DNA of 64,000 nucleotides from Methylocystis sp. ATCC 49242 (GTDB lineage: Bacteria; Pseudomonadota; Alphaproteobacteria; Rhizobiales; Beijerinckiaceae). Numbering within the stretch: position 1 is the stretch's first letter; each line of letters starts with the position of its first letter. Where the stretch lies: positions 2,300,356 through 2,364,355 of the forward strand of contig NZ_KE124774.1 of NCBI RefSeq assembly GCF_000188155.2. Reading direction: 5' to 3'. The notes under the pieces are model-generated. The model ran no database searches. It saw only the letters and a list, made by a program, of their open reading frames with translations, and was not told the DNA's origin. The position numbers and the translations under genes were made by a program. This document shows, piece after piece, positions 1 to 64,000 of this stretch.

Positions 1-687
1 GCATTCTTTCTTGTCGTCCGCCTCCCACCACCAGCGGCCGGCGCGCTCGCTCTCGCCGGGCTGCACAGGGCGCGTGCAGGGCGCGCAGCCGATGGAGAGA
101 AATCCCCTGGCGTGAAGTTCGTTGATCGGGACGGAGAATTCCTCCACTGCGGCGACGACGTCCTCGCGCCGGTAGTCGGCGAGCGGATTGATCTTCAAAA
201 CCTTGTGGCCGGCGTCGAAAGCGACGAGCGGCGCATCGGCGCGCGCGTCGGACTGGTCGGCGCGCAGGCCCGTCACCCAGGCGGAGACGCCGGCGAGAAG
301 GCGCGACAGCGGCTCCACCTTGCGCACATGGCAGCAGGCCTTGCGCGCTTCGACGGATTTGTAGAAGCCGTTGATCCCCTGCTCCTCGATCAGCGCTTCG
401 AGCGGTTCGGCCTTGGGATAAACGGCGCGAATGCGGCGGGCGTAACGCGCTTCGGTCTGTTCCCAGAGCTCGTAGGTCTCGGGAAAAAGCCGGCCCGTGT
501 CGATCGTCACGACGTCGATGTCGAGCCCCTGCGTGAAGATCGAATGGGTGATGAACTGATCCTCAATGCCGAAGCTCGTCGTAAAGACGATGCGCCCGGG
601 AATGAACTCCCGCGCCAGCAGCAGACGGTGATGAAGATCGAGCGGCGCGAGACGCGGCTCGAGAATTTCAGCGATGGAAGCAGTCAT
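1..687 (-). CDS. cysH: Adenylyl-sulfate (APS/PAPS) reductase CysH, 3' end cut by the window
   Basis: Reduces activated sulfate to sulfite in cytoplasmic sulfate assimilation, using thioredoxin as reductant. 229 residues are visible, with no stop before the window edge. The paired cysteines at 118-119 (KACCHVRK) and the C201-x2-C204 motif (GCAPCTRP) are the four [4Fe-4S] ligands of the APS-type, plant/bacterial-assimilatory branch, so APS is the likelier substrate. The N-terminal TTSFGIEDQ and the RWWWE near the end are also conserved in the family. The visible sequence ends in KKEC, the usual tail just before the terminus, so only a few residues are missing. The ATG overlaps the stop of the DUF934 gene by 4 nt, indicating translational coupling as last gene of the operon seen here. 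Confidence 0.95.
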   Translation of the reverse strand, partial: MTASIAEILEPRLAPLDLHHRLLLAREFIPGRIVFTTSFGIEDQFITHSIFTQGLDIDVVTIDTGRLFPETYELWEQTEARYARRIRAVYPKAEPLEALIEEQGINGFYKSVEARKACCHVRKVEPLSRLLAGVSAWVTGLRADQSDARADAPLVAFDAGHKVLKINPLADYRREDVVAAVEEFSVPINELHARGFLSIGCAPCTRPVQPGESERAGRWWWEADDKKEC

Positions 688-1190
688 TTCGCCGCCGCCT
701 TCCGACGAGCTTCGAGAATGGAGCCCGGCGCGACATAGCCGCGCTGATAGCTGCGCGCATGGGCGGCGCGGGCCGCGGCCCACTGCGATTCATCCTGACG
801 CTCGGCGAGATCGTCGGGGATTTCGACCGTGTCGAAACCGCAGCCGAGCGCATGGGCGTATTGGTCCGCGAGCAGACGCCCGCTCGCGCGCAATTCGCCC
901 TTGAAGCCGGCGCGGCGGATGAGACGCGCAAGCGAGAAGCCGCGACCGTCCGCAAAGGCGGGAAAAACGATGGAGACGAGGCCGAGGCGCGGCAAGGCGC
1001 TCGCCAGCGCGGAAGGCTCCGTCGTGTTCGGCACGATGACGCCGAGGCTCGCGCCGGGCGCGAGCGCTTCGAGCGAATGTTCGAGGCGCGGCAGCGAAAC
1101 GATGATCCTGCCGTCCTTCGGCAAGGCCTCTTCGTCGGCGAGCCGGCGCCAGCCGTCCTCGATGAAGCGGCCGTCAGATATCAGCGCCAT
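684..1190 (-). CDS. DUF934 family protein of the sulfite reductase operon
   Basis: 168-residue protein of the DUF934 family, which in alphaproteobacteria is found between or next to cysI and cysH. Its biochemical role is not established; it is thought to accompany sulfite/nitrite reduction. I chose the ATG at 1190 because a GGAGGG Shine-Dalgarno lies just upstream. A frame extension to 1229 would overlap cysI by about 55 nt, against 17 nt for the chosen start. No signal peptide or membrane segment is visible. The stop overlaps the cysH start (ATGA), so it is the fourth gene of the coupled fdx-DUF2849-cysI-DUF934-cysH operon. Confidence 0.85.
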   Translation of the reverse strand: MALISDGRFIEDGWRRLADEEALPKDGRIIVSLPRLEHSLEALAPGASLGVIVPNTTEPSALASALPRLGLVSIVFPAFADGRGFSLARLIRRAGFKGELRASGRLLADQYAHALGCGFDTVEIPDDLAERQDESQWAAARAAHARSYQRGYVAPGSILEARRKAAAK

Positions 1191-2898
1191 CTTCGCCCTC
1201 CCGCCGCACGGCGCTCTTGAATCGCGCATGGCCGACGCGCCGCCATGTTTCGATGAATGTCTCGCTTTCGCGTCGCTCGGCGAGATAGAAGTCGACGATA
1301 TGCTCGATCACGTCGGGAACCTGGTCCGCCGTCACGCCCGGGCCGAGAATTTCCCCGATCGACGCCGAGAGCGTCGGATCGCCGCCGAGCGTGATCTGAT
1401 AGGATTCCTGCCCCTTCTTTTCGAGGCCGAGAATGCCGATCGCGCCGACATGGTGATGGCCGCAGGCGTTGATGCAGCCCGAAATCTTGACGCCCAGCTT
1501 GCCGATGCGGCGCTGACGCGACAGGTCGGAGAAGCGCTTCGAGATCGCCTGCGCGACAGGGATCGATCGCGCAGTCGCCAGCGAACAGTAATCGAGACCC
1601 GGGCAGGAGATGATGTCGGAGACGAGGCCGGCGTTCGCCGTCGCCAGTCCCGCCTCGTCCAGCATGCGCCAGAGCGCGAACAGATCGTCCTGCTTCACAT
1701 GCGGCAGGATGATGTTTTGCTCGTGGGAGACGCGCAATTCGCCGAAGCCGAAGCGCTCGCTCGCCTCCGCCAGCACGCGCATCTGCTGCGAGGTCGCGTC
1801 GCCCGGAATGCCGCCGATGGGCTTCAGCGACACGGTGACGATGGCGTAGCCCGGAACCTTGTGGGGCGCGACATTCACATCGACGAAATTGCCGAAGGCC
1901 GGCGTCTCGATCCGCGCAGCGCGCAGCGCCTGCGACTCGGCGGGCAGCGCTTCATAGGGCGGCGGCGCGAAATAGGCCGCGATCCGCGCGAACTCGGCGG
2001 GATCGTAGGAGAAGACCGAGCGATCCATCGAGCCGAACTCCGCCTCGACGGCGGCGCGGACCTCGTCGATCCCCTTCTCGTGAACGAGGATCTTGATGCG
2101 CGCCTTGTATTTGTTGTCGCGTCGGCCGAAGCGGTTGTAGACGCGCATGATCGCTTCGAGATAGGCGAGCAGATCGGCGCGCGGAACGTAATCGCGGATC
2201 ACCTTGCCCACGAAAGGCGAGCGCCCGAGGCCGCCGCCGACCACGACCCGATAGCCGATCTCGCCGGCGCCGTTCTTCACGATCGCGAGGCCAATGTCAT
2301 GCACCATGATCGCGGCGCGATCATGCCCGGCGCCCGTCACCGCAATCTTGAACTTTCGCGGCAGGAAGGAGAATTCGGGATGCGCGCTCGACCACTGGCG
2401 AAGGAACTCCGCCGTCGGGCGCGGATCCTCGATTTCGTCCGGCGCGACGCCGGCGAAATGATCCGAGGTGACGTTGCGGATGCAATTGCCCGAGGTCTGG
2501 ATGGCGTGCATCTCGACCTCGGCGAGCGCCTGCAGAATGTCGGGCGTGTCGACGAGCTTGGGCCAGTTGTACTGCAGGTTCTGGCGCGTGGTGAAATGGC
2601 CATAGCCGCGATCGTATTTGTCGGCGATGTCGGCGAGCCGGCGCATCTGCCGCGCGGTGAGCGTGCCATAGGGGATGGCCACGCGCAGCATATAGGCGTG
2701 GAGCTGCAGATAGAGCCCGTTCATCAGACGAAACGGACGGAATTCGTCCTCCGTCAGGGCGCCGGAGAGACGGCGGCGCACCTGCTCCCGGAACTCCGCG
2801 ACGCGTTCGCGCACGAAGGCGGCGTCGAATTCGTCGTAGCGATAGGTCGTGGTGGGCGCGTTGGGACGCGTCAGCGCCTGCGGATCATGGGCGGTCAT
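1174..2898 (-). CDS. cysI: Siroheme sulfite (nitrite/sulfite) reductase hemoprotein
   Basis: 574-residue siroheme-[4Fe-4S] reductase that carries out six-electron reduction of sulfite to sulfide. The metal-ligand cysteines lie at roughly residues 431/437 (CPGLDYC) and 472/476 (CINAC), in the standard nitrite/sulfite reductase arrangement; HFTTRQNLQ and TSGNCIRN are the conserved N-lobe motifs. No flavoprotein CysJ is encoded nearby, while a [2Fe-2S] ferredoxin heads the operon, so a ferredoxin-fed enzyme is likely (inference). Assimilatory nitrite reductase is the alternative from sequence alone, but the cysH context favours sulfite. Start and stop overlap both neighbours by a few nucleotides. 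Confidence 0.93.
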   Translation of the reverse strand: MTAHDPQALTRPNAPTTTYRYDEFDAAFVRERVAEFREQVRRRLSGALTEDEFRPFRLMNGLYLQLHAYMLRVAIPYGTLTARQMRRLADIADKYDRGYGHFTTRQNLQYNWPKLVDTPDILQALAEVEMHAIQTSGNCIRNVTSDHFAGVAPDEIEDPRPTAEFLRQWSSAHPEFSFLPRKFKIAVTGAGHDRAAIMVHDIGLAIVKNGAGEIGYRVVVGGGLGRSPFVGKVIRDYVPRADLLAYLEAIMRVYNRFGRRDNKYKARIKILVHEKGIDEVRAAVEAEFGSMDRSVFSYDPAEFARIAAYFAPPPYEALPAESQALRAARIETPAFGNFVDVNVAPHKVPGYAIVTVSLKPIGGIPGDATSQQMRVLAEASERFGFGELRVSHEQNIILPHVKQDDLFALWRMLDEAGLATANAGLVSDIISCPGLDYCSLATARSIPVAQAISKRFSDLSRQRRIGKLGVKISGCINACGHHHVGAIGILGLEKKGQESYQITLGGDPTLSASIGEILGPGVTADQVPDVIEHIVDFYLAERRESETFIETWRRVGHARFKSAVRREGEDGADI

Positions 2899-3212
2899 CT
2901 GGCGCCTCCTGCGGCCTGCTTGCCGAGATCGAGACGCACGCTCGGTCCCTTGATCCGCATTTTCTCGCGGTAATGGAGCGGCGTCGGAACGCCGTCCGCG
3001 CCGATTTCGACATCGGCGAGATAGACGTCGACGACGTGATTGGCGGCGATCTCGGCCTTGCCGAATTGTTCGAGCGCGGCGGCCTCGTCCTTGTCGCGGG
3101 CGACGCGGGCCCTGGCGTGGTTGCGCTCCCAGCCGTTGGCCCCGAGAAACAGCACCTCGCCGTCCGCGAGATCGGAGGCAAGGAGGATTTGCGGATTTTT
3201 CAACGTGGACAT
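2895..3212 (-). CDS. DUF2849 domain protein
   Basis: 105-residue cytoplasmic protein of the DUF2849 family, which is almost always encoded directly before alphaproteobacterial sulfite reductases; molecular function is unknown. The start at 3212 (MSTLKNPQ) is preferred over a 58-residue longer frame because that extension would lie inside the ferredoxin gene. Its ATG shares one base with the ferredoxin stop (TGATG), and its own stop overlaps the cysI start (ATGA), so it is locked into the operon. The family commonly pairs with a siroheme synthase gene upstream; here that place is taken by a ferredoxin. Confidence 0.85.
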   Translation of the reverse strand: MSTLKNPQILLASDLADGEVLFLGANGWERNHARARVARDKDEAAALEQFGKAEIAANHVVDVYLADVEIGADGVPTPLHYREKMRIKGPSVRLDLGKQAAGGAR

Positions 3213-3583
3213 CACGTCTCCTGCGCGATCTTCAGCGAGAGGCCGCTCATTTCGTCCGACCAGATGATCTGGCAGCAGAGGCGCGAGTTTTCGTAAAGCA
3301 TCGGCAATTCGTCGAGCTTTTCCAGTTCGTCCTCGCGCGGCGGCGGAACCCGCTTCGCCGACTCCGCGTCTAGCACGACATGGCACTCCGCGCAGGCGAG
3401 GGCGCCGCCGCAGGTGTTCTCCATGCCCAGACCATAGTCGCGCAGGATTTCCATCAGCCGCCAGCCCTCGACGGCCTCGAGCTCATGGATCACGCCATTA
3501 CGGTCCTCGACGCGCAGAACCGGCGTCTCGGGCCGCGGCTGCGGGTTGGGCGGGTCCGCGACAATATCCACTGCAGTGCTCAT
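3212..3583 (-). CDS. [2Fe-2S] ferredoxin, adrenodoxin/plant-type fold
   Basis: 123-residue electron carrier with cluster ligands C58-x5-C64-x2-C67 and C104 (LCCQ), the typical spacing of soluble [2Fe-2S] ferredoxins. The first ~20 residues are a Pro-rich extension before the beta-grasp domain. As first gene of the sulfur operon and the only redox carrier in it, it is the natural candidate electron donor to CysI (inference). Transcription most likely starts about 60 nt upstream, from the promoter at 3650-3677. The Shine-Dalgarno is weak. Confidence 0.9.
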   Translation of the reverse strand: MSTAVDIVADPPNPQPRPETPVLRVEDRNGVIHELEAVEGWRLMEILRDYGLGMENTCGGALACAECHVVLDAESAKRVPPPREDELEKLDELPMLYENSRLCCQIIWSDEMSGLSLKIAQET

Positions 3584-3630
3584 ACGCTTGCTTTGCTCAC
3601 GGCGGATGGACGCTCCTTCGGCGCGCCCGG

Positions 3631-3648
3631 CGTTCGGTATTTCGAACG
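3631..3648. promoter_or_regulatory. 18-bp perfect palindrome at the sulfur operon start, probable operator
   Basis: The sequence CGTTCG-N6-CGAACG (6-bp arms, 6-bp centre) sits immediately downstream of the -10 element and covers the predicted transcription start. That is the classic position for a repressor operator. The regulator is not encoded in the window and I cannot name the family. Confidence 0.55.
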
Positions 3649-3649
3649 T

Positions 3650-3677
3650 TTAATACTCTAAATCGGCCCGATGTCAA
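3650..3677 (-). promoter_or_regulatory. Sigma-70-type promoter of the sulfur assimilation operon
   Basis: On the minus strand a perfect -35 TTGACA (3677-3672) is followed after 16 bp by TATTAA (3655-3650). It points into the ferredoxin gene and predicts a start near 3643. Upstream of the -35 lies a markedly AT-rich stretch (about 3680-3730), as expected of an activator or UP-element region. Confidence 0.7.
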
Positions 3678-3861
3678 TTCACTTAAAAATGAGGCGCAAT
3701 AAAAATATATTACATCAAAAATACGTTGATTTTGCCCGCCGTCATGCGCATGGCGCAGGAATCAACTAGTGAGGGCATGACAAGCGACCGCAAACTATGC
3801 TTGGTAAGAATCTCGCAAGGATTCGAGGCGGCGCACGTTATAGAGTGCTATAGGAGACCGC

Positions 3862-4713
3862 ATGGTAAAGAGACCGCTCAAACCCACCAAGGAAATCTCG
3901 CCTCCGAAAAAGGAGACGGAATCGCGTCGCGACATTCGCGAAACCGCGGCGTCGCAGCAATCTTCAGGAGCCTTGATGAAACCGACCGTCATCGTCGTCG
4001 GCGCCGACAAGGGTGGCGTCGGCAAGACGACCATTGCGCGCGCCGTCCTCGATTTTCTCGCCCTCAACAGCATCCACGCGCGCGCGTTCGACACCGAGAC
4101 GCCCCGCGGCACGCTTCATCGCTTCCATCCCGAGGAGACGATGATCGTCGATCTGACCTCGACCTCGGATCAGATGAAGATCATCGATACGCTGAACACG
4201 TCGCAGGCCAAGGTGAGCGTCATCGACGTGCGGGCCGGCGGCCTAAGCCCCGCTCTCGAGGCGCTGGACGAGATCGGCTTCTTCGACGCGGTCAAGGCCG
4301 GCGAATTCCGCTTCATCCTGCTTCACGTCATCGGCCCGTCCATCGCCTCGCTCGACGAGATCGCCGAGATCGCGCCCTATATGGCCGACGCGAATTATTT
4401 CATGGTCAAGAACCACGTCAACGACACCACATTCTTCGAATGGGACCCGCAGACGCACGCCAAATATTTCGAGGAAGTGCAGACGACCGGGGAGATCACC
4501 ATCCCCAAGCTGGGCGAACTCGCCTATGAGCAGGTCGAACTCGCGGGCACGCCCTACTCCACCTTCATCGCCAACCAGACGGCGGAAGGCGAGCAGGCGG
4601 ACCACTCCTTCGTTCTGCGCGGCTACGTCCGCACATGGCTCGCGCGCGTCGCCGACGAATTCGAGCGGGTCGGGCTGCTCGACCTGATAAACAGCGGGGG
4701 CAAGGGGCGTTAA
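3862..4713 (+). CDS. ParA/MinD-like P-loop ATPase with intact Walker A
   Basis: 283-residue cytoplasmic ATPase of the deviant-Walker-A superfamily: KGGVGKTT at residues 50-57 and an FDTE switch-like motif about 25 residues later. No parB or minE/minC gene is nearby, so neither plasmid partition nor Min function can be assigned. The N-terminal ~38 residues are a Lys/Glu-rich, probably disordered extension. Two starts each have a strong Shine-Dalgarno: ATG 3862 (AGGAG 6 nt before) and ATG 3976 (AGGAG 8 nt before), the latter giving a 245-residue protein without the extension. It is followed by a clear paralogue at 4753 sharing the EIGFF motif. Confidence 0.8.
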   Translation: MVKRPLKPTKEISPPKKETESRRDIRETAASQQSSGALMKPTVIVVGADKGGVGKTTIARAVLDFLALNSIHARAFDTETPRGTLHRFHPEETMIVDLTSTSDQMKIIDTLNTSQAKVSVIDVRAGGLSPALEALDEIGFFDAVKAGEFRFILLHVIGPSIASLDEIAEIAPYMADANYFMVKNHVNDTTFFEWDPQTHAKYFEEVQTTGEITIPKLGELAYEQVELAGTPYSTFIANQTAEGEQADHSFVLRGYVRTWLARVADEFERVGLLDLINSGGKGR

Positions 4714-4752
4714 GGCGGCGGCGGCGTCGCCTGTCGCATCCGCGAGGATCAA

Positions 4753-5466
4753 ATGAGACGCCGCACCCTCGTCTTCTTCGTCTGTTCGCCACACTCCCGC
4801 ACCGGCGTCACGACGACGGCGCGGCTTCTCACCGACTACTATCTCTCGCGCGGCGTCGGCGTGGAGGGGTTCGACACCGACTCACGCGAGCCCTGCTACG
4901 CCATGTATTTCCCGACGCTCTCGCAGGTCGTGGACATCGACGAAATCAGGGGTCAGATATCGCTCTTCGACCGGCTCCTCGTTCCCGACGAGACGCCCAA
5001 GATCGTCGACGTCTGGGTTCGCTCCTACGACCGCCTGTTCTCGACGATCGCCGAGATCGGCTTCTTCGAGGAGGCGCGACGGCTGGGAATCACGCCGATC
5101 CTGCTCTTTCAGGCCGACTCCACTGAGTCGGCCGCCCGCAACGCCCTTCTGCTGAACACGACATGGCCCGAGCTGTGGATGACCGTCGTCCACAATGAGG
5201 GCGCCGCGCCGCTCGGCGCCGAAGCGATGGAAATCCTCTCGCGCTACCCGGCGCGGGGGAAATTCGTGATCCCGCGGCTCGAAGCCCCGATCGCGCGGAC
5301 GCTCGACGATTTCCAACTGTCGCTGTCGGAATTTCTGGCGGAGCCCCCGCTCGACATGTCGATCGTGGTGCGCGCCGCGCTGAAGGCGTGGCTCGCGCCG
5401 ATCTTCACCCAGTTTCAGAGTTTCGAACTCAGGCTCGAACTTCAATCGAGCCAGTTCCTCCGTTAG
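4753..5466 (+). CDS. ParA-like paralogue with degenerate P-loop
   Basis: 237-residue protein aligning along its length with the preceding ATPase: FDTD for FDTE, AEIGFFEEA for DEIGFFDAV, and similar strand order. The nucleotide loop reads SRTGVTTTAR where the partner has GGVGKTTIAR, so the essential P-loop lysine is replaced by valine and the glycines are lost. It is therefore probably unable to hydrolyse ATP and may act as a regulatory or heterodimer partner (inference). Start ATG 4753 lies 39 nt after the upstream stop, and the following aldo/keto reductase begins 9 nt after this gene, suggesting a three-gene transcript. No recognised named family. Confidence 0.75.
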   Translation: MRRRTLVFFVCSPHSRTGVTTTARLLTDYYLSRGVGVEGFDTDSREPCYAMYFPTLSQVVDIDEIRGQISLFDRLLVPDETPKIVDVWVRSYDRLFSTIAEIGFFEEARRLGITPILLFQADSTESAARNALLLNTTWPELWMTVVHNEGAAPLGAEAMEILSRYPARGKFVIPRLEAPIARTLDDFQLSLSEFLAEPPLDMSIVVRAALKAWLAPIFTQFQSFELRLELQSSQFLR

Positions 5467-5475
5467 GGGAGCGAC

Positions 5476-6525
5476 ATGGAATACCGCCGTCTCGGAACGA
5501 CCGACCTTCCCGTCTCCGCCATTTGCCTCGGCTCCATGACCTGGGGCCAGCAGAATACGGAAAGCGAAGGCCATGCGCAGCTCGATTACGCGATCGCGCG
5601 CGGCGTCAATTTCATCGACACGGCGGAAATATATTCGATCCCGCCGCGCCGCGAGACGCAGGGCTCGACCGAGCGCATCATCGGAAGCTGGCTCGCCGCG
5701 CGAAAGAACCGCGACAGGGTGATCATCGCGACGAAAGTCGCCGGTCGCGGCGACGCCGACTGGCTGCGCGAAGGCGGCGCGGGCACGGTCCTCGACGCGA
5801 AGAACATACAATACGCGATCGAGGGGTCGCTGAAGCGGCTGCAGACGAATTATGTCGACTTGTATCAGCTGCACTGGCCGGACCGTTCGCTCCCGCTGTG
5901 GGGCGCGGGCGGCACGACCTACCGCCGCCCGAGCAAGCGCGCGGAAGTTCCGATCGAGGAAACGCTGGAAGCGCTCGCCGGGCTGGTGAAGGCCGGCAAG
6001 GTTCGCCACATCGGCCTTTCCAACGAGACGCCCTGGGGCGTCGCGCGTTTCCTGCGCGCCGCCGAACTCGGGCGCGGCCCGCGCGTCGTCTCGATCCAGA
6101 ACGCCTACAACCTCATCAATCGCACCTTCGAGATGGGCCTTGCGGAATACGCCGAGCGCGACGCCGTCGGCCTTCTCGCCTATTCGCCTCTGGCGCAGGG
6201 CTATCTCACGGGCAAATATCAGGGCGGCGCGCGGCCGCCCGGCGCGCGCACCACGCTCTTCGAGCGGGCGCAGCGTTATGAAAAGCCGGGAGTGGAGGCG
6301 GCGATCGACGCCTATCTTGCGCTGGCGCGCGACATCGGCGTCGATCCGGCGCAACTCGCCATCGCCTATGTAACCTCGCGGCCCTTCGTGACGTCGAACA
6401 TCATCGGCGCGACGACGATGGCGCAGCTGAAGACGGACCTCGATTCGGTGGAGGTGAAGATCACGCCGGAAATCGAGCGGCGGATCGACCAGATCCACCA
6501 GCTGCACAGCAATCCTGCGCCGTAA
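5476..6525 (+). CDS. Aldo/keto reductase, Tas-like
   Basis: 349-residue NADP(H)-dependent oxidoreductase with a TIM-barrel fold. The catalytic tetrad is recognisable: Asp in FIDTAEIYS with its Tyr, Lys in IATKVAG and His in LHWPD. The length and the insertion after the catalytic Tyr resemble the E. coli Tas subgroup; the substrate is unknown. The start has GGGAG 4 nt upstream and lies 9 nt after the degenerate ParA-like gene. It converges on yqgE with a 3-nt gap. Confidence 0.85.
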   Translation: MEYRRLGTTDLPVSAICLGSMTWGQQNTESEGHAQLDYAIARGVNFIDTAEIYSIPPRRETQGSTERIIGSWLAARKNRDRVIIATKVAGRGDADWLREGGAGTVLDAKNIQYAIEGSLKRLQTNYVDLYQLHWPDRSLPLWGAGGTTYRRPSKRAEVPIEETLEALAGLVKAGKVRHIGLSNETPWGVARFLRAAELGRGPRVVSIQNAYNLINRTFEMGLAEYAERDAVGLLAYSPLAQGYLTGKYQGGARPPGARTTLFERAQRYEKPGVEAAIDAYLALARDIGVDPAQLAIAYVTSRPFVTSNIIGATTMAQLKTDLDSVEVKITPEIERRIDQIHQLHSNPAP

Positions 6526-6528
6526 CCG

Positions 6529-7173
6529 TTACGCGTGCCCCGCGCTCGACGAAAGCCGCTCCAGATCGATCCCGATGGAGCGCAGCGCGCGCCTGTATTT
6601 GCTGTCGAGGTCGCGATCGAAGAGCAGCTCCGGATCGGCCGGGCAATGAAGCCAGCCATTGTGCTGGATTTCGTCCTCGAGCTGCCCGGCGTCCCATCCG
6701 GCATAGCCGAGCGCCAGCAGCGCGTGGTGCGGCCCCTCGCCAGCAGCGATCGCCCGCAGAATGTCGATCGTCGCGGTGAGCGACACGCCGTCGTCGATCG
6801 GCAGGGTCGAATTGTCGAGGAAGAAATCCGGCGAATGCAGCACGAAGCCGCGGTCGGTCTGCACCGGGCCGCCGGACAGCACCTGAATCTCTTCGGCGCG
6901 GCGCGGCAGGCTGATGCGCTCCTGCGGGGCGATCACCTGCAGCTGCACGAGGAGATCGGGGAAGTTCTTCACCCGCGCCGGCTGGTTGACGACGATGCCC
7001 ATGGCCCCGTCTTCCGAATGGGCGCAGAGATAGATCACCGACCGCGCGAAACGCGGATCCGCCATGCCGGGCATGGCGACGAGGAGTTGCCCGTCGAGAT
7101 AGCGGCGTTCTCCGCCGCGCGGGCCGCCGCCCACCGGTCGATCCAAATCTTGCTTCCTGCCCATTGCGCTCAT
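6529..7173 (-). CDS. yqgE: YqgE/AlgH family (UPF0301) protein
   Basis: 214-residue UPF0301 protein. The diagnostic segments are [19 protein letters not shown] near residue 30, [10 protein letters not shown] near 57, [16 protein letters not shown] near 100 and [14 protein letters not shown] near 160. The molecular role is uncertain (the AlgH name comes from alginate regulation in Pseudomonas). A second ATG three codons in (7164) is an equally possible start; neither has a good Shine-Dalgarno. Divergent from the DsbD-like gene. Confidence 0.88.
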
Positions 7174-7273
7174 AATTTCATGCTACGCTTGCCGCGCTTC
7201 CTTCACAAGCGGCGATAATGCGGCGGGCGCGATAACCGCCCCGAAAACAACGCCCGAGACGAAGCAGGAGCCG

Positions 7274-8074
7274 ATGAAGCGCGCCTTCCCCACATATATA
7301 GCGGTTTTTCTGGCGACGACCGTGCTGACGCCCGCTGGCGCCGCCGAGGCGGATTTCGCCTCGCCCCCGTCGAAGGGCGCCGTCTCCGCCGCGCGACTCC
7401 TCGCGGCCGGGCCGGCGCAGGGCGGCGTCTATCGCGCCGGCGTCGAGATCGACCTCAATCCCGCGACCATCACCTATTGGCGCCAGCCCGGCGAAGCCGG
7501 CTCGCCTCCGGTCTTCGATTTCTCCAGATCCGTCAATGTGGCGAGGGTCGAAACCTCCTTCCCGGCCCCGAAACACATCGACGAGGCCGGAACAATCGTC
7601 GCGGGCTATGACGGGAAAGTGGTTTTTCCGCTGAAAGTGACGCCGCAGGACCCCAAGGCGCCGGTCACCCTCAATCTGACGCTGGATTACGCCGCCTGCG
7701 GCAAGATCTGCCTGCCGGCGAAGGCGGAGCTGTCGCTGGCTTTGCCCCGCGCGGGCGCCTCGCCCTTCGCGGCCGAGATCGCGGCGGCCGAGAAGCGCGT
7801 CCCGCAGAAGGTCGGCGCGGCGGAAGCGAAGAAGCGGCTGGCGCTGCGCAAGGAGGACGCGCAGGATTCGTGGCGTCTGAGCTACAAGGGCCCCGGCAAG
7901 GCGGAAGACGTCTTCCCCGAGGTGGCCGAGCCGCTCTTCATCGAGAGCAAGCGCGACGGGGCCGATTTTACGCTGACGCTCTTCTCGACCGGGCCGAAAC
8001 CCAAGGGCGCCGACGCGACGATCACGGTCGTCACCGACAAGGAGGCTTTCGAGGCGCCGGCGCGCCTCGAATAG
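7274..8074 (+). CDS. Periplasmic DsbD-alpha-domain-like protein
   Basis: 266-residue exported protein. Residues 1-24 form a signal peptide ending AGA/A. The body resembles the N-terminal (alpha) immunoglobulin-like domain of thiol:disulfide interchange protein DsbD, with the cysteine pair in DYAACGKICLPA. The membrane (beta) and thioredoxin (gamma) domains of a full DsbD are absent, so this is a stand-alone periplasmic domain that could shuttle reducing equivalents to or from another protein (inference). It has AGGAG 6 nt before the ATG and ends 4 bp from the convergent GT2 gene. Confidence 0.75.
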   Translation: MKRAFPTYIAVFLATTVLTPAGAAEADFASPPSKGAVSAARLLAAGPAQGGVYRAGVEIDLNPATITYWRQPGEAGSPPVFDFSRSVNVARVETSFPAPKHIDEAGTIVAGYDGKVVFPLKVTPQDPKAPVTLNLTLDYAACGKICLPAKAELSLALPRAGASPFAAEIAAAEKRVPQKVGAAEAKKRLALRKEDAQDSWRLSYKGPGKAEDVFPEVAEPLFIESKRDGADFTLTLFSTGPKPKGADATITVVTDKEAFEAPARLE

Positions 8075-8078
8075 GGTT

Positions 8079-9380
8079 TTACTCCGCCTCGACATCCACG
8101 GGCGCGGGCCCGGTCTCGCGGTCGAGCTTGGGCGTGCGCTTGAAGGTCGATTTGCGGCCGCGCAGCGTCTGCAGGATTTTCGCGCCATTGGCGAAGGCGA
8201 GATAGATGAAGAGCGGCGGCACCGACCCGACGGTTTTGGCGTAATCCGCCACCGTGCCGCGCTTGAGCGCGAGATAGGGCGGCAGCGTCATGCCGAGGGC
8301 GACCATCAGCGTCATCACGACGACGAGCTCTAGTATGCCGTAGTAGGGCGCGAGCGAACCGTGAAGGATCGCGCCGATCACGAAGGCGATCAGGCCGATC
8401 GCGGCGGCCGGGAAAAAGATCTGATGGGCGATGAGCGAAATCGCCAGCACGCGCTTGGACAGGCTCCAGGGCGATCGCCAGATCGGAACGATGGTCTTCT
8501 GCGCGACCTGCACGAAACCGTTGGACCAGCGCCGCTGCTGGCGGCGGAAGTCGCGGATGCCCTCCGGCACCTGGCCGGGAATCGGCGGCTCCGAAACGAA
8601 GAGGCCGTGCCAGCCCTTGAGTTCGGCGCGCACGGTGAGATCGAGGTCTTCGCATAGCGAATAATCCGACCAGCCGCCCGCGTCCTCGATCGTCGCGCGA
8701 CGCCAGATCCCGCCCGTGCCATTGAACTGGAAGAGCCAGCCGGCGTGAGCGCGCGAGCGCTGCTCGATCATGTAATGCCCGTCCTGCACCAAGCCCTGCG
8801 CACGGGTGAGCCAGTTGGTTTCGTAATTCTGGAATTCGCAGCGCGACTGCACGAAGCCCGCGCGGTCGTCGGTGAGAAAGAGCGGCACGGTGCGCCTGAG
8901 CCAGTTCGGCGGCGGACGGAAGTCCGCGTCCAGCATGGCGATGAAGGGCTCGTCCGTCAGCGTGAGGCCATGGGCGCAGGCGCCGGCCTTGAAGCCGGAG
9001 CGATCCGCCCGGCGGACATGGTCGATCACCGTTCCGCCCGCGCGCAACTCCTCCGCCACGGCCGCGGCGCGCGCGCTCGTCTCGTCAGTGGAATCGTCGA
9101 GGAGCTGAATGCGGAGCTTGTCCTTCGGCCAGTCGAGCTGCGCGACGCAGCGCAGCGACTGCTCGGTGACGAGCGGCTCGTTGAACACGGGGATCTGCAG
9201 CAGCACATGCGGCAGATCGGCGTCGGCGCGCGCCGGCGCTTCGGGATCGCGCACGCCGCGCAGCTGATCATAGAGAAAGCGGCCGATCACGACGAGATAG
9301 CCGAGACCGATCGCAACGAGGATCAGGGCGCAGGCATACGCGACCGCGTCGACCAGAAATTGGAGGAGTCCGAGCAGCAA
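8079..9380 (-). CDS. Family 2 membrane glycosyltransferase, beta-glycan/glucomannan-synthase-like
   Basis: 433-residue inner-membrane GT2 enzyme. One or two N-terminal helices precede a cytosolic GT-A domain with LDDSTDET, the metal-binding MLDADF, EDLDL and the QQRRW motif, in the order D, DxD, ED, QxxRW seen in processive or CslA-like synthases. About four C-terminal membrane helices follow. It is the last gene of the seven-gene acyl/glycosyl operon, 4 nt after the GT21 gene. Substrate unknown; a glycan extension step on a lipid made by the upstream genes would fit (inference). Confidence 0.82.
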   Translation of the reverse strand: MLLGLLQFLVDAVAYACALILVAIGLGYLVVIGRFLYDQLRGVRDPEAPARADADLPHVLLQIPVFNEPLVTEQSLRCVAQLDWPKDKLRIQLLDDSTDETSARAAAVAEELRAGGTVIDHVRRADRSGFKAGACAHGLTLTDEPFIAMLDADFRPPPNWLRRTVPLFLTDDRAGFVQSRCEFQNYETNWLTRAQGLVQDGHYMIEQRSRAHAGWLFQFNGTGGIWRRATIEDAGGWSDYSLCEDLDLTVRAELKGWHGLFVSEPPIPGQVPEGIRDFRRQQRRWSNGFVQVAQKTIVPIWRSPWSLSKRVLAISLIAHQIFFPAAAIGLIAFVIGAILHGSLAPYYGILELVVVMTLMVALGMTLPPYLALKRGTVADYAKTVGSVPPLFIYLAFANGAKILQTLRGRKSTFKRTPKLDRETGPAPVDVEAE

Positions 9381-9384
9381 AAGG

Positions 9385-10545
9385 CTATCCTTCTTCGTGC
9401 GGGGTCGGCGCCGGCTGCGCAGCCGCGCGCGCGTGGACCGTATCCTTCGCCCAGACCACCCGGTCGGTCATCCAGGCGTTCACCCAGACCGCAAGCATCA
9501 TCGCCTCGCGTATAATGAAAACCGCGGGCGCCGCGTAAGATAACTGCCATCCTTTTGCCATGGAAAGCAATGTCTCCAAAGCAAACCACACCGCAAATGT
9601 GACGAGCGCCCCCGAAATCGGGCTCAAATCGACCATCGGCGCGGCGACGGCGCCCGCCGCAACCGCTGGAAGAGCTTGGCAGATCGGCTCCGCGAGGAAG
9701 GAAATCAGCTCGTCGTTGCGGCGTATGACGCTCCAGCGCAATTGACGGTTGTAGACATCGCCGAATTCGCGCGCGCCAAGCTCCTGCCGCACCGGCCGAT
9801 GTGAAAAAACGGGTTTCTGACCGATTCGCCGCATGGCCTTGGCGAGGGCGTTGTCCTCGCCGACGGTGTGCGAAATGGCGCCGAAGCCGCCGGCCCGAAG
9901 GAAGTCCGAGCGGCGAAAGAGCATGATCTTGCCGACGCCGTGCCCCTGCCCGAGACAGGAGGCGAGGAACAGCATGCGCGCATGCGGCCCGTTGATGATC
10001 GCCGCCTCGACATGGGCGGCGAAATTGTCGAGCCGCGCGCAATAGGGAATGGCGCAGACGAGGCCCACATCGTCATTGAGCTGTTTGAGATGCTCCGCGA
10101 GCGCGTCCGGCTCCAGCAGGACATTGGCGTCCTTCATGAAGATGACGTCGTTTTCGGCCTGCATGAAAGGCGCATACAGATTGTCCACCTTCGGGCTCGC
10201 CGCGAATTTCGCGGTCGAGCGAAGGATGCGGGCGGGAACGTCCGGATGGCGGGCGAAGATCTCCCGCATCTTCGCGACGGCGGGCAAGGCGAGATCGGCG
10301 GCCGCGACCGTCACTTTGAAATCCGGATAGTCCTGCGCCAGCGCCGATTCCTGCGTGCGCTCGAACTCCTCCTCCAGCAGTTTCACCGGCAGCACGATCG
10401 AGACCGGCGGCTGGTCGCGCCGCCTCGCGCGCCGCGCCGCGAGCCAGGGCTGCGCGATCGTGGCGACGACGGAAATGACCAGAAGCGCGATCGCGACCAC
10501 CCAATAGACGGCTGCAAACCACATGAGGGCGAGACCCGCCGTCAC
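9385..10545 (-). CDS. Ceramide-glucosyltransferase-like GT21 family protein
   Basis: 386-residue membrane glycosyltransferase. It has an N-terminal helix, a GT-A domain with MKDANV (D2) and GEDNALAK (D3), the terminal RQLRW (the Q/RxxRW signature), and a hydrophobic C-terminus of about two to three helices. HpnI of hopanoid clusters belongs to the same family, but no hopanoid gene is present here. The GTG start at 10545 overlaps the SDR stop by 4 nt (GTGA); the first ATG is at 10524, seven codons later. The family glycosylates lipid alcohols such as ceramide, so a lipid acceptor produced by the operon's acyl module is plausible. Confidence 0.78.
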   Translation of the reverse strand: MTAGLALMWFAAVYWVVAIALLVISVVATIAQPWLAARRARRRDQPPVSIVLPVKLLEEEFERTQESALAQDYPDFKVTVAAADLALPAVAKMREIFARHPDVPARILRSTAKFAASPKVDNLYAPFMQAENDVIFMKDANVLLEPDALAEHLKQLNDDVGLVCAIPYCARLDNFAAHVEAAIINGPHARMLFLASCLGQGHGVGKIMLFRRSDFLRAGGFGAISHTVGEDNALAKAMRRIGQKPVFSHRPVRQELGAREFGDVYNRQLRWSVIRRNDELISFLAEPICQALPAVAAGAVAAPMVDLSPISGALVTFAVWFALETLLSMAKGWQLSYAAPAVFIIREAMMLAVWVNAWMTDRVVWAKDTVHARAAAQPAPTPHEEG

Positions 10546-11333
10546 GACGGTTCGCGCTCGCTGGTTTCGGGCACCTCGACATGGAAGCGCCGCATGACGC
10601 TGTCGACCAGACCCGACGGCAAAAGGGTGAAGAAGCGCATTGCGAAATACATGTATCGCGGAAAGGCGATGACGTTCTTTCTTCGCTCCAGTCCGCGCTT
10701 GATGATTTGCGCCGCCTTCTCGTCCGAGATCGCGCCCGGCTGCCAGGACTTGGTGCGCGCCGACATGGGCGTCTCGACGAAGCCCGGAACAATCAGACTG
10801 ACCCGGACGCCGTGCGGCGCCAGCCGTCCGCGCAGGCAGTCGGCCCACATGTGAACGCTGGCCTTGGCCGCGCAATAGGAGGGCGAATAGGGAAGGCTGC
10901 GCACGCCCGCCATGGAGCCGACGATGACGATCTGCCCCCGCCCGCGGTCGCACATGGCCTCGATCGCGGGCTCGACCGTGTTGAAGACGCCCGCCACATT
11001 GATCGCCAGCATGGCCCGCACGGCTTCCGGCGTCTCCAGAACCTGCCCGGGCGAGAGCCCGGTGGCCACGCCCGCGTTGGCGAAGAGCACGTCAATCGGC
11101 CGCGCCGCATGGGCGGCCTGCACGAGCCTCGCCATGGCTTCACGGTCGCGCACGTCGGCGACGCGCGTCTCGACATCCGAGGCGCCCGCCGCGCGGCAGG
11201 CCTCCGCCGCGGCCTCGAGCCGCGTCCTGTCGCGCCCGAGGAGGCAGAGGCTCGCGCCATCCCTGGCGTATGCGAGCGCCAGCGCGCGGCCGATGCCGCT
11301 CGAGGCGCCGGTGATGAGAAGTCGCAGGGTCAT
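10542..11333 (-). CDS. Short-chain dehydrogenase/reductase, probable ketoreductase of the acyl module
   Basis: 263-residue classical SDR: TGASSGIG cofactor loop at the N-terminus, FANAGVA, catalytic Ser in VGSMAG and YCAAK active site. The C-terminus is longer than FabG and hydrophobic/basic (YMYFAMRFFTLLP), suggesting membrane association as in 3-ketodihydrosphingosine reductases. The start at 11333 overlaps the MaoC stop (ATGA). In this operon it would supply the beta-keto reduction step between ketosynthase and dehydratase (inference). Confidence 0.82.
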   Translation of the reverse strand: MTLRLLITGASSGIGRALALAYARDGASLCLLGRDRTRLEAAAEACRAAGASDVETRVADVRDREAMARLVQAAHAARPIDVLFANAGVATGLSPGQVLETPEAVRAMLAINVAGVFNTVEPAIEAMCDRGRGQIVIVGSMAGVRSLPYSPSYCAAKASVHMWADCLRGRLAPHGVRVSLIVPGFVETPMSARTKSWQPGAISDEKAAQIIKRGLERRKNVIAFPRYMYFAMRFFTLLPSGLVDSVMRRFHVEVPETSEREPS

Positions 11334-11737
11334 GCTCCGGAAGTCGCGGGTCGCAGCGTCGCCTCGCCGATGATCCCCGGCGTGCGCGCCGCGCCATGGG
11401 CGAAAAGGCGCAGGAAAACCTCCGTCTCCGATGCGCGCAGGACGCGGCCGGAGAGCGTCACTGTCTCGCCACGCAGGATCGGCTGGATGAATTTGCCCGA
11501 AAGCCCGACCAGAACGAGGTCGCCGCGCCATTTCTTCAGCATCGGCTCGAAGGCCGCGAGCAGCTTCATTCCATGCACCGGCGGCGCGGCGAGGCCGATC
11601 TTCGCCGCGAGCGAATCGTCGAGATGCAGCGGATTGTCGTCGCCCGAGACCGCCGCATAACGCTCGAGCGCCTGCGCGTCGAAGGGGCCGATCACAGTCT
11701 CCGGCAGCTTGTCGCCGACCTTGATCGCGACGCTCAT
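11330..11737 (-). CDS. MaoC-like (R)-specific hydratase/dehydratase, catalytic hot-dog subunit
   Basis: 135-residue single hot-dog protein with the hydratase-2 signature GDDNPLHLD (D33/D34, N35, H38) followed by PPVHGM. These supply the catalytic Asp and His of MaoC/(R)-enoyl hydratases. It overlaps its upstream partner, a second hot-dog protein lacking this motif, by 4 nt. The pair resembles the non-catalytic and catalytic halves of heterodimeric dehydratases such as mycobacterial HadAB (analogy, not shown). Confidence 0.8.
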   Translation of the reverse strand: MSVAIKVGDKLPETVIGPFDAQALERYAAVSGDDNPLHLDDSLAAKIGLAAPPVHGMKLLAAFEPMLKKWRGDLVLVGLSGKFIQPILRGETVTLSGRVLRASETEVFLRLFAHGAARTPGIIGEATLRPATSGA

Positions 11738-12132
11738 GATGCGCTCCCCAGTCCCGCGCGCGGCACGAGGCGCAGCACGGTCTCGATTCGCGCGACGCGC
11801 CCGCCGGCCGGCGTCGCGACAGTCGCTTCGAGGACGAGGCGCGGCGGCGTTTCCTCGCGTCGCATCGTCACCGACACATCATAGCTCTCGCCCGCGACGA
11901 GCGGCGTCTCATTGTCGAAGCTCTGCGATTCATGGACGGGCACGACGTCCAGCGCCGCGCACAAATCCTTCACCCGGTCGAAAAGCGCGGGATCAGTCAG
12001 CCAGAGGGCCGGATAGCAGAGCGGGGGCGCGCCGCTCCCGTCGCCCCCCGTCTCGAGTCCATAGGCGCGCGCCCGCTCGGGGTCGACGCGAAGCCTGAAT
12101 GGTCCGAGCGTGGTCGGCGCGTCAGGCGGCAT
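11734..12132 (-). CDS. Non-catalytic hot-dog protein, MaoC N-terminal-domain-like
   Basis: 132-residue protein with the pattern of a MaoC-like N-terminal hot-dog: a YPALWLTD segment near residue 40, then strands VAGESYDVSV and PRLVLEATV. It lacks the D-x-N-x-x-H catalytic motif. It sits between the ketosynthase (11-nt overlap) and the catalytic MaoC protein (4-nt overlap). The likely role is the substrate-binding partner of a two-subunit dehydratase. Family assignment rests on fold-level pattern only. Confidence 0.6.
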   Translation of the reverse strand: MPPDAPTTLGPFRLRVDPERARAYGLETGGDGSGAPPLCYPALWLTDPALFDRVKDLCAALDVVPVHESQSFDNETPLVAGESYDVSVTMRREETPPRLVLEATVATPAGGRVARIETVLRLVPRAGLGSAS

Positions 12133-13354
12133 GGCGGACGATCAGCACGGCGTTGATGCCGCCGAAGGCGAAAGAATTGGACATGGCCGCGCCGATGCTG
12201 TGCGGGCGCGCCACATTGGGCACGGCGTCGATGGGGCATCGGGGATCGTGTTCGAGGAAATTGATCGTCGGCGGGACGGTCTGCTCGCGCAGCGCATGAA
12301 TCGTGATGGCGAGCTCCAGACCGCCGCTCGCTCCGAGCGCATGGCCGTGGATGGGTTTCGTCGAGGAAACGGGAACCTCTCGCCCGTAGTCGCCGAAGAC
12401 GCGCAGGATCGCTTCCGACTCCGTGATGTCGTTGGCGTGCGTCGCCGTGCCGTGGGCGTTGATGTAGTGAATGTCCCGCGCCGCGAGACCGGCGTCCGCC
12501 AGCGCGGCGGAGATGCAGCTCGAGGCCCCGTCGAGATCCGGCCGCACGGGATCCTTGGCGTCGCTCGTCGTGCCGTAGCCGGCGAGTTCGCAGAGCGGCT
12601 CATGGCCGCGCGCGCGCGCCGACTCCGCCGTCTCCAGCACGAACACGGCCGCGCCCTCGCCGAGCGACATGCCGTTGCGCCCCTTCGAGAAAGGCCGGCA
12701 GAGATTGGGGGTCATCACCCGGAGGCCCTCCCAGGCGCGGATGGTGGCGTTGATGACACACGCCTCCGCGCCGCCCACGATCGCCTTGTCGACCATGCCG
12801 GAGCGGATCATCTGCATGCCGAGGCCCACCGACTGGCTCGCCGACGAGCAGGCGCTTCCGATGGCGAAGGTGGGGCCGAGCGCCTTGAAGCGCGCGCCGA
12901 TCGTTGTCGGCATGGCGCTCGGGATCAGCTTGGGCACGCTCAGCGTCTCGGGACGCGTATGTTCAACATAATATTTGTAGATGCCGTCCTCGATGGTCGT
13001 CATGCCGCCGATGCCGGTGCCCAGAATCACGGCGGTGCGCGGCCCCGCAATGTCCATGCGGCCGAAGCCCGCCTGCGCCATCGCCTCGTCGGCTGCGACG
13101 ACGGCGAATTGCGTGAAGGGATCGCAAAAGGGCAGAACTTCCGGCTCGATATATTCGGCCGGGTCGAATTCCGGCACCTGCGCCGCGATCTTGATCCGCC
13201 CGTCATAAGGCCGCTCGGTCTTCAGCTCGCGAACCTGGCTGACGCCGTCGCGGGCAGCCTCCCACAGCTTGCGCGCGCCGACGCCGGAGGCGCAGACCGC
13301 GCCCATGCCGGAGATGACGACGCGGCGTCCTCCGTCCGCCCGCGAATCCGCCAT
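12122..13354 (-). CDS. Beta-ketoacyl-ACP synthase (KAS II/FabF- or NodE-like)
   Basis: 410-residue condensing enzyme with the full Cys-His-His set: C169 in SACSSA, H301 in NAHGTATH and H338 with K333 in KPIHGHALGA. The sequence is complete and close to FabF length. It starts directly after the stop of a dedicated acyl carrier protein gene and is coupled to dehydratase and reductase genes, so it probably elongates a specialised acyl chain rather than serving housekeeping fatty acid synthesis. The dedicated ACP plus KAS arrangement recalls NodF-NodE and the AcpXL clusters, but neither nod nor lpxXL-type genes are here. Confidence 0.88.
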   Translation of the reverse strand: MADSRADGGRRVVISGMGAVCASGVGARKLWEAARDGVSQVRELKTERPYDGRIKIAAQVPEFDPAEYIEPEVLPFCDPFTQFAVVAADEAMAQAGFGRMDIAGPRTAVILGTGIGGMTTIEDGIYKYYVEHTRPETLSVPKLIPSAMPTTIGARFKALGPTFAIGSACSSASQSVGLGMQMIRSGMVDKAIVGGAEACVINATIRAWEGLRVMTPNLCRPFSKGRNGMSLGEGAAVFVLETAESARARGHEPLCELAGYGTTSDAKDPVRPDLDGASSCISAALADAGLAARDIHYINAHGTATHANDITESEAILRVFGDYGREVPVSSTKPIHGHALGASGGLELAITIHALREQTVPPTINFLEHDPRCPIDAVPNVARPHSIGAAMSNSFAFGGINAVLIVRHAA

Positions 13355-13630
13355 TTACTGGTTCTCACGCTCTTTCTGGATGTGCTCGGCGATGGCGCTG
13401 ATCAGGCTCTCCACCGTCTTCGCCTCCTGCAGCGACCCGTCCATGGGGATGTAGACGTTGAATTTTTCCTCCAGCGCCGTGAGGATCATGACGATGTCGA
13501 CCGATTTCAGGTCGAGGCTCTCGATTGTCGCGTCGGGCGTGACCTTGGTGCGGTCCACCATGCCCTCGGAAGCGATCACTTCGATGATTTCTTCCTTGAG
13601 CCTGGCGATGTCTTGCGGATTATCTGTCAC
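13355..13630 (-). CDS. Specialised acyl carrier protein
   Basis: 91-residue acidic four-helix carrier protein. The phosphopantetheine serine is S43 in DLKSVD, replacing the DSLD of housekeeping AcpP. The next helix begins IVMILTALEEKF, as in family members. It is the first gene of the seven-gene operon running to 8079 and abuts the ketosynthase with no gap, so it likely carries the growing chain for that enzyme. The sequence is clearly different from both canonical AcpP and AcpXL, marking a dedicated pathway. Confidence 0.88.
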   Translation of the reverse strand: MTDNPQDIARLKEEIIEVIASEGMVDRTKVTPDATIESLDLKSVDIVMILTALEEKFNVYIPMDGSLQEAKTVESLISAIAEHIQKERENQ

Positions 13631-13913
13631 GAATCCCTCCGTTAGGGGTCTGGCCGTCTGAAAAGGCGACGGCGGCCGCGCGGCGCATTGACGCAGGGCG
13701 TCGGGATCTGGCCCGGATGGGCGGCGACCCGCGCGGCGACTGGCGCGGTCGAGCCCCGCAGGCCGGCGCTTCCCCCGCCCTGCGGGCGGCCTCGACTTGG
13801 TTACGGGTTTTGAACGGGAAAATAAAGCCCGACGGCTTTCTGCCGATTAGCAGTGGCCAAAAGCCGGCGCTTCGTGGCAAAAGGCGCGCAAAACATGAGG
13901 GGTCGAGACCAAA

Positions 13914-15779
13914 ATGACTGCGCATGAGACAGCGATCGCCGGAGTTTTTCCACAGCCGACCGAAGAACAATGGCGCAAACTCGTCGACAAGGCGCTGAAA
14001 GGCGCGTCCTTCGACACGCTCGTCTCGAAGACCTATGGCGGCGTCGCTCTCGCCCCGCTCTACCCCCGCGCGGCCGCCGCCGGCCCGCGCGCTCTGCGCC
14101 GCACCCCCGGCCGCTGGTCGATCCTCGGCCGCGTCGATCTCGCCGACGCTGACGCCGCCAACCGCTTCGCCATCGAGGACCTCGAAGGCGGCGCCGATGG
14201 TCTGCATATCGTCTTCGCGGGCTCTCAGGGCGCCTATGGCGGCGGCCTGACGAGCGACAGCGACGAGACGATCGGGCGTCTCCTCGCCAATGTCCGGCTG
14301 GATTACGGCATCCCGGTGCTGGTCGAGGCGTCGCCCCGCGCGCCCGGCGCCGCCGCGGCGATCATCCGCCTCGTCGACAGCCAGCACATCGACCCGTCCA
14401 TCACCCGGATCTCTCTGGGCTACGACCCGCTCGGCCTGCAAGCGCTGCACGGCTTCGCGCCGGCGCCATGGCCGCAAGAGTCCAAGTCCTTCGCCGCCGC
14501 CGCCAAAGCCGCGGCCGCTGCCGGGTTCACGAGCGGCGCCGTCGTCGCCGACGCAAGGGTGATCCACGCCGCCGGCGGCGAGGAGACGCAGGAGCTCGCT
14601 TTCGCCCTTTCGGCGGCGGTCGCCTATCTGCGCGCGCTGGCCGACAATGGCCTCGATCTCGAAACCGCCCGCGCGCTCATCGCCTTCCGCCTCGCCGCCG
14701 ACGCCGACGAATTCCTGGGCGTCGCGAAGTTCCGCGCGATCCGCCGCCTCTGGGCGCGCGTCGAGGAGGCCTGCGGCCTCACGCCGAAACCGGCGCTGAT
14801 CTTCGCGGAGACCGCCTGGCGCATGATGTCGCGTCGCGACCCGTGGAACAACATTTTGCGCGGAACGCTCGCGACCTTCTCGGCGGCCATCGGCGGCGCC
14901 GACACGATCACCGTCCTGCCCTTCACGCAGGCGCTCGGCGCGCCGGACAGCTTCGCCCATCGCCTCGCCCGCGACACGCAGCTGGTCCTTCAGGACGAAT
15001 CCCATATCGACGTTGTCGACGATCCGACGAGCGGCGCCGGCGGTTTTGAGACGCTGACGCAGGAGCTTTGCGAGCGCGCATGGGCCGCGTTCCAGCAGAT
15101 CGAGGCCGAGGGTGGATTGCCCGCCTCGCTGGAGAAGGGAACCTTCCAGGGCCGCGTGGCGGAGACCGCCGGCGAGCGAGCGAAAAAGGTCGCGCGCGCC
15201 CGTGAGAAGATCATCGGAGCCAATGAGTTCCCGGATATCCACGAAAAGGCGCTCGATGTGCTGGCGCCCTTCGACGCCTCACGCCAGAACGCCGAGGCGC
15301 CGGCCGGCGCGCCGAAGACGGCGGCGCTCGCGCCCCGCCGCCTCTCCGAGCCTTTCGAGCGGCTGCGCGACGCGTCCGACGCCCATGCCGCAAAAACAGG
15401 CGCCCGCCCGCGCGTCTTCCTCGCCAATCTCGGCTCGGTCGCGGCTTTCACCGCGCGCGCCAATTTCGCCAAGAACTTCTTCGAGGCGGGCGGCGTCGAA
15501 GCGGTCTTCGGCCCGGAAACCGATTCGAGCGCGGAGATCGCCAGGGCTTTTCGCGATTCTGGCGCGAAACTCGCTTGCCTGTGTTCGTCGGACCGGATTT
15601 ACGGCGATATGGCGGAGGCGGTCGCTATCGCTCTCAAGGGCGCGGGCGCTAAGCTCTATCTCGCCGGCCGGCCGGGGGAACTGGAAGACCGGCTGCGCCG
15701 CTCGGGCGTCGGCGAATTCATCTATGTGGGCTGCGACATGCACGACGTGCTGCAGCGCGCCCTCGAGGAGGCCAAATGA
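13914..15779 (+). CDS. mutA: Methylmalonyl-CoA mutase small (beta) subunit
   Basis: 621-residue subunit of the adenosylcobalamin enzyme interconverting methylmalonyl- and succinyl-CoA (propionate or ethylmalonyl-CoA pathway). It has an N-terminal TIM-barrel part and a C-terminal flavodoxin-like domain (VFLANLGSVAAFTARANF). The DxHxxG cobalamin-ligand motif is absent, the normal state for the non-catalytic small subunit. The catalytic large subunit is not adjacent: the next gene is a small secreted protein overlapping by 4 nt. pccB, from the same pathway, lies 31 kb away. Weak candidate promoter elements lie near 13797-13825. Confidence 0.92.
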   Translation: MTAHETAIAGVFPQPTEEQWRKLVDKALKGASFDTLVSKTYGGVALAPLYPRAAAAGPRALRRTPGRWSILGRVDLADADAANRFAIEDLEGGADGLHIVFAGSQGAYGGGLTSDSDETIGRLLANVRLDYGIPVLVEASPRAPGAAAAIIRLVDSQHIDPSITRISLGYDPLGLQALHGFAPAPWPQESKSFAAAAKAAAAAGFTSGAVVADARVIHAAGGEETQELAFALSAAVAYLRALADNGLDLETARALIAFRLAADADEFLGVAKFRAIRRLWARVEEACGLTPKPALIFAETAWRMMSRRDPWNNILRGTLATFSAAIGGADTITVLPFTQALGAPDSFAHRLARDTQLVLQDESHIDVVDDPTSGAGGFETLTQELCERAWAAFQQIEAEGGLPASLEKGTFQGRVAETAGERAKKVARAREKIIGANEFPDIHEKALDVLAPFDASRQNAEAPAGAPKTAALAPRRLSEPFERLRDASDAHAAKTGARPRVFLANLGSVAAFTARANFAKNFFEAGGVEAVFGPETDSSAEIARAFRDSGAKLACLCSSDRIYGDMAEAVAIALKGAGAKLYLAGRPGELEDRLRRSGVGEFIYVGCDMHDVLQRALEEAK

Positions 15780-16174
15780 GGTTCTGGCTTTTGACGCTGG
15801 CGGCTTCTCTCGCCGCCAGCGGGGCCCTCGCCAAGCCGCGCAAGCCGAAACATGAAGGGGCCGAAGCGGCTGTCGCTTCCCCGGGCGACCCGAACGGCGT
15901 CTGGACGATCGAAGCGTCGACGAGCGTCGGGAATTGCCCGGCGTTGATCCCGACCGGTCTTCAGATTTCCGGGAACAGGATTGTTTCGGCGGCCGGCGCT
16001 GAAGTCTCGACCTGGGGCTATGTCGACGGCGAGGGCAACATCGTCGCGCGCTTCACGGGGAGCGGGGACCGCGTCGCGCGCTTCCATGGTCAGCTGCGCG
16101 GGGGCAAGGGCTCGGGGGCCTGGTCGTCCTCTACCGACATGTGCGGCGGCGCGTGGCGGGCGTCGCGCGGCTGA
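15776..16174 (+). CDS. Small secreted protein of unknown function
   Basis: 132 residues; a signal peptide of ~19 residues (MRFWLLTLAASLAASGALA) precedes a basic linker (KPRKPKHEG) and a compact ~95-residue domain with two cysteines (NCPAL and DMCGG) likely to form a disulfide in the periplasm. Glycine/Trp-rich strands such as NGVWTIEAS and GAWSSSTDMCGGAW suggest a small beta-barrel. The ATG overlaps the mutA stop (ATGA), so it is translated with mutA although no functional link is evident. Confidence 0.65.
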   Translation: MRFWLLTLAASLAASGALAKPRKPKHEGAEAAVASPGDPNGVWTIEASTSVGNCPALIPTGLQISGNRIVSAAGAEVSTWGYVDGEGNIVARFTGSGDRVARFHGQLRGGKGSGAWSSSTDMCGGAWRASRG

Positions 16175-16210
16175 AGCGCGCGGCGATCCCGGCCAACCGC
16201 GAATCGGCGG

Positions 16211-17521
16211 TCAGTTCTCTTCGTCTTCACGCGGCAGCAGAGGCTCGCTGCGCACCTGCCTCGGCGCAGCGGCCTGCTGCGCGGCTGGCGGCGGGGTCAT
16301 TTCCGCCGCGCGGGAGACGCCGAGCCCGTCGCGCTGATAGATATCGTCGCGGAATTGCGTAACGCCGTCCGGCGCGCCCCAGGCGGTGACGTAAACCCAA
16401 TAGACCGGCACCGGCGGGGTGATCTTCACATCGACGCGCTCGCCCGAGGCGATCACCTGATCGATATGGTCGCGGTCCCAGCCGGGGGTCTCGCGCAGCA
16501 GGAACGCCACATAGTCGCGCACGTTCTGCAGACGGATGCAGCCCGAGGAGACGAAGCGGAAGTCGTCGCCGAAGACGCCCTTGGCCGGCGTGTCGTGCAT
16601 GTAGACGCCGTAAGGATTCGCGATGTCGATGCGCACCACGCCCAGCGAGTTGAAGTCTCCGCCGATGTCCTGGCGGAACTTGTAATTGAGCGCGTCGAGC
16701 GAACGCCAGTTGATCTGCTCGGGCTGCAGCTCCTGGCCTTCCTTGTTGTAGACGCGGATGTGGTTGTCGTGCAGGTAGTTCGGATCCGCCTGCATCTTCG
16801 GGATCAGATCCTTGCGGATGACCGAGGCCGGAACGGTCCAGAACGGATTGAAGTTGACCTGGATCGCCTTGGTCTGCATCACCGGGGACTGTCGGTCGAT
16901 CTTGCCGACGCCGGCGATGTGATGGGTCACGACCTGACCGTTCTCCACGGTCTCGACGGTGGCCGCCGGTATGTTCGCCGTGACATATCGGTTGCCCAGA
17001 TCGCGCGAGAAGCTGCGCAGCCGCACGAGATTGGTCTCGAGCTGGCGCAGGCGCGTTTCCGCCGGCACATTCAGCGCCGCGAAAGTCTGCTGGTTGACGA
17101 CGCCGGTTTCGATGATGCCGTGGCGGGCCTGAAAACGGCGCACCGCCGCTTCGACATAGGAATCGAAAATCGGGCTCGTGCCGGTCTCGTGACCGATGTC
17201 GCCGGAGACGATCAGGCGTTTGCGCAACGTCGAAACGGCGGGGCTGCTGACGCCGAGCCGCAGCTGATGGCCCGCGGGCACCTGCGGCCAGCCGCCATTG
17301 GCGACGATCTCGCGGAATTGTTCGATCGCGGCCTCCGTCGCCGCGACGGTCTGTGTGGACAGGATCGGCGTCGTCGAGCGGGAAACGGTCAGACGCGCGT
17401 CGGCGTCGTAGCGCTGCGCCCATTCCGCCTGCCCGTCATAGTCGGAGCCGGCGAAAGCCGGCGCGCCGGCCGCCAATGAAAGGCCGAGAGAAAGCTGGAA
17501 AATCGCTAGTTTGCGCACCAA
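16211..17521 (-). CDS. L,D-transpeptidase, YcbB-like
   Basis: 436-residue periplasmic enzyme making or modifying 3-3 cross-links or protein attachments in peptidoglycan. Order: signal peptide (1-24), a helical N-terminal region, a peptidoglycan-binding domain (about 95-150, VEAAVRRFQARHG), and a YkuD catalytic domain with MHDTP...SSGCIRL carrying the catalytic His and Cys. An acidic, Ala/Pro-rich tail follows. It converges on the secreted protein gene 37 bp away. Confidence 0.92.
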   Translation of the reverse strand: MVRKLAIFQLSLGLSLAAGAPAFAGSDYDGQAEWAQRYDADARLTVSRSTTPILSTQTVAATEAAIEQFREIVANGGWPQVPAGHQLRLGVSSPAVSTLRKRLIVSGDIGHETGTSPIFDSYVEAAVRRFQARHGIIETGVVNQQTFAALNVPAETRLRQLETNLVRLRSFSRDLGNRYVTANIPAATVETVENGQVVTHHIAGVGKIDRQSPVMQTKAIQVNFNPFWTVPASVIRKDLIPKMQADPNYLHDNHIRVYNKEGQELQPEQINWRSLDALNYKFRQDIGGDFNSLGVVRIDIANPYGVYMHDTPAKGVFGDDFRFVSSGCIRLQNVRDYVAFLLRETPGWDRDHIDQVIASGERVDVKITPPVPVYWVYVTAWGAPDGVTQFRDDIYQRDGLGVSRAAEMTPPPAAQQAAAPRQVRSEPLLPREDEEN

Positions 17522-17740
17522 TCGCTCCAGTCGCAGTCGAGTCGCCGGCGATGTCGCGGCGGGAAAACGGAAAGCGGCGCCGGCCCACGGCCGCGCCGGC
17601 TTTCAATTCACTTGAGCATCTTTAAAGTTAACAAGGCGCGAATAGTCCGGCGATTTTGTGTCTGTACTCGCCGGTTTCCGTCCGAGCCGGCGCCCGAAGA
17701 CGCTCGAAACCGGGTCAAAGACCGATATTTTGCTGTCTCT

Positions 17741-18304
17741 TCAAGCCTTTAGCGCCACCGGTTCATCGACCGGCGAAAGCTCGACGCCAACGTCGTAGAA
17801 GGAGCGGCGGGCGAGGTGCAGCCGCCCGGCGAGGAGGCCGGTCGGGAACTGTCGCAGCACGAGATTATAGTCCTTTACCGCCAGATTCAGGCGCCGGCGC
17901 GCCGCGGCCAGCTCGGACTCGGCGTGGGCGATCCGCCTGCAGAACGCGTCGAACTCGCGGGAGTTTTGCAATATCGGAGAAGACTCAGCGATGATCAGCA
18001 GTCGGCGCACGCCTTCGCCCAGCGTCGTCTCCGCGAGAATCTGGGCTTGCGGCGTCGTTGCGCGCAGCGCGGCGGCCCGGGCCTTCAAGACGAAATCGAA
18101 TGTGTCGCGCTCATCCTGCGTGAAGGCGCGCACGGCGTTGAAGAGGTCCGGCAGAAGCGCGTGACGCGCCCTGAACTGGCTGTCGATGTCGGCCGCCGCC
18201 TGATCGCAAAGCGCTTCGAGCGCCCTGAGACGGCGGTAGGCGACCAGCGCAAAGCCTGCGGCGCCGGCAAGGCCCGCAAGTGTGATCCAGGACAAAAACG
18301 CCAT
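17741..18304 (-). CDS. LemA family protein
   Basis: 187-residue protein with one N-terminal membrane helix (residues ~4-22) and a cytosolic or periplasmic helical bundle. The LemA pattern is visible: RRLRALEALCDQA, RHALLPDLFNAV and, late, RRLNLAVKDYNLVLRQFP. LemA proteins often associate with membrane proteases such as HtpX, but none is adjacent here. Unknown function in this context. Confidence 0.82.
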   Translation of the reverse strand: MAFLSWITLAGLAGAAGFALVAYRRLRALEALCDQAAADIDSQFRARHALLPDLFNAVRAFTQDERDTFDFVLKARAAALRATTPQAQILAETTLGEGVRRLLIIAESSPILQNSREFDAFCRRIAHAESELAAARRRLNLAVKDYNLVLRQFPTGLLAGRLHLARRSFYDVGVELSPVDEPVALKA

Positions 18305-18415
18305 GAGCGGGCCCCCTCCCCCAGCCGCAGTCTCCTGCCTGGATTTCTAGAGAGCGCAATCAAAAGATAGCGTTAGGAAACGCAGTTAGCGATTGGTAAA
18401 CACGTCTTTCGCGCT

Positions 18416-19153
18416 CTACCCCGCCCGCGTCCACCCGTCCATGCCGAGCCGCTCCTGGGGCAGGAAGCGCGCCTTGTAGGCCATCTTGCGAGAACCCTCG
18501 ACCCAATAGCCGAGATAGAGGTGCGGGAGGCCCGCGGCCCGCGCCCGCGCGATGTGGTCGATGATCATGAAGGAGCCGAGCGAGCGTTCTTCGAAATCGG
18601 GCTCGTAGAACGAGTAGACCATGGACAGGCCGTCGCCGAGCCGATCGGTGAGGCAGCAGGCGACCAGCCGGTCAGCGTCGCCGCCGGGCGCGTCGTGCGC
18701 GAGGCGATACTCGATCAGCCGCGTGTCCACATGGCTGTCCTCGACCATCATCTGGTAATCGACCATGCTCATGTCCGCCATGCCGCCGTCCGAGTGGCGC
18801 GCGCCGACATAGCGCCGGAAGAGCGCGTATTGCTCGGGCGTCGCGCGCGCCGGCCGGCCCTCGCCGACGACGTCCATGTTGCGGCGCATGATCCGCCGAT
18901 GGCCGCGCGAGGGGATGAATTCGTCGATCTTCACGCGCACGGACACGCAGGCGCGGCAATTCTCGCAGGCCGGGCGATAGGCGATGGTCTGTGACCGGCG
19001 AAAGCCGGATTGCGTAAGCGTATCGTTGAGCCCCGGAGCCCGCAGGCCGATGAGGTGGGTGAACACCTTTCGCTCGGCGCGGCCCGGCAGGTAAGGGCAC
19101 GGCGCCGGCGAGGTGAGATAGAACTGGGGCGCGTCGCGAGGTTCCTTCGTCAC
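18416..19153 (-). CDS. bpt: Aspartate/glutamate leucyltransferase (Leu/Phe-tRNA-protein transferase family)
   Basis: 245-residue cytosolic enzyme that transfers leucine from Leu-tRNA to N-terminal Asp/Glu, marking proteins for ClpAP (N-degron pathway). Typical features are [16 protein letters not shown] near the N-terminus, the cysteine-rich [15 protein letters not shown], and C-terminal [15 protein letters not shown] with RFLPQE. The start is GTG with a GAGACGAG upstream; no ATG lies in a better position. Sequence length matches Bpt. Confidence 0.92.
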
Positions 19154-19218
19154 GCTCGTCTCGATGATTGCTCGTCATTCAGCATAGGGCGGGAGAGCCT
19201 GCCGCGCCAATGCGTAAA

Positions 19219-19701
19219 TTACGCAGAACGCCTCAATACGATGACGTCGGCAAGCATATCGTGCAGGCACCGCTTGTCTCTCGCGACCAGCGAGACGAGG
19301 AACAGAGGCGGCAGCAGCCATGTGACATAGAACAGCACGGCGTGCACCGCCGCCTGCAGGAAGGGGACGGGCTCGCCCTGCATGGTTCGCATCTCGAGGT
19401 CCATGAAGGCCATGCCGGGAGTCGCCATGCGCCATCCCGAAACGGTCAGGCCGTTGTAGAAGAAAGCCACGACTGGAAAGAGCGGCGGCAGCAGAAAGGC
19501 CGACATTCCGGCGCTGAGGACGAAGAGCGCCACGAACAGCGCCGCCGACAGCCCCGACACCAGAATGAAGTCGAGGCAAACCGCGAAGATTCGGCGCGTT
19601 CGCACGCCCTCGAGCGCCTGCGGCGGAATATAGGGCGCGGCCGACGCTTCCCGCTCCGGGGCGCCTGTCGTGTAATCCTTGCGGAAATCGCCGTCGCTCA
19701 T
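19219..19701 (-). CDS. RDD family membrane protein
   Basis: 160-residue inner-membrane protein with three predicted helices: FAVCLDFILVSGLSAALFVA (~39-62), ~65-88, and AAVHAVLFYVTWLLPPLFL (~118-140). The family's Arg-Asp-Asp signature is only partly kept (TRRIFAVCLD and RCLHDMLADV). Transport roles have been proposed for RDD proteins, but nothing specific is visible here. It lies 65 nt upstream of, and in the same direction as, bpt. Confidence 0.8.
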   Translation of the reverse strand: MSDGDFRKDYTTGAPEREASAAPYIPPQALEGVRTRRIFAVCLDFILVSGLSAALFVALFVLSAGMSAFLLPPLFPVVAFFYNGLTVSGWRMATPGMAFMDLEMRTMQGEPVPFLQAAVHAVLFYVTWLLPPLFLVSLVARDKRCLHDMLADVIVLRRSA

Positions 19702-19876
19702 CGTCTCATCGCTCCTCGCGCCCGGTGGGCTTCGCGAAATGTCGGACGAAAGCGCCGCGCTTTCAAGGTGAGGCTCATGCGCGCCGGTCGCAATTTCATT
19801 CGCCGCCCTTATTTATAACCGGTAGAGCGGCGCCGGTCGGCGGACGGTCGGCGCGCCTGCGGTCAGGAGCCGACAT

Positions 19877-21100
19877 ATGCGGAACAGGGTGCGCGCGGCG
19901 GAAACCGGAATTGAAGAAAACGTCCCGCGACGCGGGGCCGGCGCGCTCGACGCCGCGAGCGCCGCCCGCCTCGACCGGCTGCATGACGAGCTTCAGGCCC
20001 GCGCCGCGACCATGATCGGCTATCCGACGAACTTCTGCTTCGACTATCCCGAGCTCGAACGCTTCCACGCCTTTTCGCTCAACAACGTCGGCGACCCGTT
20101 CGACGACAATCTCTACGGGCTCAATACGCATGAATTCGAGCGCGAGGTGATCGAGTTCTTCGCGCAGCTCTACCACATCCAGAAGCCCAATTACTGGGGT
20201 TACGTCACGAATGGCGGGACGGAGGGCAACATGTACGGCCTCTATCTCGCACGCGAGATTTGCCCCAATGGCGTCGTCTATTTTTCCGAGGACACGCATT
20301 ACAGCGTCATGAAGATCGTGCATGTGCTCAACATGAAGCACATCGTGCTGCGGTCGCAGGAGAACGGCGAGATGCGCTACGACGATCTTTCGGACATGCT
20401 GCGCTTCAACCGCGACAAGCCGGCGATCCTGCTCGCCAACATCGGCACGACGATGAAGGGCGCCATCGACGACCTTGGCAGAATCCGCGCCGCGCTTCAC
20501 GACAACGCGATCCACCACCATTACATTCATTGCGACGCCGCGCTGGCGGGCATGACGCTCCCCTTCATGAAGGACGCGCCGGCTTTCGACTTTGCGGCCG
20601 GAGCGGATTCGATCGCCGTGTCGGGCCATAAATTCATCGGAATGCCGACGCCTTCCGGCGTCGTCGTCGCGAGGCGCAACAATGTCGAGCGCGTGAAGTC
20701 GGCGATCGAATATATCGGCGCCTCTGACACGACAATTTCCGGCTCGCGCAACGGCCTGTCGACGCTGATGCTGTGGCGCGCGATACATGCGCTTGGCCGC
20801 AAGGGATTCGAGGCGCGCGTCAGGGCCTGCCTGGACCAGACGCAATATGCGCTCGCGCGGCTCGCCGGCGTCGGCTGGCCGGCTTGGGCCAATCGATGCT
20901 CCAATATCGTCGTGCTGAAACGCCCGCCGCAAGAAATCGTTCGCAAGTGGCAGCTCGCCGTCAAGGATGAGCTCGCCCACATAATCCTGATGCCGCATGT
21001 CGGCCCCGCCCAGATCGACGCCTTCGTCGATGACCTGAGCCGCGTCGCGCCGGCGCACGAACCACGCCGCGGACCGCAGGGGCGACGCCGGACGGCGTGA
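19877..21100 (+). CDS. hdc: Histidine decarboxylase, PLP-dependent (group II)
   Basis: 407-residue cytosolic enzyme converting histidine to histamine with pyridoxal phosphate. The Schiff-base lysine is in SGHKFIGMP (about residue 252); GTTMKGAIDDL and YIHCDAAL are cofactor-contact motifs, and GYVTNGGTEGNMYG is characteristic of bacterial PLP histidine decarboxylases. AGGAG lies 8 nt before the ATG. No siderophore NRPS or histamine transporter is adjacent, so its purpose here is open. A related amino-acid decarboxylase specificity cannot be excluded. Confidence 0.85.
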   Translation: MRNRVRAAETGIEENVPRRGAGALDAASAARLDRLHDELQARAATMIGYPTNFCFDYPELERFHAFSLNNVGDPFDDNLYGLNTHEFEREVIEFFAQLYHIQKPNYWGYVTNGGTEGNMYGLYLAREICPNGVVYFSEDTHYSVMKIVHVLNMKHIVLRSQENGEMRYDDLSDMLRFNRDKPAILLANIGTTMKGAIDDLGRIRAALHDNAIHHHYIHCDAALAGMTLPFMKDAPAFDFAAGADSIAVSGHKFIGMPTPSGVVVARRNNVERVKSAIEYIGASDTTISGSRNGLSTLMLWRAIHALGRKGFEARVRACLDQTQYALARLAGVGWPAWANRCSNIVVLKRPPQEIVRKWQLAVKDELAHIILMPHVGPAQIDAFVDDLSRVAPAHEPRRGPQGRRRTA

Positions 21101-21243
21101 GGATCGAGAGGAAAAATTCGAACGATCGAAGGACCGCCTGAACGCAGCTTCACACTTGTGTCGCTGTGACAAAAAACAGTTGCAGTTCGTTCTCGAATGC
21201 GTAAATCTGCTTTCATTGTCGCAACAATTTTTTAGAGACCGCC

Positions 21244-23859
21244 ATGTTCAAGACAATCCTTCTCTTTTCCGATGGAACCGGAAACAGCGCATCCTCGCCT
21301 TTCAAGACGAATGTTTTTCGTGTCTATGACTCGCTGGACATGTCGCCCGAGAAAGGCCAGATCGCCTATTACGACGATGGCGTCGGGTCCTCTTCGCACA
21401 AAATTCTCGCCGCGATTGGCGGCGCCTTTGGCGTGGGCCTGAAAAGAAACGTCCTCGATCTCTATAAATTTCTGACACGCCATTACGGCGATGCGCGTTC
21501 TGCGGGAGTGACGCCGACGATTGCCTGCTTCGGCTTCAGTCGTGGCGCCTTCACCATCCGCGTGCTTGTCGGACTCGTCCATTCACAGGGGCTTCCAATC
21601 CACGCCAAAAGCGAAGCGGAGCTGGATCGACTGGCCCGGCGCGCCTACAACGCCTATCGCAAGGAGAATTTCCGCACCGCCCTCAGAATTGAAACACCGC
21701 TTCGGGTGATACGCGACAAGATATACGATATTTTGGACCGCCGAAGATATGGCGCGACATACCAGGAAACAAAACGAGAGAATAATATAAAAATCGATTT
21801 TCTGGGGTTATGGGACACCGTGGGCGCTTACGGTATGCCGGTAGACGAATTGCGCATCGCAATCGACAGACTCATTTTTCCGATGACTTTCAGCAATTTC
21901 GATATTGCGCCGAATGTTGCTTGCGTCCGCCACGCACTCTCCATCGATGATGAAAGAAAGTCTTTCAGGCCAGTCCTCTTCGACGACGCCGTGGATCGCA
22001 GCAATTCCCGCCGCGCGCGGGAGGCGTGCGTCTCGAAGTTCCTGTCGGAAAACGGCGGCCAGGAGAGCGCCGAAGCGAGAGCAAGGGCGGAGGACGAGGC
22101 ATGGAGAACCGTCACCGAGCGATCTGTTCAATTATGGTTCCCCGGAGTGCACGCAAACGTCGGCGGCGGATACCCCAACGACACGATGTCCTTGTTGCCG
22201 TTGAAATGGATCATGCTCGAAGCGGGACAACATGGCGTTTGCTTCCGGCAACCGGTCATCGATGAAATCAACGCCAAATCGACCGCCTTTGGCCAGATCT
22301 ACGACTCACGCGCGGGCGTGGGCGTGCTCTATCGGTACAAGCCGCGCGATATCAACGAATTCATGCGCGAAAGCCGCAAGCGCGTCACCGAGGCGCTCAA
22401 AGCGGGCAAGGATGACGCGCTTCGTCCCGATGAAGTCGATTATCTGCCGCTCGTCCATGAAAGCGCGATCTTCCGCATGGCGGTCGATTTCGACGGTTAT
22501 GCGCCGATCGCGCTGCCGGAGGAGTGCGGCGTCGTCTCGGAACGAGGACGCATTCAGAAACTGGCGGATTATATCAATTCCGCGAAAGACCGCGCCGGCC
22601 GGTTCGCCCGCTCCGAATATGCCGACATAGAGGGGCGAATGGCGGCGATGGCGGCGGCAGTCGGCAGGCTGAAAACGCCGTCGCGCGACCAGTTGGAATG
22701 GATTGACTCTGCCGTGTGGTGGCGCGGAGTGTATTATGTTTGCACGGTCGTTTCGCTCTCCGTCCTGCTGACATTGCCTTTCGCCAAATTGTTCTCGGGG
22801 CTTGATTTGACCGCGGGAATCAGGGCCAGGCTCGCCGAAACGATCGGCGCGTATATTTCGCCGACGATAACTTCTGCAATCGATCGATATGTTGGCGACG
22901 CCGTCTCCCTGCTGAGCGGCGTGGTCGACTGGATCATGGACACAGCGGCAAAATTCGCCCCGCCTTTTTCGGAATACTGGCTCGACGCGTTTCGCGCGCA
23001 TCCGGTCGTGTTCGCCGGATGCATGCTGATCGGTCTCCTGTCATGGCGCAAAGGGGCCACGCTTAAGGGCGAGATTGCCGACAGATCACGTATCGCGTGG
23101 GGAATGATGGAGAGCCCCCAACTGCCCGGAACGCCCCTGCTGGAGCGCATTTCGAATTTACTCCGGAAATTTCCGGCGGTTCGCGCGATCAAGACCACGG
23201 TGTATCCGGCCCTCCCTTATGCCGTCGTGTTGGTGGGTGTGCTCCTGGCTGTTGTGATGGTCGACCATATGGTGTTTTTGGGCGAGTCATATTTCGGCGC
23301 CGTGTGTGAAGGCTCGGTCGACGCCAAGCGTCTTTCCACACCGACACAATTCGACTTTCCGATCGACGCCCCCTGCCATCGAAGCGCGCTGCTGCTGGAG
23401 AAGGGGCGAAGCTATGTGGCGCGCTTCGAGCTTTTGCAGCCCTGGACAGACGACTCTCACCCGGCGACTTCCGCCGGCCTGGACTTTTCGAATCTCGACG
23501 GCTCGGAAAAAATGAAATATCTCGCCGGGATCTTCTTTCGGCGAGAATGGTTGCAACCCTGGCTCAAAGCCATGATCCGGGTTGGCGAGAAGGGGGACGC
23601 GGAATTCGCTGTCGATGCGGACGCGTCTTCGACGGACGGCGCAGCAAAGCAGGAACTCTCCATAAAGTTCAAGGCGCCAAATGACGGCGAACTCTTCGTC
23701 TTCGTGAACGACGCCTACACCGGCTTTCTCCCCATCGCCTGGCTTACCGGGAAATATTCCTCTAATTCCGACAGCTCCTGGCGACATAGCTATGGCGACA
23801 ACAAAGGCGCCGCTCGTGTCACGGTGACGGCGCTCGGGCCGGAGGAAAGCGGGGATTAG
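21244..23859 (+). CDS. Membrane-associated DUF2235 alpha/beta-hydrolase-like protein
   Basis: 871-residue protein. Residues 1 to ~400 form a DUF2235 domain (the Tle1 phospholipase fold): FSDGTGN at 9-15, the GFSRGAF nucleophile elbow near 97-103, WDTVGA near 196 and WFPGVHANVGGGY near 299. Membrane helices occur around 495-515, 588-602 and 658-680. The ~160-residue C-terminal segment ends in a beta-sandwich-like pattern (LFVFVNDAY, then YGDNKGAARVTVT) resembling lectin or jelly-roll tails. Base composition is visibly more AT-rich than its neighbours, which suggests acquisition. No VgrG, adaptor or immunity gene is adjacent, so a secreted T6SS effector is not supported. Confidence 0.75.
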   Translation: MFKTILLFSDGTGNSASSPFKTNVFRVYDSLDMSPEKGQIAYYDDGVGSSSHKILAAIGGAFGVGLKRNVLDLYKFLTRHYGDARSAGVTPTIACFGFSRGAFTIRVLVGLVHSQGLPIHAKSEAELDRLARRAYNAYRKENFRTALRIETPLRVIRDKIYDILDRRRYGATYQETKRENNIKIDFLGLWDTVGAYGMPVDELRIAIDRLIFPMTFSNFDIAPNVACVRHALSIDDERKSFRPVLFDDAVDRSNSRRAREACVSKFLSENGGQESAEARARAEDEAWRTVTERSVQLWFPGVHANVGGGYPNDTMSLLPLKWIMLEAGQHGVCFRQPVIDEINAKSTAFGQIYDSRAGVGVLYRYKPRDINEFMRESRKRVTEALKAGKDDALRPDEVDYLPLVHESAIFRMAVDFDGYAPIALPEECGVVSERGRIQKLADYINSAKDRAGRFARSEYADIEGRMAAMAAAVGRLKTPSRDQLEWIDSAVWWRGVYYVCTVVSLSVLLTLPFAKLFSGLDLTAGIRARLAETIGAYISPTITSAIDRYVGDAVSLLSGVVDWIMDTAAKFAPPFSEYWLDAFRAHPVVFAGCMLIGLLSWRKGATLKGEIADRSRIAWGMMESPQLPGTPLLERISNLLRKFPAVRAIKTTVYPALPYAVVLVGVLLAVVMVDHMVFLGESYFGAVCEGSVDAKRLSTPTQFDFPIDAPCHRSALLLEKGRSYVARFELLQPWTDDSHPATSAGLDFSNLDGSEKMKYLAGIFFRREWLQPWLKAMIRVGEKGDAEFAVDADASSTDGAAKQELSIKFKAPNDGELFVFVNDAYTGFLPIAWLTGKYSSNSDSSWRHSYGDNKGAARVTVTALGPEESGD

Positions 23860-23967
23860 TCCCTGTTACCGCCTTGACGACGCCGTAAAACCTGTCGCAA
23901 GGCTCCGAGACACAGTCGGCCCGGCGTCCTCGCGCCCGGCCGGCGCAACCGTTTCGGGATAAATCTC

Positions 23968-24210
23968 ATGGACAGCAACGGCGTCGACGGCGGGCATCTG
24001 CGCGCCTTCATCGAGCGAATCGAAAAGCTCGAGGAGGAGAAGCGCGCCATCGCCGACGACATCAAGGATGTTTATGCGGAGGCCAAGGGCACGGGCTTCG
24101 ATGCGAAAATCATCCGCAAGATCGTCTCGCTGCGCAGGCAGGACAAGAGCAAGCGGCAGGAAGAGGAGGAAATCCTCGGTCTCTACCTCTCCGCGCTCGG
24201 CATGGAATAG
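23968..24210 (+). CDS. gapR: GapR family DNA-binding protein (DUF2312)
   Basis: 80-residue nucleoid-associated protein. The family binds overtwisted, AT-rich DNA ahead of replication and transcription forks and helps topoisomerases in alphaproteobacteria. Nearly all of it is conserved: a long coiled-coil helix ([21 protein letters not shown]), [11 protein letters not shown] and [12 protein letters not shown]. Length is as expected. It stands alone between the DUF2235 gene and the beta-barrel gene. Confidence 0.93.
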
Positions 24211-24305
24211 CTTACGGATAAGCTCTCGTTAACCATATTTCCCTAACGCTACGCTAGCGCCGCCAAGCTTCCGCTCGGACGACCGGCGCGCGGGCGAGGG
24301 AAGAC

Positions 24306-25956
24306 GTGCCGTCAGTCTATTCGGTGAGCCGCGTCGCTTGGGCTGCGCTTGGCGGCGCTCGCGGCGACGCCTGCGACCGGCCAGGCCCGCCCCACCGCCG
24401 CCGCCGCCCCGAAACGCCAGCCGACGCTGCCGCCCCTCTCGCAACCGGCGCCGCCGATGCGCCAGCTCGATCTCGAAATTCCGCCCGGACCCGCTCCTCT
24501 CATGCGCGGGATGCAGCCGGAGGCCGATCCGCGCCGCTCGGGGGCCGCCAATTACGGCGCGCCGGTCAAGCCGCAAAAGCTCCCCAAACCCTATCCGCCG
24601 AGGCGGATCGGCCTGCCGAAGCCCTTCGGCCCGCAGAATCCGCTGCCGCCGCTCGAACCCTACAAGACCTCGGCCATCGCCAAACGGGCGCTGAAGCTAC
24701 GCCCGACGACGCAGCCGCCGCTCCCCGCCCCGCCGCCGCCCGTGACGGTCGCCGTGGAGCCGACGATCAAGGTCAGGCCGAGGCCGAAGATGGAGGAAAA
24801 GCCGTATGACCCTGTCGGCGTCGGGATCGGCTCGCTGCGGCTCTTCCCTTACGTCGAGACCTCCGGCGGCTATGACGACAACCCCAATCGCCTCGCGCCG
24901 CAGTTCAATCCGCGTCCGTCGAAACTCTTTCGCGCCGAGGGCGGCTTCACGCTTCAGTCCCAGTGGGGGCGCCATAGCCTCGTCGCCGATATGCGCGGGG
25001 GCTATTCGGAATATTTCGATTATCCGCTGGCGAGCCGTCCGGACGCCGTCGGCTCGCTGACCGGCCGCTACGAATTGACTCGCGACACTTCGCTCGACCT
25101 GAAAGGCAGCCTGTCGCTCGACACGATCCGTCCCGGCGCGCCGGCGCTCTTTTCCGGCGTCCAGACCGTGCAGGTGGTCAACCGGCCGATCGTCTTCGGC
25201 GTGAGCGCGGCGCCGGGCGTCACGCACAGGTTCAATCGTCTCGAGGTTTCGCTGCGCGGAACGCTGGAGCGGGTCATGTACGACAACACCCGCTATTCAA
25301 ACGGCGACGTCCTCGATCTCGCGCGCACCAGCTACGACGGATATGGCGGCGGCGGCCGCGTCTCCTACGAAGTGTCGCCGGACCTCAAGCCTTTCGTGGA
25401 CGGGGCCTACAGCTGGCGCGTCCATGACCAGCCGACCGACTTCAACGGCTTCTACCGCGACAGCAACGGTTTCCTGCTGCGCGGCGGCGCCGCGTTCAAC
25501 GTTACGGAACTGGTGAAGGGCGAAGTCTCCGGCGGCTACGCCGAGCGCCATTACGCGGATTGGCGCCTGCCCCCGCTGCGCGGGCCGGTGATCGACGCCT
25601 CGCTGATCTACACGCCCTCCGCCCTGACGACGCTCACGCTGCGTGGCTCCACGACGCTGAACGAAACGACGCTCGCCAACGCCAGCGGCGTGCTGACGCA
25701 ATCGGTCAGCCTGCAGCTGTCGCATGATCTTCTGCGCAATCTCAACGTCTCGCTGCTGGCCTCCTACTACAACAACAACTATCAGGGCGCCGATGTGGTT
25801 GAACGCGGCGGCAGTATTGGCGTCAAACTGGACTACAAGATCACGCGCTCGATTTCACTGCGCGGAAGTTATATGCACGAGTTGCTCGACAGCAGCTTCC
25901 CCAACGCCGACTATACGGCGAACGTCTATCTCGTGGGCCTGAGGTTCCAGCTTTGA
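24306..25956 (+). pseudogene. Outer-membrane beta-barrel (BBP2-like) protein, frameshifted in the signal peptide
   Basis: The long frame (about 24349-25956, ~535 codons) encodes a Pro-rich periplasmic segment followed by a ~380-residue beta-barrel with alternating aromatic strands and a C-terminal aromatic strand (LRFQL). It is typical of beta-barrel porin-2 proteins in exopolysaccharide loci. In that frame no good start exists (only TTG 24349) and the leader is too short. A GTG at 24306 with GAGGGA 6 nt upstream opens frame 3; deleting one G at about 24351-24355 joins it to the long frame and restores a perfect signal peptide (WAALAALAATPATGQA). So this is either a 1-nt frameshift or a sequence error; the rest of the gene is intact. 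Confidence 0.65.
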
Positions 25957-25990
25957 TCATGCGTATGCGTTCCCGGGAGGGCTCGCGCCG

Positions 25991-27415
25991 ATGTGGATGA
26001 TGGCTCCTTTCATCCTCAACAGCCTCCTGAACTTCGTCGTCAGCCTGCTCGTCGCGAAATTCCTCGGTCCCGCCGAATACGGCCGTTTCGTGCTGGCGCT
26101 CGCAGTGGCGGTCGTCGTACAGACGCTGCTTTTCGACTGGTTGCGGCTCGCCGCGACGCGCTTCTACTCCGAGCGCGACCGGCGGGAGCGACCGCAGATC
26201 CGCGCGACGCTGGACTCAGCCTTCGCCGTTCTCGCCGCGCTCGCGGCGCTGCTCGCGATCGTCATATGGGCGCTGGGAATCGATCTCACGCTCACGCATG
26301 ATCTCGCCGCGCTCGCCATCGGCGTCGCCATCTCCAACGGGCTCTTCGATTTCGCCAGCGCTCTGGTGCGCGCGCGTTTTCAGGACAGGGCCTATGGCGC
26401 TCTGGTGATCTCGAAGAACCTCCTCGCCTTCGCGCTCACCGTTGGGGGCGCGCTTCTGTTTCGCTCGGCCAATGTCGCGCTTGTCGGCATGATGATTTCC
26501 GTCGCGGGTTCGCTCGTCGTCGGCCGCGCGGGACTGATCGACGCCGACGCAGGCTTCGGCGCCGCGGAGCGCGCGCTCGTCACGCGCTTTCTGGCCTATG
26601 GCCTGCCGATCGTGCTGGCGAATTTCCTGTATCAGACAGTGCCGCTGACCAATCGCGCCGTGGCGTCGCAGATCAACGGCTTCGCCGAGGTCGGCCGCAT
26701 ATCGCTCGCCTTCGAGATCGGCATCCGCATCGTCGGCGCCGTGGCCTCGGCGCTCGACGTGATCCTGTTCCAGATCGCGGTGCATGCGGAAACGACCGAC
26801 GGCGTCGGCGCCGCGCATAATCAGATTTCCAGAAATCTCGGCGTCGTCTTCGCCGTGGCGTTGCCGGCCGTCGCAGGTTGCTGGCTCATCCTGCCGAGCT
26901 TTCAGGAACTCTTCGTGCCGGAGAATTTCCGTGGACCCTTCGCGCATTATTTCACGCTGATGACCCCGGCGCTCCTTGCCTTTGCGCTGATCAACTACGG
27001 CGTCAACAGCGCCTTTCAGATTTCGCACAAGCTCTCGCCGCTCGTCATCGCCGCCCTCGTCGCCTCGATCGCAAATTCGCTTTGCGTGATCTATCTGCCG
27101 CCGACGCCCGACGCTTCGCGCTTCGCCGTCGCGCAATCGATTTCGTCATGCAGCGGACTCGCCGCGCTCCTTGCGATGATGTTTCTGCTCGAACCCATGT
27201 GGCCGCGCGCGCGCGACATTTTCGGCGCGTCGATTGCGACTGTCGCCATGCTCGCGGCCGGCGCGCCGATGCGCGCCATGACGCCGGGCGTCTTGGCGCT
27301 TTTCGCGCAGGTGACGGCCGGCGCGGCGGTTTACGGCGCCGTCGCCTACGCCTTCGACATCGGCGAGATGCGCAGCGTCTTCGCGCCGAAGATTCGCGCG
27401 CGGCTGAAGCGTTAA
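25991..27415 (+). CDS. Polysaccharide flippase (Wzx/MATE-like, oligosaccharide translocase)
   Basis: 474-residue integral membrane protein with about 12 hydrophobic helices spread evenly, starting MAPFILNSLLNFVVSLLVAKFLGPAEYGRF. LGPAEYG after the first helix is the hallmark of polysaccharide-export flippases of the MOP superfamily. The start ATG 25991 has a GGGAGGGC Shine-Dalgarno. It follows the beta-barrel gene by 34 nt and faces a GT2 gene, so these three probably form a small exopolysaccharide export group; no polymerase or full cluster is visible. Confidence 0.82.
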   Translation: MWMMAPFILNSLLNFVVSLLVAKFLGPAEYGRFVLALAVAVVVQTLLFDWLRLAATRFYSERDRRERPQIRATLDSAFAVLAALAALLAIVIWALGIDLTLTHDLAALAIGVAISNGLFDFASALVRARFQDRAYGALVISKNLLAFALTVGGALLFRSANVALVGMMISVAGSLVVGRAGLIDADAGFGAAERALVTRFLAYGLPIVLANFLYQTVPLTNRAVASQINGFAEVGRISLAFEIGIRIVGAVASALDVILFQIAVHAETTDGVGAAHNQISRNLGVVFAVALPAVAGCWLILPSFQELFVPENFRGPFAHYFTLMTPALLAFALINYGVNSAFQISHKLSPLVIAALVASIANSLCVIYLPPTPDASRFAVAQSISSCSGLAALLAMMFLLEPMWPRARDIFGASIATVAMLAAGAPMRAMTPGVLALFAQVTAGAAVYGAVAYAFDIGEMRSVFAPKIRARLKR

Positions 27416-27416
27416 A

Positions 27417-27459
27417 GCGCGTTCAGGAAAAGTGTAGGCGGTTTTCCTTTCGAACGCGC
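27417..27459. repeat. REP-like inverted repeat element
   Basis: Nested inverted repeat: GCGCGTTC (27417-27424) with GAACGCGC (27452-27459), and inside it AGGAAAA (27425-27431) with TTTTCCT (27442-27448). The pattern resembles short palindromic elements dispersed in Hyphomicrobiales intergenic regions. It lies between the convergent flippase and GT2 genes. A second hairpin, arms 27481-27493 and 27498-27510 with one mismatch, directly precedes the GT2 stop on its downstream side and may serve as terminator. Confidence 0.55.
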
Positions 27460-27513
27460 GACGAGACATGAAGCGAGAGCAAATTCGGCGAATCCAAATT
27501 CGCCGGATTTGCG

Positions 27514-28374
27514 TTAAAGCTCCAGCACCCGGCGGGGGTCGGCGCGGCCGCGCGCGATGTCCGCGAGCGCGAGGAGATTGCCGCGCAAACGGCCGCGCCG
27601 GTCGATCCATGGCTCGGGACGCAGCGACTTCACGATATTGGCGATCAGATTGCGTGACGCGAGCCCGAGCGCAAAACGCGGCGCCGCCGTGCCCTTGCGC
27701 ACGAGATAGAGCGGATTGACGATCTGCGAATAGCCGAGGCGCACGCCGGGGGTGCGGCCGGATTTCACGCCCAGATGCACGCCGGCGAAATGATTGGTCC
27801 GCACGACGCGCCCGACGCGCGCATATTGGGCGGAGAAGTCCGTGTCCTCCAGCCAGGAATAGAGGGGCAGATTTTCATCGAAGCGCACCCGCGGCGCCGC
27901 GCTCAGCCGGAACGCCATGTTGCAGCCATAGGTGCCGGTATCGTCGACGAGACGATAATCGCCCGGCTGCCGGTAAGCGGCGATGAGGGCGTCGGCTTCC
28001 TCGAAGGTCAGTCCGCGCGAATGTATGCCGTCCGCAATCAGATGGCCGGAAGCGGCGACGACCTCGCCGCGGTCCGTAAACAGCCGCTCGACGCCGGCCA
28101 GAAAACCGGGCTCGGGAACATAATCGTCGTCGATGAAAACAACGACGTCCGCCTCGTCCGCGATCAGATCGAGCGCATGGTTGCGCTGAAGCGAGAGCCC
28201 ACGGCCCGGCGCGACGAAGAATTCGGCGCCCTGTGTGACCTGCGGCGCGTCCTCCGTCGCCGCGCCGACCACGACGAGCCGATCCGGCGCGCGCGTCTGG
28301 CGAGTCAACCGGCGGAGCGTTTCAGCGACGGTTCGCGGTCGTCCGGTGGTGGCGATGGCGATGGCGATTTTCAT
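27514..28374 (-). CDS. Family 2 glycosyltransferase
   Basis: 286-residue soluble GT-A enzyme from ATG 28374 (MKIAIAIATTGRP); an in-frame start at 28404 is possible. The nucleotide-sugar site is IATTGRPRTVAETLRRL at the N-terminus and the metal-binding motif is FIDDDYVPEPGFL near residue 95. The acceptor-side acidic region is YSWLEDTDFSAQ near 175. It is convergent with the flippase; donor and acceptor are unknown. Likely part of the neighbouring exopolysaccharide group. Confidence 0.82.
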   Translation of the reverse strand: MKIAIAIATTGRPRTVAETLRRLTRQTRAPDRLVVVGAATEDAPQVTQGAEFFVAPGRGLSLQRNHALDLIADEADVVVFIDDDYVPEPGFLAGVERLFTDRGEVVAASGHLIADGIHSRGLTFEEADALIAAYRQPGDYRLVDDTGTYGCNMAFRLSAAPRVRFDENLPLYSWLEDTDFSAQYARVGRVVRTNHFAGVHLGVKSGRTPGVRLGYSQIVNPLYLVRKGTAAPRFALGLASRNLIANIVKSLRPEPWIDRRGRLRGNLLALADIARGRADPRRVLEL

Positions 28375-28547
28375 GCGGCGCGCTTCCTTCACAGTCGCGT
28401 CCAAGATGGCGCGCGGGCCTTTAGGAAAGGTTAGGCGCCGGCCGGGTCGGCCAGCGCGACGCGGCGACGCGGGCGCAACGCATTGCGGAAGGGGCGCGAA
28501 TTTGCGACATCGAAAGGGTCTGCCCGCTCCGCCGAGGAAGCGCCGAA

Positions 28548-31178
28548 ATGCCCAGTCGAGTCGAGTCCGCGGGATTCCATGGGGACGAAGCGGTTCGCGC
28601 CATGCTCATCGGCGCGGCGTCGAGCGACGTCGATCCGCTCCTCGCCAGCTTCGCGACCACGACCGCCGGACTCACCCGCGACGAGGCGTGGGGACGCCGC
28701 AGGGTCTATGGACCGAACCGCATCGCGCATGAAGCCAGCGTCGGCCTGCTGCGCGAATTCGCCGGACATCTGTTCAATCCGCTCAACGCGCTTCTGCTCA
28801 CCCTCGCGGTCGTGTCCTGGGCGCTGAGCGATCGGCGCGCGGCGATCGTCATTTCGGCGATGGTGGTCCTGAGCGTGCTCCTCGCCTTCGTGCAGGAGCA
28901 TCGCTCCAACACCGCAGCGGCAAAGCTGCGCGCCATGGTGCGGATCCGCGCCTCCGTGCGGCGGCCGGAGGCCGGCTCCGCGGACGATGGCTTCGTGGAG
29001 ACGTCTCTCGAAGACCTCGTTCCCGGCGACATCGTGCGCCTGTCGGCGGGCGACATGATCCCGGCCGATGTCAGGCTCATCGAGGCGAAGGATCTCTACG
29101 TCAATCAATCGGCGCTGACCGGCGAATCCCTGCCGGTCGAGAAATTCGCCCATGTCGTGGCGGCGCCGGTCGAGCCGCTCGACGTCGGCAATCTCGCCTT
29201 CATGGGCGCGAATGTCGTCAGCGGCTATGCGCGCGCCCTGGTGCTGATGACGGGAAGCCGCACGCTTTTCGGCGAGATCGCCGAAAGGCTCGGGGAGCAG
29301 GACGACTCCACCGCCTTCGACGAGAGTGTGAAGAAATTCACCCTGCTGATGATCAGCTTCATGACAGTGATGGCGCCCGCCGTCTTTCTCATCAACGGCT
29401 ATCTGAAAGGCGACTGGTTCGAAGCGCTTCTGTTTGCGATTTCGGTTGCGGTCGGCCTCACGCCCGAGATGTTGCCGATGATCGTGACCGTCAATCTCGC
29501 CAAGGGCGCGCTGGCGATCTCGCGCGAGAAGGTCATCGTCAAGCGACTCAACGCCATACAGAATTTCGGCGCGATGGACGTGCTCTGCACCGACAAGACC
29601 GGCACGCTGACTCAGGACCGGATCATCCTGAAGCGCCACCTCGATATTTACGGAAAAGATTCCGACCGCGTGCTGGAGTTCGCCTATCTCAACAGTCATT
29701 TCCAGTCCGGGCTTAAAAACCTGCTGGACATCGCGGTCCTGCAACATGCGGAGATCGAGGAACGGCTGCAACCCCGGCACAGCTTCACGAAGATCGACGA
29801 AATTCCATTCGATTTCGAGCGGCGTCGGCTGTCGGTCGTCGTGCAGCGCGACGATGGCCAGCATCTACTCATCTGCAAGGGCGCGGTGGAGGAAATCTTC
29901 GCCGTCTCCACGCGTTTCGATTCCGTCGACGCCTGCGGGCCGCTCGACCCCTCGCATCTTTCTACCGCGCAGCAGGAGATGGCGGAGCTGAACGCCGACG
30001 GCTTCAGGGTCGTCGCCGTCGCCTACAAGGAAATGCCGCCGGAACAGGACGTATATTCCACCGCCGACGAAACCGGTCTGACGCTGCTGGGCTACATAGC
30101 CTTTCTCGATCCGCCCAAGGATAGCGCCGCGCAGGCCATCGCCAATCTGGCGAAGGGCGGCGTGGCCGTGAAGATTCTCACCGGCGACAATGACATCATC
30201 ACGCGCAAGATCTGTCACGACGTCGGCCTGCAGGTCGATCGTCTCGCGCTCGGCGCGGAAATCGATCGCATGGACGACGCGCAGCTCGCCGCATGCGCCG
30301 CCTCGACAACCGTATTCGCCAAGCTGACGCCGCCGCAGAAGGCCCGCGTCGTCGCAGCGCTTCGACGACAGGGCCATGTCGTCGGCTATCTCGGCGACGG
30401 CATCAATGACGGCCCTGCGTTGAAGGCTGCGGACGTCGGCATTTCGGTCGACACCGCCGTCGACATCGCGCGCGAATCCGCCGACATCATCCTGCTGGAG
30501 AAAAGCCTCGCGGTGCTCAACGACGGAGTCATCGAAGGCCGCAAGGTCTTCGCCAACATTCTCAAATATGTGAAGATGGGGGCGAGCTCGAACTTCGGAA
30601 ACATGTTCAGCGTGCTCGGCGCGAGCGTCTTCCTGCCCTTCTTGCCGATGACGCCCATCCAGATTCTCACCAACAACCTTCTATACGATTTTTCGCAGAC
30701 GGCCATTCCGACGGACAATGTCGACGAGGAATATCTCACGCGCCCGCGCAAATGGGATATCGGCGGCATCGCCAAATTCATGATCTATGTCGGGCCGATC
30801 AGCTCCATCTTCGACTATGCGACATTCATCCTCATGCTCGCCGTCTTCGACGCCTGGAACAAGCCCTCGCTCTTCCAGACCGGATGGTTCGTCGAATCCC
30901 TGCTGACGCAAACGCTCATCATTCACATCATACGCACCAACCGGATTCCCTTTTTCCAGAGCCGCGCGAGCGGCGCGCTCATCGCGACCACCATTGCGGT
31001 CTGCCTGTTCGGCGCGGCGCTGCCCTATTCGCCGTTTGCGAATGTCTTCGGCTTCACGCCGCTCCCATGGAGCTACTGGCCAGTCGTCGGCGGTTTCCTG
31101 ATCGGCTACGCGGCGCTCGCGCATATCGCCAAGTCCGCTTTCGTCAAACGCTGGGAAAACGATATGGATCATTCATGA
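28548..31178 (+). CDS. mgtA: Magnesium-translocating P-type ATPase (P3B, MgtA-like)
   Basis: 876-residue inner-membrane pump. Phosphorylation motif DKTGTLT lies near residue 348, the TGES actuator loop (ALTGESLPVEK) near 190 and GDGINDGPALKAADVGIS near 620. The membrane motif VAVGLTPEMLPMIVTVNLAKGA identifies the Mg2+ subgroup. It probably imports Mg2+ under limitation. The N-terminus is shorter than in enteric MgtA. The stop overlaps the next gene's start (ATGA), coupling the pump to an APH-AAA fusion kinase. Confidence 0.92.
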   Translation: MPSRVESAGFHGDEAVRAMLIGAASSDVDPLLASFATTTAGLTRDEAWGRRRVYGPNRIAHEASVGLLREFAGHLFNPLNALLLTLAVVSWALSDRRAAIVISAMVVLSVLLAFVQEHRSNTAAAKLRAMVRIRASVRRPEAGSADDGFVETSLEDLVPGDIVRLSAGDMIPADVRLIEAKDLYVNQSALTGESLPVEKFAHVVAAPVEPLDVGNLAFMGANVVSGYARALVLMTGSRTLFGEIAERLGEQDDSTAFDESVKKFTLLMISFMTVMAPAVFLINGYLKGDWFEALLFAISVAVGLTPEMLPMIVTVNLAKGALAISREKVIVKRLNAIQNFGAMDVLCTDKTGTLTQDRIILKRHLDIYGKDSDRVLEFAYLNSHFQSGLKNLLDIAVLQHAEIEERLQPRHSFTKIDEIPFDFERRRLSVVVQRDDGQHLLICKGAVEEIFAVSTRFDSVDACGPLDPSHLSTAQQEMAELNADGFRVVAVAYKEMPPEQDVYSTADETGLTLLGYIAFLDPPKDSAAQAIANLAKGGVAVKILTGDNDIITRKICHDVGLQVDRLALGAEIDRMDDAQLAACAASTTVFAKLTPPQKARVVAALRRQGHVVGYLGDGINDGPALKAADVGISVDTAVDIARESADIILLEKSLAVLNDGVIEGRKVFANILKYVKMGASSNFGNMFSVLGASVFLPFLPMTPIQILTNNLLYDFSQTAIPTDNVDEEYLTRPRKWDIGGIAKFMIYVGPISSIFDYATFILMLAVFDAWNKPSLFQTGWFVESLLTQTLIIHIIRTNRIPFFQSRASGALIATTIAVCLFGAALPYSPFANVFGFTPLPWSYWPVVGGFLIGYAALAHIAKSAFVKRWENDMDHS

Positions 31179-32674
31179 GCACGAATGCGCAGGATGAGAC
31201 TGTCCGTTTTCTCTCCACGCTCGACGGCGGCGCGCAGGAGACCGTCACGACGCATATCTCCATCGTGCTGCTCGGCAAGGAGCGGGTCTACAAGCTCAAG
31301 CGCGCGGTTCGTTTTCCTTATCTCGATTTCTCGACGCCGCGGCTACGCCTAGAAATGTGCGAGCGCGAGGTCGCGCTCAATCGCCGATACGCGCCTCGTC
31401 TCTACCTCGGCGCAAGGCGCGTGACGCGGGAAAAGGATGGAAGCCTCGCGCTCGATGGCGCAGGCGAGACGATAGACGCCGTCGTCGTGATGCGCCGCTT
31501 CGACGATGACGCGCTTTTCGAAAAAATGGCGCTCGCCGGCCGGCTCACGCGCGACATGATCGAGCGGCTCGCGCGTCATGTCGCGCAGGTTCAGGACGCG
31601 GAGCCGCCCGATTATGTGCGCGGCGGCGTGGCGGCGTTGGGCAGGATCGTCGACAACATCGACGCGAGCCTGCGCGAAGCCTCGGCGGCGGCGCCGGCGG
31701 AAATCGACGCGCATGTCGCGCGATTGCGCGGGCCGCTTGAGGCGCAGGCTGCGCGGCTCGATGCCCGCAGGATTGCGGGCAAGGTGCGCCCCTGTCACGG
31801 CGATCTGAACCTGCGCAACATCTGCCTCTTCGAGGGCGAGCCGACGCCCTTCGACTGTCTGGAATTTTCCGACGACATATCGACGATCGACGTTCTCTAT
31901 GATTTCGCTTTCCTGCTGATGGATCTGTGGCGCGTCGATCTGCGCGATCTCGCCAATGTGGCTCTGAACCGTTATCTCGATGCGCGCGACGAGATCGACG
32001 GCTTGCCGCTCCTGCCCTTCTTCATGTCGATGCGCGCGTCGATCCGCGCGCATGTGGAGGCGTCGCAGGGGCACGCCGAAAAATCACGCCTCTATCTGAA
32101 TCTCGCGCGCGAGCTGCTCGCGCCGTCGCATGGCGCAATCGTCGCCATCGGCGGGTTCAGCGGCTCGGGCAAGTCGAGCGTCGCGGCGGCCTTGGCGCCG
32201 CGTCTCGGCGCGGCGCCCGGCGCGCGCACGATCAACAGCGACCGTATCCGCAAGCGCATGTTCGGCGTGGGGCCGACGGAGCGCCTGCCGCAACAGGCCT
32301 ATGGGAGCGACGTGTCCGCGCGCGTCTATCGCGACATGTTCACGGCGGCGGCGCGCGTCGCCGCGACGGGCTGGCCGGTGATCGTCGATGCGGTGCTTGA
32401 TCGTCCGCAGGACCGCGGGGAAATCGAAAATATCGCGCGCGGACTCGGCGTTCCCTTTTCTGGCGTGTGGCTCGACGTCGATCTCGCTCGCCGCGTCGCG
32501 CGGGTCGAAAACCGCTTCAACGACGTGTCCGACGCGACGCGCGACGTGCTTCAGGCGCAGATGGCGAAGGACACGGGCGAGATCGGATGGCTGCGCATCG
32601 ACGCGGCGCGGGATATCGCTGCTATCGTCGGGGCGATATGCAGCTCTCTCCCGTCAGTGCTCGCGCGCGGCTGA
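31175..32674 (+). CDS. Fusion of aminoglycoside-phosphotransferase-like kinase and P-loop AAA kinase
   Basis: 499-residue two-domain protein. Residues ~1-300 are an APH/choline-kinase fold with HGDLNLRN (catalytic loop, near 209) and FDCLEFSDDI downstream as metal site. Residues ~320-499 are a P-loop kinase with Walker A GGFSGSGKSS near 327 and the NSDRIRKRMFG motif seen in zeta-toxin and gluconate-kinase-like proteins. The family is widespread in proteobacteria with unknown substrate. Translational coupling (ATGA) to mgtA is notable. No resistance role should be assumed from the APH fold. Confidence 0.8.
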   Translation: MSTNAQDETVRFLSTLDGGAQETVTTHISIVLLGKERVYKLKRAVRFPYLDFSTPRLRLEMCEREVALNRRYAPRLYLGARRVTREKDGSLALDGAGETIDAVVVMRRFDDDALFEKMALAGRLTRDMIERLARHVAQVQDAEPPDYVRGGVAALGRIVDNIDASLREASAAAPAEIDAHVARLRGPLEAQAARLDARRIAGKVRPCHGDLNLRNICLFEGEPTPFDCLEFSDDISTIDVLYDFAFLLMDLWRVDLRDLANVALNRYLDARDEIDGLPLLPFFMSMRASIRAHVEASQGHAEKSRLYLNLARELLAPSHGAIVAIGGFSGSGKSSVAAALAPRLGAAPGARTINSDRIRKRMFGVGPTERLPQQAYGSDVSARVYRDMFTAAARVAATGWPVIVDAVLDRPQDRGEIENIARGLGVPFSGVWLDVDLARRVARVENRFNDVSDATRDVLQAQMAKDTGEIGWLRIDAARDIAAIVGAICSSLPSVLARG

Positions 32675-32692
32675 AGGCGAGCACGCCCTTCG

Positions 32693-33682
32693 TCATGGGA
32701 TCAGCACCGCGGCGCCCTGCAGGCGCCCGTCGCGCAGATCATTCAACGCCTCATTGGCCTGCGCGAGGGGATAGCGAACCGCATGTATCTCTAGCGCCAA
32801 TGTCGGCGCGAGCGAGAGAAACTCGCGGGCGTCCTCACGCGTGAGATTGGCGACGGACAAGAGCCGCCGCTCCTCCCACAATAGCGCATAGGGAAAGGCC
32901 GGAATGTCGCTCATATGGATGCCGCCGCACACCACCGCGCCGCCCTTCCTCGTCGCGGCCAGCGCGCGCGGCACGAGCGCGCCGACGGGGGCGAAGATCA
33001 GCGCGGCGTCGAGCTTCTCGGGCGCGGACGCGTCGGAATCCTGCGCGGAGGCGGCGCCGAGCGAGCGCGCGAATTCGGCCGCGGGCGCGTCTCCCGGCCG
33101 CACGAAGGCGTGCACGCGCTTGCCCTGCTGGATCGCGACCTGCGCGATGATATGAGCGGCCGCGCCAAACCCGTATATGCCGATCACACTCGCCGCACCC
33201 GCCATTTTCAGCGTGCGCCAGCCGATGAGCCCGGCGCAGAGGAGCGGCGCGAGCGTCGCCGGATCGCCCTCGTCGGGCAGCGCGAAACTGTAGGAGGCGT
33301 CGGCGACGGCGTGGGTCGCATAGCCGCCATCGCGCGTATAGCCGGTGAAGAGCGGATCGTCGCAGAGATTTTCGCGCGCGCTGGCGCAATAGGGGCAATG
33401 GCCGCATGTGTGGCCGAGCCAGGGCACGCCGACGCGCTGGCCGGGCGTGAAACCGGAAACGCCCGGCCCCAGCGCCTCGACGCGCCCGACGATCTCGTGG
33501 CCCGGTATGATCGGGAGCTTTGGCTGCGTGAGTTCGCCGTCGACGACGTGAAGGTCCGTGCGGCAGACGCCGCAGGCTTCGACGCGCAGGCGCAACTCGC
33601 CTTCGCCGGGCGCCGGGAGCGGACGCTCCTCCATCACGAGCGGCGTGTTCGGCCGCCGCAGGACCATTGCCTTCATCGTCAT
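32693..33682 (-). CDS. Zinc-dependent alcohol dehydrogenase family protein (AdhA-like)
   Basis: 329-residue medium-chain dehydrogenase. Catalytic zinc ligands are in CGVCRTDLH and PGHE; structural zinc ligands are in CGHCPYCASARENLC (C-x2-C-x2-C-x7-C). The Rossmann loop reads GIYGFGAAAH. It would oxidise a primary alcohol or reduce an aldehyde with NAD(P). I chose the ATG at 33682 because the longer frame has no homology-like sequence and the ATG overlaps the GNAT gene stop (ATGA). Metabolic context unknown. Confidence 0.87.
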   Translation of the reverse strand: MTMKAMVLRRPNTPLVMEERPLPAPGEGELRLRVEACGVCRTDLHVVDGELTQPKLPIIPGHEIVGRVEALGPGVSGFTPGQRVGVPWLGHTCGHCPYCASARENLCDDPLFTGYTRDGGYATHAVADASYSFALPDEGDPATLAPLLCAGLIGWRTLKMAGAASVIGIYGFGAAAHIIAQVAIQQGKRVHAFVRPGDAPAAEFARSLGAASAQDSDASAPEKLDAALIFAPVGALVPRALAATRKGGAVVCGGIHMSDIPAFPYALLWEERRLLSVANLTREDAREFLSLAPTLALEIHAVRYPLAQANEALNDLRDGRLQGAAVLIP

Positions 33683-34110
33683 CGCAAACGCCTGCTCAGA
33701 AAAATCCGCTGGCCGCCGGGCGGAAAATCCGCGATCTCGCCGACCCGCGAGAAGCCGGCGCGTTCGTAGAAATCCGCGACGCGCGGATCGAATGTGTCGA
33801 TATAGACGCCGATGCAGCCGCGCGCGAGGGCGGCGCGCCCGGCCTCCTCCATCAGCCTTCCGCCAAGTCCGCGGCCGCGCTGCGCGTCGGACACCCACAG
33901 GTGACGGACATAAAGCCAGCGCCAGTGGCTGACGCCATTCAGGCCTCCGATCAGCGCGCCGGACGCATCGCGCGCGACGATCGACAGCGGCGCCTCGTCG
34001 CGCGGCCCGAAGCGCGCCGCGACTTCCGCGCCGAGCCGCGCGGCGACCTCGGCCGATTCGCCGGTTTCGATTTCAAGCGTCGGCTTCTCAATTGGCGGGT
34101 TTTTGGTCAT
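33679..34110 (-). CDS. GNAT family N-acetyltransferase
   Basis: 143-residue acetyltransferase. The acetyl-CoA loop is RGRGLGGRLM (motif A, Q/RxxGxG/A), preceded by the strand LYVRHLWVSDAQ; the C-terminal FYERAGFSRVG is motif B. Substrate unknown. The ATG at 34110 overlaps head-to-head with the ATG of the deacetylase gene on the plus strand, so both starts share the palindrome TCATGA. Its stop is coupled to the alcohol dehydrogenase start. Confidence 0.85.
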   Translation of the reverse strand: MTKNPPIEKPTLEIETGESAEVAARLGAEVAARFGPRDEAPLSIVARDASGALIGGLNGVSHWRWLYVRHLWVSDAQRGRGLGGRLMEEAGRAALARGCIGVYIDTFDPRVADFYERAGFSRVGEIADFPPGGQRIFLSRRLR

Positions 34111-35089
34111 GATCGCGCGCGTGAAACGAACCCTCTTCTCCCTGCTATTCTGCGCGAGCCTCGCCGCCGCCACAACGGCGCGCGCCGGGGAAGCCTGCGC
34201 TCCCGCGACAATCGCCCCCTCGCCCGCGGCGACGGGCGCGCGGGTGCGCGATTATGCGCCCGTTTTCGAGAGCTGCGCGCAAGGGGAGGCGATCCGCCTC
34301 GTCATCCGCCGCATGACCATCGACGGTGAGAAGCTGCTTCTCACCGTCGATCCCCGGTCGCTGGAGACCACGCTGGAGCGCGCCGCCTGCTGGCGCTGCG
34401 CGCAGACGAGCGAGGAGGAGCAGGCGGAGACGCGCTTCCTGCAAGCCGTCAGGCCGCCGGCCGATCCGGCGAGGCCCCCGGCGCTGGTCAACGCCGGGCT
34501 CATCCACGGCAAGGGCGGCGGCGCCTTCATCACCGGCGATCTCTGCCCCAGCCACAAGCCGCTCGACCACGCCTTCATAGATGAGGTCGCCGCGCAGGGG
34601 CCGGGAACGCCGCTGACGCTCGCGGTCTCGGGCGGCTGGATCGCGCATCACGCCGAGGATTTCGCCTGGCTGCAGGAGAAGGTCCGCTCCGGCGCGCTAG
34701 CCATCTCCTGGGCCAACCACTCCTATTCTCACCCTTACGTTCCCGGGCTGAAGGACGCGCAAAATTATCTGCTGCGGCCGGGCGTCGATCTCGACCGCGA
34801 GATTTTCGAAACCGAGAAGTTGCTCATCGCCCATGGCGAGACGCCGTCGGTCTTCTTCCGCTTTCCCGGGCTCGTCGCCGACGGCGCGCTGCTGGAGAAG
34901 CTGCGGGAACGCCATCTCGTGGCGCTGGGGGCGGATTCCTGGCTGGCGCTCGGCCCGCCGCCGCGGGCGGGCTCGATCGTGCTCGTGCATCCCAACGGCA
35001 ATGAGCCGGGCGGCTTGGCGATTTTCTCGCGGCTCTTGAAAAGCGGGCGGATGCCGAAGCCGTTTCGGGACATCACGGAGGCACCGTGA
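34109..35089 (+). CDS. Exported polysaccharide deacetylase-like protein (NodB fold)
   Basis: 326-residue protein. A signal peptide (MIARVKRTLFSLLFCASLAA, cleavage near TARAG) precedes a ~90-residue N-terminal part with a CWRC motif. The NodB-like barrel follows: FITGDLCPS (motif 1 Asp), NHSYSHPY (the H-S-x-S-H metal motif), FRFPG (motif 3) and LVHPNGNE (motif 5). It probably removes acyl groups from a periplasmic polysaccharide or peptidoglycan. Start at 34109 rather than two codons earlier is arbitrary within the overlapping divergent start region. Confidence 0.78.
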   Translation: MIARVKRTLFSLLFCASLAAATTARAGEACAPATIAPSPAATGARVRDYAPVFESCAQGEAIRLVIRRMTIDGEKLLLTVDPRSLETTLERAACWRCAQTSEEEQAETRFLQAVRPPADPARPPALVNAGLIHGKGGGAFITGDLCPSHKPLDHAFIDEVAAQGPGTPLTLAVSGGWIAHHAEDFAWLQEKVRSGALAISWANHSYSHPYVPGLKDAQNYLLRPGVDLDREIFETEKLLIAHGETPSVFFRFPGLVADGALLEKLRERHLVALGADSWLALGPPPRAGSIVLVHPNGNEPGGLAIFSRLLKSGRMPKPFRDITEAP

Positions 35090-35101
35090 ACGCCCCTCCG
35101 T

Positions 35102-35995
35102 TTATGCGCTGTCGACAGCCGCCACTCTGTCAACAATGGTTTGTACGAAAAATAAGTCCTCACAGTCGCTAACGATTGTCTCATGTGCCTTCGTGATTGT
35201 ACGAAAGTTGATATCGAATACTCCTTCCCAGCCAAGCGTGATCCAGTCATAGAGGCCAGGAGGCCTGTGACTGAAACGCAGAGCGAATCTAGGTGAAATC
35301 GGCATCGTGATCTCACACCCGCGCGAACCTAACCCCCTTGGGACCATGCGCCGCTCGTTTCCCCTGCTGTTTGGGAAACAGATAACAGCGGGATTGTCGC
35401 TAGTTAAGAAAGGGTGCGGAGATTCATTGATGAGTATATCGCAACCAAAGCGTTGTGAAATGACGTTGATGTTCGCGTTTACGAAGTCCGGAAACCAAGT
35501 TCCCATTGGATCGCTTGCCATCTGCTGAATTTCTTCGAGCGCTATCTTGGGACCGCTCACTAACGTGGGCGGCATTTGAACATTTGAGCGGATCCGTATG
35601 TTTCGCGCTTTCTGGAATATGCGAGCCCAATGCTGTTTCATATGCTCGATTTGCCGTGGAGGTCGCGCAATCATTGCCGCAACAAATCCGTAAAGCGCGG
35701 CAACTTCTTGCATTCCGACGTGGCCAGCGCTTTCGATCAAAGCACGAACGCGGATAAACTCAGGCTCTATTTTCTGTGCGAAATGATCCTCAATGCTGAG
35801 GTCTCGCTCTTTACCCCTGAAAATTGTGTAGAGCTCGGGCTTTTTCATTATGTTACCGGGACTACGGCGTCGATGGTTGCCGCCCTTTCTGTCAAACAAA
35901 TGGACAAATGGCTCGTGCCCGGCTGGTGTATTGAGATCAACCCATGCTCGCAGATAACTGTCCGGAACCCAATGCTGATTCTTGTTTCTGGCCAT
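35102..35995 (-). CDS. DUF4238 domain protein on an AT-rich island
   Basis: 297-residue soluble protein opening with NQHWVPDSYLRAW, the hallmark of DUF4238, then a helical middle (EVAALYGFVAAMIARPPRQIEHM) and FLTSDNPAVICFP, the late conserved motif. The function of the family is unknown; members are scattered, often on accessory DNA. Base composition and codon use (frequent ATA, TTA, AAT) are clearly more AT-rich than all flanking genes, pointing to recent transfer. No mobility gene remains; two REP-like hairpins follow on the secA side. Confidence 0.75.
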   Translation of the reverse strand: MARNKNQHWVPDSYLRAWVDLNTPAGHEPFVHLFDRKGGNHRRRSPGNIMKKPELYTIFRGKERDLSIEDHFAQKIEPEFIRVRALIESAGHVGMQEVAALYGFVAAMIARPPRQIEHMKQHWARIFQKARNIRIRSNVQMPPTLVSGPKIALEEIQQMASDPMGTWFPDFVNANINVISQRFGCDILINESPHPFLTSDNPAVICFPNSRGNERRMVPRGLGSRGCEITMPISPRFALRFSHRPPGLYDWITLGWEGVFDINFRTITKAHETIVSDCEDLFFVQTIVDRVAAVDSA

Positions 35996-36065
35996 TCAAC
36001 TCTGCCTCGTTACATCGAGGAAAACTCTCGTCGGTCGCCGCTTTCCGACCACCCGATTGAAGGTC

Positions 36066-36135
36066 TGATTTCCGCTCCCTCATCCTGAGGAGGCATCGTA
36101 GAGGCCGTCTCGAAGGACAAAAGAGCGGAAATCAA
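36066..36135. repeat. REP-like hairpin repeat, copy 1
   Basis: Core of the form CTCATCCTGAGG, a short linker, then GTCTCGAAGGAC, a widespread Hyphomicrobiales intergenic repeat. It is bracketed by a perfect 12-bp inverted repeat: TGATTTCCGCTC at 36066-36077 and its complement at 36124-36135. The outer arms differ completely from those of copy 2. Confidence 0.8.
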
Positions 36136-36146
36136 GACGTCGGACG

Positions 36147-36203
36147 GACTTCCTCATCCTGAGGAGCTGCCGCAGGCGGCGTCTCGAAGGACGAGGAAGT
36201 CCA
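36147..36203. repeat. REP-like hairpin repeat, copy 2
   Basis: Same core as copy 1 with a GC-rich linker (GCTGCCGCAGGCGGC). The outer arms are GGACTTCCTC at 36147-36156 and GAGGAAGTCC at 36194-36203, a perfect 10-bp inverted repeat. The separation from copy 1 is only 11 bp. Confidence 0.8.
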
Positions 36204-36442
36204 CCCGATGGCCGCAGCGGCCAAGTCTGCCCGAGAGCGACTTTGCCAAGGCGCCCCTTACATTGACAAGGCTTCCCCACCCCCTTATCTCTCCGGCGGA
36301 AATGCCGCGTCGGCCCTGACGCCCGGAGTCCCGGTCGCCGTCACAAGCGGTTGCTTTTCCAAAGCTTTGCGACGCTCCGCCCCGCCCGCCGATTCTGCGC
36401 GCGCCCCGGCGGCGGCGCGCCATCGTTAGAAAGGTTTGCGGG

Positions 36443-39262
<2,820 letters not shown>

Positions 39263-39276
39263 TCCGGCAGAACATT

Positions 39277-39303
39277 AGCCCGGCGTCGGCCGGGCTATTT
39301 TTT
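39277..39303 (+). terminator. Rho-independent terminator of secA
   Basis: AGCCCGGC (39277-39284), loop GTCG, GCCGGGCT (39289-39296), then A followed by six T. Starts 14 nt after the secA stop. Confidence 0.92.
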
Positions 39304-39733
39304 ACCGAGCGTCTTCAGAATGATTTTGGCGACTCCGCTTCGGCGCGCTTTCGTCGCCCGCGCGCGCCGCGATTTGCGATCAAATCGCCCGCCGGGCGTC
39401 GACGCGGCGCAAGCATCATCCGCCAGCCCGGCTTCAACCATCCGCGACGCCTCGAGACAGGGCGATCGCCACGGAGGGGCGCGGTTGCGGCGAATTGCGC
39501 CGGCGACCAGGCCATTCAGGTTCAGATTGAACCGGAATGGCCCGGAATCTCTTCGCTCGACGCATTTTCTTCACGCGAACCGGTTTCCACTTCGCTCGAA
39601 AACGCTTTAAGTTGCCGCCCGCCGGCGACGAATCGACAATCGAGCGCCGCAATTGCGCGCCGGTTCAAGCGCGCCGCCGACTCTCCGCCTCGGGGCGGGC
39701 ATGTCGCCGCTGGCGCTAAATAGGAGCCCCTTC
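39304..39733. other. Gene-free interval between secA and pfp
   Basis: 430 bp. Short open frames exist on both strands but lack Shine-Dalgarno sites and normal composition. The right half contains a repeat-like element (39514-39609). The last bases hold the pfp Shine-Dalgarno TAGGAG. Confidence 0.55.
39514..39609. repeat. Hyphomicrobiales-type intergenic repeat
   Basis: Contains the hairpin GGTTCA-GAT-TGAACC (39519-39533) and, after a spacer, a segment reading CGCGAACCGGTTTCCAC then TTCGCTCGAAAACGC. From general knowledge this matches a dispersed intergenic motif of rhizobial and methylotroph genomes; copy number here could not be tested. Confidence 0.5.
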
Positions 39734-40951
39734 GTGACCGCCATCGATTTCTCCAAGGTCCTTGTCGCACAGGGCGGCGGACCCACCGCCGTCATCAACC
39801 AGTCGCTCGTCGGCACGGTGCTGGAATCACGCAAGTTCCGAGAGGTCGAGCGAATCTATGGCGCCTTCCATGGCGTGCGCGGCATCGTCAATGAGGACTT
39901 CCTCGATCTGACGCAGGAGACCACCCACAATCTCGAAATGGTCGCAAACACGCCGTCCTCGGCGCTGGGCTCCACCCGCGACAAGCCAGACCTGAAATAT
40001 TGTCAGGAAATTTTCAAGGTGCTGCGCGCCCATGGCGTCGGTTGCTTCTTTTATATCGGCGGCAACGACAGCTCCGACACGGTCCGCATCGTCTCGCAGG
40101 AGGCGAGGAGCGCAGGCTATCCGCTCCGCGCCATCCACATCCCCAAGACGATCGACAACGACCTGATGATCAACGACCACACGCCCGGCTTTCCCTCCGC
40201 GGCCCGCTGGGTGGCGCAGGCTTTCGCCGGCGCCAATCTCGACAACTGGGCCCTGCCCGGCGTCTATATCGCCGTCGTCATGGGCCGCCACGCGGGCTTT
40301 CTCACGGCCGCATCGGCGCTCGGCAAGAAGTTCCCCGATGACGGACCGCATCTCATCTACATTCCCGAACGCGCCTTCGTCATCGAGAAGTTCCTCGCCG
40401 ACGTGAAGGCGACCATGGACAAATACGGACGCTGCGTCGTCGCCGTTTCCGAGGGCGTCTGCGACGAGAATCACACGCCCATCGCCGAAAAGCTCGCCAG
40501 GCAGGTCGAGCGCGACGCCCATGGCAATGTACACCTCGGGGGTGGGGCGCTGGCGGACGAATTGACCCAGCTTGTGAAAGAAAAGCTCGGATTCAAGCGC
40601 GTTCGCGCCGACACTTTCGGCTATGTGCAGCGCAGCTTCGTGGGTTGCGTCTCGGACGTGGACCAGCGCGAAGCCCGCGAAGTGGGCGAAAAGGCCGTCC
40701 AATATGGCCTCTGGGGAGGACGCGACGGCTCGGTGACGATCCATCGCACCGGCTTTTATTCCGTGGACTACCAGCTGACGCCCCTTGAAGAAATCGCAGC
40801 CAAGACCAAAGTCATGCCGGATGAGTTCATCAGCCCCTGCGGGACGGACGTCACGGACGCCTTCCGCCTCTATTTGCGGCCGCTGCTGGGCAGCGGCATG
40901 CCGGACGCCTACAGGCTCCGGCTGAACCGGGTTCCGAAGATTCTGAGCTGA
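39734..40951 (+). CDS. pfp: Pyrophosphate-dependent 6-phosphofructokinase
   Basis: 405-residue enzyme interconverting fructose 6-phosphate and fructose 1,6-bisphosphate with PPi, reversibly, in glycolysis/gluconeogenesis. The GTG start is set by TAGGAG 7 nt upstream; an upstream ATG at 39701 lacks a Shine-Dalgarno. Motifs: AQGGGPTAVIN, IGGNDSSDT with Asp (not Gly) after GGN, PKTIDND with Lys, and MGRHAGF. Asp plus Lys at these two positions is the known PPi signature, versus Gly/Gly for ATP enzymes. PPi-PFKs are typical of methanotrophs and some methylotrophs. It lies upstream of clpX where clpP is often found. Confidence 0.9.
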   Translation: MTAIDFSKVLVAQGGGPTAVINQSLVGTVLESRKFREVERIYGAFHGVRGIVNEDFLDLTQETTHNLEMVANTPSSALGSTRDKPDLKYCQEIFKVLRAHGVGCFFYIGGNDSSDTVRIVSQEARSAGYPLRAIHIPKTIDNDLMINDHTPGFPSAARWVAQAFAGANLDNWALPGVYIAVVMGRHAGFLTAASALGKKFPDDGPHLIYIPERAFVIEKFLADVKATMDKYGRCVVAVSEGVCDENHTPIAEKLARQVERDAHGNVHLGGGALADELTQLVKEKLGFKRVRADTFGYVQRSFVGCVSDVDQREAREVGEKAVQYGLWGGRDGSVTIHRTGFYSVDYQLTPLEEIAAKTKVMPDEFISPCGTDVTDAFRLYLRPLLGSGMPDAYRLRLNRVPKILS

Positions 40952-41187
40952 ACCGCCCCAGGCCCGGAACTTGCTATCCGGTTCATTTATGACAAGGTTG
41001 CAAAACCGGGCCGGCCTCCAATAAAATGGGAGCCTTGAGGTGCGGGCACACAGGCGCAGGAACGCGTCGACGCGGTAGACCCCGAAAGGCGGAAACGCAA
41101 ACATCGCTTTCCACCTTTTGTTAGGCTGATGCCGGTAACACATGTTTGGGTCGATTCGTCGTCGGATCGCCCCTTCAGGAGAATAAC

Positions 41188-42456
41188 ATGAGCAAAGTCG
41201 GCGGCGGCGATTCCAAGAACACGCTTTACTGCTCGTTTTGTGGGAAGAGCCAGCACGAAGTCCGCAAGCTGATCGCCGGTCCGACGGTGTTCATCTGCGA
41301 CGAATGCGTCGAACTCTGCATGGACATCATCCGCGAGGAGAACAAGTCCTCGCTGGTCAAGCAGCGAGACGGCATTCCCACCCCGCGGGAAATCTGCAAG
41401 GTTCTGGACGATTATGTGATCGGCCAGGCGCAGGCGAAGCGCGTCCTGTCGGTCGCGGTCCACAATCATTACAAGCGACTGAACCACGCCACCAAGCACG
41501 GCGACGTGGAGCTCGCAAAGTCGAACATCCTGCTGATCGGCCCGACCGGCGTCGGCAAGACCATGCTCGCGCAGACGCTCGCCCGCATCCTCGACGTGCC
41601 CTTCACCATGGCCGACGCCACGACGCTGACCGAGGCGGGCTATGTCGGCGAGGATGTCGAAAATATCATCCTGAAGCTGCTGCAGGCCTCCGACTACAAT
41701 GTCGAACGCGCCCAGCGCGGCATTGTTTATGTCGACGAAATCGACAAGATTTCCCGCAAATCCGACAATCCGTCCATTACCCGAGACGTGTCGGGCGAGG
41801 GCGTCCAGCAGGCGCTGCTCAAGATCATGGAGGGCACGGTCGCCTCCGTGCCGCCGCAGGGCGGGCGCAAGCATCCGCAGCAGGAGTTCCTGCAGGTCGA
41901 CACGACGAACATATTGTTCATCTGCGGCGGCGCCTTCGCCGGCCTCGAGAAGATCATCTCGGCGCGCGGACGCTCCACGTCGATCGGTTTCGGCGCCACG
42001 GTTCAGGCGCCGGACGACCGCCGCACCGGCGACATCTTCCGTCAGGTGCAACCCGAAGATTTGTTGAAATTCGGTCTGATTCCGGAGTTCGTCGGCCGCC
42101 TGCCGGTGATCGCGACGCTCGAGGATCTCGACGAGGACGCGCTGAAGAAGATCCTCACCGAGCCCAAGAACGCGCTGGTCAAGCAGTATCAGCGGCTGTT
42201 CGAGATGGAGAATGTCGAGCTCACCTTCCAGGACGACGCGCTGTCCGCCGTCGCTCGCAAGGCCATCGAACGCCATACCGGCGCCCGTGGCCTGCGCTCG
42301 ATCATGGAGGGCATTCTGCTCGACACGATGTTCGACCTGCCGGGCCTCGAGGGCGTCGAGCAGGTGGTGATTGGCCCCGAAGTCGTCGAGGGCAAGGCGC
42401 GTCCGTTGTATATTTATGCGGAACGCAACGAGAAGAGCGGCGGCGCCAGCGCATGA
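41188..42456 (+). CDS. clpX: ATP-dependent Clp protease ATP-binding subunit ClpX
   Basis: 422-residue AAA+ unfoldase delivering substrates to ClpP. N-terminal zinc-binding domain (CSFCGKS ... [10 protein letters not shown], residues ~13-45), Walker A GPTGVGKT near 118, Walker [10 protein letters not shown] near 179, the pore loop GYVGEDV near 151 and the IGF loop region IGFGA near 268. The start ATG 41188 has AGGAG upstream. Complete and typical in length. clpP is not adjacent, unlike in most alphaproteobacteria; lon follows after a strong hairpin. Confidence 0.97.
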
Positions 42457-42488
42457 TGCGCGCGCCGACGCCATATCCTTGACCTGAC

Positions 42489-42514
42489 GCAAGCCGCGCT
42501 CATCCGCGGCTTGC
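42489..42514 (+). terminator. Hairpin between clpX and lon
   Basis: Perfect 10-bp inverted repeat GCAAGCCGCG (42489-42498) and CGCGGCTTGC (42505-42514) with a 6-nt loop, 33 nt after the clpX stop. No T-run follows, so it may attenuate or stabilise the transcript rather than terminate it fully. Confidence 0.5.
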
Positions 42515-42520
42515 AGCGTC

Positions 42521-42549
42521 CTTGAATCGCCAGTTCGCGTATCCCATTT
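42521..42549 (+). promoter_or_regulatory. Sigma-32 (RpoH) heat-shock promoter of lon
   Basis: CTTGAAT at 42521-42527, 15-bp spacer, CCCATTT at 42543-42549. This matches the RpoH consensus CTTGAA / CCCATnT at both boxes with permitted spacing. The predicted start is near 42557, about 160 nt before the lon ATG. Confidence 0.8.
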
Positions 42550-42717
42550 CTCCGTTAACGAGGTTGTGCGGGCTGAGACAAGCCGGGAGCCTCGACGGGC
42601 GTGCGGGCGCATGAGCGAACGCCCCGCGGCCCAAACTTTGCTAGTCCCAAAATCCGCTCGGCACAGTAGTCCGCGTCGCCTATACTGGGACGCGCAACGA
42701 TGACAGGACGAGACCAA

Positions 42718-45144
42718 ATGACGAACGAAAAGCGCGACGCCATCACGCCGGGTGCGGTTGATAGCTATCCTGTCCTGCCCCTGCGCGACATCGTCGTCTT
42801 TCCGCACATGATCGTGCCCCTTTTCGTGGCGCGCGAGAAATCCATCCGGGCGCTGGAGGAGGTCACCAAGACCGACCGGCTGATCCTGCTCGCCACGCAG
42901 AAGAACGCCGGCGACGACGACCCGGCGACCGACGCGATCTATTCGGTCGGCACGCTCGCCTCGGTGCTGCAACTTCTCAAGCTTCCCGACGGCACGGTGA
43001 AAGTGCTCGTGGAGGGCGTGGCCCGCGCCAGCGTGCGCAATTATTCGCGCACCGACGATTACTATGAGGCCGACGCGGAAGCCATCGCCGACGACATGGG
43101 TTCGCCCGTCGAAGTCGAGGCGCTCGGCCGCTCGGTCGTCGCCGAATTCGAAAGCTATGTGAAGCTCAACAAGCGCGTGTCGTCCGAGGTCGTCGGCGCG
43201 GTGACGCAGATCGACGATTTCTCGAAGCTCGCCGACACCATCGCCTCGCATCTTTCGGTCAAGATCGCCGACAAGCAGGACGTGCTGGAGACGATCAACG
43301 TCGCCCGCCGTCTTGAGAAGTGCCTGTCGCTGATGGAGAGTGAAATCTCCGTCCTTCAGGTCGAGAAACGTATTCGCACGCGCGTCAAGCGCCAGATGGA
43401 GAAGACGCAGCGCGAATATTATCTCAACGAGCAGATGAAGGCGATCCAGAAGGAGCTGGGCGACGAGGACGGCAAGGACGATCTCGCCGAGCTCGAGGAG
43501 CGCATCAAGAACACCAAGCTCTCGAAGGAGGCGCGCGACAAGGCGGTCGCCGAATTCAAGAAGCTGCGCCAGATGTCGCCCATGTCGGCCGAAGCCACGG
43601 TGGTGCGCAACTATCTCGACTGGATCCTGTCGATCCCGTGGGGCAAGCGCTCCAAGGTGAAGCGTGATCTGGGACAGGCCGAGGAAGTGCTCGACGCGGA
43701 GCATTTCGGCCTCGAGAAGGTCAAGGAGCGCATCCTCGAATATCTCGCCGTGCAGAGCCGCGCCAACAAGCTAACGGGCCCGATCCTGTGTCTCGTCGGC
43801 CCGCCCGGTGTCGGCAAGACGTCGCTCGGCAAGTCGATCGCGAAGGCCACGGGGCGCGAATTCGTTCGCATGTCGCTCGGCGGCGTGCGTGACGAAGCGG
43901 AAATCCGCGGGCATCGCCGCACCTATATCGGCTCGATGCCCGGCAAGATCATCCAGTCGATGCGCAAGGCCAAGACGTCCAACCCGCTCTTCCTGCTCGA
44001 CGAGATCGACAAGATGGGCATGGACTTCCGGGGCGATCCGTCATCGGCGCTGCTCGAGGTGCTGGACCCGGAGCAGAACGCTTCGTTCAACGATCATTAC
44101 CTCGAGGTCGACTACGACCTTTCGAATGTCATGTTCGTGACAACCGCGAACACGCTGAACATTCCGGCGCCGCTGATGGACCGCATGGAGATCATCCGCA
44201 TCGCCGGCTACACGGAAGCCGAGAAGGCCGAGATCGCGCGCAAGCACCTCATCCCCAATGCGGTGCACAAGCACGGCCTCGCGCCGGAGGAATGGATGAT
44301 CGCCGAGGACGGCCTGCTCGAACTCATTCGCCGCTATACGCGCGAAGCGGGCGTGCGCAATCTGGAGCGTGAAATCTCCAACCTCGCCCGCAAGGCGGTG
44401 AAGGAGATCCTGCTCAAGAAGACGGCCAGGATCGTCGTCACGGCGGACAATATCGCGGACTATCTGGGCGTTCCGAAATATCGCTACGGCCAGGCGGAAC
44501 TAGAGGATCAGGTGGGCGTCGTCACGGGCCTCGCCTGGACGGAGGTCGGCGGCGAATTGCTGACGATCGAAGGCGTCATGATGCCCGGCAAGGGCAAGAT
44601 GACGGTCACGGGCAATCTGCGCGACGTGATGAAGGAGTCGATCTCCGCGGCGGCGTCCTATGTCCGCTCGCGCGCCGTCGACTTCGGCGTCGAGCCGCCG
44701 CTGTTCGACCGCCGCGACATTCACGTGCATGTGCCGGAAGGCGCGACGCCGAAGGATGGACCGTCGGCAGGCGTGGCGATGGCCACGGCGATCGTCTCGA
44801 TCATCACCGGCATTCCGGTTCGCGCCGATATCGCCATGACTGGCGAAATCACCTTGCGCGGCCGTGTCCTGCCGATCGGCGGCCTGAAGGAGAAACTGCT
44901 CGCGGCGTTGCGCGGCGGAATCAAGAAGGTGCTGATCCCGGAGGAGAACGCCAAGGATCTGGCGGACATCCCGGACGCGGTGAAGAACGGGCTCGAAATC
45001 GTGCCGGTGGCGCGGATGGAGGAAGTTCTCCAGCACGCGCTGGTCTCCCAGCCCACGCCGATCGTTTGGGAGGAGGACGCCGCGGCGCTCTCGAAGCGCT
45101 CCGGGATAGCCGAAGACGACGGCTCGGGCGTTCGGGCGCACTGA
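42718..45144 (+). CDS. lon: ATP-dependent protease Lon
   Basis: 808-residue cytosolic AAA+ serine protease for damaged and regulatory proteins. Start ATG 42718 chosen because AGGACGAG lies just upstream; another in-frame ATG at 42700 has none. N-terminal substrate domain begins YPVLPLRDIVVFPHM. Walker A GPPGVGKTS lies near 362 and Walker B FLLDEIDK near 425. The protease domain holds the Ser-Lys dyad: Ser in PKDGPSAG (near 683) and Lys in GGLKEKLLAA (near 725). Complete. It has its own heat-shock promoter and a downstream terminator. Confidence 0.97.
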   Translation: MTNEKRDAITPGAVDSYPVLPLRDIVVFPHMIVPLFVAREKSIRALEEVTKTDRLILLATQKNAGDDDPATDAIYSVGTLASVLQLLKLPDGTVKVLVEGVARASVRNYSRTDDYYEADAEAIADDMGSPVEVEALGRSVVAEFESYVKLNKRVSSEVVGAVTQIDDFSKLADTIASHLSVKIADKQDVLETINVARRLEKCLSLMESEISVLQVEKRIRTRVKRQMEKTQREYYLNEQMKAIQKELGDEDGKDDLAELEERIKNTKLSKEARDKAVAEFKKLRQMSPMSAEATVVRNYLDWILSIPWGKRSKVKRDLGQAEEVLDAEHFGLEKVKERILEYLAVQSRANKLTGPILCLVGPPGVGKTSLGKSIAKATGREFVRMSLGGVRDEAEIRGHRRTYIGSMPGKIIQSMRKAKTSNPLFLLDEIDKMGMDFRGDPSSALLEVLDPEQNASFNDHYLEVDYDLSNVMFVTTANTLNIPAPLMDRMEIIRIAGYTEAEKAEIARKHLIPNAVHKHGLAPEEWMIAEDGLLELIRRYTREAGVRNLEREISNLARKAVKEILLKKTARIVVTADNIADYLGVPKYRYGQAELEDQVGVVTGLAWTEVGGELLTIEGVMMPGKGKMTVTGNLRDVMKESISAAASYVRSRAVDFGVEPPLFDRRDIHVHVPEGATPKDGPSAGVAMATAIVSIITGIPVRADIAMTGEITLRGRVLPIGGLKEKLLAALRGGIKKVLIPEENAKDLADIPDAVKNGLEIVPVARMEEVLQHALVSQPTPIVWEEDAAALSKRSGIAEDDGSGVRAH

Positions 45145-45457
45145 CCGCGGCCAGTCAAAACCATGATGAGAGCCTCGTCGAGCAGACGGGGCTCTTTTCG
45201 TTGGAGCGTCGCGCCGAAAGGCCCGCGTCGCCGTTCAAAAATCGCGCAACCGGCCTGTTTTCCGGTCTTTCCGCGTTGCAGCGGGGATTTTCCCCGGTTT
45301 TCCGGCGGTTTCTGGCTCTGTCCGCCGTGAACGCCTTGCTTTTCCTGCGATTCGGACCCAACACTCCCCATCGCTACGCGCTGACGATTCGAGGCCGCGG
45401 CACGGTTTCCAGCGGAAGATCGTCGGCCCCGCAGCGCGATTGGAGAAGGAAAAGGCC
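45145..45457. other. Gene-free interval between lon and hup
   Basis: 313 bp. Holds the lon terminator (45170-45199) and the presumed hup promoter region; I see no further gene or clear promoter boxes. Confidence 0.6.
45170..45199 (+). terminator. Rho-independent terminator of lon
   Basis: GAGCCTCGTC (45170-45179), loop GAGCA, GACGGGGCTC (45185-45194): a 10-bp stem with one G-U pair, followed by TTTTC. Confidence 0.85.
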
Positions 45458-45739
45458 ATGAACAAATTGGAACTGGTCGAGCACGTCGCGAACGAGACGG
45501 AGACCTCGAAGGCTGCGGCGGCTGCTGCGATCGACGCTGTGATCGACGGCATCACCAAGGCGCTGAAAAAGGGCGACGAAGTCCGTCTCGTCGGGTTCGG
45601 CACCTTCTCGGTGAAGAAGCGCGCCGCCGGCAAGGGCCGCAATCCGGCGACCGGCGAAGAGATCAAGATTCCGGCCTCGAAGAGCGCCCGCTTCAAGCCT
45701 GGCGCGACGCTGAAGGCCGCGCTCAACAAGGCGAAGTAA
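45458..45739 (+). CDS. hup: DNA-binding protein HU
   Basis: 93-residue histone-like nucleoid protein of the HU/IHF fold. MNKLELVEHVANETETSKAA is the N-terminal helix pair and GRNPATGEEIKIPASK the DNA-binding arm with the conserved RNP. Start ATG 45458, seven codons inside the open frame, is set by GGAGAAGGAAAAGG upstream and by the usual MNKxELV start. Position directly after lon is the common alphaproteobacterial order. Confidence 0.96.
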   Translation: MNKLELVEHVANETETSKAAAAAAIDAVIDGITKALKKGDEVRLVGFGTFSVKKRAAGKGRNPATGEEIKIPASKSARFKPGATLKAALNKAK

Positions 45740-45786
45740 AACGCCCGCGCTCCGGGCGAATGGGGTGAGCAGTCAGGATTCCTTTC

Positions 45787-45823
45787 ACGGCCGTCGGAAC
45801 GCTTCCGATGGCCGTTCCCGTTT
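45787..45823 (+). terminator. Rho-independent terminator of hup
   Basis: A 13-bp stem (45787-45799 with 45803-45815, one G-U) and 3-nt loop, followed by TCCCGTTT. A shorter GC hairpin (CGCCCG/CGGGCG, 45742-45758) precedes it. Confidence 0.75.
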
Positions 45824-45899
45824 CACATCTTCCTGTCCGCTTGCCTCGCGTTCGCGGCGTCTTTAAAAGCGTTCTCGCGGCCGCGTTCTGGACGCTTTC

Positions 45900-45975
45900 G
45901 GGCGGTTAGCTCAGCTGGTAGAGCATCTCGTTTACACCGAGAATGTCGGGAGTTCGATCCTCTCACCGCCCACCA
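45900..45975 (+). tRNA. tRNA-Val (anticodon TAC)
   Basis: 76-nt cloverleaf with encoded CCA. The acceptor stem GGGCGGT pairs with ACCGCCC; the D-arm has TAGCTCAGCTGGTAGAGC. The anticodon stem TCTCG/CGAGA has loop TTTACAC and anticodon TAC (valine, codons GUA/GUG), and the T-arm contains GTTCGATCC. Downstream of lon-hup as in many alphaproteobacteria. Confidence 0.97.
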
Positions 45976-46260
45976 TTTCCTAGAATATGCTTCATGGAAG
46001 AGACAAGTCGACGGCGATCGCGCCGACGAGGCTGACGGCGGCGCCACAACGCCCGACGCGGACATGGGAAGATCCGATCTGTCCGGCGGAGCGCGCCCTC
46101 CAGCCCGTCAGCGGCGTCTCCTATGCTCGAGCGAGGAGTTGTCGCTCGTTTTTCTATGAAAAAGCCTCCGCCCGGCCTCTTCACCGCGGCGCAATGACGC
46201 TTTAGGATCGTCTGCGACGCCAGACGGCGAAACGACAGCGAGTGCGGAAACTTGAATTAC

Positions 46261-46950
46261 ATGGGCAAGAGCGGCGCCGTGCTGTTGCGACTTTTTCTCC
46301 TTCTCCTTCTCTCGACGCTCCTTCACCCGACCCTCGCGGCGCGCGCGGAGGACATGGGCTTTCGCGTCGTCGGTCTCGGCTCGGGCGCCTGCGGCGCGCG
46401 CTGCCCGCAGGTGATCGCCGCGCAGGGCGAGATCGTCGAGGGAACGCCGGACGCCTTTCTGGCTTTCGTTCGCCAGAACGTCGGCGGCGGCAATCTTCAC
46501 GGAATCGTTCTGCTCGATTCCCCCGGCGGCAAGGTCGTCGCCTCAATGGAGCTCGGCCAGGCGATTCGTCGCCTCGGCATGGCGGTTATCGTCGCGCGGC
46601 CGGCTGCGGACCAGTCCTCCGGCGCCATGGCGGTCGCGGCCGGCCGCTGCTACTCGGCCTGCGTCTATGCGCTGATGGGCGGCAAGAAGCGCGTCATTCC
46701 GCCGGAAAGCCGCGTCGGCGTTCATAGGATGTTCAATTATTCCACGAGCTTCGACCTCGCCGAAGGCGGGCTGGTGCGTGAGCGCAATTACGATGACGGC
46801 GGCATGCGCGCCACGCTCTCGCGTTACGCGAGCATGATGGGCGTGAGCACGGACCTCGTTAATCTCGCGGAGCGGACGTCGCCCGACCAGCTCTACATGC
46901 TGACGGGCGCCGATATCGCCCGTTGGCGCCTCGGCTCGCGCAAACTATAA
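46261..46950 (+). CDS. Exported COG3904-type protein with ClpP/crotonase-like fold
   Basis: 229-residue secreted protein. It has a strong signal peptide ([25 protein letters not shown]) and then a ClpP-like core: [19 protein letters not shown] (oxyanion-type GG) near residue 80 and [14 protein letters not shown] with a candidate nucleophile serine near 125, then VGVHRMF carrying a possible catalytic His. It is therefore a putative periplasmic serine-protease-like protein of unknown substrate. An in-frame TTG at 46252 is an alternative start. Followed 41 nt later by pccB. Confidence 0.72.
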
Positions 46951-46991
46951 GCGCGCAGGAAAATATCGACGAACGACGAACAGGGCTGGAC

Positions 46992-48527
46992 ATGAAACAT
47001 ATTATCGACGGTCTCGAACAACGCCGCGCCTCCGCGCGACTGGGCGGCGGCCACAAGCGCATCGAGGCGCAGCACGCTCGCGGCAAACTGACGGCGCGCG
47101 AACGAATCGAATTGCTGCTCGATCAGGGATCTTTCGAAGAATTCGACATGTTCGTGACGCATCGCTGCACGGACTTCGGCATGGACCAGGGCGAGAAGAC
47201 CTCGGGGGACGGCGTGGTCACCGGCTGGGGCACGGTCAATGGCCGCGCCATCTTCGTCTTCGCCAAGGACTTCACCGTCTTCGGCGGCTCGCTTTCCGAG
47301 ACGCATGCGCAGAAGATCACCAAGCTTCAGGACATGGCGCTCAAGAACCGCGCACCGATCATCGGCCTGTTCGACGCGGGCGGCGCGCGCATCCAGGAGG
47401 GCGTCGCGGCGCTCGGCGGCTATGGCGAGGTCTTCCAGCGCAATGTGATGGCCTCGGGCGTCATTCCGCAGATCTCGCTGATCATGGGCCCTTGCGCCGG
47501 CGGCGACGTCTATTCGCCCGCGATGACCGACTTCATCTTCATGGTGCGCGACACGAGCTACATGTTCGTCACCGGCCCGGACGTGGTGAAGACCGTCACG
47601 AACGAGACCGTCACGGCGGAGGAGCTCGGCGGCGCCTCCGTCCACACGACGAAGAGCTCCATCGCCGACCGCGGCTACGACAATGACGTGGAGGCGCTTT
47701 TGCAGATGCGCCGCCTCATCGACTTCCTGCCCTCCTCCAACACGGAGGAGCCGCCGGAATGGCCAAGCTTCGACGACGTCGACCGTCTCGACAATTCGCT
47801 CGACACGCTGATCCCCGACAATCCGAACAAGCCTTACGACATCAAGGAGCTGATCACGAAGGTCGTCGACGAGGGCGATTTCTTCGAGCTTCAGGAAGCG
47901 CACGCAAAGAACATCGTCATCGGCTTCGGCCGCGTCGAGGGGCGTACAGTCGGCATTGTGGCCAACCAGCCGATGGTGCTCGCCGGCGTGCTCGACATCG
48001 ACGCGTCGAAGAAAGCGGCGCGCTTCGTGCGGTTCTGCGACTGCTTCAACATTCCGATCGTCACCTTCGTCGACGTGCCGGGCTTCCTGCCGGGCACGGC
48101 GCAGGAATATGGCGGCCTCATCAAGCATGGCGCGAAACTGCTCTTCGCATACGCTGAAGCTACAGTTCCGAAAGTGACGGTCATCACCCGCAAGGCTTTC
48201 GGCGGCGCCTATGACGTCATGGCCTCGAAACATCTGCGCGGCGACGTCAACTACGCATGGCCGTCGGCGCAAATCGCGGTGATGGGCGCCAAGGGCGCCG
48301 TCGAGATCATCTTCCGCGCCGACATCGGCGATCCCGACAAGATCGCGCAGCGCACGAAGGAATATGAAGACCGCTTCCTTTCACCATTCGTCGCCGCGGA
48401 GCGCGGCTACATCGACGAGGTGATCATGCCGCATAGCACGCGCAAGCGAATCGCGCGCGCGCTCGCGCTGCTGCGTCACAAGGAACTGGAAAATCCCTGG
48501 AAGAAGCATGACAACATTCCTTTGTAA
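46992..48527 (+). CDS. pccB: Propionyl-CoA carboxylase beta (carboxyltransferase) subunit
   Basis: 511-residue subunit that transfers CO2 from biotin to propionyl-CoA, giving methylmalonyl-CoA. The two crotonase-fold halves carry [12 protein letters not shown] with [13 protein letters not shown] (N-half) and [14 protein letters not shown] with [12 protein letters not shown] (C-half), the acyl-CoA and biotin sites. The start at 46992 ([12 protein letters not shown]) fits the family. The biotin-carboxylase alpha subunit is not in the window. Functionally linked to methylmalonyl-CoA mutase (small subunit at 13914) in propionate/ethylmalonyl-CoA metabolism. Confidence 0.95.
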
Positions 48528-48552
48528 GGATGCGTCAGATTGCAACTTATGC

Positions 48553-48585
48553 GAGCGCGGCGGACAGCCGCGCTCTTTTCTTTTG
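48553..48585 (+). terminator. Rho-independent terminator of pccB
   Basis: GAGCGCGGC (48553-48561), loop GGACA, GCCGCGCTC (48567-48575), then TTTTCTTTT. Confidence 0.92.
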
Positions 48586-49087
48586 CGTCATTATGACACG
48601 CCGGTTTGCGAGCATTGCTCAATTGCCCGGCATGTGACTTGAAATTTCGCCAGACTGCACATTTTCGAGTGACAGCCCATGTAATTTGTCATAGTGTCCG
48701 TCTCGCCAAGTTGATTGGGTAAGCCTAAGCGTAAAGTGCGTTTAAGCTTTTCTAAGTCCCAGCAACGGTCCAAGTCGGGGAGGACGCCGGTAGGAACGCA
48801 ACTCGCGACATGGCTCGACGAACGAGCCGCTGCGAGGGGTTATCGAAGCGACACAAAGACTTCGGGACCAGGCGCTCACGCCGGTTAAAGGACAGGGTGC
48901 CAAAGAGTGGGGATCGGCCCGGCCGTCCCCGCTCTTTGTGTTTAAGGACCCTTCATAGATTTTCCCTCTCATCCGATAAGCTCGAGCAATAGAGCGCATG
49001 CGCCCGGCTTGTGCTTGACGCGCGACGGCGCCGTTCCTACTTTCCAGCCGGAATCCTTTTAAAAAGGCCCGCAACGAAAGGCCCCTC
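48586..49087. other. Intergenic interval pccB-trxA with a candidate RNA gene
   Basis: About 500 bp free of protein genes. Its centre (about 48745-48943) holds a run of stable hairpins ended by a strong terminator, described separately. An Arg-rich 60-codon frame at 48810-48992 lacks a Shine-Dalgarno site and runs through the hairpins, so I do not call it. Confidence 0.6.
48745..48943 (+). ncRNA. Candidate structured non-coding RNA, unidentified
   Basis: Stacked hairpins lie on the plus strand. GGCTCG/CGAGCC (48812-48817 with 48823-48828) is nested inside CTCGC/GCGAG (48802-48806 with 48832-48836). CGAAG/CTTCG occurs near 48844-48865 and GGCG-CTCA-CGCC near 48870-48881. A 12-bp terminator stem follows (48902-48913 with 48926-48937, one T-G position) and then GTGTTT. 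This is an autonomous transcription-unit shape between terminators of pccB and the trxA start. I could not match it to 6S, SRP, RNase P, tmRNA or a known riboswitch; the 5' end is a guess. Confidence 0.45.
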
Positions 49088-49408
49088 ATGTCCACGCAAA
49101 AAATTACCGACGCCACTTTCGAGCAGGAAGTGTTGAAATCCGCCGAGCCCGTCGTTGTCGACTTCTGGGCCGAGTGGTGCGGACCCTGCCGCATGATTGC
49201 GCCCGCCTTGGAAGAAATCGCCGCGGAGATGAAGGGCAAGGTCAAAGTGGTCAAGCTCAACATCGACGAGAATCCGGCCGTCGCCAGCAAGCTCGGCATC
49301 CGGTCGATCCCGACGCTGATCATCTTCAAGGACGGCAAGGCCGCCGCGCAGAAGGTCGGCGCGGCCGCGAAGGGCGAACTGTCGCGCTGGATCAGCGCCG
49401 CGGTCTGA
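49088..49408 (+). CDS. trxA: Thioredoxin
   Basis: 106-residue cytosolic dithiol reductase with active site WCGPC at residues 30-34, cis-proline in SIPTLIIF and the usual thioredoxin length. It would also serve as reductant for the CysH enzyme at the window start. Start ATG 49088 follows a GAAAGG Shine-Dalgarno. addA, its frequent alphaproteobacterial neighbour, is not seen. Confidence 0.96.
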
Positions 49409-49500
49409 CATGATTCTTGCGAGCCTGAAGGCGCGCGGTCCGGAAGGCAAGTGGGCCGCAGCGCTTCAGGTTCGTTTCATACAGGCGCAACGCCAGGACA

Positions 49501-50187
49501 GTGTTCGACCTTTCGGCTGACGATCTCACCGCCATCGGCCTCAGCGTGAAAGTCGCGAGCGTCGCGATCCTCGCCGCCCTGCCCCTCGCTATCGTCATCG
49601 GTTATGCGCTCGCGCGTTGGCGATTTCCAGGACACGCCGCGATCAATGCGCTGGTGCATCTGCCGCTCGTGATGCCGCCGGTCGTCACCGGCTTCGCGCT
49701 GTTGCTTCTTTTCGGCCGCCACGGTCCGATCGGCGCCTTTCTCGCAAACCATTTCGGGATCGTCTTCGCGTTTCGCTGGACCGGCGCGGCGCTCGCCGCC
49801 GCCGTGATGAGCTTTCCGCTCATGGTGCGGCCCGTGCGTCTCGCTTTCGAGGGCGTCGATCCACGTCTCACGACGGCCGCGCGCTCGCTCGGTGCCAGCA
49901 GAGCTTATGCTTTCGCCCTCGTTGAATTGCCTCTCGCGGCGAATGGCGTTCTGGTCGGCGCGATTCTCGGCTTCGCCAAGGCGCTCGGCGAATTCGGCGC
50001 GACGATCACTTTCGTCTCGAGCATCCCCGGCGAGACGCGCACCATACCGGCCGCAATATATGCGCTGCTGCAGGCGCCGGACGGCGACGCTTCCGCCATG
50101 CGGCTTGCTGCGATTTCGGCCGCGATCGCCGTGGCCGCGCTTCTCGCGTCGGAAGCTTTGCAGTCGCGATGGATCGCGCGCAAATGA
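49501..50187 (+). CDS. modB: Molybdate ABC transporter permease
   Basis: 228-residue inner-membrane permease with about five helices. The conserved cytosolic loop is ARSLGASRAYAFALVELPLAANGVL...AKALGEFGAT, including the EAA-like segment. FPLMVRPVRLAFEGVDPRL is typical of ModB. GTG start (49501) with AGGAC 4 nt upstream. The stop overlaps the modC start (ATGA). The periplasmic ModA is not encoded next to it. Confidence 0.9.
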   Translation: MFDLSADDLTAIGLSVKVASVAILAALPLAIVIGYALARWRFPGHAAINALVHLPLVMPPVVTGFALLLLFGRHGPIGAFLANHFGIVFAFRWTGAALAAAVMSFPLMVRPVRLAFEGVDPRLTTAARSLGASRAYAFALVELPLAANGVLVGAILGFAKALGEFGATITFVSSIPGETRTIPAAIYALLQAPDGDASAMRLAAISAAIAVAALLASEALQSRWIARK

Positions 50188-51263
50188 TCTCGCTGGACAT
50201 AGGTCTCGCGCACAAGGGGTTCGACCTCGCCTGCGCTTTCGAGAGCCGCGCGCGCGTTCTCGCGCTCCATGGTCCATCGGGCGCCGGCAAGACGACGCTT
50301 GCCCATCTCATCGCCGGCCTGTTGCGTCCGGACAGGGGACGCATTGCGATCGATGGCGTGACGCTGGTCGATACGGAGCGCAGACTTTTTACGCCGCCGG
50401 AGAAACGCCGCATCGGCGTCGTCTTCCAGGACGCGCTGCTCTTTCCACACTTCAGTGTGCGCACGAATATTCTGTTCGGCCGCTACTTCACGCCGAAGAC
50501 CGAGCGCACGGCGCCTTTCGACGCCATCATCGAGACGCTCGGCGTCGGTCACCTTCTCGACCGTCGCCCGGCGTCGCTTTCGGGGGGCGAGCGCCAGCGC
50601 GTCGGCTTCGCCCGCGCGCTTCTGTCCTCACCGAGCCTGCTGCTGATGGACGAACCCATGGCGTCGCTCGATTACGCGCGGCGGCAGGAAATCATGACGC
50701 TGATCGAAAGATTACGCGACGAATTCAGGACGCCGATCGTGCTCGTCTCGCATTCTGCGGAAGAGATCGCGCGCCTCGCCGACGAAGCGATCATTCTCGA
50801 TCATGGCCGCATCGTCGCGCAGGGCGCGCCGCTCGACGTTCTGCCCGGCGCGAGCCGGCTGATCGAGGGCGGACGCTTCGGGCTCATCAATGCGCTGACC
50901 GCGCACGTCGCAGCCGTCGATGCGCGATTCGGCGTGACGCGACTGGCGCATCCCGCGGGCGAAATTCTCGTTGCCGCGCAGCTCGCTGAAGAAAGCCATA
51001 CGCGCGTCGCGATAAAGGCGACGGATGTCGCGCTCGCGAAATCGCCGCCATCCGACACGAGCGTGCGCACCATTTTGCGGGGACGCATCATCAAGATCGA
51101 CGCCACCGAGAGCCCGCTCGCCTTCGTCACGCTGGAGCTCGTCGGGGGGGAGAAACTCGTCGCCGCCGTCACGCGGCTCGCGCTCGCCGAACTTGAATTA
51201 GCAGCCGGCGCCGAAGTGTTCGCGCTCGTCAAATCCGTCGCGCTGGACGAGCGCGCGCTATAG
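50184..51263 (+). CDS. modC: Molybdate ABC transporter ATP-binding protein
   Basis: 359-residue ATPase. Walker A GPSGAGKTT is near residue 33, the ABC signature LSGGERQRV near 132, and Walker B LLMDEPMASLD near 156. A C-terminal Mop-type oxyanion-binding domain (~285-359) distinguishes ModC from other importers. Start ATG 50184 overlaps the modB stop; an ATG 15 nt earlier is also in frame. Its stop and the stop of the convergent DUF4010 gene share the palindrome CTATAG, so the genes overlap by 6 nt. Confidence 0.9.
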   Translation: MISLDIGLAHKGFDLACAFESRARVLALHGPSGAGKTTLAHLIAGLLRPDRGRIAIDGVTLVDTERRLFTPPEKRRIGVVFQDALLFPHFSVRTNILFGRYFTPKTERTAPFDAIIETLGVGHLLDRRPASLSGGERQRVGFARALLSSPSLLLMDEPMASLDYARRQEIMTLIERLRDEFRTPIVLVSHSAEEIARLADEAIILDHGRIVAQGAPLDVLPGASRLIEGGRFGLINALTAHVAAVDARFGVTRLAHPAGEILVAAQLAEESHTRVAIKATDVALAKSPPSDTSVRTILRGRIIKIDATESPLAFVTLELVGGEKLVAAVTRLALAELELAAGAEVFALVKSVALDERAL

Positions 51264-52550
51264 GCCGAAGGCCGGCGCCGTCATCAGCGCCGCGACGCCG
51301 GCGCCCAGCGCCAGAACCGATACGAGCGTGAACCGAAGACCCATCGCCCAGCCGCCGATGAACCAGCCTATGCCCGCCTTGACGATCGTGTTGGAGACAA
51401 TCGCCAGAAGAATCGCGACCGCCGCGGATTCAAGACCGATCTCGCCAACGCCCTGGCGCGCCAAGGCCAGCGAGATCGCGTCGACGTCGGCTATCCCGGA
51501 CAACGCCGCGAGCGCGAAGACGCCCTTGCTGCCGGCGAAGCGGGTGGCGATCCTGGAGAGAACCATCACGGTCGCGAGCAATGCGCTAAATTTCAGCACC
51601 GCGGGCAAATCCAGCGGATTCCTGATCGCCAGCGTCTCGTTCGCGCCCGCGCCGTCGCTGGCGCGACGCATCATCAGCAGGGCGCCGCCCAGCGTATAGA
51701 CAAGGCCGATCGCGATGAGCGGCGCCGCGAGCCGCATGGCGAGATCGCCATTGACGAGGCCGAGAACGGTCAGGACGCGCGGCCCCATGACGGCGTTGGC
51801 GAAGATCGCTCCCGCCGTCAGCACGTTGACCTGCCGCGGGTAGTCAGCGACCAGACGCGACATGGCCACCGTCGCGGCGGTGGAAGAAGCGAGGCCGCCC
51901 GCCATGCCCGCCACGGCGACGCCGCGGCGATAGCCGACGATCTTCACAGCGACATAGCCGGCGAAGGAGAGGACCCCGATCAGCACCGTCAACAGCCAGA
52001 GTTCGAATGGATTGATCGCGCCCCAGCGGTCGATCGGATGGTCGGGCAACACCGGCGGCAGGATGAAACTCATCGCGAGCAGCAGGAGGCCGGAACGCAG
52101 CTCCGGCCATGTGAGCCGCTGCACCCATCCATGCAGGAGCTGCTTGAGTGCGAGAAGCGTCGTCGTCGCGACGGCAGCGGCCGCTGCGGCCTGCTGATCC
52201 CCCACGACCGCGAAAGCGCCGAGCGCGAAGGCGAGCAACACGGCGACGAGCGTCGTCGCGCCGAATGTGTTGAGGCGCACGGTTTCGCGGTAGCGGAAGA
52301 AGCCGATGACCGCGCCGAAAAGCGCAAAGGCAATGGCTAGGGCGATCGCGCCGCCGCCGCCGAAATGCTCGGCGATGGCGCCCCAGACGCCGCCGAGAAG
52401 CGCCGCGAGGCCATGGGTGCGAAGCCCGGCGGCGCGCTCCCCCTCATGCTCGTCGCGCGTATTCCACCCGCGCTCGAGACCGATGAGCAGGCCGATCGCC
52501 AGCGCAATCGAAAGTCGCTGGATCAGCTCGACCGTGCCCAACTCGTACAT
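51258..52550 (-). CDS. MgtC/DUF4010 family membrane protein
   Basis: 430-residue polytopic protein (about 11-12 helices). N-terminal ~140 residues resemble MgtC/SapB (LSIALAIGLLIGLERGW, AGLRTHGLAALLGG, RLNTFGATTLVAVLLAF). The rest is DUF4010, including the repeated GGLASSTAATVAMSR and ALSGIADVDAISL segments. The function of the family is unknown; ion homeostasis is suspected from the MgtC half. Complete. Convergent with modC. Confidence 0.82.
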   Translation of the reverse strand: MYELGTVELIQRLSIALAIGLLIGLERGWNTRDEHEGERAAGLRTHGLAALLGGVWGAIAEHFGGGGAIALAIAFALFGAVIGFFRYRETVRLNTFGATTLVAVLLAFALGAFAVVGDQQAAAAAAVATTTLLALKQLLHGWVQRLTWPELRSGLLLLAMSFILPPVLPDHPIDRWGAINPFELWLLTVLIGVLSFAGYVAVKIVGYRRGVAVAGMAGGLASSTAATVAMSRLVADYPRQVNVLTAGAIFANAVMGPRVLTVLGLVNGDLAMRLAAPLIAIGLVYTLGGALLMMRRASDGAGANETLAIRNPLDLPAVLKFSALLATVMVLSRIATRFAGSKGVFALAALSGIADVDAISLALARQGVGEIGLESAAVAILLAIVSNTIVKAGIGWFIGGWAMGLRFTLVSVLALGAGVAALMTAPAFGL

Positions 52551-52653
52551 TTCGAAGAACCTCGCTTCACAACATCTGCTGTTTTACAGGTAGACCCCCG
52601 AAGCGACACCGACAAATGCGCCTCTGCGGACGCGCGACGAAAGGAAATGCTTA

Positions 52654-53832
52654 ATGACTTCGCCCCTGCGGCCTTCCCGGCGTTCCGCCGTCGCCCCCTT
52701 CATGGCGATGGACGTGTTGCGCGAGGCGCGGGCGCTGGAGCGGGCGGGGCGGCGCATCATCCATATGGAGCTCGGCGAACCCGGCGCGCCGGCGCCCCGT
52801 CTCGTGCGCGAGGCCGCCGCGGCGGCGTTGCGCGACGGCGCGCTCGGCTATGGAGAGGCGCTCGGAGAGATCGGGCTGCGAGAGCGCATAGCGGCGCATT
52901 ACGGGGAACGCTACGGCGTCGACGTGACGCCGGACCGCGTGATCGTCACCACGGGTTCTTCAGGCGGATTTCTCCTCGCGCTGCTCGCGGCTTTCGACGC
53001 CGGCGCGCGCATCGCCGTCACGGCGCCCGGCTATCCGGCCTACGCCAATATTCTGTCGTCGCTCGGACTGGAGGCGGTCCCGCTCGACGTCGGGCCGCAG
53101 ACCCGCTTTGCGCCGACAGCCGACATGCTCGCCGCCGCGCACCGCGAGAAGCGGCTCGACGGCGCGCTGTTCATGAGCCCCGCCAATCCCACCGGCGCGA
53201 TGATCGGCGCGCAGGAACTGGAGCGCATCTCGCGCTATTGCGACGAGGCGGGGATCGTCTTCGTCTCGGACGAAATCTATCACGGGCTCGAATATGCGGC
53301 GCCTGCCCAGACGGCGCTCCGTTTCACGAATCGCGCCATCGTCGTCAATTCCTTCTCGAAATATTACGCCATGACCGGCTGGCGGCTCGGCTGGCTCATC
53401 GCGCCGCCGGAACTGATGCGTCCGCTCGAACGGCTCCAGCAGTCGCTCGCGATATGCGCCCCGACGCTGTCGCAGCGCGCGGCGCTCGCCGCTTTCGACG
53501 CGACCGGGGAACTCGAGGAAAACCGTGCGGCTTACGCGAAAAACCGCGCGCTGCTGATGGAGCGCCTCCCGGCGATGGGACTCGACCGGTTCGCTCCGCC
53601 GGACGGCGCCTTTTACATCTACGCCGACGTCTCGCGCTTCACCCGCGAATCGATGGACTTCTGCAGACGCATGCTGGCGGAAGCGGGCGTCGCCGCGACC
53701 CCCGGCCCCGATTTCGATCCCGGACGCGGCGCGACGACCCTGCGCCTTTCCTACGCCGGCGCCCCGTCGCAGGTCGCCGAAGGCGTCGCGCGGCTCGAGG
53801 ACTGGCTTCGCGACCAGGCGCCGCGCGGCTGA
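52654..53832 (+). CDS. Class I/II aminotransferase, PLP-dependent
   Basis: 392-residue fold-type-I aminotransferase. The Schiff-base Lys is in NSFSKYYAMTGWRLGW (near 233). MSPANPTGAM (near 170) and VSDEIYHGLEY (near 200) bind PLP and substrate carboxylate, and the C-terminal LRLSYAG carries the conserved Arg. It belongs to the aspartate/alanine-type group; the actual amino acid cannot be read from the sequence. A hairpin at 53850-53870 separates it from convergent rne. Confidence 0.88.
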   Translation: MTSPLRPSRRSAVAPFMAMDVLREARALERAGRRIIHMELGEPGAPAPRLVREAAAAALRDGALGYGEALGEIGLRERIAAHYGERYGVDVTPDRVIVTTGSSGGFLLALLAAFDAGARIAVTAPGYPAYANILSSLGLEAVPLDVGPQTRFAPTADMLAAAHREKRLDGALFMSPANPTGAMIGAQELERISRYCDEAGIVFVSDEIYHGLEYAAPAQTALRFTNRAIVVNSFSKYYAMTGWRLGWLIAPPELMRPLERLQQSLAICAPTLSQRAALAAFDATGELEENRAAYAKNRALLMERLPAMGLDRFAPPDGAFYIYADVSRFTRESMDFCRRMLAEAGVAATPGPDFDPGRGATTLRLSYAGAPSQVAEGVARLEDWLRDQAPRG

Positions 53833-53849
53833 GACGCCCGGGGCGAAGG

Positions 53850-53870
53850 GCGCGAGCCGCCGGCTCGCGC
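53850..53870. terminator. Hairpin between convergent aminotransferase and rne genes
   Basis: GCGCGAGCC (53850-53858), loop GCC, GGCTCGCGC (53862-53870): a perfect 9-bp stem lying between two convergent genes. No T-run on either strand. Confidence 0.5.
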
Positions 53871-53899
53871 TCGCCTCACCCTGTCTGCGCCTCTCGCGC

Positions 53900-56800
53900 T
53901 CACTCCCCGAATGGAGTGCGCACGCGTTGCCACCAGCCGCCCTTCTTGGGGCGGTTGGGATCGGCCTCGGTGATGACCACCTCGGTCGGTTGACGCGGCG
54001 GAGCCGGAGGTTGCGGCGCGGGCGTCAGCTCGGTCGCCAGTTCAGCCTGGGATTCGACAGCCTGAGGTTCGACAGCCTGGGGTTCGACAGGCGCAGACGC
54101 GGTGCCGGACGTCTCGACAGACGCCGCCTCGGCTTGCGCCGCCTCGGGTTGTGCAGCCTCGACGGGCGGAGCCACCTCCTCGACAGGCGCAGCGGGAACG
54201 GACGGCGACGCAGCCTCGAGGCTCACGGTCTCCGGCGCGAAGGGAGGCATATGCGCCTCGCCCGGCGACACGAAATCCGCCGCATCCACGACGCCCTCGT
54301 CGAGCGGGAAAATCTCCGAGGGATGGCGGAACTCCTCGGGCAGCGGCGCCGAACGGCGCCAGCGGCCGGGTCCGCGTTCAGGGCCGCGGCCGCGGCCGGC
54401 TCGCTCCGGACGCGGCTCGCGCGGCGCCGGCGCTCCCTCGATCGCGGCCATGAAGGCGAGGCCCTCGTCCGACGGCTGTTCGGCGCCGAGCGGCATCTGC
54501 TCGCCGGCCTGTCCGCCGCCTCGACCGCGACGGCGACGGCGACGGCGCGAGCGCTGCGCCCCTTCCTCGCCCTCTTCGCCGTTGAAACGGCTGCGGGCGA
54601 CGCGCTCTTCGCGGCGGGATTCGGCGCGGGCGATCTCGTCCTCGCCCTCCTCGCCCGTCTCGACGAGCGCTTCCTCTTCGACCGGCTCTTCCTCGAGCGG
54701 CTCGGCGCGCAAGGAGTCGACGCGCAAGGGCGCGGGCGCCGCCGGCAGGCGCGGTCCGCTGGCGAGTTCGCCGCGCTCCAGCGCGTGATAGGTCGCGCCA
54801 GTCAGCGTATCGTCGGCCGCGACGGTGATGTGGACGCCGAAGCGGCTCTCCAGCTCGTGCAGATGGGCGCGCTTCTGGTTGAGGATGTAGAGCGCGACGA
54901 CGGCGCGGGTGCGCAGCGTCACGTCATGCGCCGCGCTCTTGATGAGCGCCTCCTCCAGCACGCGCAGCACATGCAGCGCGACGGAGGCCGTCGAGCGCAC
55001 ATGACCGGCGCCGAGGCAATGCGGGCATTGCACGGTCGAGCCTTCGACGACGCCCGCGCGGATGCGCTGGCGCGACATTTCGAGCAGCCCGAAATGCGAG
55101 ATGCGGCCGACCTGGATGCGGGCTCGGTCGTTCTTGAGCCCGTCCTTCAGGCGGCGCTCCACCGCCCGATTGTTGCGGCTCTCCTCCATGTCGATGAAGT
55201 CGACGACGATGAGGCCGGCGAGATCGCGCAGGCGCAGCTGGCGGGCGACTTCGTCCGCGGCTTCGAGATTCGTGCGCAGCGCCGTGTCTTCAATATTGTG
55301 CTCGCGCGTCGAGCGGCCCGAGTTCACGTCGATCGCGACCAGCGCCTCGGTCTGGTTGATGACCAGATAGCCGCCGGACTTCAGCGTGACGTGATTGGAG
55401 AACATAGCGTCGAGCTGCGCCTCGACCCCGCTCTCGGCGAAGATCGGGAAGGCCTCGCGGTGCTGCTTCACATTCTTCGCATGGCTCGGCATGAGCATGC
55501 GCATGAAGTCCTTGGCCTCGCGATAGGCCTCATCGCCGGAGACCACGACCTCCTCCACGTCTCGGCCATAAAGGTCGCGGATGGCGCGCTTGATGAGCGA
55601 ACCCTCCTCATAGACGAGGGTCGGCGCGCTCGAGCGCAGCGTCAGCTCCCGCACGCTCTCCCAAAGGCGCAGCAGATATTCGAAGTCGCGCTTGACCTCC
55701 GCCTTGGTGCGGGTGGCGCCGGCGGTGCGCAGGATGACGCCCATTCCCTCCGGCACTTCGAGATCGTGGACGATTTCCTTGAGGCGCTTGCGGTCGGCCC
55801 CGTCCGTGATCTTGCGGGAAATGCCGCCGCCGCGCGCGGTGTTGGGCATCAGCACCGAATAGCGGCCGGCGAGCGAGAGATAGGTGGTGAGCGCCGCGCC
55901 CTTGTTGCCGCGCTCTTCCTTGACGACCTGCACCAGCAGCACCTGCCGGCGCTTGATGACTTCCTGAATCTTGTACTGGCGACGCGAACGGGCGGCGCGA
56001 TAGGGAGCCTCGTCCATGGCGTCGCCGCCGATATGCTCGACGTCGTCCTCTTCGTCGTGCTCCTCGTCGTCGTGGTCCTCGTCGGCCGGATGATCGGCGC
56101 GGGCCTGCGTCTCGGCGACGCCCTCCGGGCCTTCCTCGGCCGACTCCTCGCGGGCGCGCTCGCGCGCCTCGTCGCGCTCGTCCTGACGGAACGCCTTCAG
56201 CTCATGGTCGGGGGCCTGGGTCTCGGCAGTGTATTCAGCAGCCTCGCCTTCCTCCACCGAGCCGAAGCCCGACGGATCGACGGAGATGGTGTGATGCGCC
56301 TCTTCGGCGCGCGTCAACTCGGCTTCGAGCTCCTCGACAGCCTCGGCCTCGACCTCGATGTCGGCCGGGGCGAGCGCTTCTTCCGCGGGCGCGAAGGGAG
56401 TCTCCGGAGCGCCCTCCGCCTCGGCTGTCGGCGCGGGCTCCTCCGCGCTCTCCGGCGCGAACGGGCCCGCTGACGTCTGATCGGCGGGCGTTTCCTGCGT
56501 CTCGATTGCGGCCGCCTCCAGCAGCGCCTCGACGTCGATCGGCTCGCTGCTCAGCGCCTCGTCAGCGCTGGCGCGCTTCTCGGCGCCCTCATGCTGGCGG
56601 CGGCGCGAACGGCGGCCGCGGCCGTGCGGCCGGTGATGCTCCTCCTCCTCGTCCTGACGATGGGCGCGGCTCTCCTCCTCCAGCAGCGCCTGACGGTCGG
56701 CGACGGGGATCTGGTAATAGTCGGGATGGATTTCCGCGAAGGCCAGAAAACCATGGCGATTGCCGCCGTAGTCGACGAAGGCGGCTTGCAGCGAGGGTTC

Positions 56801-56950
56801 GACCCTCGTCACCTTCGCCAGATAGATATTTCCGCGTAACGGTTTCTTGTCGGCAGCCTCGAAGTCGAATTCCTGAACGCGGTTACCGCGTAGCACCACC
56901 ACCCGGGTTTCCTCCGGATGGGAGGCGTCGATCAGCATTTTGTTGGCCAT
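53900..56950 (-). CDS. rne: Ribonuclease E
   Basis: 1016-residue endoribonuclease, core of the RNA degradosome. The S1 domain (NIYLAKVTRVEPSLQAAFVDYG near 40) is split by a ~220-residue acidic, His/Asp/Glu-rich insertion (about 95-310), a usual alphaproteobacterial trait. The DNase-I-like catalytic domain has AIDVNSGRS (near 538) and VVDFIDM with the catalytic Asp residues; the Zn-link CPHCLGAGH is near 640. The C-terminal ~300 residues are disordered, with Arg-rich RNA-binding tracts, Pro/Ala/Glu repeats (AVEPQ repeated) and a basic end. A ~720-bp gene-free leader region lies upstream. Confidence 0.95.
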   Translation of the reverse strand: MANKMLIDASHPEETRVVVLRGNRVQEFDFEAADKKPLRGNIYLAKVTRVEPSLQAAFVDYGGNRHGFLAFAEIHPDYYQIPVADRQALLEEESRAHRQDEEEEHHRPHGRGRRSRRRQHEGAEKRASADEALSSEPIDVEALLEAAAIETQETPADQTSAGPFAPESAEEPAPTAEAEGAPETPFAPAEEALAPADIEVEAEAVEELEAELTRAEEAHHTISVDPSGFGSVEEGEAAEYTAETQAPDHELKAFRQDERDEARERAREESAEEGPEGVAETQARADHPADEDHDDEEHDEEDDVEHIGGDAMDEAPYRAARSRRQYKIQEVIKRRQVLLVQVVKEERGNKGAALTTYLSLAGRYSVLMPNTARGGGISRKITDGADRKRLKEIVHDLEVPEGMGVILRTAGATRTKAEVKRDFEYLLRLWESVRELTLRSSAPTLVYEEGSLIKRAIRDLYGRDVEEVVVSGDEAYREAKDFMRMLMPSHAKNVKQHREAFPIFAESGVEAQLDAMFSNHVTLKSGGYLVINQTEALVAIDVNSGRSTREHNIEDTALRTNLEAADEVARQLRLRDLAGLIVVDFIDMEESRNNRAVERRLKDGLKNDRARIQVGRISHFGLLEMSRQRIRAGVVEGSTVQCPHCLGAGHVRSTASVALHVLRVLEEALIKSAAHDVTLRTRAVVALYILNQKRAHLHELESRFGVHITVAADDTLTGATYHALERGELASGPRLPAAPAPLRVDSLRAEPLEEEPVEEEALVETGEEGEDEIARAESRREERVARSRFNGEEGEEGAQRSRRRRRRRGRGGGQAGEQMPLGAEQPSDEGLAFMAAIEGAPAPREPRPERAGRGRGPERGPGRWRRSAPLPEEFRHPSEIFPLDEGVVDAADFVSPGEAHMPPFAPETVSLEAASPSVPAAPVEEVAPPVEAAQPEAAQAEAASVETSGTASAPVEPQAVEPQAVESQAELATELTPAPQPPAPPRQPTEVVITEADPNRPKKGGWWQRVRTPFGE

Positions 56951-57673
56951 GGGGAACTCTTTGCAGCGCTGCGCGCGTCGGCGCCGGCGGGCCGCGCCGC
57001 AATCCTGTTGGGGATGCGGCGCCCGCTATTCGGCGCGGCCTGACGGCGCGTGCGCTTGTTGTCGGAGAAAGGGGAGAAGGCCGAAGGCCTCTAACACGCT
57101 GGCCGGCGCGAGGGCCGGCGGACAGATCGCTGGGATGTGCCGCCCGACGCCGGCCTTGGCCGGGCGTCGCGGCGATCAGCCGAACGAGATGACAATCCGG
57201 GGCGCGACCGAATTTCAGTCCGCGGCCCAGTTCAAGGCGGCCAAGGCCCGCGCGAGAGAAGCGAAAGTCCACCGCTCGGTCGGACCGGGCGAGGAGACTT
57301 TTCGCTTTTTCGCATGTCATGGTCGTGGCCATGAGATCGTCAAAAAACCTTTCGCGACGCCCGAAGGCGGCGAGTATGCGTCACAACCGGCCAGGGCCGC
57401 GCATGACGTAAAGACTGCTGTCCCGAAAATCCGCTGACCCAGGCTTTCATGGCTCGATGCGGCCGGGCCGGCCCAGGGATTCCCACAGAGCGCGTTACTT
57501 CATAGCTGGCGCCCGCGAAACGCGCAAGCGCCGCAACGAGGCGCCGCCATTTTCCTGACATATGAGGCTGGCGGGCGGGACCGGGAGAGGCTAACGATCC
57601 CTTAACGGAGTTTCTTTCAAAATCCTTTACACGCCAACCTCGAGTTGGCAGCCTTGCGTGGGAGCGAGGGGGA
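56951..57673. other. Gene-free interval between divergent rne and amiC; probable rne leader
   Basis: 723 bp. On the minus strand it would give rne a long 5' leader, as known for autoregulated rne genes. GC-rich inverted repeats are present, for example GACGCCGGCC (57146-57155) with GGCCGGGCGTC (57158-57168). Open frames here (such as 56940-57437 plus) have poor start contexts and are not called. The amiC promoter must lie in the right part. Confidence 0.5.
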
Positions 57674-58951
57674 ATGGGGCGGTCGCTTTTGAAGCGCAAA
57701 CAAATCTTTGGGCGGCTTTTCGCGCGCGCGCCGGGGCGAATCGGCGCGACGTCGGCGCTGATCTGGGGCCTTTTCGCCTGTTCCGCTTTCGGAGCCGGCC
57801 CCGAGACCGTGACTGCGTTCGCCAGCCGGGTCGAGGCCCTTCCCGATCGCACGAAGCTCATTTTCGATCTTACCGGCGCCGTCAAGGCGAGCGCCCACCC
57901 GGTCGCCGATCCCCCGCGCGTCATCGTGGACCTGCCGGAGGTCGCCTTCCGGATCGATCCGCAGGAGGGACGCGCGCCGGCCGGCTCGAAGCTCGTCAGA
58001 TCGTACCGTTACGGCCAGTTCGCGCCGGGGCGTTCGCGCGTCGTCGTCGATCTCGCGGGGCCGGCGAAGATCCTGCGCGCCGAAAGCGAGCCGGTGACGG
58101 ACGGGGCCCGCCTTATCCTCGAACTCGCGCCGACCGACCCCGCCAAATTCGCCGCGGCCGCCGCCGAAAGCGCCGCCCTGCCGGCGCCTGCGGCGGCGCA
58201 ACCGGCCGTCCCGCCCGCGGCCCCTTCCGGCAAACCGGTCGTGGTGATCGACCCCGGCCACGGCGGCGTCGACATGGGCGCGACCGGCAAGCATGGCGAG
58301 CAGGAGAAGGCGATCGTCTTCGAATTCGCTCGCGTGCTCGCCGCCAAGATCGAGGCGGGCGGGCGGCTTCACGCGGTCATGACCCGCAACGAGGACGTCT
58401 TCCTCCCGCTCAACGAGCGGGTGCGCCTCGCCCGCGCCAGCAACGCAGCCCTGTTTCTCTCGATCCACGCCGACACGCTGGCCGAGCCGCATGTCGAAGG
58501 AGCGACCGTCTACACGGTGTCGGCCAAGGCCTCGGACGCCGAGGCCGCCCGAATCGCGGAAAAGGAAAATCTCGCCGATCAGGCGGCCGGACTCGAACGC
58601 AAGGAGGACGCGGAGGAGATCGGCGGCATATTGTTCGAACTCACGCAGCGCGAGACTCTCGCCTTCAGCCGCCAGTTCTCGCAGGCGCTGATTTCGCGCT
58701 GGAAGGACGCCGGCAGCCTCAACAAGAATCCCGCCCGCTCCGCGGGCTTCGTCGTGCTAAAGGCGTTCGACGTGCCCTCCGTTTTGCTGGAGCTCGGCTA
58801 TCTCTCGAGCGAGAAGGACCTCGCCCGGCTGACCTCGCCGGAATGGCGGGATCACGCCGCGGGCAAGACCGCCGAGGCGGTCGAGGCTTTCTTCGCGACC
58901 CGCGCCCGCGAGGCGCGAGCGCCAGCCGAAACAGCGCAGCGCCCACAATAA
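57674..58951 (+). CDS. amiC: N-acetylmuramoyl-L-alanine amidase with AMIN domain
   Basis: 425-residue periplasmic zinc amidase that splits peptidoglycan during cell separation. Leader of about 40 residues with hydrophobic stretch ALIWGLFACSAFGAG. AMIN domain (~45-155) for septal targeting, an Ala/Pro linker, then the Amidase_3 domain with zinc ligands in VIDPGHGG (His near 195), the Glu of KHGEQEKAIV and His of SIHADT. ELGYLSSEKD carries the catalytic Glu. Start has GAGGGGG upstream. The position next to rne and mrcA is the standard order in the class. Confidence 0.93.
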   Translation: MGRSLLKRKQIFGRLFARAPGRIGATSALIWGLFACSAFGAGPETVTAFASRVEALPDRTKLIFDLTGAVKASAHPVADPPRVIVDLPEVAFRIDPQEGRAPAGSKLVRSYRYGQFAPGRSRVVVDLAGPAKILRAESEPVTDGARLILELAPTDPAKFAAAAAESAALPAPAAAQPAVPPAAPSGKPVVVIDPGHGGVDMGATGKHGEQEKAIVFEFARVLAAKIEAGGRLHAVMTRNEDVFLPLNERVRLARASNAALFLSIHADTLAEPHVEGATVYTVSAKASDAEAARIAEKENLADQAAGLERKEDAEEIGGILFELTQRETLAFSRQFSQALISRWKDAGSLNKNPARSAGFVVLKAFDVPSVLLELGYLSSEKDLARLTSPEWRDHAAGKTAEAVEAFFATRAREARAPAETAQRPQ

Positions 58952-59355
58952 AACACAAAAGAGCGTCAGTTGAGGGAGGCGAGCGACGGCGCAGGCGCGT
59001 CGCGCGCGGACGGAATTATCGGCGTTCGCTTGGCTTGAGCGTGACGAGTAAGCCCGTCAATCGACGCAAGAATTGGCGTTCATCCCGTGGTTTCGGCAGG
59101 TTGCGCATGGACGGATCGGCCAAAAGCCACTGGATTGACAGGCGCCGGCGATGGTAAAGCAAACGTAAGCTGAAGGTCGACAGGCGGAATGAATATCCGT
59201 TTCGGCCCCAGGTCCAACAAGCATAAGGCGTCGGCGCGATGCGCGCCTCTCCGGCGATGTCCCATTAAAATTGGGACAGGTCGAAGACAGATGGCGGAAC
59301 AGACCCCATATCAGGCCCGGGCGTTCAAGGCCCGATGCTGCGAGGAAGATAATTC
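58952..59355. other. Gene-free interval between amiC and mrcA
   Basis: 404 bp. Contains a possible -35 TTGACA (59135-59140) without an obvious -10, and a 21-bp inverted repeat at 59258-59278. No gene visible. Confidence 0.55.
59258..59278. promoter_or_regulatory. Palindrome upstream of mrcA, possible operator
   Basis: Perfect inverted repeat TGTCCCA-N7-TGGGACA with an AT centre (TTAAAAT), 77 bp before the mrcA ATG. Symmetry and AT centre suit a dimeric regulator; an RNA hairpin is the alternative. No regulator can be named. Confidence 0.45.
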
Positions 59356-61770
59356 ATGCGACTGCTCGCAAGGTTTCTAGGTTTTGTCTTTGCAACGGGG
59401 ACGATCCTCTTCCTCATTGGCGCGGTGGCCGCCGCCGGGCTGATCTATTACTATTCGAAGGACCTGCCGGACACGGCGCAGCTGCGCAACTACGAGCCGC
59501 CGGTCACGACCCGCATGCACGCCGGCGACGGCTCCATCCTCGCCGAATATTCGAAGGAGCGGCGGCTGTTCCTGCCGAACTCCGCCATTCCGCAATTGGT
59601 CAAGCAGGCCTTCATCTCGGCCGAGGACAAGAATTTCTACACGCACAACGGCATCGATCCCGAGGGCGTGATGCGCGCCCTCACCGTGCTGGCGCAGGGC
59701 GGCCGCCATGTGCAGGGCGCCTCGACCATCACCCAGCAGGTGGCGAAGAACTTCCTTGTCGGCAACGAGCGTTCGATCGACCGAAAGATCCGCGAGGCGC
59801 TGATCTCTTTCCGCATCGAGGCCGCCTATTCCAAGGAGCGCATCCTCGAGCTCTATCTCAACGAGATCTACCTCGGCCTCGGCAACTATGGCGTCGCCGC
59901 GGCCGCGCTGAACTACTTCAACAAGTCGGTCAACGAGTTGACGCTCGCGGAGGCCGCCTATCTCGCCGCCCTGCCGAAGGGGCCGAACAACTACCATCCC
60001 TTCCAGCATCGCGAGCGCGCCATCGAGCGGCGCAACTATGTCATCGACCGCATGGAGGCCGACGGCTTCGTGACCGCCGAGGAGGCGGCCAAGGCGAAGG
60101 CCGAACCGCTCGGCGTCAATCCGCGCGTGCTCTCGCCCAACACTTATGTCGCCGGCTATTTCGCCGAGGAAGTGCGCCGCGAATTGCTTGAGCGCTATGG
60201 CGAGAAGACGCTCTACGAGGGCGGCCTCTCGGTCCGCACCACGCTCGACCCGAAGATGCAGGCATGGACCCGCAAGGCGCTCGCCGACGGCCTCGTCCGC
60301 TTCGACGAGGCCCATGGCTTCCGCGGCGCGATGAACCATATCGACGTCTCGTCGGACTGGGGCGTGACGCTCGCAGCCATTCCGGCGCTGGGCGACGTGC
60401 GTCCCTGGCGGCTCGCCGTGGTTCTCGACGTGAACGATTCGGGCGCACGCATCGGATTGCAGCCCGGCCGCGAGAAATCCGGCGAAGTCGCCCGCGAGCG
60501 CGAGACCGGCCTGCTGACCGCCGAGGGCATGCGCTGGACCGGCCGCAGCCCGCGCGCCGCCCTCACCGTGGGCGACGTGATCTATGTCGAGCCGTTCGCC
60601 GCCCGCCCGGGGCAGTATCGCCTGCGCCAGATCCCTGACATTTCCGGCGCCATGGTGGCGATGGACCCCTATACGGGCCGCGTCTTCTCCATGGTCGGCG
60701 GCTTCTCCTTCGACCAGTCGGAGTTCAACCGCGCGACGCAGGCGCTGCGGCAGCCGGGCTCCTCCTTCAAGCCCTTCGTCTACGCCACGGCGCTCGACAA
60801 TGGCTACACGCCCTCCTCGTCGATCCTCGACGAGCCGATCTCCATCCAGCAGGCCGACGGCAGCTACTGGACGCCCGAAAACTTCGAAGGCGGCCACGGC
60901 ACCGGCGCGCATCCGCTGCGCTACGGCGTCGAGCACTCGAAGAACATGATGACGGTGCGTCTCGCCAAGGACGTCGGCATGCCGCTCATCGCCGAATACG
61001 CCAAGCGCTTCGGCATCTATGACGACATGCCCGCCTATCTCGCCCTGTCGCTGGGCGCCGGCGAGACCACGCTGATGAAGATGGTCACCGGCTATTCGAT
61101 GCTCGCGAATGGCGGCAAGCGCATCAAGGCGACGCTGGTCGACCGCGTGCAGGACCGCTGGGGCAAGACGATCTATCGCCACGATGAGCGCCAGTGCCTC
61201 GGCTGCGACGCGGCGAAGTGGGACAATCAGAACGAGCCCAAGCTGATCGACAAGCGCGAGCAGGTGCTCGATCCGCTGACCGCCTATCAGATCACCTCGA
61301 TCATGGAAGGCGTGATCCAGCGCGGCACCGGCGTGTCGATCAAGTCGGTCGGCAAGCATCTCGCCGGCAAGACCGGCACCACCAACGAGGCGAAGGACCT
61401 CTGGTTCATCGGCTTTTCGCCCGACCTTTGCGTCGGCGTCTATATCGGCTACGACCGGCCGCGCTCGATGGGCGACCATGCGCAGGCCGCGCTCTACGCC
61501 GCGCCGATCTTCCGCGACTTCATGACGGTCGCGTTGAAAGACAAGCCGGACGCGCCGTTCCGCGTGCCGCCGGGCATCAAGCTGATCTCCGTCGATCCGC
61601 GCTCGGGACTGCGTTCGTCCGGCCAGGGCACGATCCTCGAAGCCTTCAAGCCCGGCACCGCTCCGCCCGACTCCTATTCGGGCGGCGGCGGCGGCGGCGG
61701 GCCGCGCCAGCTCAACACGCCGCGCGACGTCGACCAGCAGGTCGGCAGCGGCACGGGCGGGCTTTACTGA
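59356..61770 (+). CDS. mrcA: Penicillin-binding protein 1A
   Basis: 804-residue bifunctional peptidoglycan synthase anchored by one N-terminal helix. Glycosyltransferase domain: catalytic Glu in ISAEDKNFYTHNGID (near 90), GASTITQQVAKN and RKIREALISF. OB-like region ~320-430. Transpeptidase domain: SxxK in GSSFKPF (near 470), SxN in EHSKNMM and KTGTT near 674. C-terminal Gly-rich tail (SGGGGGGGPR). GAGGAAG lies upstream of the ATG. prfB, which often follows in this class, is replaced by convergent ccmAB. Confidence 0.96.
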   Translation: MRLLARFLGFVFATGTILFLIGAVAAAGLIYYYSKDLPDTAQLRNYEPPVTTRMHAGDGSILAEYSKERRLFLPNSAIPQLVKQAFISAEDKNFYTHNGIDPEGVMRALTVLAQGGRHVQGASTITQQVAKNFLVGNERSIDRKIREALISFRIEAAYSKERILELYLNEIYLGLGNYGVAAAALNYFNKSVNELTLAEAAYLAALPKGPNNYHPFQHRERAIERRNYVIDRMEADGFVTAEEAAKAKAEPLGVNPRVLSPNTYVAGYFAEEVRRELLERYGEKTLYEGGLSVRTTLDPKMQAWTRKALADGLVRFDEAHGFRGAMNHIDVSSDWGVTLAAIPALGDVRPWRLAVVLDVNDSGARIGLQPGREKSGEVARERETGLLTAEGMRWTGRSPRAALTVGDVIYVEPFAARPGQYRLRQIPDISGAMVAMDPYTGRVFSMVGGFSFDQSEFNRATQALRQPGSSFKPFVYATALDNGYTPSSSILDEPISIQQADGSYWTPENFEGGHGTGAHPLRYGVEHSKNMMTVRLAKDVGMPLIAEYAKRFGIYDDMPAYLALSLGAGETTLMKMVTGYSMLANGGKRIKATLVDRVQDRWGKTIYRHDERQCLGCDAAKWDNQNEPKLIDKREQVLDPLTAYQITSIMEGVIQRGTGVSIKSVGKHLAGKTGTTNEAKDLWFIGFSPDLCVGVYIGYDRPRSMGDHAQAALYAAPIFRDFMTVALKDKPDAPFRVPPGIKLISVDPRSGLRSSGQGTILEAFKPGTAPPDSYSGGGGGGGPRQLNTPRDVDQQVGSGTGGLY

Positions 61771-61803
61771 TAGAAAAGAGCAGAGCGAGGACGGTTGAAA
61801 GAG

Positions 61804-61833
61804 AAGCGCCCGGGAGACCCCGGGCGCTTTTTT
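61804..61833. terminator. Bidirectional terminator between mrcA and ccmB
   Basis: AAGCGCCCGGG, loop AGAC, CCCGGGCGCTT followed by T-rich sequence on the plus strand; the symmetric stem also serves ccmB, whose stop codon is at its edge. Confidence 0.9.
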
Positions 61834-62504
61834 CATTCCCCCAGATTTCGCAGCGCCGCCGCCGCCGCGAAGGGGCAAAGCGCCAATGCGGCGAGCGTGA
61901 TCGCGCAGAGGATCGAGAAGGGCGAATAGAAGGGCACGGTCCCGCCCGTCGCGGCCTCCGCCGCCGAGACGCCGAAGATCAGCACCGGGATCGTCAGCGG
62001 CAGCACGAGGAGCGCCATCAACAGGCCGCCGCGCCGCACGGTGACGGTCGCCGCCGCCCCGATGGCGCCGATCAGCGTCAGCGCCGGCGTCCCGACGAGC
62101 AGCGTCGCGACGACGCCGACGAGAGACGCCGTCTCCTGCTGCAGCATGAGGCCGAGGAAAGGAGCGGCGACGATCAACGGCAGGCCGGTCGCGGCCCAAT
62201 GCGCCGCGCATTTCACCAGCACCGCGAGCTCCAGCGGCGTGTCGCCGAGGTGAAGCAGGTCGAGCGAGCCGTCCTCGGCGTCGGCCTGGAACAGCCGGTC
62301 GAAGGCGAGCAGGCTCGCGAGCAACGCCGCGATCCAGAGGATCGCCGGGCCGATGCGGGCGAGGAGGTTCGGGTCCGGCCCGACCGCGAAGGGCACGATG
62401 GTCACGAGCGTGAGGAAGAACACGACGCCCATGGCGCCCGAGCCGCCGACGCGACGGGCGATGCGCCATTCACGCAGGAAGAGAGAGGCGAGCGGCGACG
62501 TCAC
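61833..62504 (-). CDS. ccmB: Heme exporter protein CcmB
   Basis: 223-residue membrane subunit of the CcmAB ABC transporter of cytochrome c maturation (system I). About six helices; the conserved start is LASLFLREWRIARR and the FFLTLVTIVPFAVGP segment follows; C-terminal region ends FAAAAALRNLGE. A GTG start at 62504 overlaps the ccmA stop (GTGA), so the longer open frame is not used. ccmC, ccmD and ccmE do not follow; mrcA converges. Confidence 0.92.
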   Translation of the reverse strand: MTSPLASLFLREWRIARRVGGSGAMGVVFFLTLVTIVPFAVGPDPNLLARIGPAILWIAALLASLLAFDRLFQADAEDGSLDLLHLGDTPLELAVLVKCAAHWAATGLPLIVAAPFLGLMLQQETASLVGVVATLLVGTPALTLIGAIGAAATVTVRRGGLLMALLVLPLTIPVLIFGVSAAEAATGGTVPFYSPFSILCAITLAALALCPFAAAAALRNLGE

Positions 62505-63163
62505 TTCAATGCTCCCAGCGGCAGTTCGGCCGCTTCTTCGAGTCCCAATGGTTCGTGGGTCGCCGCGACGATGAGGCCGCCGAGCGCGCAATGGTCGCGC
62601 ATGGCCTTGGCGAATTTCTCGCGCGAGCCGCGATCGAGGGCGGTCATCGGCTCGTCGAGGAGCCACAGTGGACGGAAGGCGACGAGGAGCCGCGCCAGCG
62701 CCGCGCGCCGCTTCTGTCCCGCCGAGAGCGCCCCGAAGGGCGCGTCGAGCGCATGCGACAGCCCCACCACGGCGAGCGCGTCCGCCACCGAACGGCTGCG
62801 CGGGTCGGGCTCGCGGGAGAGATAGCCCGCCCAGAAATCGAGATTTTCCGCCACGGTGAGCGCCGCCTTCATGCCGTCGGCATGGGCGAGATAATGGGTC
62901 TGTTGCGCAAGTTCCGCCTCCGCCGCGCCACCCTCCAGCGCGACCGTTCCGCCGGCCTTGGGCAAAAGCCCGGCGATCGCGCGCAGCATTGTCGACTTGC
63001 CGACGCCGTTCCTGCCGGTCACGACCAGCGCCTCGCCGCCGGAAAGCGCGAAGCTCACCCCGTCCAACACCCGCCTGCCGCCGCGCGCGACTGCGAGATT
63101 CTCCACCCTCAGGCGGAGGGGCGAGTGAAAATCGGCGTGGGGGCGATGCGGCGAGTGTTCCAT
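62501..63163 (-). CDS. ccmA: Heme exporter ATP-binding protein CcmA
   Basis: 220-residue ABC ATPase that powers release of holo-CcmE in cytochrome c maturation. Walker A TGRNGVGKST is near residue 49, the signature LSAGQKRRAALARL near 143, Walker B LWLLDEPMTALD near 164, and the switch His in ATHEPLGL. The ATG at 63163 is preferred; a TTG four codons earlier (63175) is possible. Coupled to ccmB by overlap. Confidence 0.92.
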   Translation of the reverse strand: MEHSPHRPHADFHSPLRLRVENLAVARGGRRVLDGVSFALSGGEALVVTGRNGVGKSTMLRAIAGLLPKAGGTVALEGGAAEAELAQQTHYLAHADGMKAALTVAENLDFWAGYLSREPDPRSRSVADALAVVGLSHALDAPFGALSAGQKRRAALARLLVAFRPLWLLDEPMTALDRGSREKFAKAMRDHCALGGLIVAATHEPLGLEEAAELPLGALK

Positions 63164-63351
63164 TCGACAAGCCAATAGAGAAAGCCGCGCGCGAGCGCCA
63201 TAGGGGCGGCCGACGCCGGCACACTGGCGCCGACGGGGCGGGGGTGCTAAGGGACGCGATCATTCCTTGGGCGCCCGCCGACCGCGGCGCGCCCTTATCT
63301 TGAGCCGGCGAGCGCGCGACGCGGCCGGTCATGCAGGGACTGCGGATTTAA

Positions 63352-64000
63352 GTGACGAAGCACAGAAGCCTCTCGGACTATGCGTCGCGGAGATTCCGCC
63401 TCGCGGGCAACGCCCTGCTCGAGTTCAACAACCCCTTCTTCGCCCAGATCGACAAGCTGCGCGCCGATTTCGAGGCGCAGGGCACGCATTTCGTTAGCTT
63501 CGCCAATTACGACTATCTGGGCCTCGCGAATCACCCCCGCATCCGCGAGGAGGCCAAGCGCGAGGTCGACAATCTCGGCATTGGCGCCCTGGCGTCGCGG
63601 CTCGTCGGCGGCGAGCGCACGACCCACAAGCAGTTCGAGGCGGAGATCGCGAGATTCATCGGCATGGAGAGCGCGCTGGCGCTGGTCTCCGGCTATCTCG
63701 CCAATGTGACGACGATCGCCTATCTGATGAACGGCAAGCGCGACGCCATTTTCATCGACGAACTCGCGCACAACAGCATCGTCTACGGCGCCGAGGGCGC
63801 GCCCGCCCATGTCGTCAAGTTCCGCCACAACGACATGGATCACCTGGACCATCTGCTGGCGCGCCATCGCGAGGAATATCGCAATGTGCTCGTCGTGGTC
63901 GAAGGCGTCTACAGCATGGACGGCGACACCGCCGACCTGCCGCGTCTCTACGAGATCAAGGACAAATACAAGATCTGGCTGATGGTCGACGAGGCCCATT
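63352..64000 (+). CDS. Alpha-oxoamine synthase (serine palmitoyltransferase / KBL / BioF family), 5' part only
   Basis: The frame is open to the window end (216 codons visible). It begins GTG with no strong Shine-Dalgarno. Family features: FANYDYLGLANHPRIREEA, GALASRLVGGERTTHKQFEAEIARF, then IDELAHNSIVYGA and VEGVYSMDGDTADL and, at the edge, VDEAH (PLP Asp and His). It condenses an acyl-CoA or acyl-ACP with an amino acid. Whether serine (sphingoid base), glycine or alanine is used cannot be decided; the catalytic Lys lies beyond the window. If a serine palmitoyltransferase, it could supply a lipid for the GT21 operon at 8-13.6 kb (speculative). Confidence 0.8.
   Translation, partial: MTKHRSLSDYASRRFRLAGNALLEFNNPFFAQIDKLRADFEAQGTHFVSFANYDYLGLANHPRIREEAKREVDNLGIGALASRLVGGERTTHKQFEAEIARFIGMESALALVSGYLANVTTIAYLMNGKRDAIFIDELAHNSIVYGAEGAPAHVVKFRHNDMDHLDHLLARHREEYRNVLVVVEGVYSMDGDTADLPRLYEIKDKYKIWLMVDEAH

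Follow-up and report, generated by a model that had tools for sequence, protein, structure and literature searches.

What does the seven-gene operon at positions 8079 to 13630 of this Methylocystis DNA produce? The initial annotation, which described a row of acyl-chain genes followed by two glycosyltransferase genes, recognised no described pathway with this gene order. All seven open reading frames were recovered from ORF lists and Pfam matches on the minus strand of the window (the whole 64,000-nucleotide stretch analysed), in the order first described. With start codons that we picked from the ORF lists, the junctions from the acyl carrier protein (ACP) to the last gene measure 0 nt, an 11-nt overlap, three 4-nt overlaps and a 4-nt gap. 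A scan for promoter-like sites returned none, and terminator-like sites numbered 6 against 3.7 expected.

The first two genes encode the core of a chain-building module. The ACP (13630-13355; PP-binding PF00550, E 1.2e-6) carries, by homology, its phosphopantetheine serine in DLKSVD. It scores below the cut-offs of every ACP model among the matches listed, including NF005079 (27 bits, cut-off 83), which we take to be the AcpXL model; membership of an AcpXL/lipid A cluster was rejected on this score, in agreement with the initial annotation. There is a weak likeness to AcpR of E. coli B (25% over 61 aa, E 2e-4). The ketosynthase (KS) is FabF-like (13354-12122; ketoacyl-synt N and C domains, PF00109/PF02801), scores 377 bits on TIGR03150, under the cut-off of 494, and on reading its sequence has the complete Cys-His-His set claimed for it, with Cys in SACSSAS and His in both NAHGTATH and KPIHGHALG. 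A paralogue of this ketosynthase is encoded elsewhere in the Methylocystis genome.

The next two genes were proposed to encode a non-catalytic and a catalytic hot-dog protein. The first, HD1 (12132-11734), has no Pfam match itself; 30 relatives gave weak matches to PF13452 (4/30, best E 0.045) and 4HBT_2 (2/30, best E 0.037), and a sequence search of the PDB gave a weak match to HtdX (E 0.19). A structure model settled its fold where sequence searches had found no family. The AF2 model is a hot dog (pLDDT 88), and among its PDB matches Foldseek ranks chain A of M. tuberculosis HadAB first (4rlt, E 4.9e-6, TM 0.66, 16% identity), a chain that pairs with the one named HadB; further matches were other HadAB and HadBC chains and, ranked lower, hot-dog thioesterases. 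HD2 (11737-11330; MaoC_dehydratas PF01575, E 8e-13) bears SGDDNPLH, a MaoC hydratase motif, which is absent from HD1. The PDB matches of HD2 are MaoC and HadB chains, its score on the NCBIfam HadB model (46 bits) misses the cut-off of 203, and its dehydratase activity is assigned by homology. Because the HD1 model matches a HadA-type chain and HD2 holds the hydratase motif, the two are well supported as a non-catalytic/catalytic pair.

The fifth gene encodes a short-chain dehydrogenase/reductase (SDR; 11333-10542; adh_short PF00106, E 8e-48) that could be a ketoacyl-ACP reductase or a 3-keto-sphingoid reductase. The initial annotation counted it in an elongation cycle complete except for enoyl reduction. 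The dedicated acyl-chain module stands, and the SDR may or may not belong to it. A relative with 39% identity adjoins an alpha-oxoamine synthase (AOS) gene in a locus labelled outside the family (L165), where the AOS-SDR pair is divergent from a bCerS-like gene. The SDR may be the 3-keto-sphingoid reductase rather than a member of the cycle.

The operon closes with two glycosyltransferases. The first (10545-9385, GTG start) belongs to GT21, passing PF13506 with 147 bits (cut-off 21.7, E 4e-43), and its PDB matches at E <= 0.1 are to ceramide glucosyltransferase only (E 1e-31). We rejected this likeness as proof of the acceptor; it is non-discriminating because the genome's other GT21 scores higher against the same enzyme (137 vs 113.5 bits). 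Membership of a hopanoid pathway was likewise rejected, the score on the curated HpnI model TIGR03472 being 157 bits for a cut-off of 310, which agrees with the initial annotation. The second enzyme, a processive-type GT2 (9380-8079, TTG start; Glyco_trans_2_3 PF13632, E 9e-25), matches CelA/PgaC-like models below cut-off and cellulose synthases in the PDB (E 8e-17).

A clearer indication of the product comes from a partner locus that the initial annotation missed. It starts 50 kb from the operon, at the right edge of the same window, with a plus-strand gene for a serine palmitoyltransferase-like AOS that runs off the window (63352-64000; G000:C6:2363707-2364945). Beyond the edge follow genes for an acyltransferase like the bacterial ceramide synthase bCerS/YghO, a desaturase of the Lipid_DES type and an Scs7-like fatty acid hydroxylase (L111:3708-7884). 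The acyltransferase, which we assign to bCerS/aca, is 36% identical to YghO of E. coli B over 381 aa (E 1.5e-80); Pfam Lipid_DES matches the desaturase above its cut-off (35.7 vs 23 bits); and the only PDB matches of the hydroxylase are to yeast Scs7 (E 2.9e-23). YghO is among the genes required for dihydroceramide, according to the available part of PMC9386255. Together, the four partner genes indicate a sphingolipid-type product.

The AOS itself differs from canonical serine palmitoyltransferase (Spt). All three NCBIfam Spt models are matched below cut-off (best 295 vs 500 bits), BioF scores higher and is still under its own cut-off (342 vs 426 bits), and the protein is equally near Spt, BioF and Kbl (30-32% identity), with 33.5% over 385 aa to Spt of E. 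coli B. In a tree of 62 rows, limited to stop-free sequences of 330-560 aa and lacking the own-genome match (L108), its clade lies on long branches apart from canonical Spt. This equal distance would suit an enzyme that uses an amino acid other than serine, giving a sphingolipid analogue, for example a 1-deoxy lipid or another amino-ketone, to which an N-acyl chain and sugars are still added. We consider this unlikely. The AOS has the S-K-[ST] box, which we take to hold the AOS-family lysine, in common with the four Spt rows compared, and six alignment columns are shared with Spt and not with the four Kbl/BioF-type rows, against three the other way. Ceramide glucosyltransferases, moreover, glycosylate the 1-hydroxyl, and a 1-deoxy base lacks this ceramide-type glycosylation site.

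Whether the two loci belong together can be judged from relatives. HD1 is present in 75 of 248 family genomes and 10 of 43 genera, and ACP-KS-HD1 was found in 37/37 related loci read, which span all ten HD1-positive genera, so that co-conservation reaches well beyond this strain. All seven genes occur in 19 of the 37, including 11/11 from the Methylocystis genus g1, and the set is therefore more than a chance arrangement. In 385 genomes of the class, searched with an HD1 profile, only the own genome was recovered among the best ten candidates per genome, which is weak evidence that the cassette is absent outside the family. A close bCerS homologue accompanies HD1 in 63/75 genomes, and HD1 is found in 63/65 bCerS genomes (one sample of 248, with kinship ignored). 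Of the 63 genomes that have the two genes, 19, belonging to six genera, place them less than 12 kb apart; in the other 44 they are not within 12 kb, and in 21 of those they are on different contigs. AOS and a bCerS-like gene sit inside 9 of the 37 operon loci. One locus (L077) holds all eleven genes, and all eleven plus an extra SDR are found in L088/L156. A bCerS-like gene also adjoins ACP-KS-HD1-HD2 in L183, labelled outside the family.

One genus, g129, departs from this pattern: its eleven HD1 genomes have no close bCerS, and AOS is found, at 45%, in only 2/11. ACP-KS-HD1-HD2 is nevertheless present in all four g129 loci read, followed in three by an epimerase-type reductase. Such loci could mean that different genera each recruited the four-gene core on their own, and that it makes a special acyl chain (very long, or 3-hydroxy/unsaturated) destined for an envelope lipid such as lipid A or a hopanoid. 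We find this very doubtful, given the bCerS co-occurrence and the scores of ACP and GT21 far under or below the AcpXL and HpnI cut-offs. The nameable near neighbours of the operon (a methylmalonyl-CoA mutase small-subunit type, a DsbD N-terminal domain protein, YqgE and an aldo-keto reductase) also include no lpx or hpn genes, the other neighbours being without any match.

GT21 is absent from 18 of the 37 loci, 10 of which retain GT2. This, too, leaves room for another product, namely a diacylglycerol (DAG) glycolipid such as monoglycosyl-DAG built from a special acyl chain, the ceramide-type link being one of neighbourhood only. Rhizobial Pgt is of the GT21 type. As far as the available parts of these papers go, Agrobacterium Pgt prefers diacylglycerol (PMC3972451), and MGDG of Methylosinus trichosporium OB3b is made by a transferase not yet identified (PMC9239053); the same part of that lipidomics study names no ceramide. 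Still, we give the DAG product little chance. AOS/bCerS linkage recurs in six genera, the AOS operon of Methylocapsa acidiphila contains GT21 (L154) while the ACP operon on a contig of equal length (L101) has GT2 only, and a DAG lipid would hardly need its own ACP-KS-dehydratase set.

Since relatives hold the same genes beside ceramide-type genes, the operon most likely helps to make a sphingolipid and to add sugar to it. Judged from sequence, it is probably the half of a divergent bacterial (glyco)sphingolipid pathway that supplies acyl chains and adds sugars; the other half starts at 63352. Points against this reading are the AOS scores short of the Spt cut-offs, the failure to find a clear CerR, the 44 genomes in which the two genes are not close together, genus g129, the DAG preference of Agrobacterium Pgt and the OB3b lipidomics text that names no ceramide. 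The glycolipid reading of the initial annotation, an acyl-chain module with two lipid/glycan transferases, thus holds in outline and lacked the sphingolipid partner genes. In this pathway ACP, KS and the HadAB-like pair would extend an acyl-ACP, the reductive steps falling to the SDR or to housekeeping FabG/FabI, and AOS would condense the extended acyl thioester with an amino acid, serine or one like it. The 3-keto group would be reduced by the SDR, the YghO-like enzyme would carry out N-acylation, and desaturase and Scs7-like hydroxylase would decorate the chains before GT21 attached the initial sugar and GT2 another. The chain from the ACP module could become either the long-chain base or the N-acyl group.

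More tentatively, and at not quite even chances, type II methanotrophs and Beijerinckiaceae-type relatives may reach glycosylated sphingolipids through a pathway not described so far, in which a discrete ACP-KS-HadAB-like module passes acyl-ACP directly to a non-canonical AOS and eukaryote-like tailoring (DES-like, Scs7-like, GT21) follows. If enoyl reduction were skipped on this route, the trans-2-enoyl-ACP would lead directly to a Delta4-unsaturated base. Sphingolipids are membrane lipids more familiar from plants, fungi and animals. If the sphingolipid reading is right, methane oxidisers of global importance would have glycosphingolipid-type lipids. Our literature search did not find sphingolipids to be a recognised trait of these bacteria: among the matches listed in the open-licence literature, no title was dedicated to sphingolipids of Methylocystis, Beijerinckiaceae or methanotrophs, or to ceramide of methanotrophs. 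Bacteria would then also have one more way of supplying the enzyme that opens the sphingolipid pathway, in addition to AcpR/AasR and a type I PKS. L077 brings ceramide-synthase-like, DES-like, Scs7-like and GT21 genes together in a single bacterial locus. A 2020 type-strain survey, in its available part, restricted sphingolipids within Alphaproteobacteria to Sphingomonadales (PMC7179689); Caulobacter is now known as a sphingolipid maker (PMC11087976).

The rhodobacterial ceramide pathway of Caulobacter and E. coli B comprises spt, acpR, aasR, epi/cerR and aca/bCerS (PMC9386255, available part). Both systems have an alpha-oxoamine synthase, a dedicated ACP and a YghO/bCerS-family N-acyltransferase. 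In Methylocystis, however, the AOS forms a separate clade, the ACP lies in another locus rather than beside the spt-like gene, and the genome has no clear AasR or CerR. Its best AasR match (35%, E 7e-90) lies within an ACP/AMP-binding/acyltransferase fusion at a different place in the genome, and the best CerR match reaches 31% (E 3e-11); we propose the SDR as a substitute for CerR. Where known pathways use AcpR/AasR, KS and the HadAB-like pair stand beside the ACP as a fatty-acid-synthase-like module, and the gene set also includes a desaturase, an Scs7-like hydroxylase, GT21 and GT2. As in mycobacterial HadAB, one hot-dog subunit lacks the hydratase motif and one has it, but here the pair sits in a small ACP-KS operon and the identity of HD1 to the HadAB chain it matches best is only about 16%. 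The operon GT21 shares PF13506 and overall sequence likeness with the lipid glycosyltransferases ceramide glucosyltransferase, HpnI and Pgt; it differs in falling below the HpnI cut-off, and its acceptor assignment is a proposal. SgaA/SgaB of P. fluorescens are an iterative type I PKS and an AOS that make sphingolipids (PMC12134224, available part). The system proposed here likewise couples dedicated machinery for chain building to an AOS, but with discrete proteins instead of a single type I PKS and accompanied by ceramide-synthase-like and glycosylation genes.

The seven tightly packed genes described by the initial annotation are all present on the minus strand of the window, from 13630 to 8079: ACP, a FabF-like ketosynthase (KS), two hot-dog proteins (HD1 and HD2), SDR, GT21 and GT2, with junctions between a 4-nt gap and an 11-nt overlap. 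HD2 is MaoC/HadB-like. HD1 had no match in Pfam, and the chains best matching its AlphaFold2 model (pLDDT 88) were those of mycobacterial HadAB and HadBC. A methylmalonyl-CoA mutase-like gene (13914-15779; small-subunit type by NCBIfam, below the model's cut-off) diverges from the operon beside ACP and keeps this place in 14 of the 16 loci read from Methylocystis (genus g1) and genus g138. Elsewhere on the same contig, a second ketosynthase gene (G000:C6:3243793-3244958; L002:1396-2691), 74% identical in DNA to that of the operon, adjoins the ribosomal protein L25 gene and could provide a further condensing enzyme for the pathway.

HD1 was present in 75 of 248 Beijerinckiaceae genomes (10 of 43 genera), and across 385 class-wide genomes, with at most ten candidates scored per genome, the strain's own genome was the sole match. 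The initial annotation had proposed examining conservation of the seven-gene order, and we mapped the seven proteins in 37 loci (L066-L102) drawn from all ten HD1-positive genera. ACP, KS and HD1 each occurred in all 37, HD2 in 34, SDR and GT2 in 29 each, and GT21 in 19. The set was complete in 19 loci, namely those of g1 (11/11), g138 (5/5), g114 (2/2) and g106 (1/1). GT21 was not found within the operon in the g118, g136, g107 and g131 loci read, and ACP, KS and HD1 were the only operon genes found in two g102 loci.

In loci lacking GT21, such as L083, the genes opposite the operon encode an alpha-oxoamine synthase (AOS), a roughly 387-aa protein that has no Pfam domain, and a Lipid_DES desaturase. 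Homologs of the first two (63 and 58% identical, respectively) lie in the strain's own genome at G000:C6:2363707-2366225, from window position 63352 to past the window end, followed downstream by the desaturase and then an FA_hydroxylase. Over 381 aa, the 387-aa protein shows 36% identity with E. coli B YghO (E 1.5e-80), whose gene is one of the five named for dihydroceramide (PMC9386255). Yeast Scs7 was the only PDB match of the hydroxylase (E 2.9e-23); the desaturase scored above the Lipid_DES cut-off (35.7 vs 23 bits) and had no match in PDB.

Co-occurrence was counted in one sample of 248 family genomes. Counting as close those YghO-like proteins of at least 54% identity (65 of 83 matching genomes; 18 at 27-42% were left out), a close YghO-like gene occurred in 63 of the 75 HD1 genomes and HD1 in 63 of the 65 close-YghO genomes (Fisher p 7e-44, uncorrected for shared ancestry). 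Where both were present, they lay within 12 kb in 19 genomes of six genera, 41-83 kb apart in 10 (all g1), farther apart on one contig in 13, and on different contigs in 21. AOS, YghO-like gene and desaturase stood beside the operon in 9 of the 37 loci read. All eleven genes meet in L077 (g138), with ACP-KS-HD1-HD2-SDR-GT21-GT2 facing hydroxylase-desaturase-acyltransferase-AOS, and in L088/L156 (g114), which carry in addition an SDR (L156:12870-13706, equal to L088:5002-5838; 35% identical to the operon SDR) that ends the AOS operon. Among the 20 closest titled records, those in which AOS, YghO-like gene, ACP and KS share one locus include L163 (Beijerinckia sp. L45) and four MAGs (L150, L155, L156, L161). 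In Methylocapsa acidiphila, GT21 (46% identical) lies inside the AOS operon (L154), and GT2 is the only glycosyltransferase of the ACP operon apparently from the same organism (L101).

Going by their record labels, L183 and L165 come from beyond the family. L183, a Caenispirillum MAG according to its label, holds YghO-like, ACP, KS, HD1 and HD2 genes and an ABC transporter ORF, possibly an exporter for the product; a GT4-type glycosyltransferase follows the transporter on the opposite strand (L183:1786-8659). In L165 (Acetobacteraceae bacterium KSS8), an AOS-SDR pair diverges from a YghO-like gene. Among 60 more distant YghO-like loci (36-41% identity, many of them short; Reyranella, Enhydrobacter, Stutzerimonas, Salinicola, Nitrosospira and others), 24 carried AOS together with a CerR-like epimerase, and another 5 carried AOS without the epimerase. 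The YghO-like gene at L162:10001-11138 (Methylosinus sp. Sm6) gave matches in two frames and has no AOS or desaturase match in its locus; this gene is perhaps a decaying extra copy.

Several observations counted against a sphingolipid product. Genus g129 accounts for 11 of the 12 genomes that have HD1 but no close YghO-like gene, and its loci L085, L089, L090 and L096 carry ACP-KS-HD1-HD2 without SDR, GT21 or GT2, followed in three of the four by an epimerase-type reductase. AOS reached 45% identity in two of these 11 genomes, in one of which (G315) it adjoins a YghO-like gene of 31% identity; the other nine gave only 33-37% matches. In g129 the core would have another use or other partners.

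The AOS itself, judged by its model scores, appears not to be a canonical Spt: it falls below all NCBIfam Spt cut-offs (best 295 vs 500 bits) and scores higher on BioF, yet under that cut-off as well; this too was counted against. A tree of 62 rows placed the AOS of the family in a separate clade on long branches, with a tentative deep order. Both the S-K-[ST] lysine box and six alignment columns are common to this AOS and Spt and absent from four Kbl/BioF-type rows; three columns point the opposite way. A Black Sea study cautions that an AOS falling outside its Spt-like clade is likely to have another function (PMC11334938). No clear CerR was found in the own genome, and its best AasR match is part of an ACP/AMP-binding/acyltransferase fusion. 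At G000:C6:3963187-3964749 (L231:1039-3894), a single 951-aa ORF combines a PP-binding, an AMP-binding and an acyltransferase domain.

The only PDB match of the operon GT21 was ceramide glucosyltransferase (E 1e-31). The genome's other GT21 (G000:C6:3655330-3656448; L104:9328-10470), 29% identical to it, matches that enzyme better (E 6e-39), and Agrobacterium Pgt prefers DAG over ceramide (PMC3972451); both points were counted against. The four tested neighbors of this second GT21 gene encode glutamate-tRNA ligase, a chromate transporter, class II DAHP synthase and glutathione reductase. Also counted against was the absence of ceramide from the text consulted of M. trichosporium OB3b lipidomics, where the one sphingolipid mentioned is a standard added to the samples and whose method may not have captured such lipids (PMC9239053).

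Even so, a glycosphingolipid-type lipid is the probable product of the operon. The glycolipid of the initial annotation stands, and its "unknown" character gives way to this probable assignment, from the partner genes and their linkage. A probable working scheme, with gene content observed and chemistry read from protein families, runs as follows: the ACP module would lengthen an acyl-ACP, AOS would join it to serine, SDR would reduce the 3-keto group, the YghO-like enzyme would N-acylate the product, the desaturase and Scs7-like enzyme would modify the chains, and GT21 and GT2 would add sugars. SDR may instead serve elongation. Its sphingoid role is favored by the AOS-SDR pair in L165, as well as by the additional SDR present in L088; g129 leaves the matter undecided, since an epimerase stands in the SDR's place there.

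Among the matches listed from open-license literature, we recognized no title on a discrete ACP-KS-dehydratase set tied to AOS and a bCerS homolog, with GT21 and GT2. The operon and its partner locus are best classed as a system that would work like the rhodobacterial ceramide pathway, and not as a member of it, because two defining features tested were not found here. In that pathway AcpR and AasR supply the acyl thioester for Spt (PMC9386255), whereas here a discrete ACP-KS-dehydratase set would stand in their place. Pseudomonas fluorescens likewise has an AOS, but there it is combined with an iterative type I PKS instead of the discrete set (PMC12134224).
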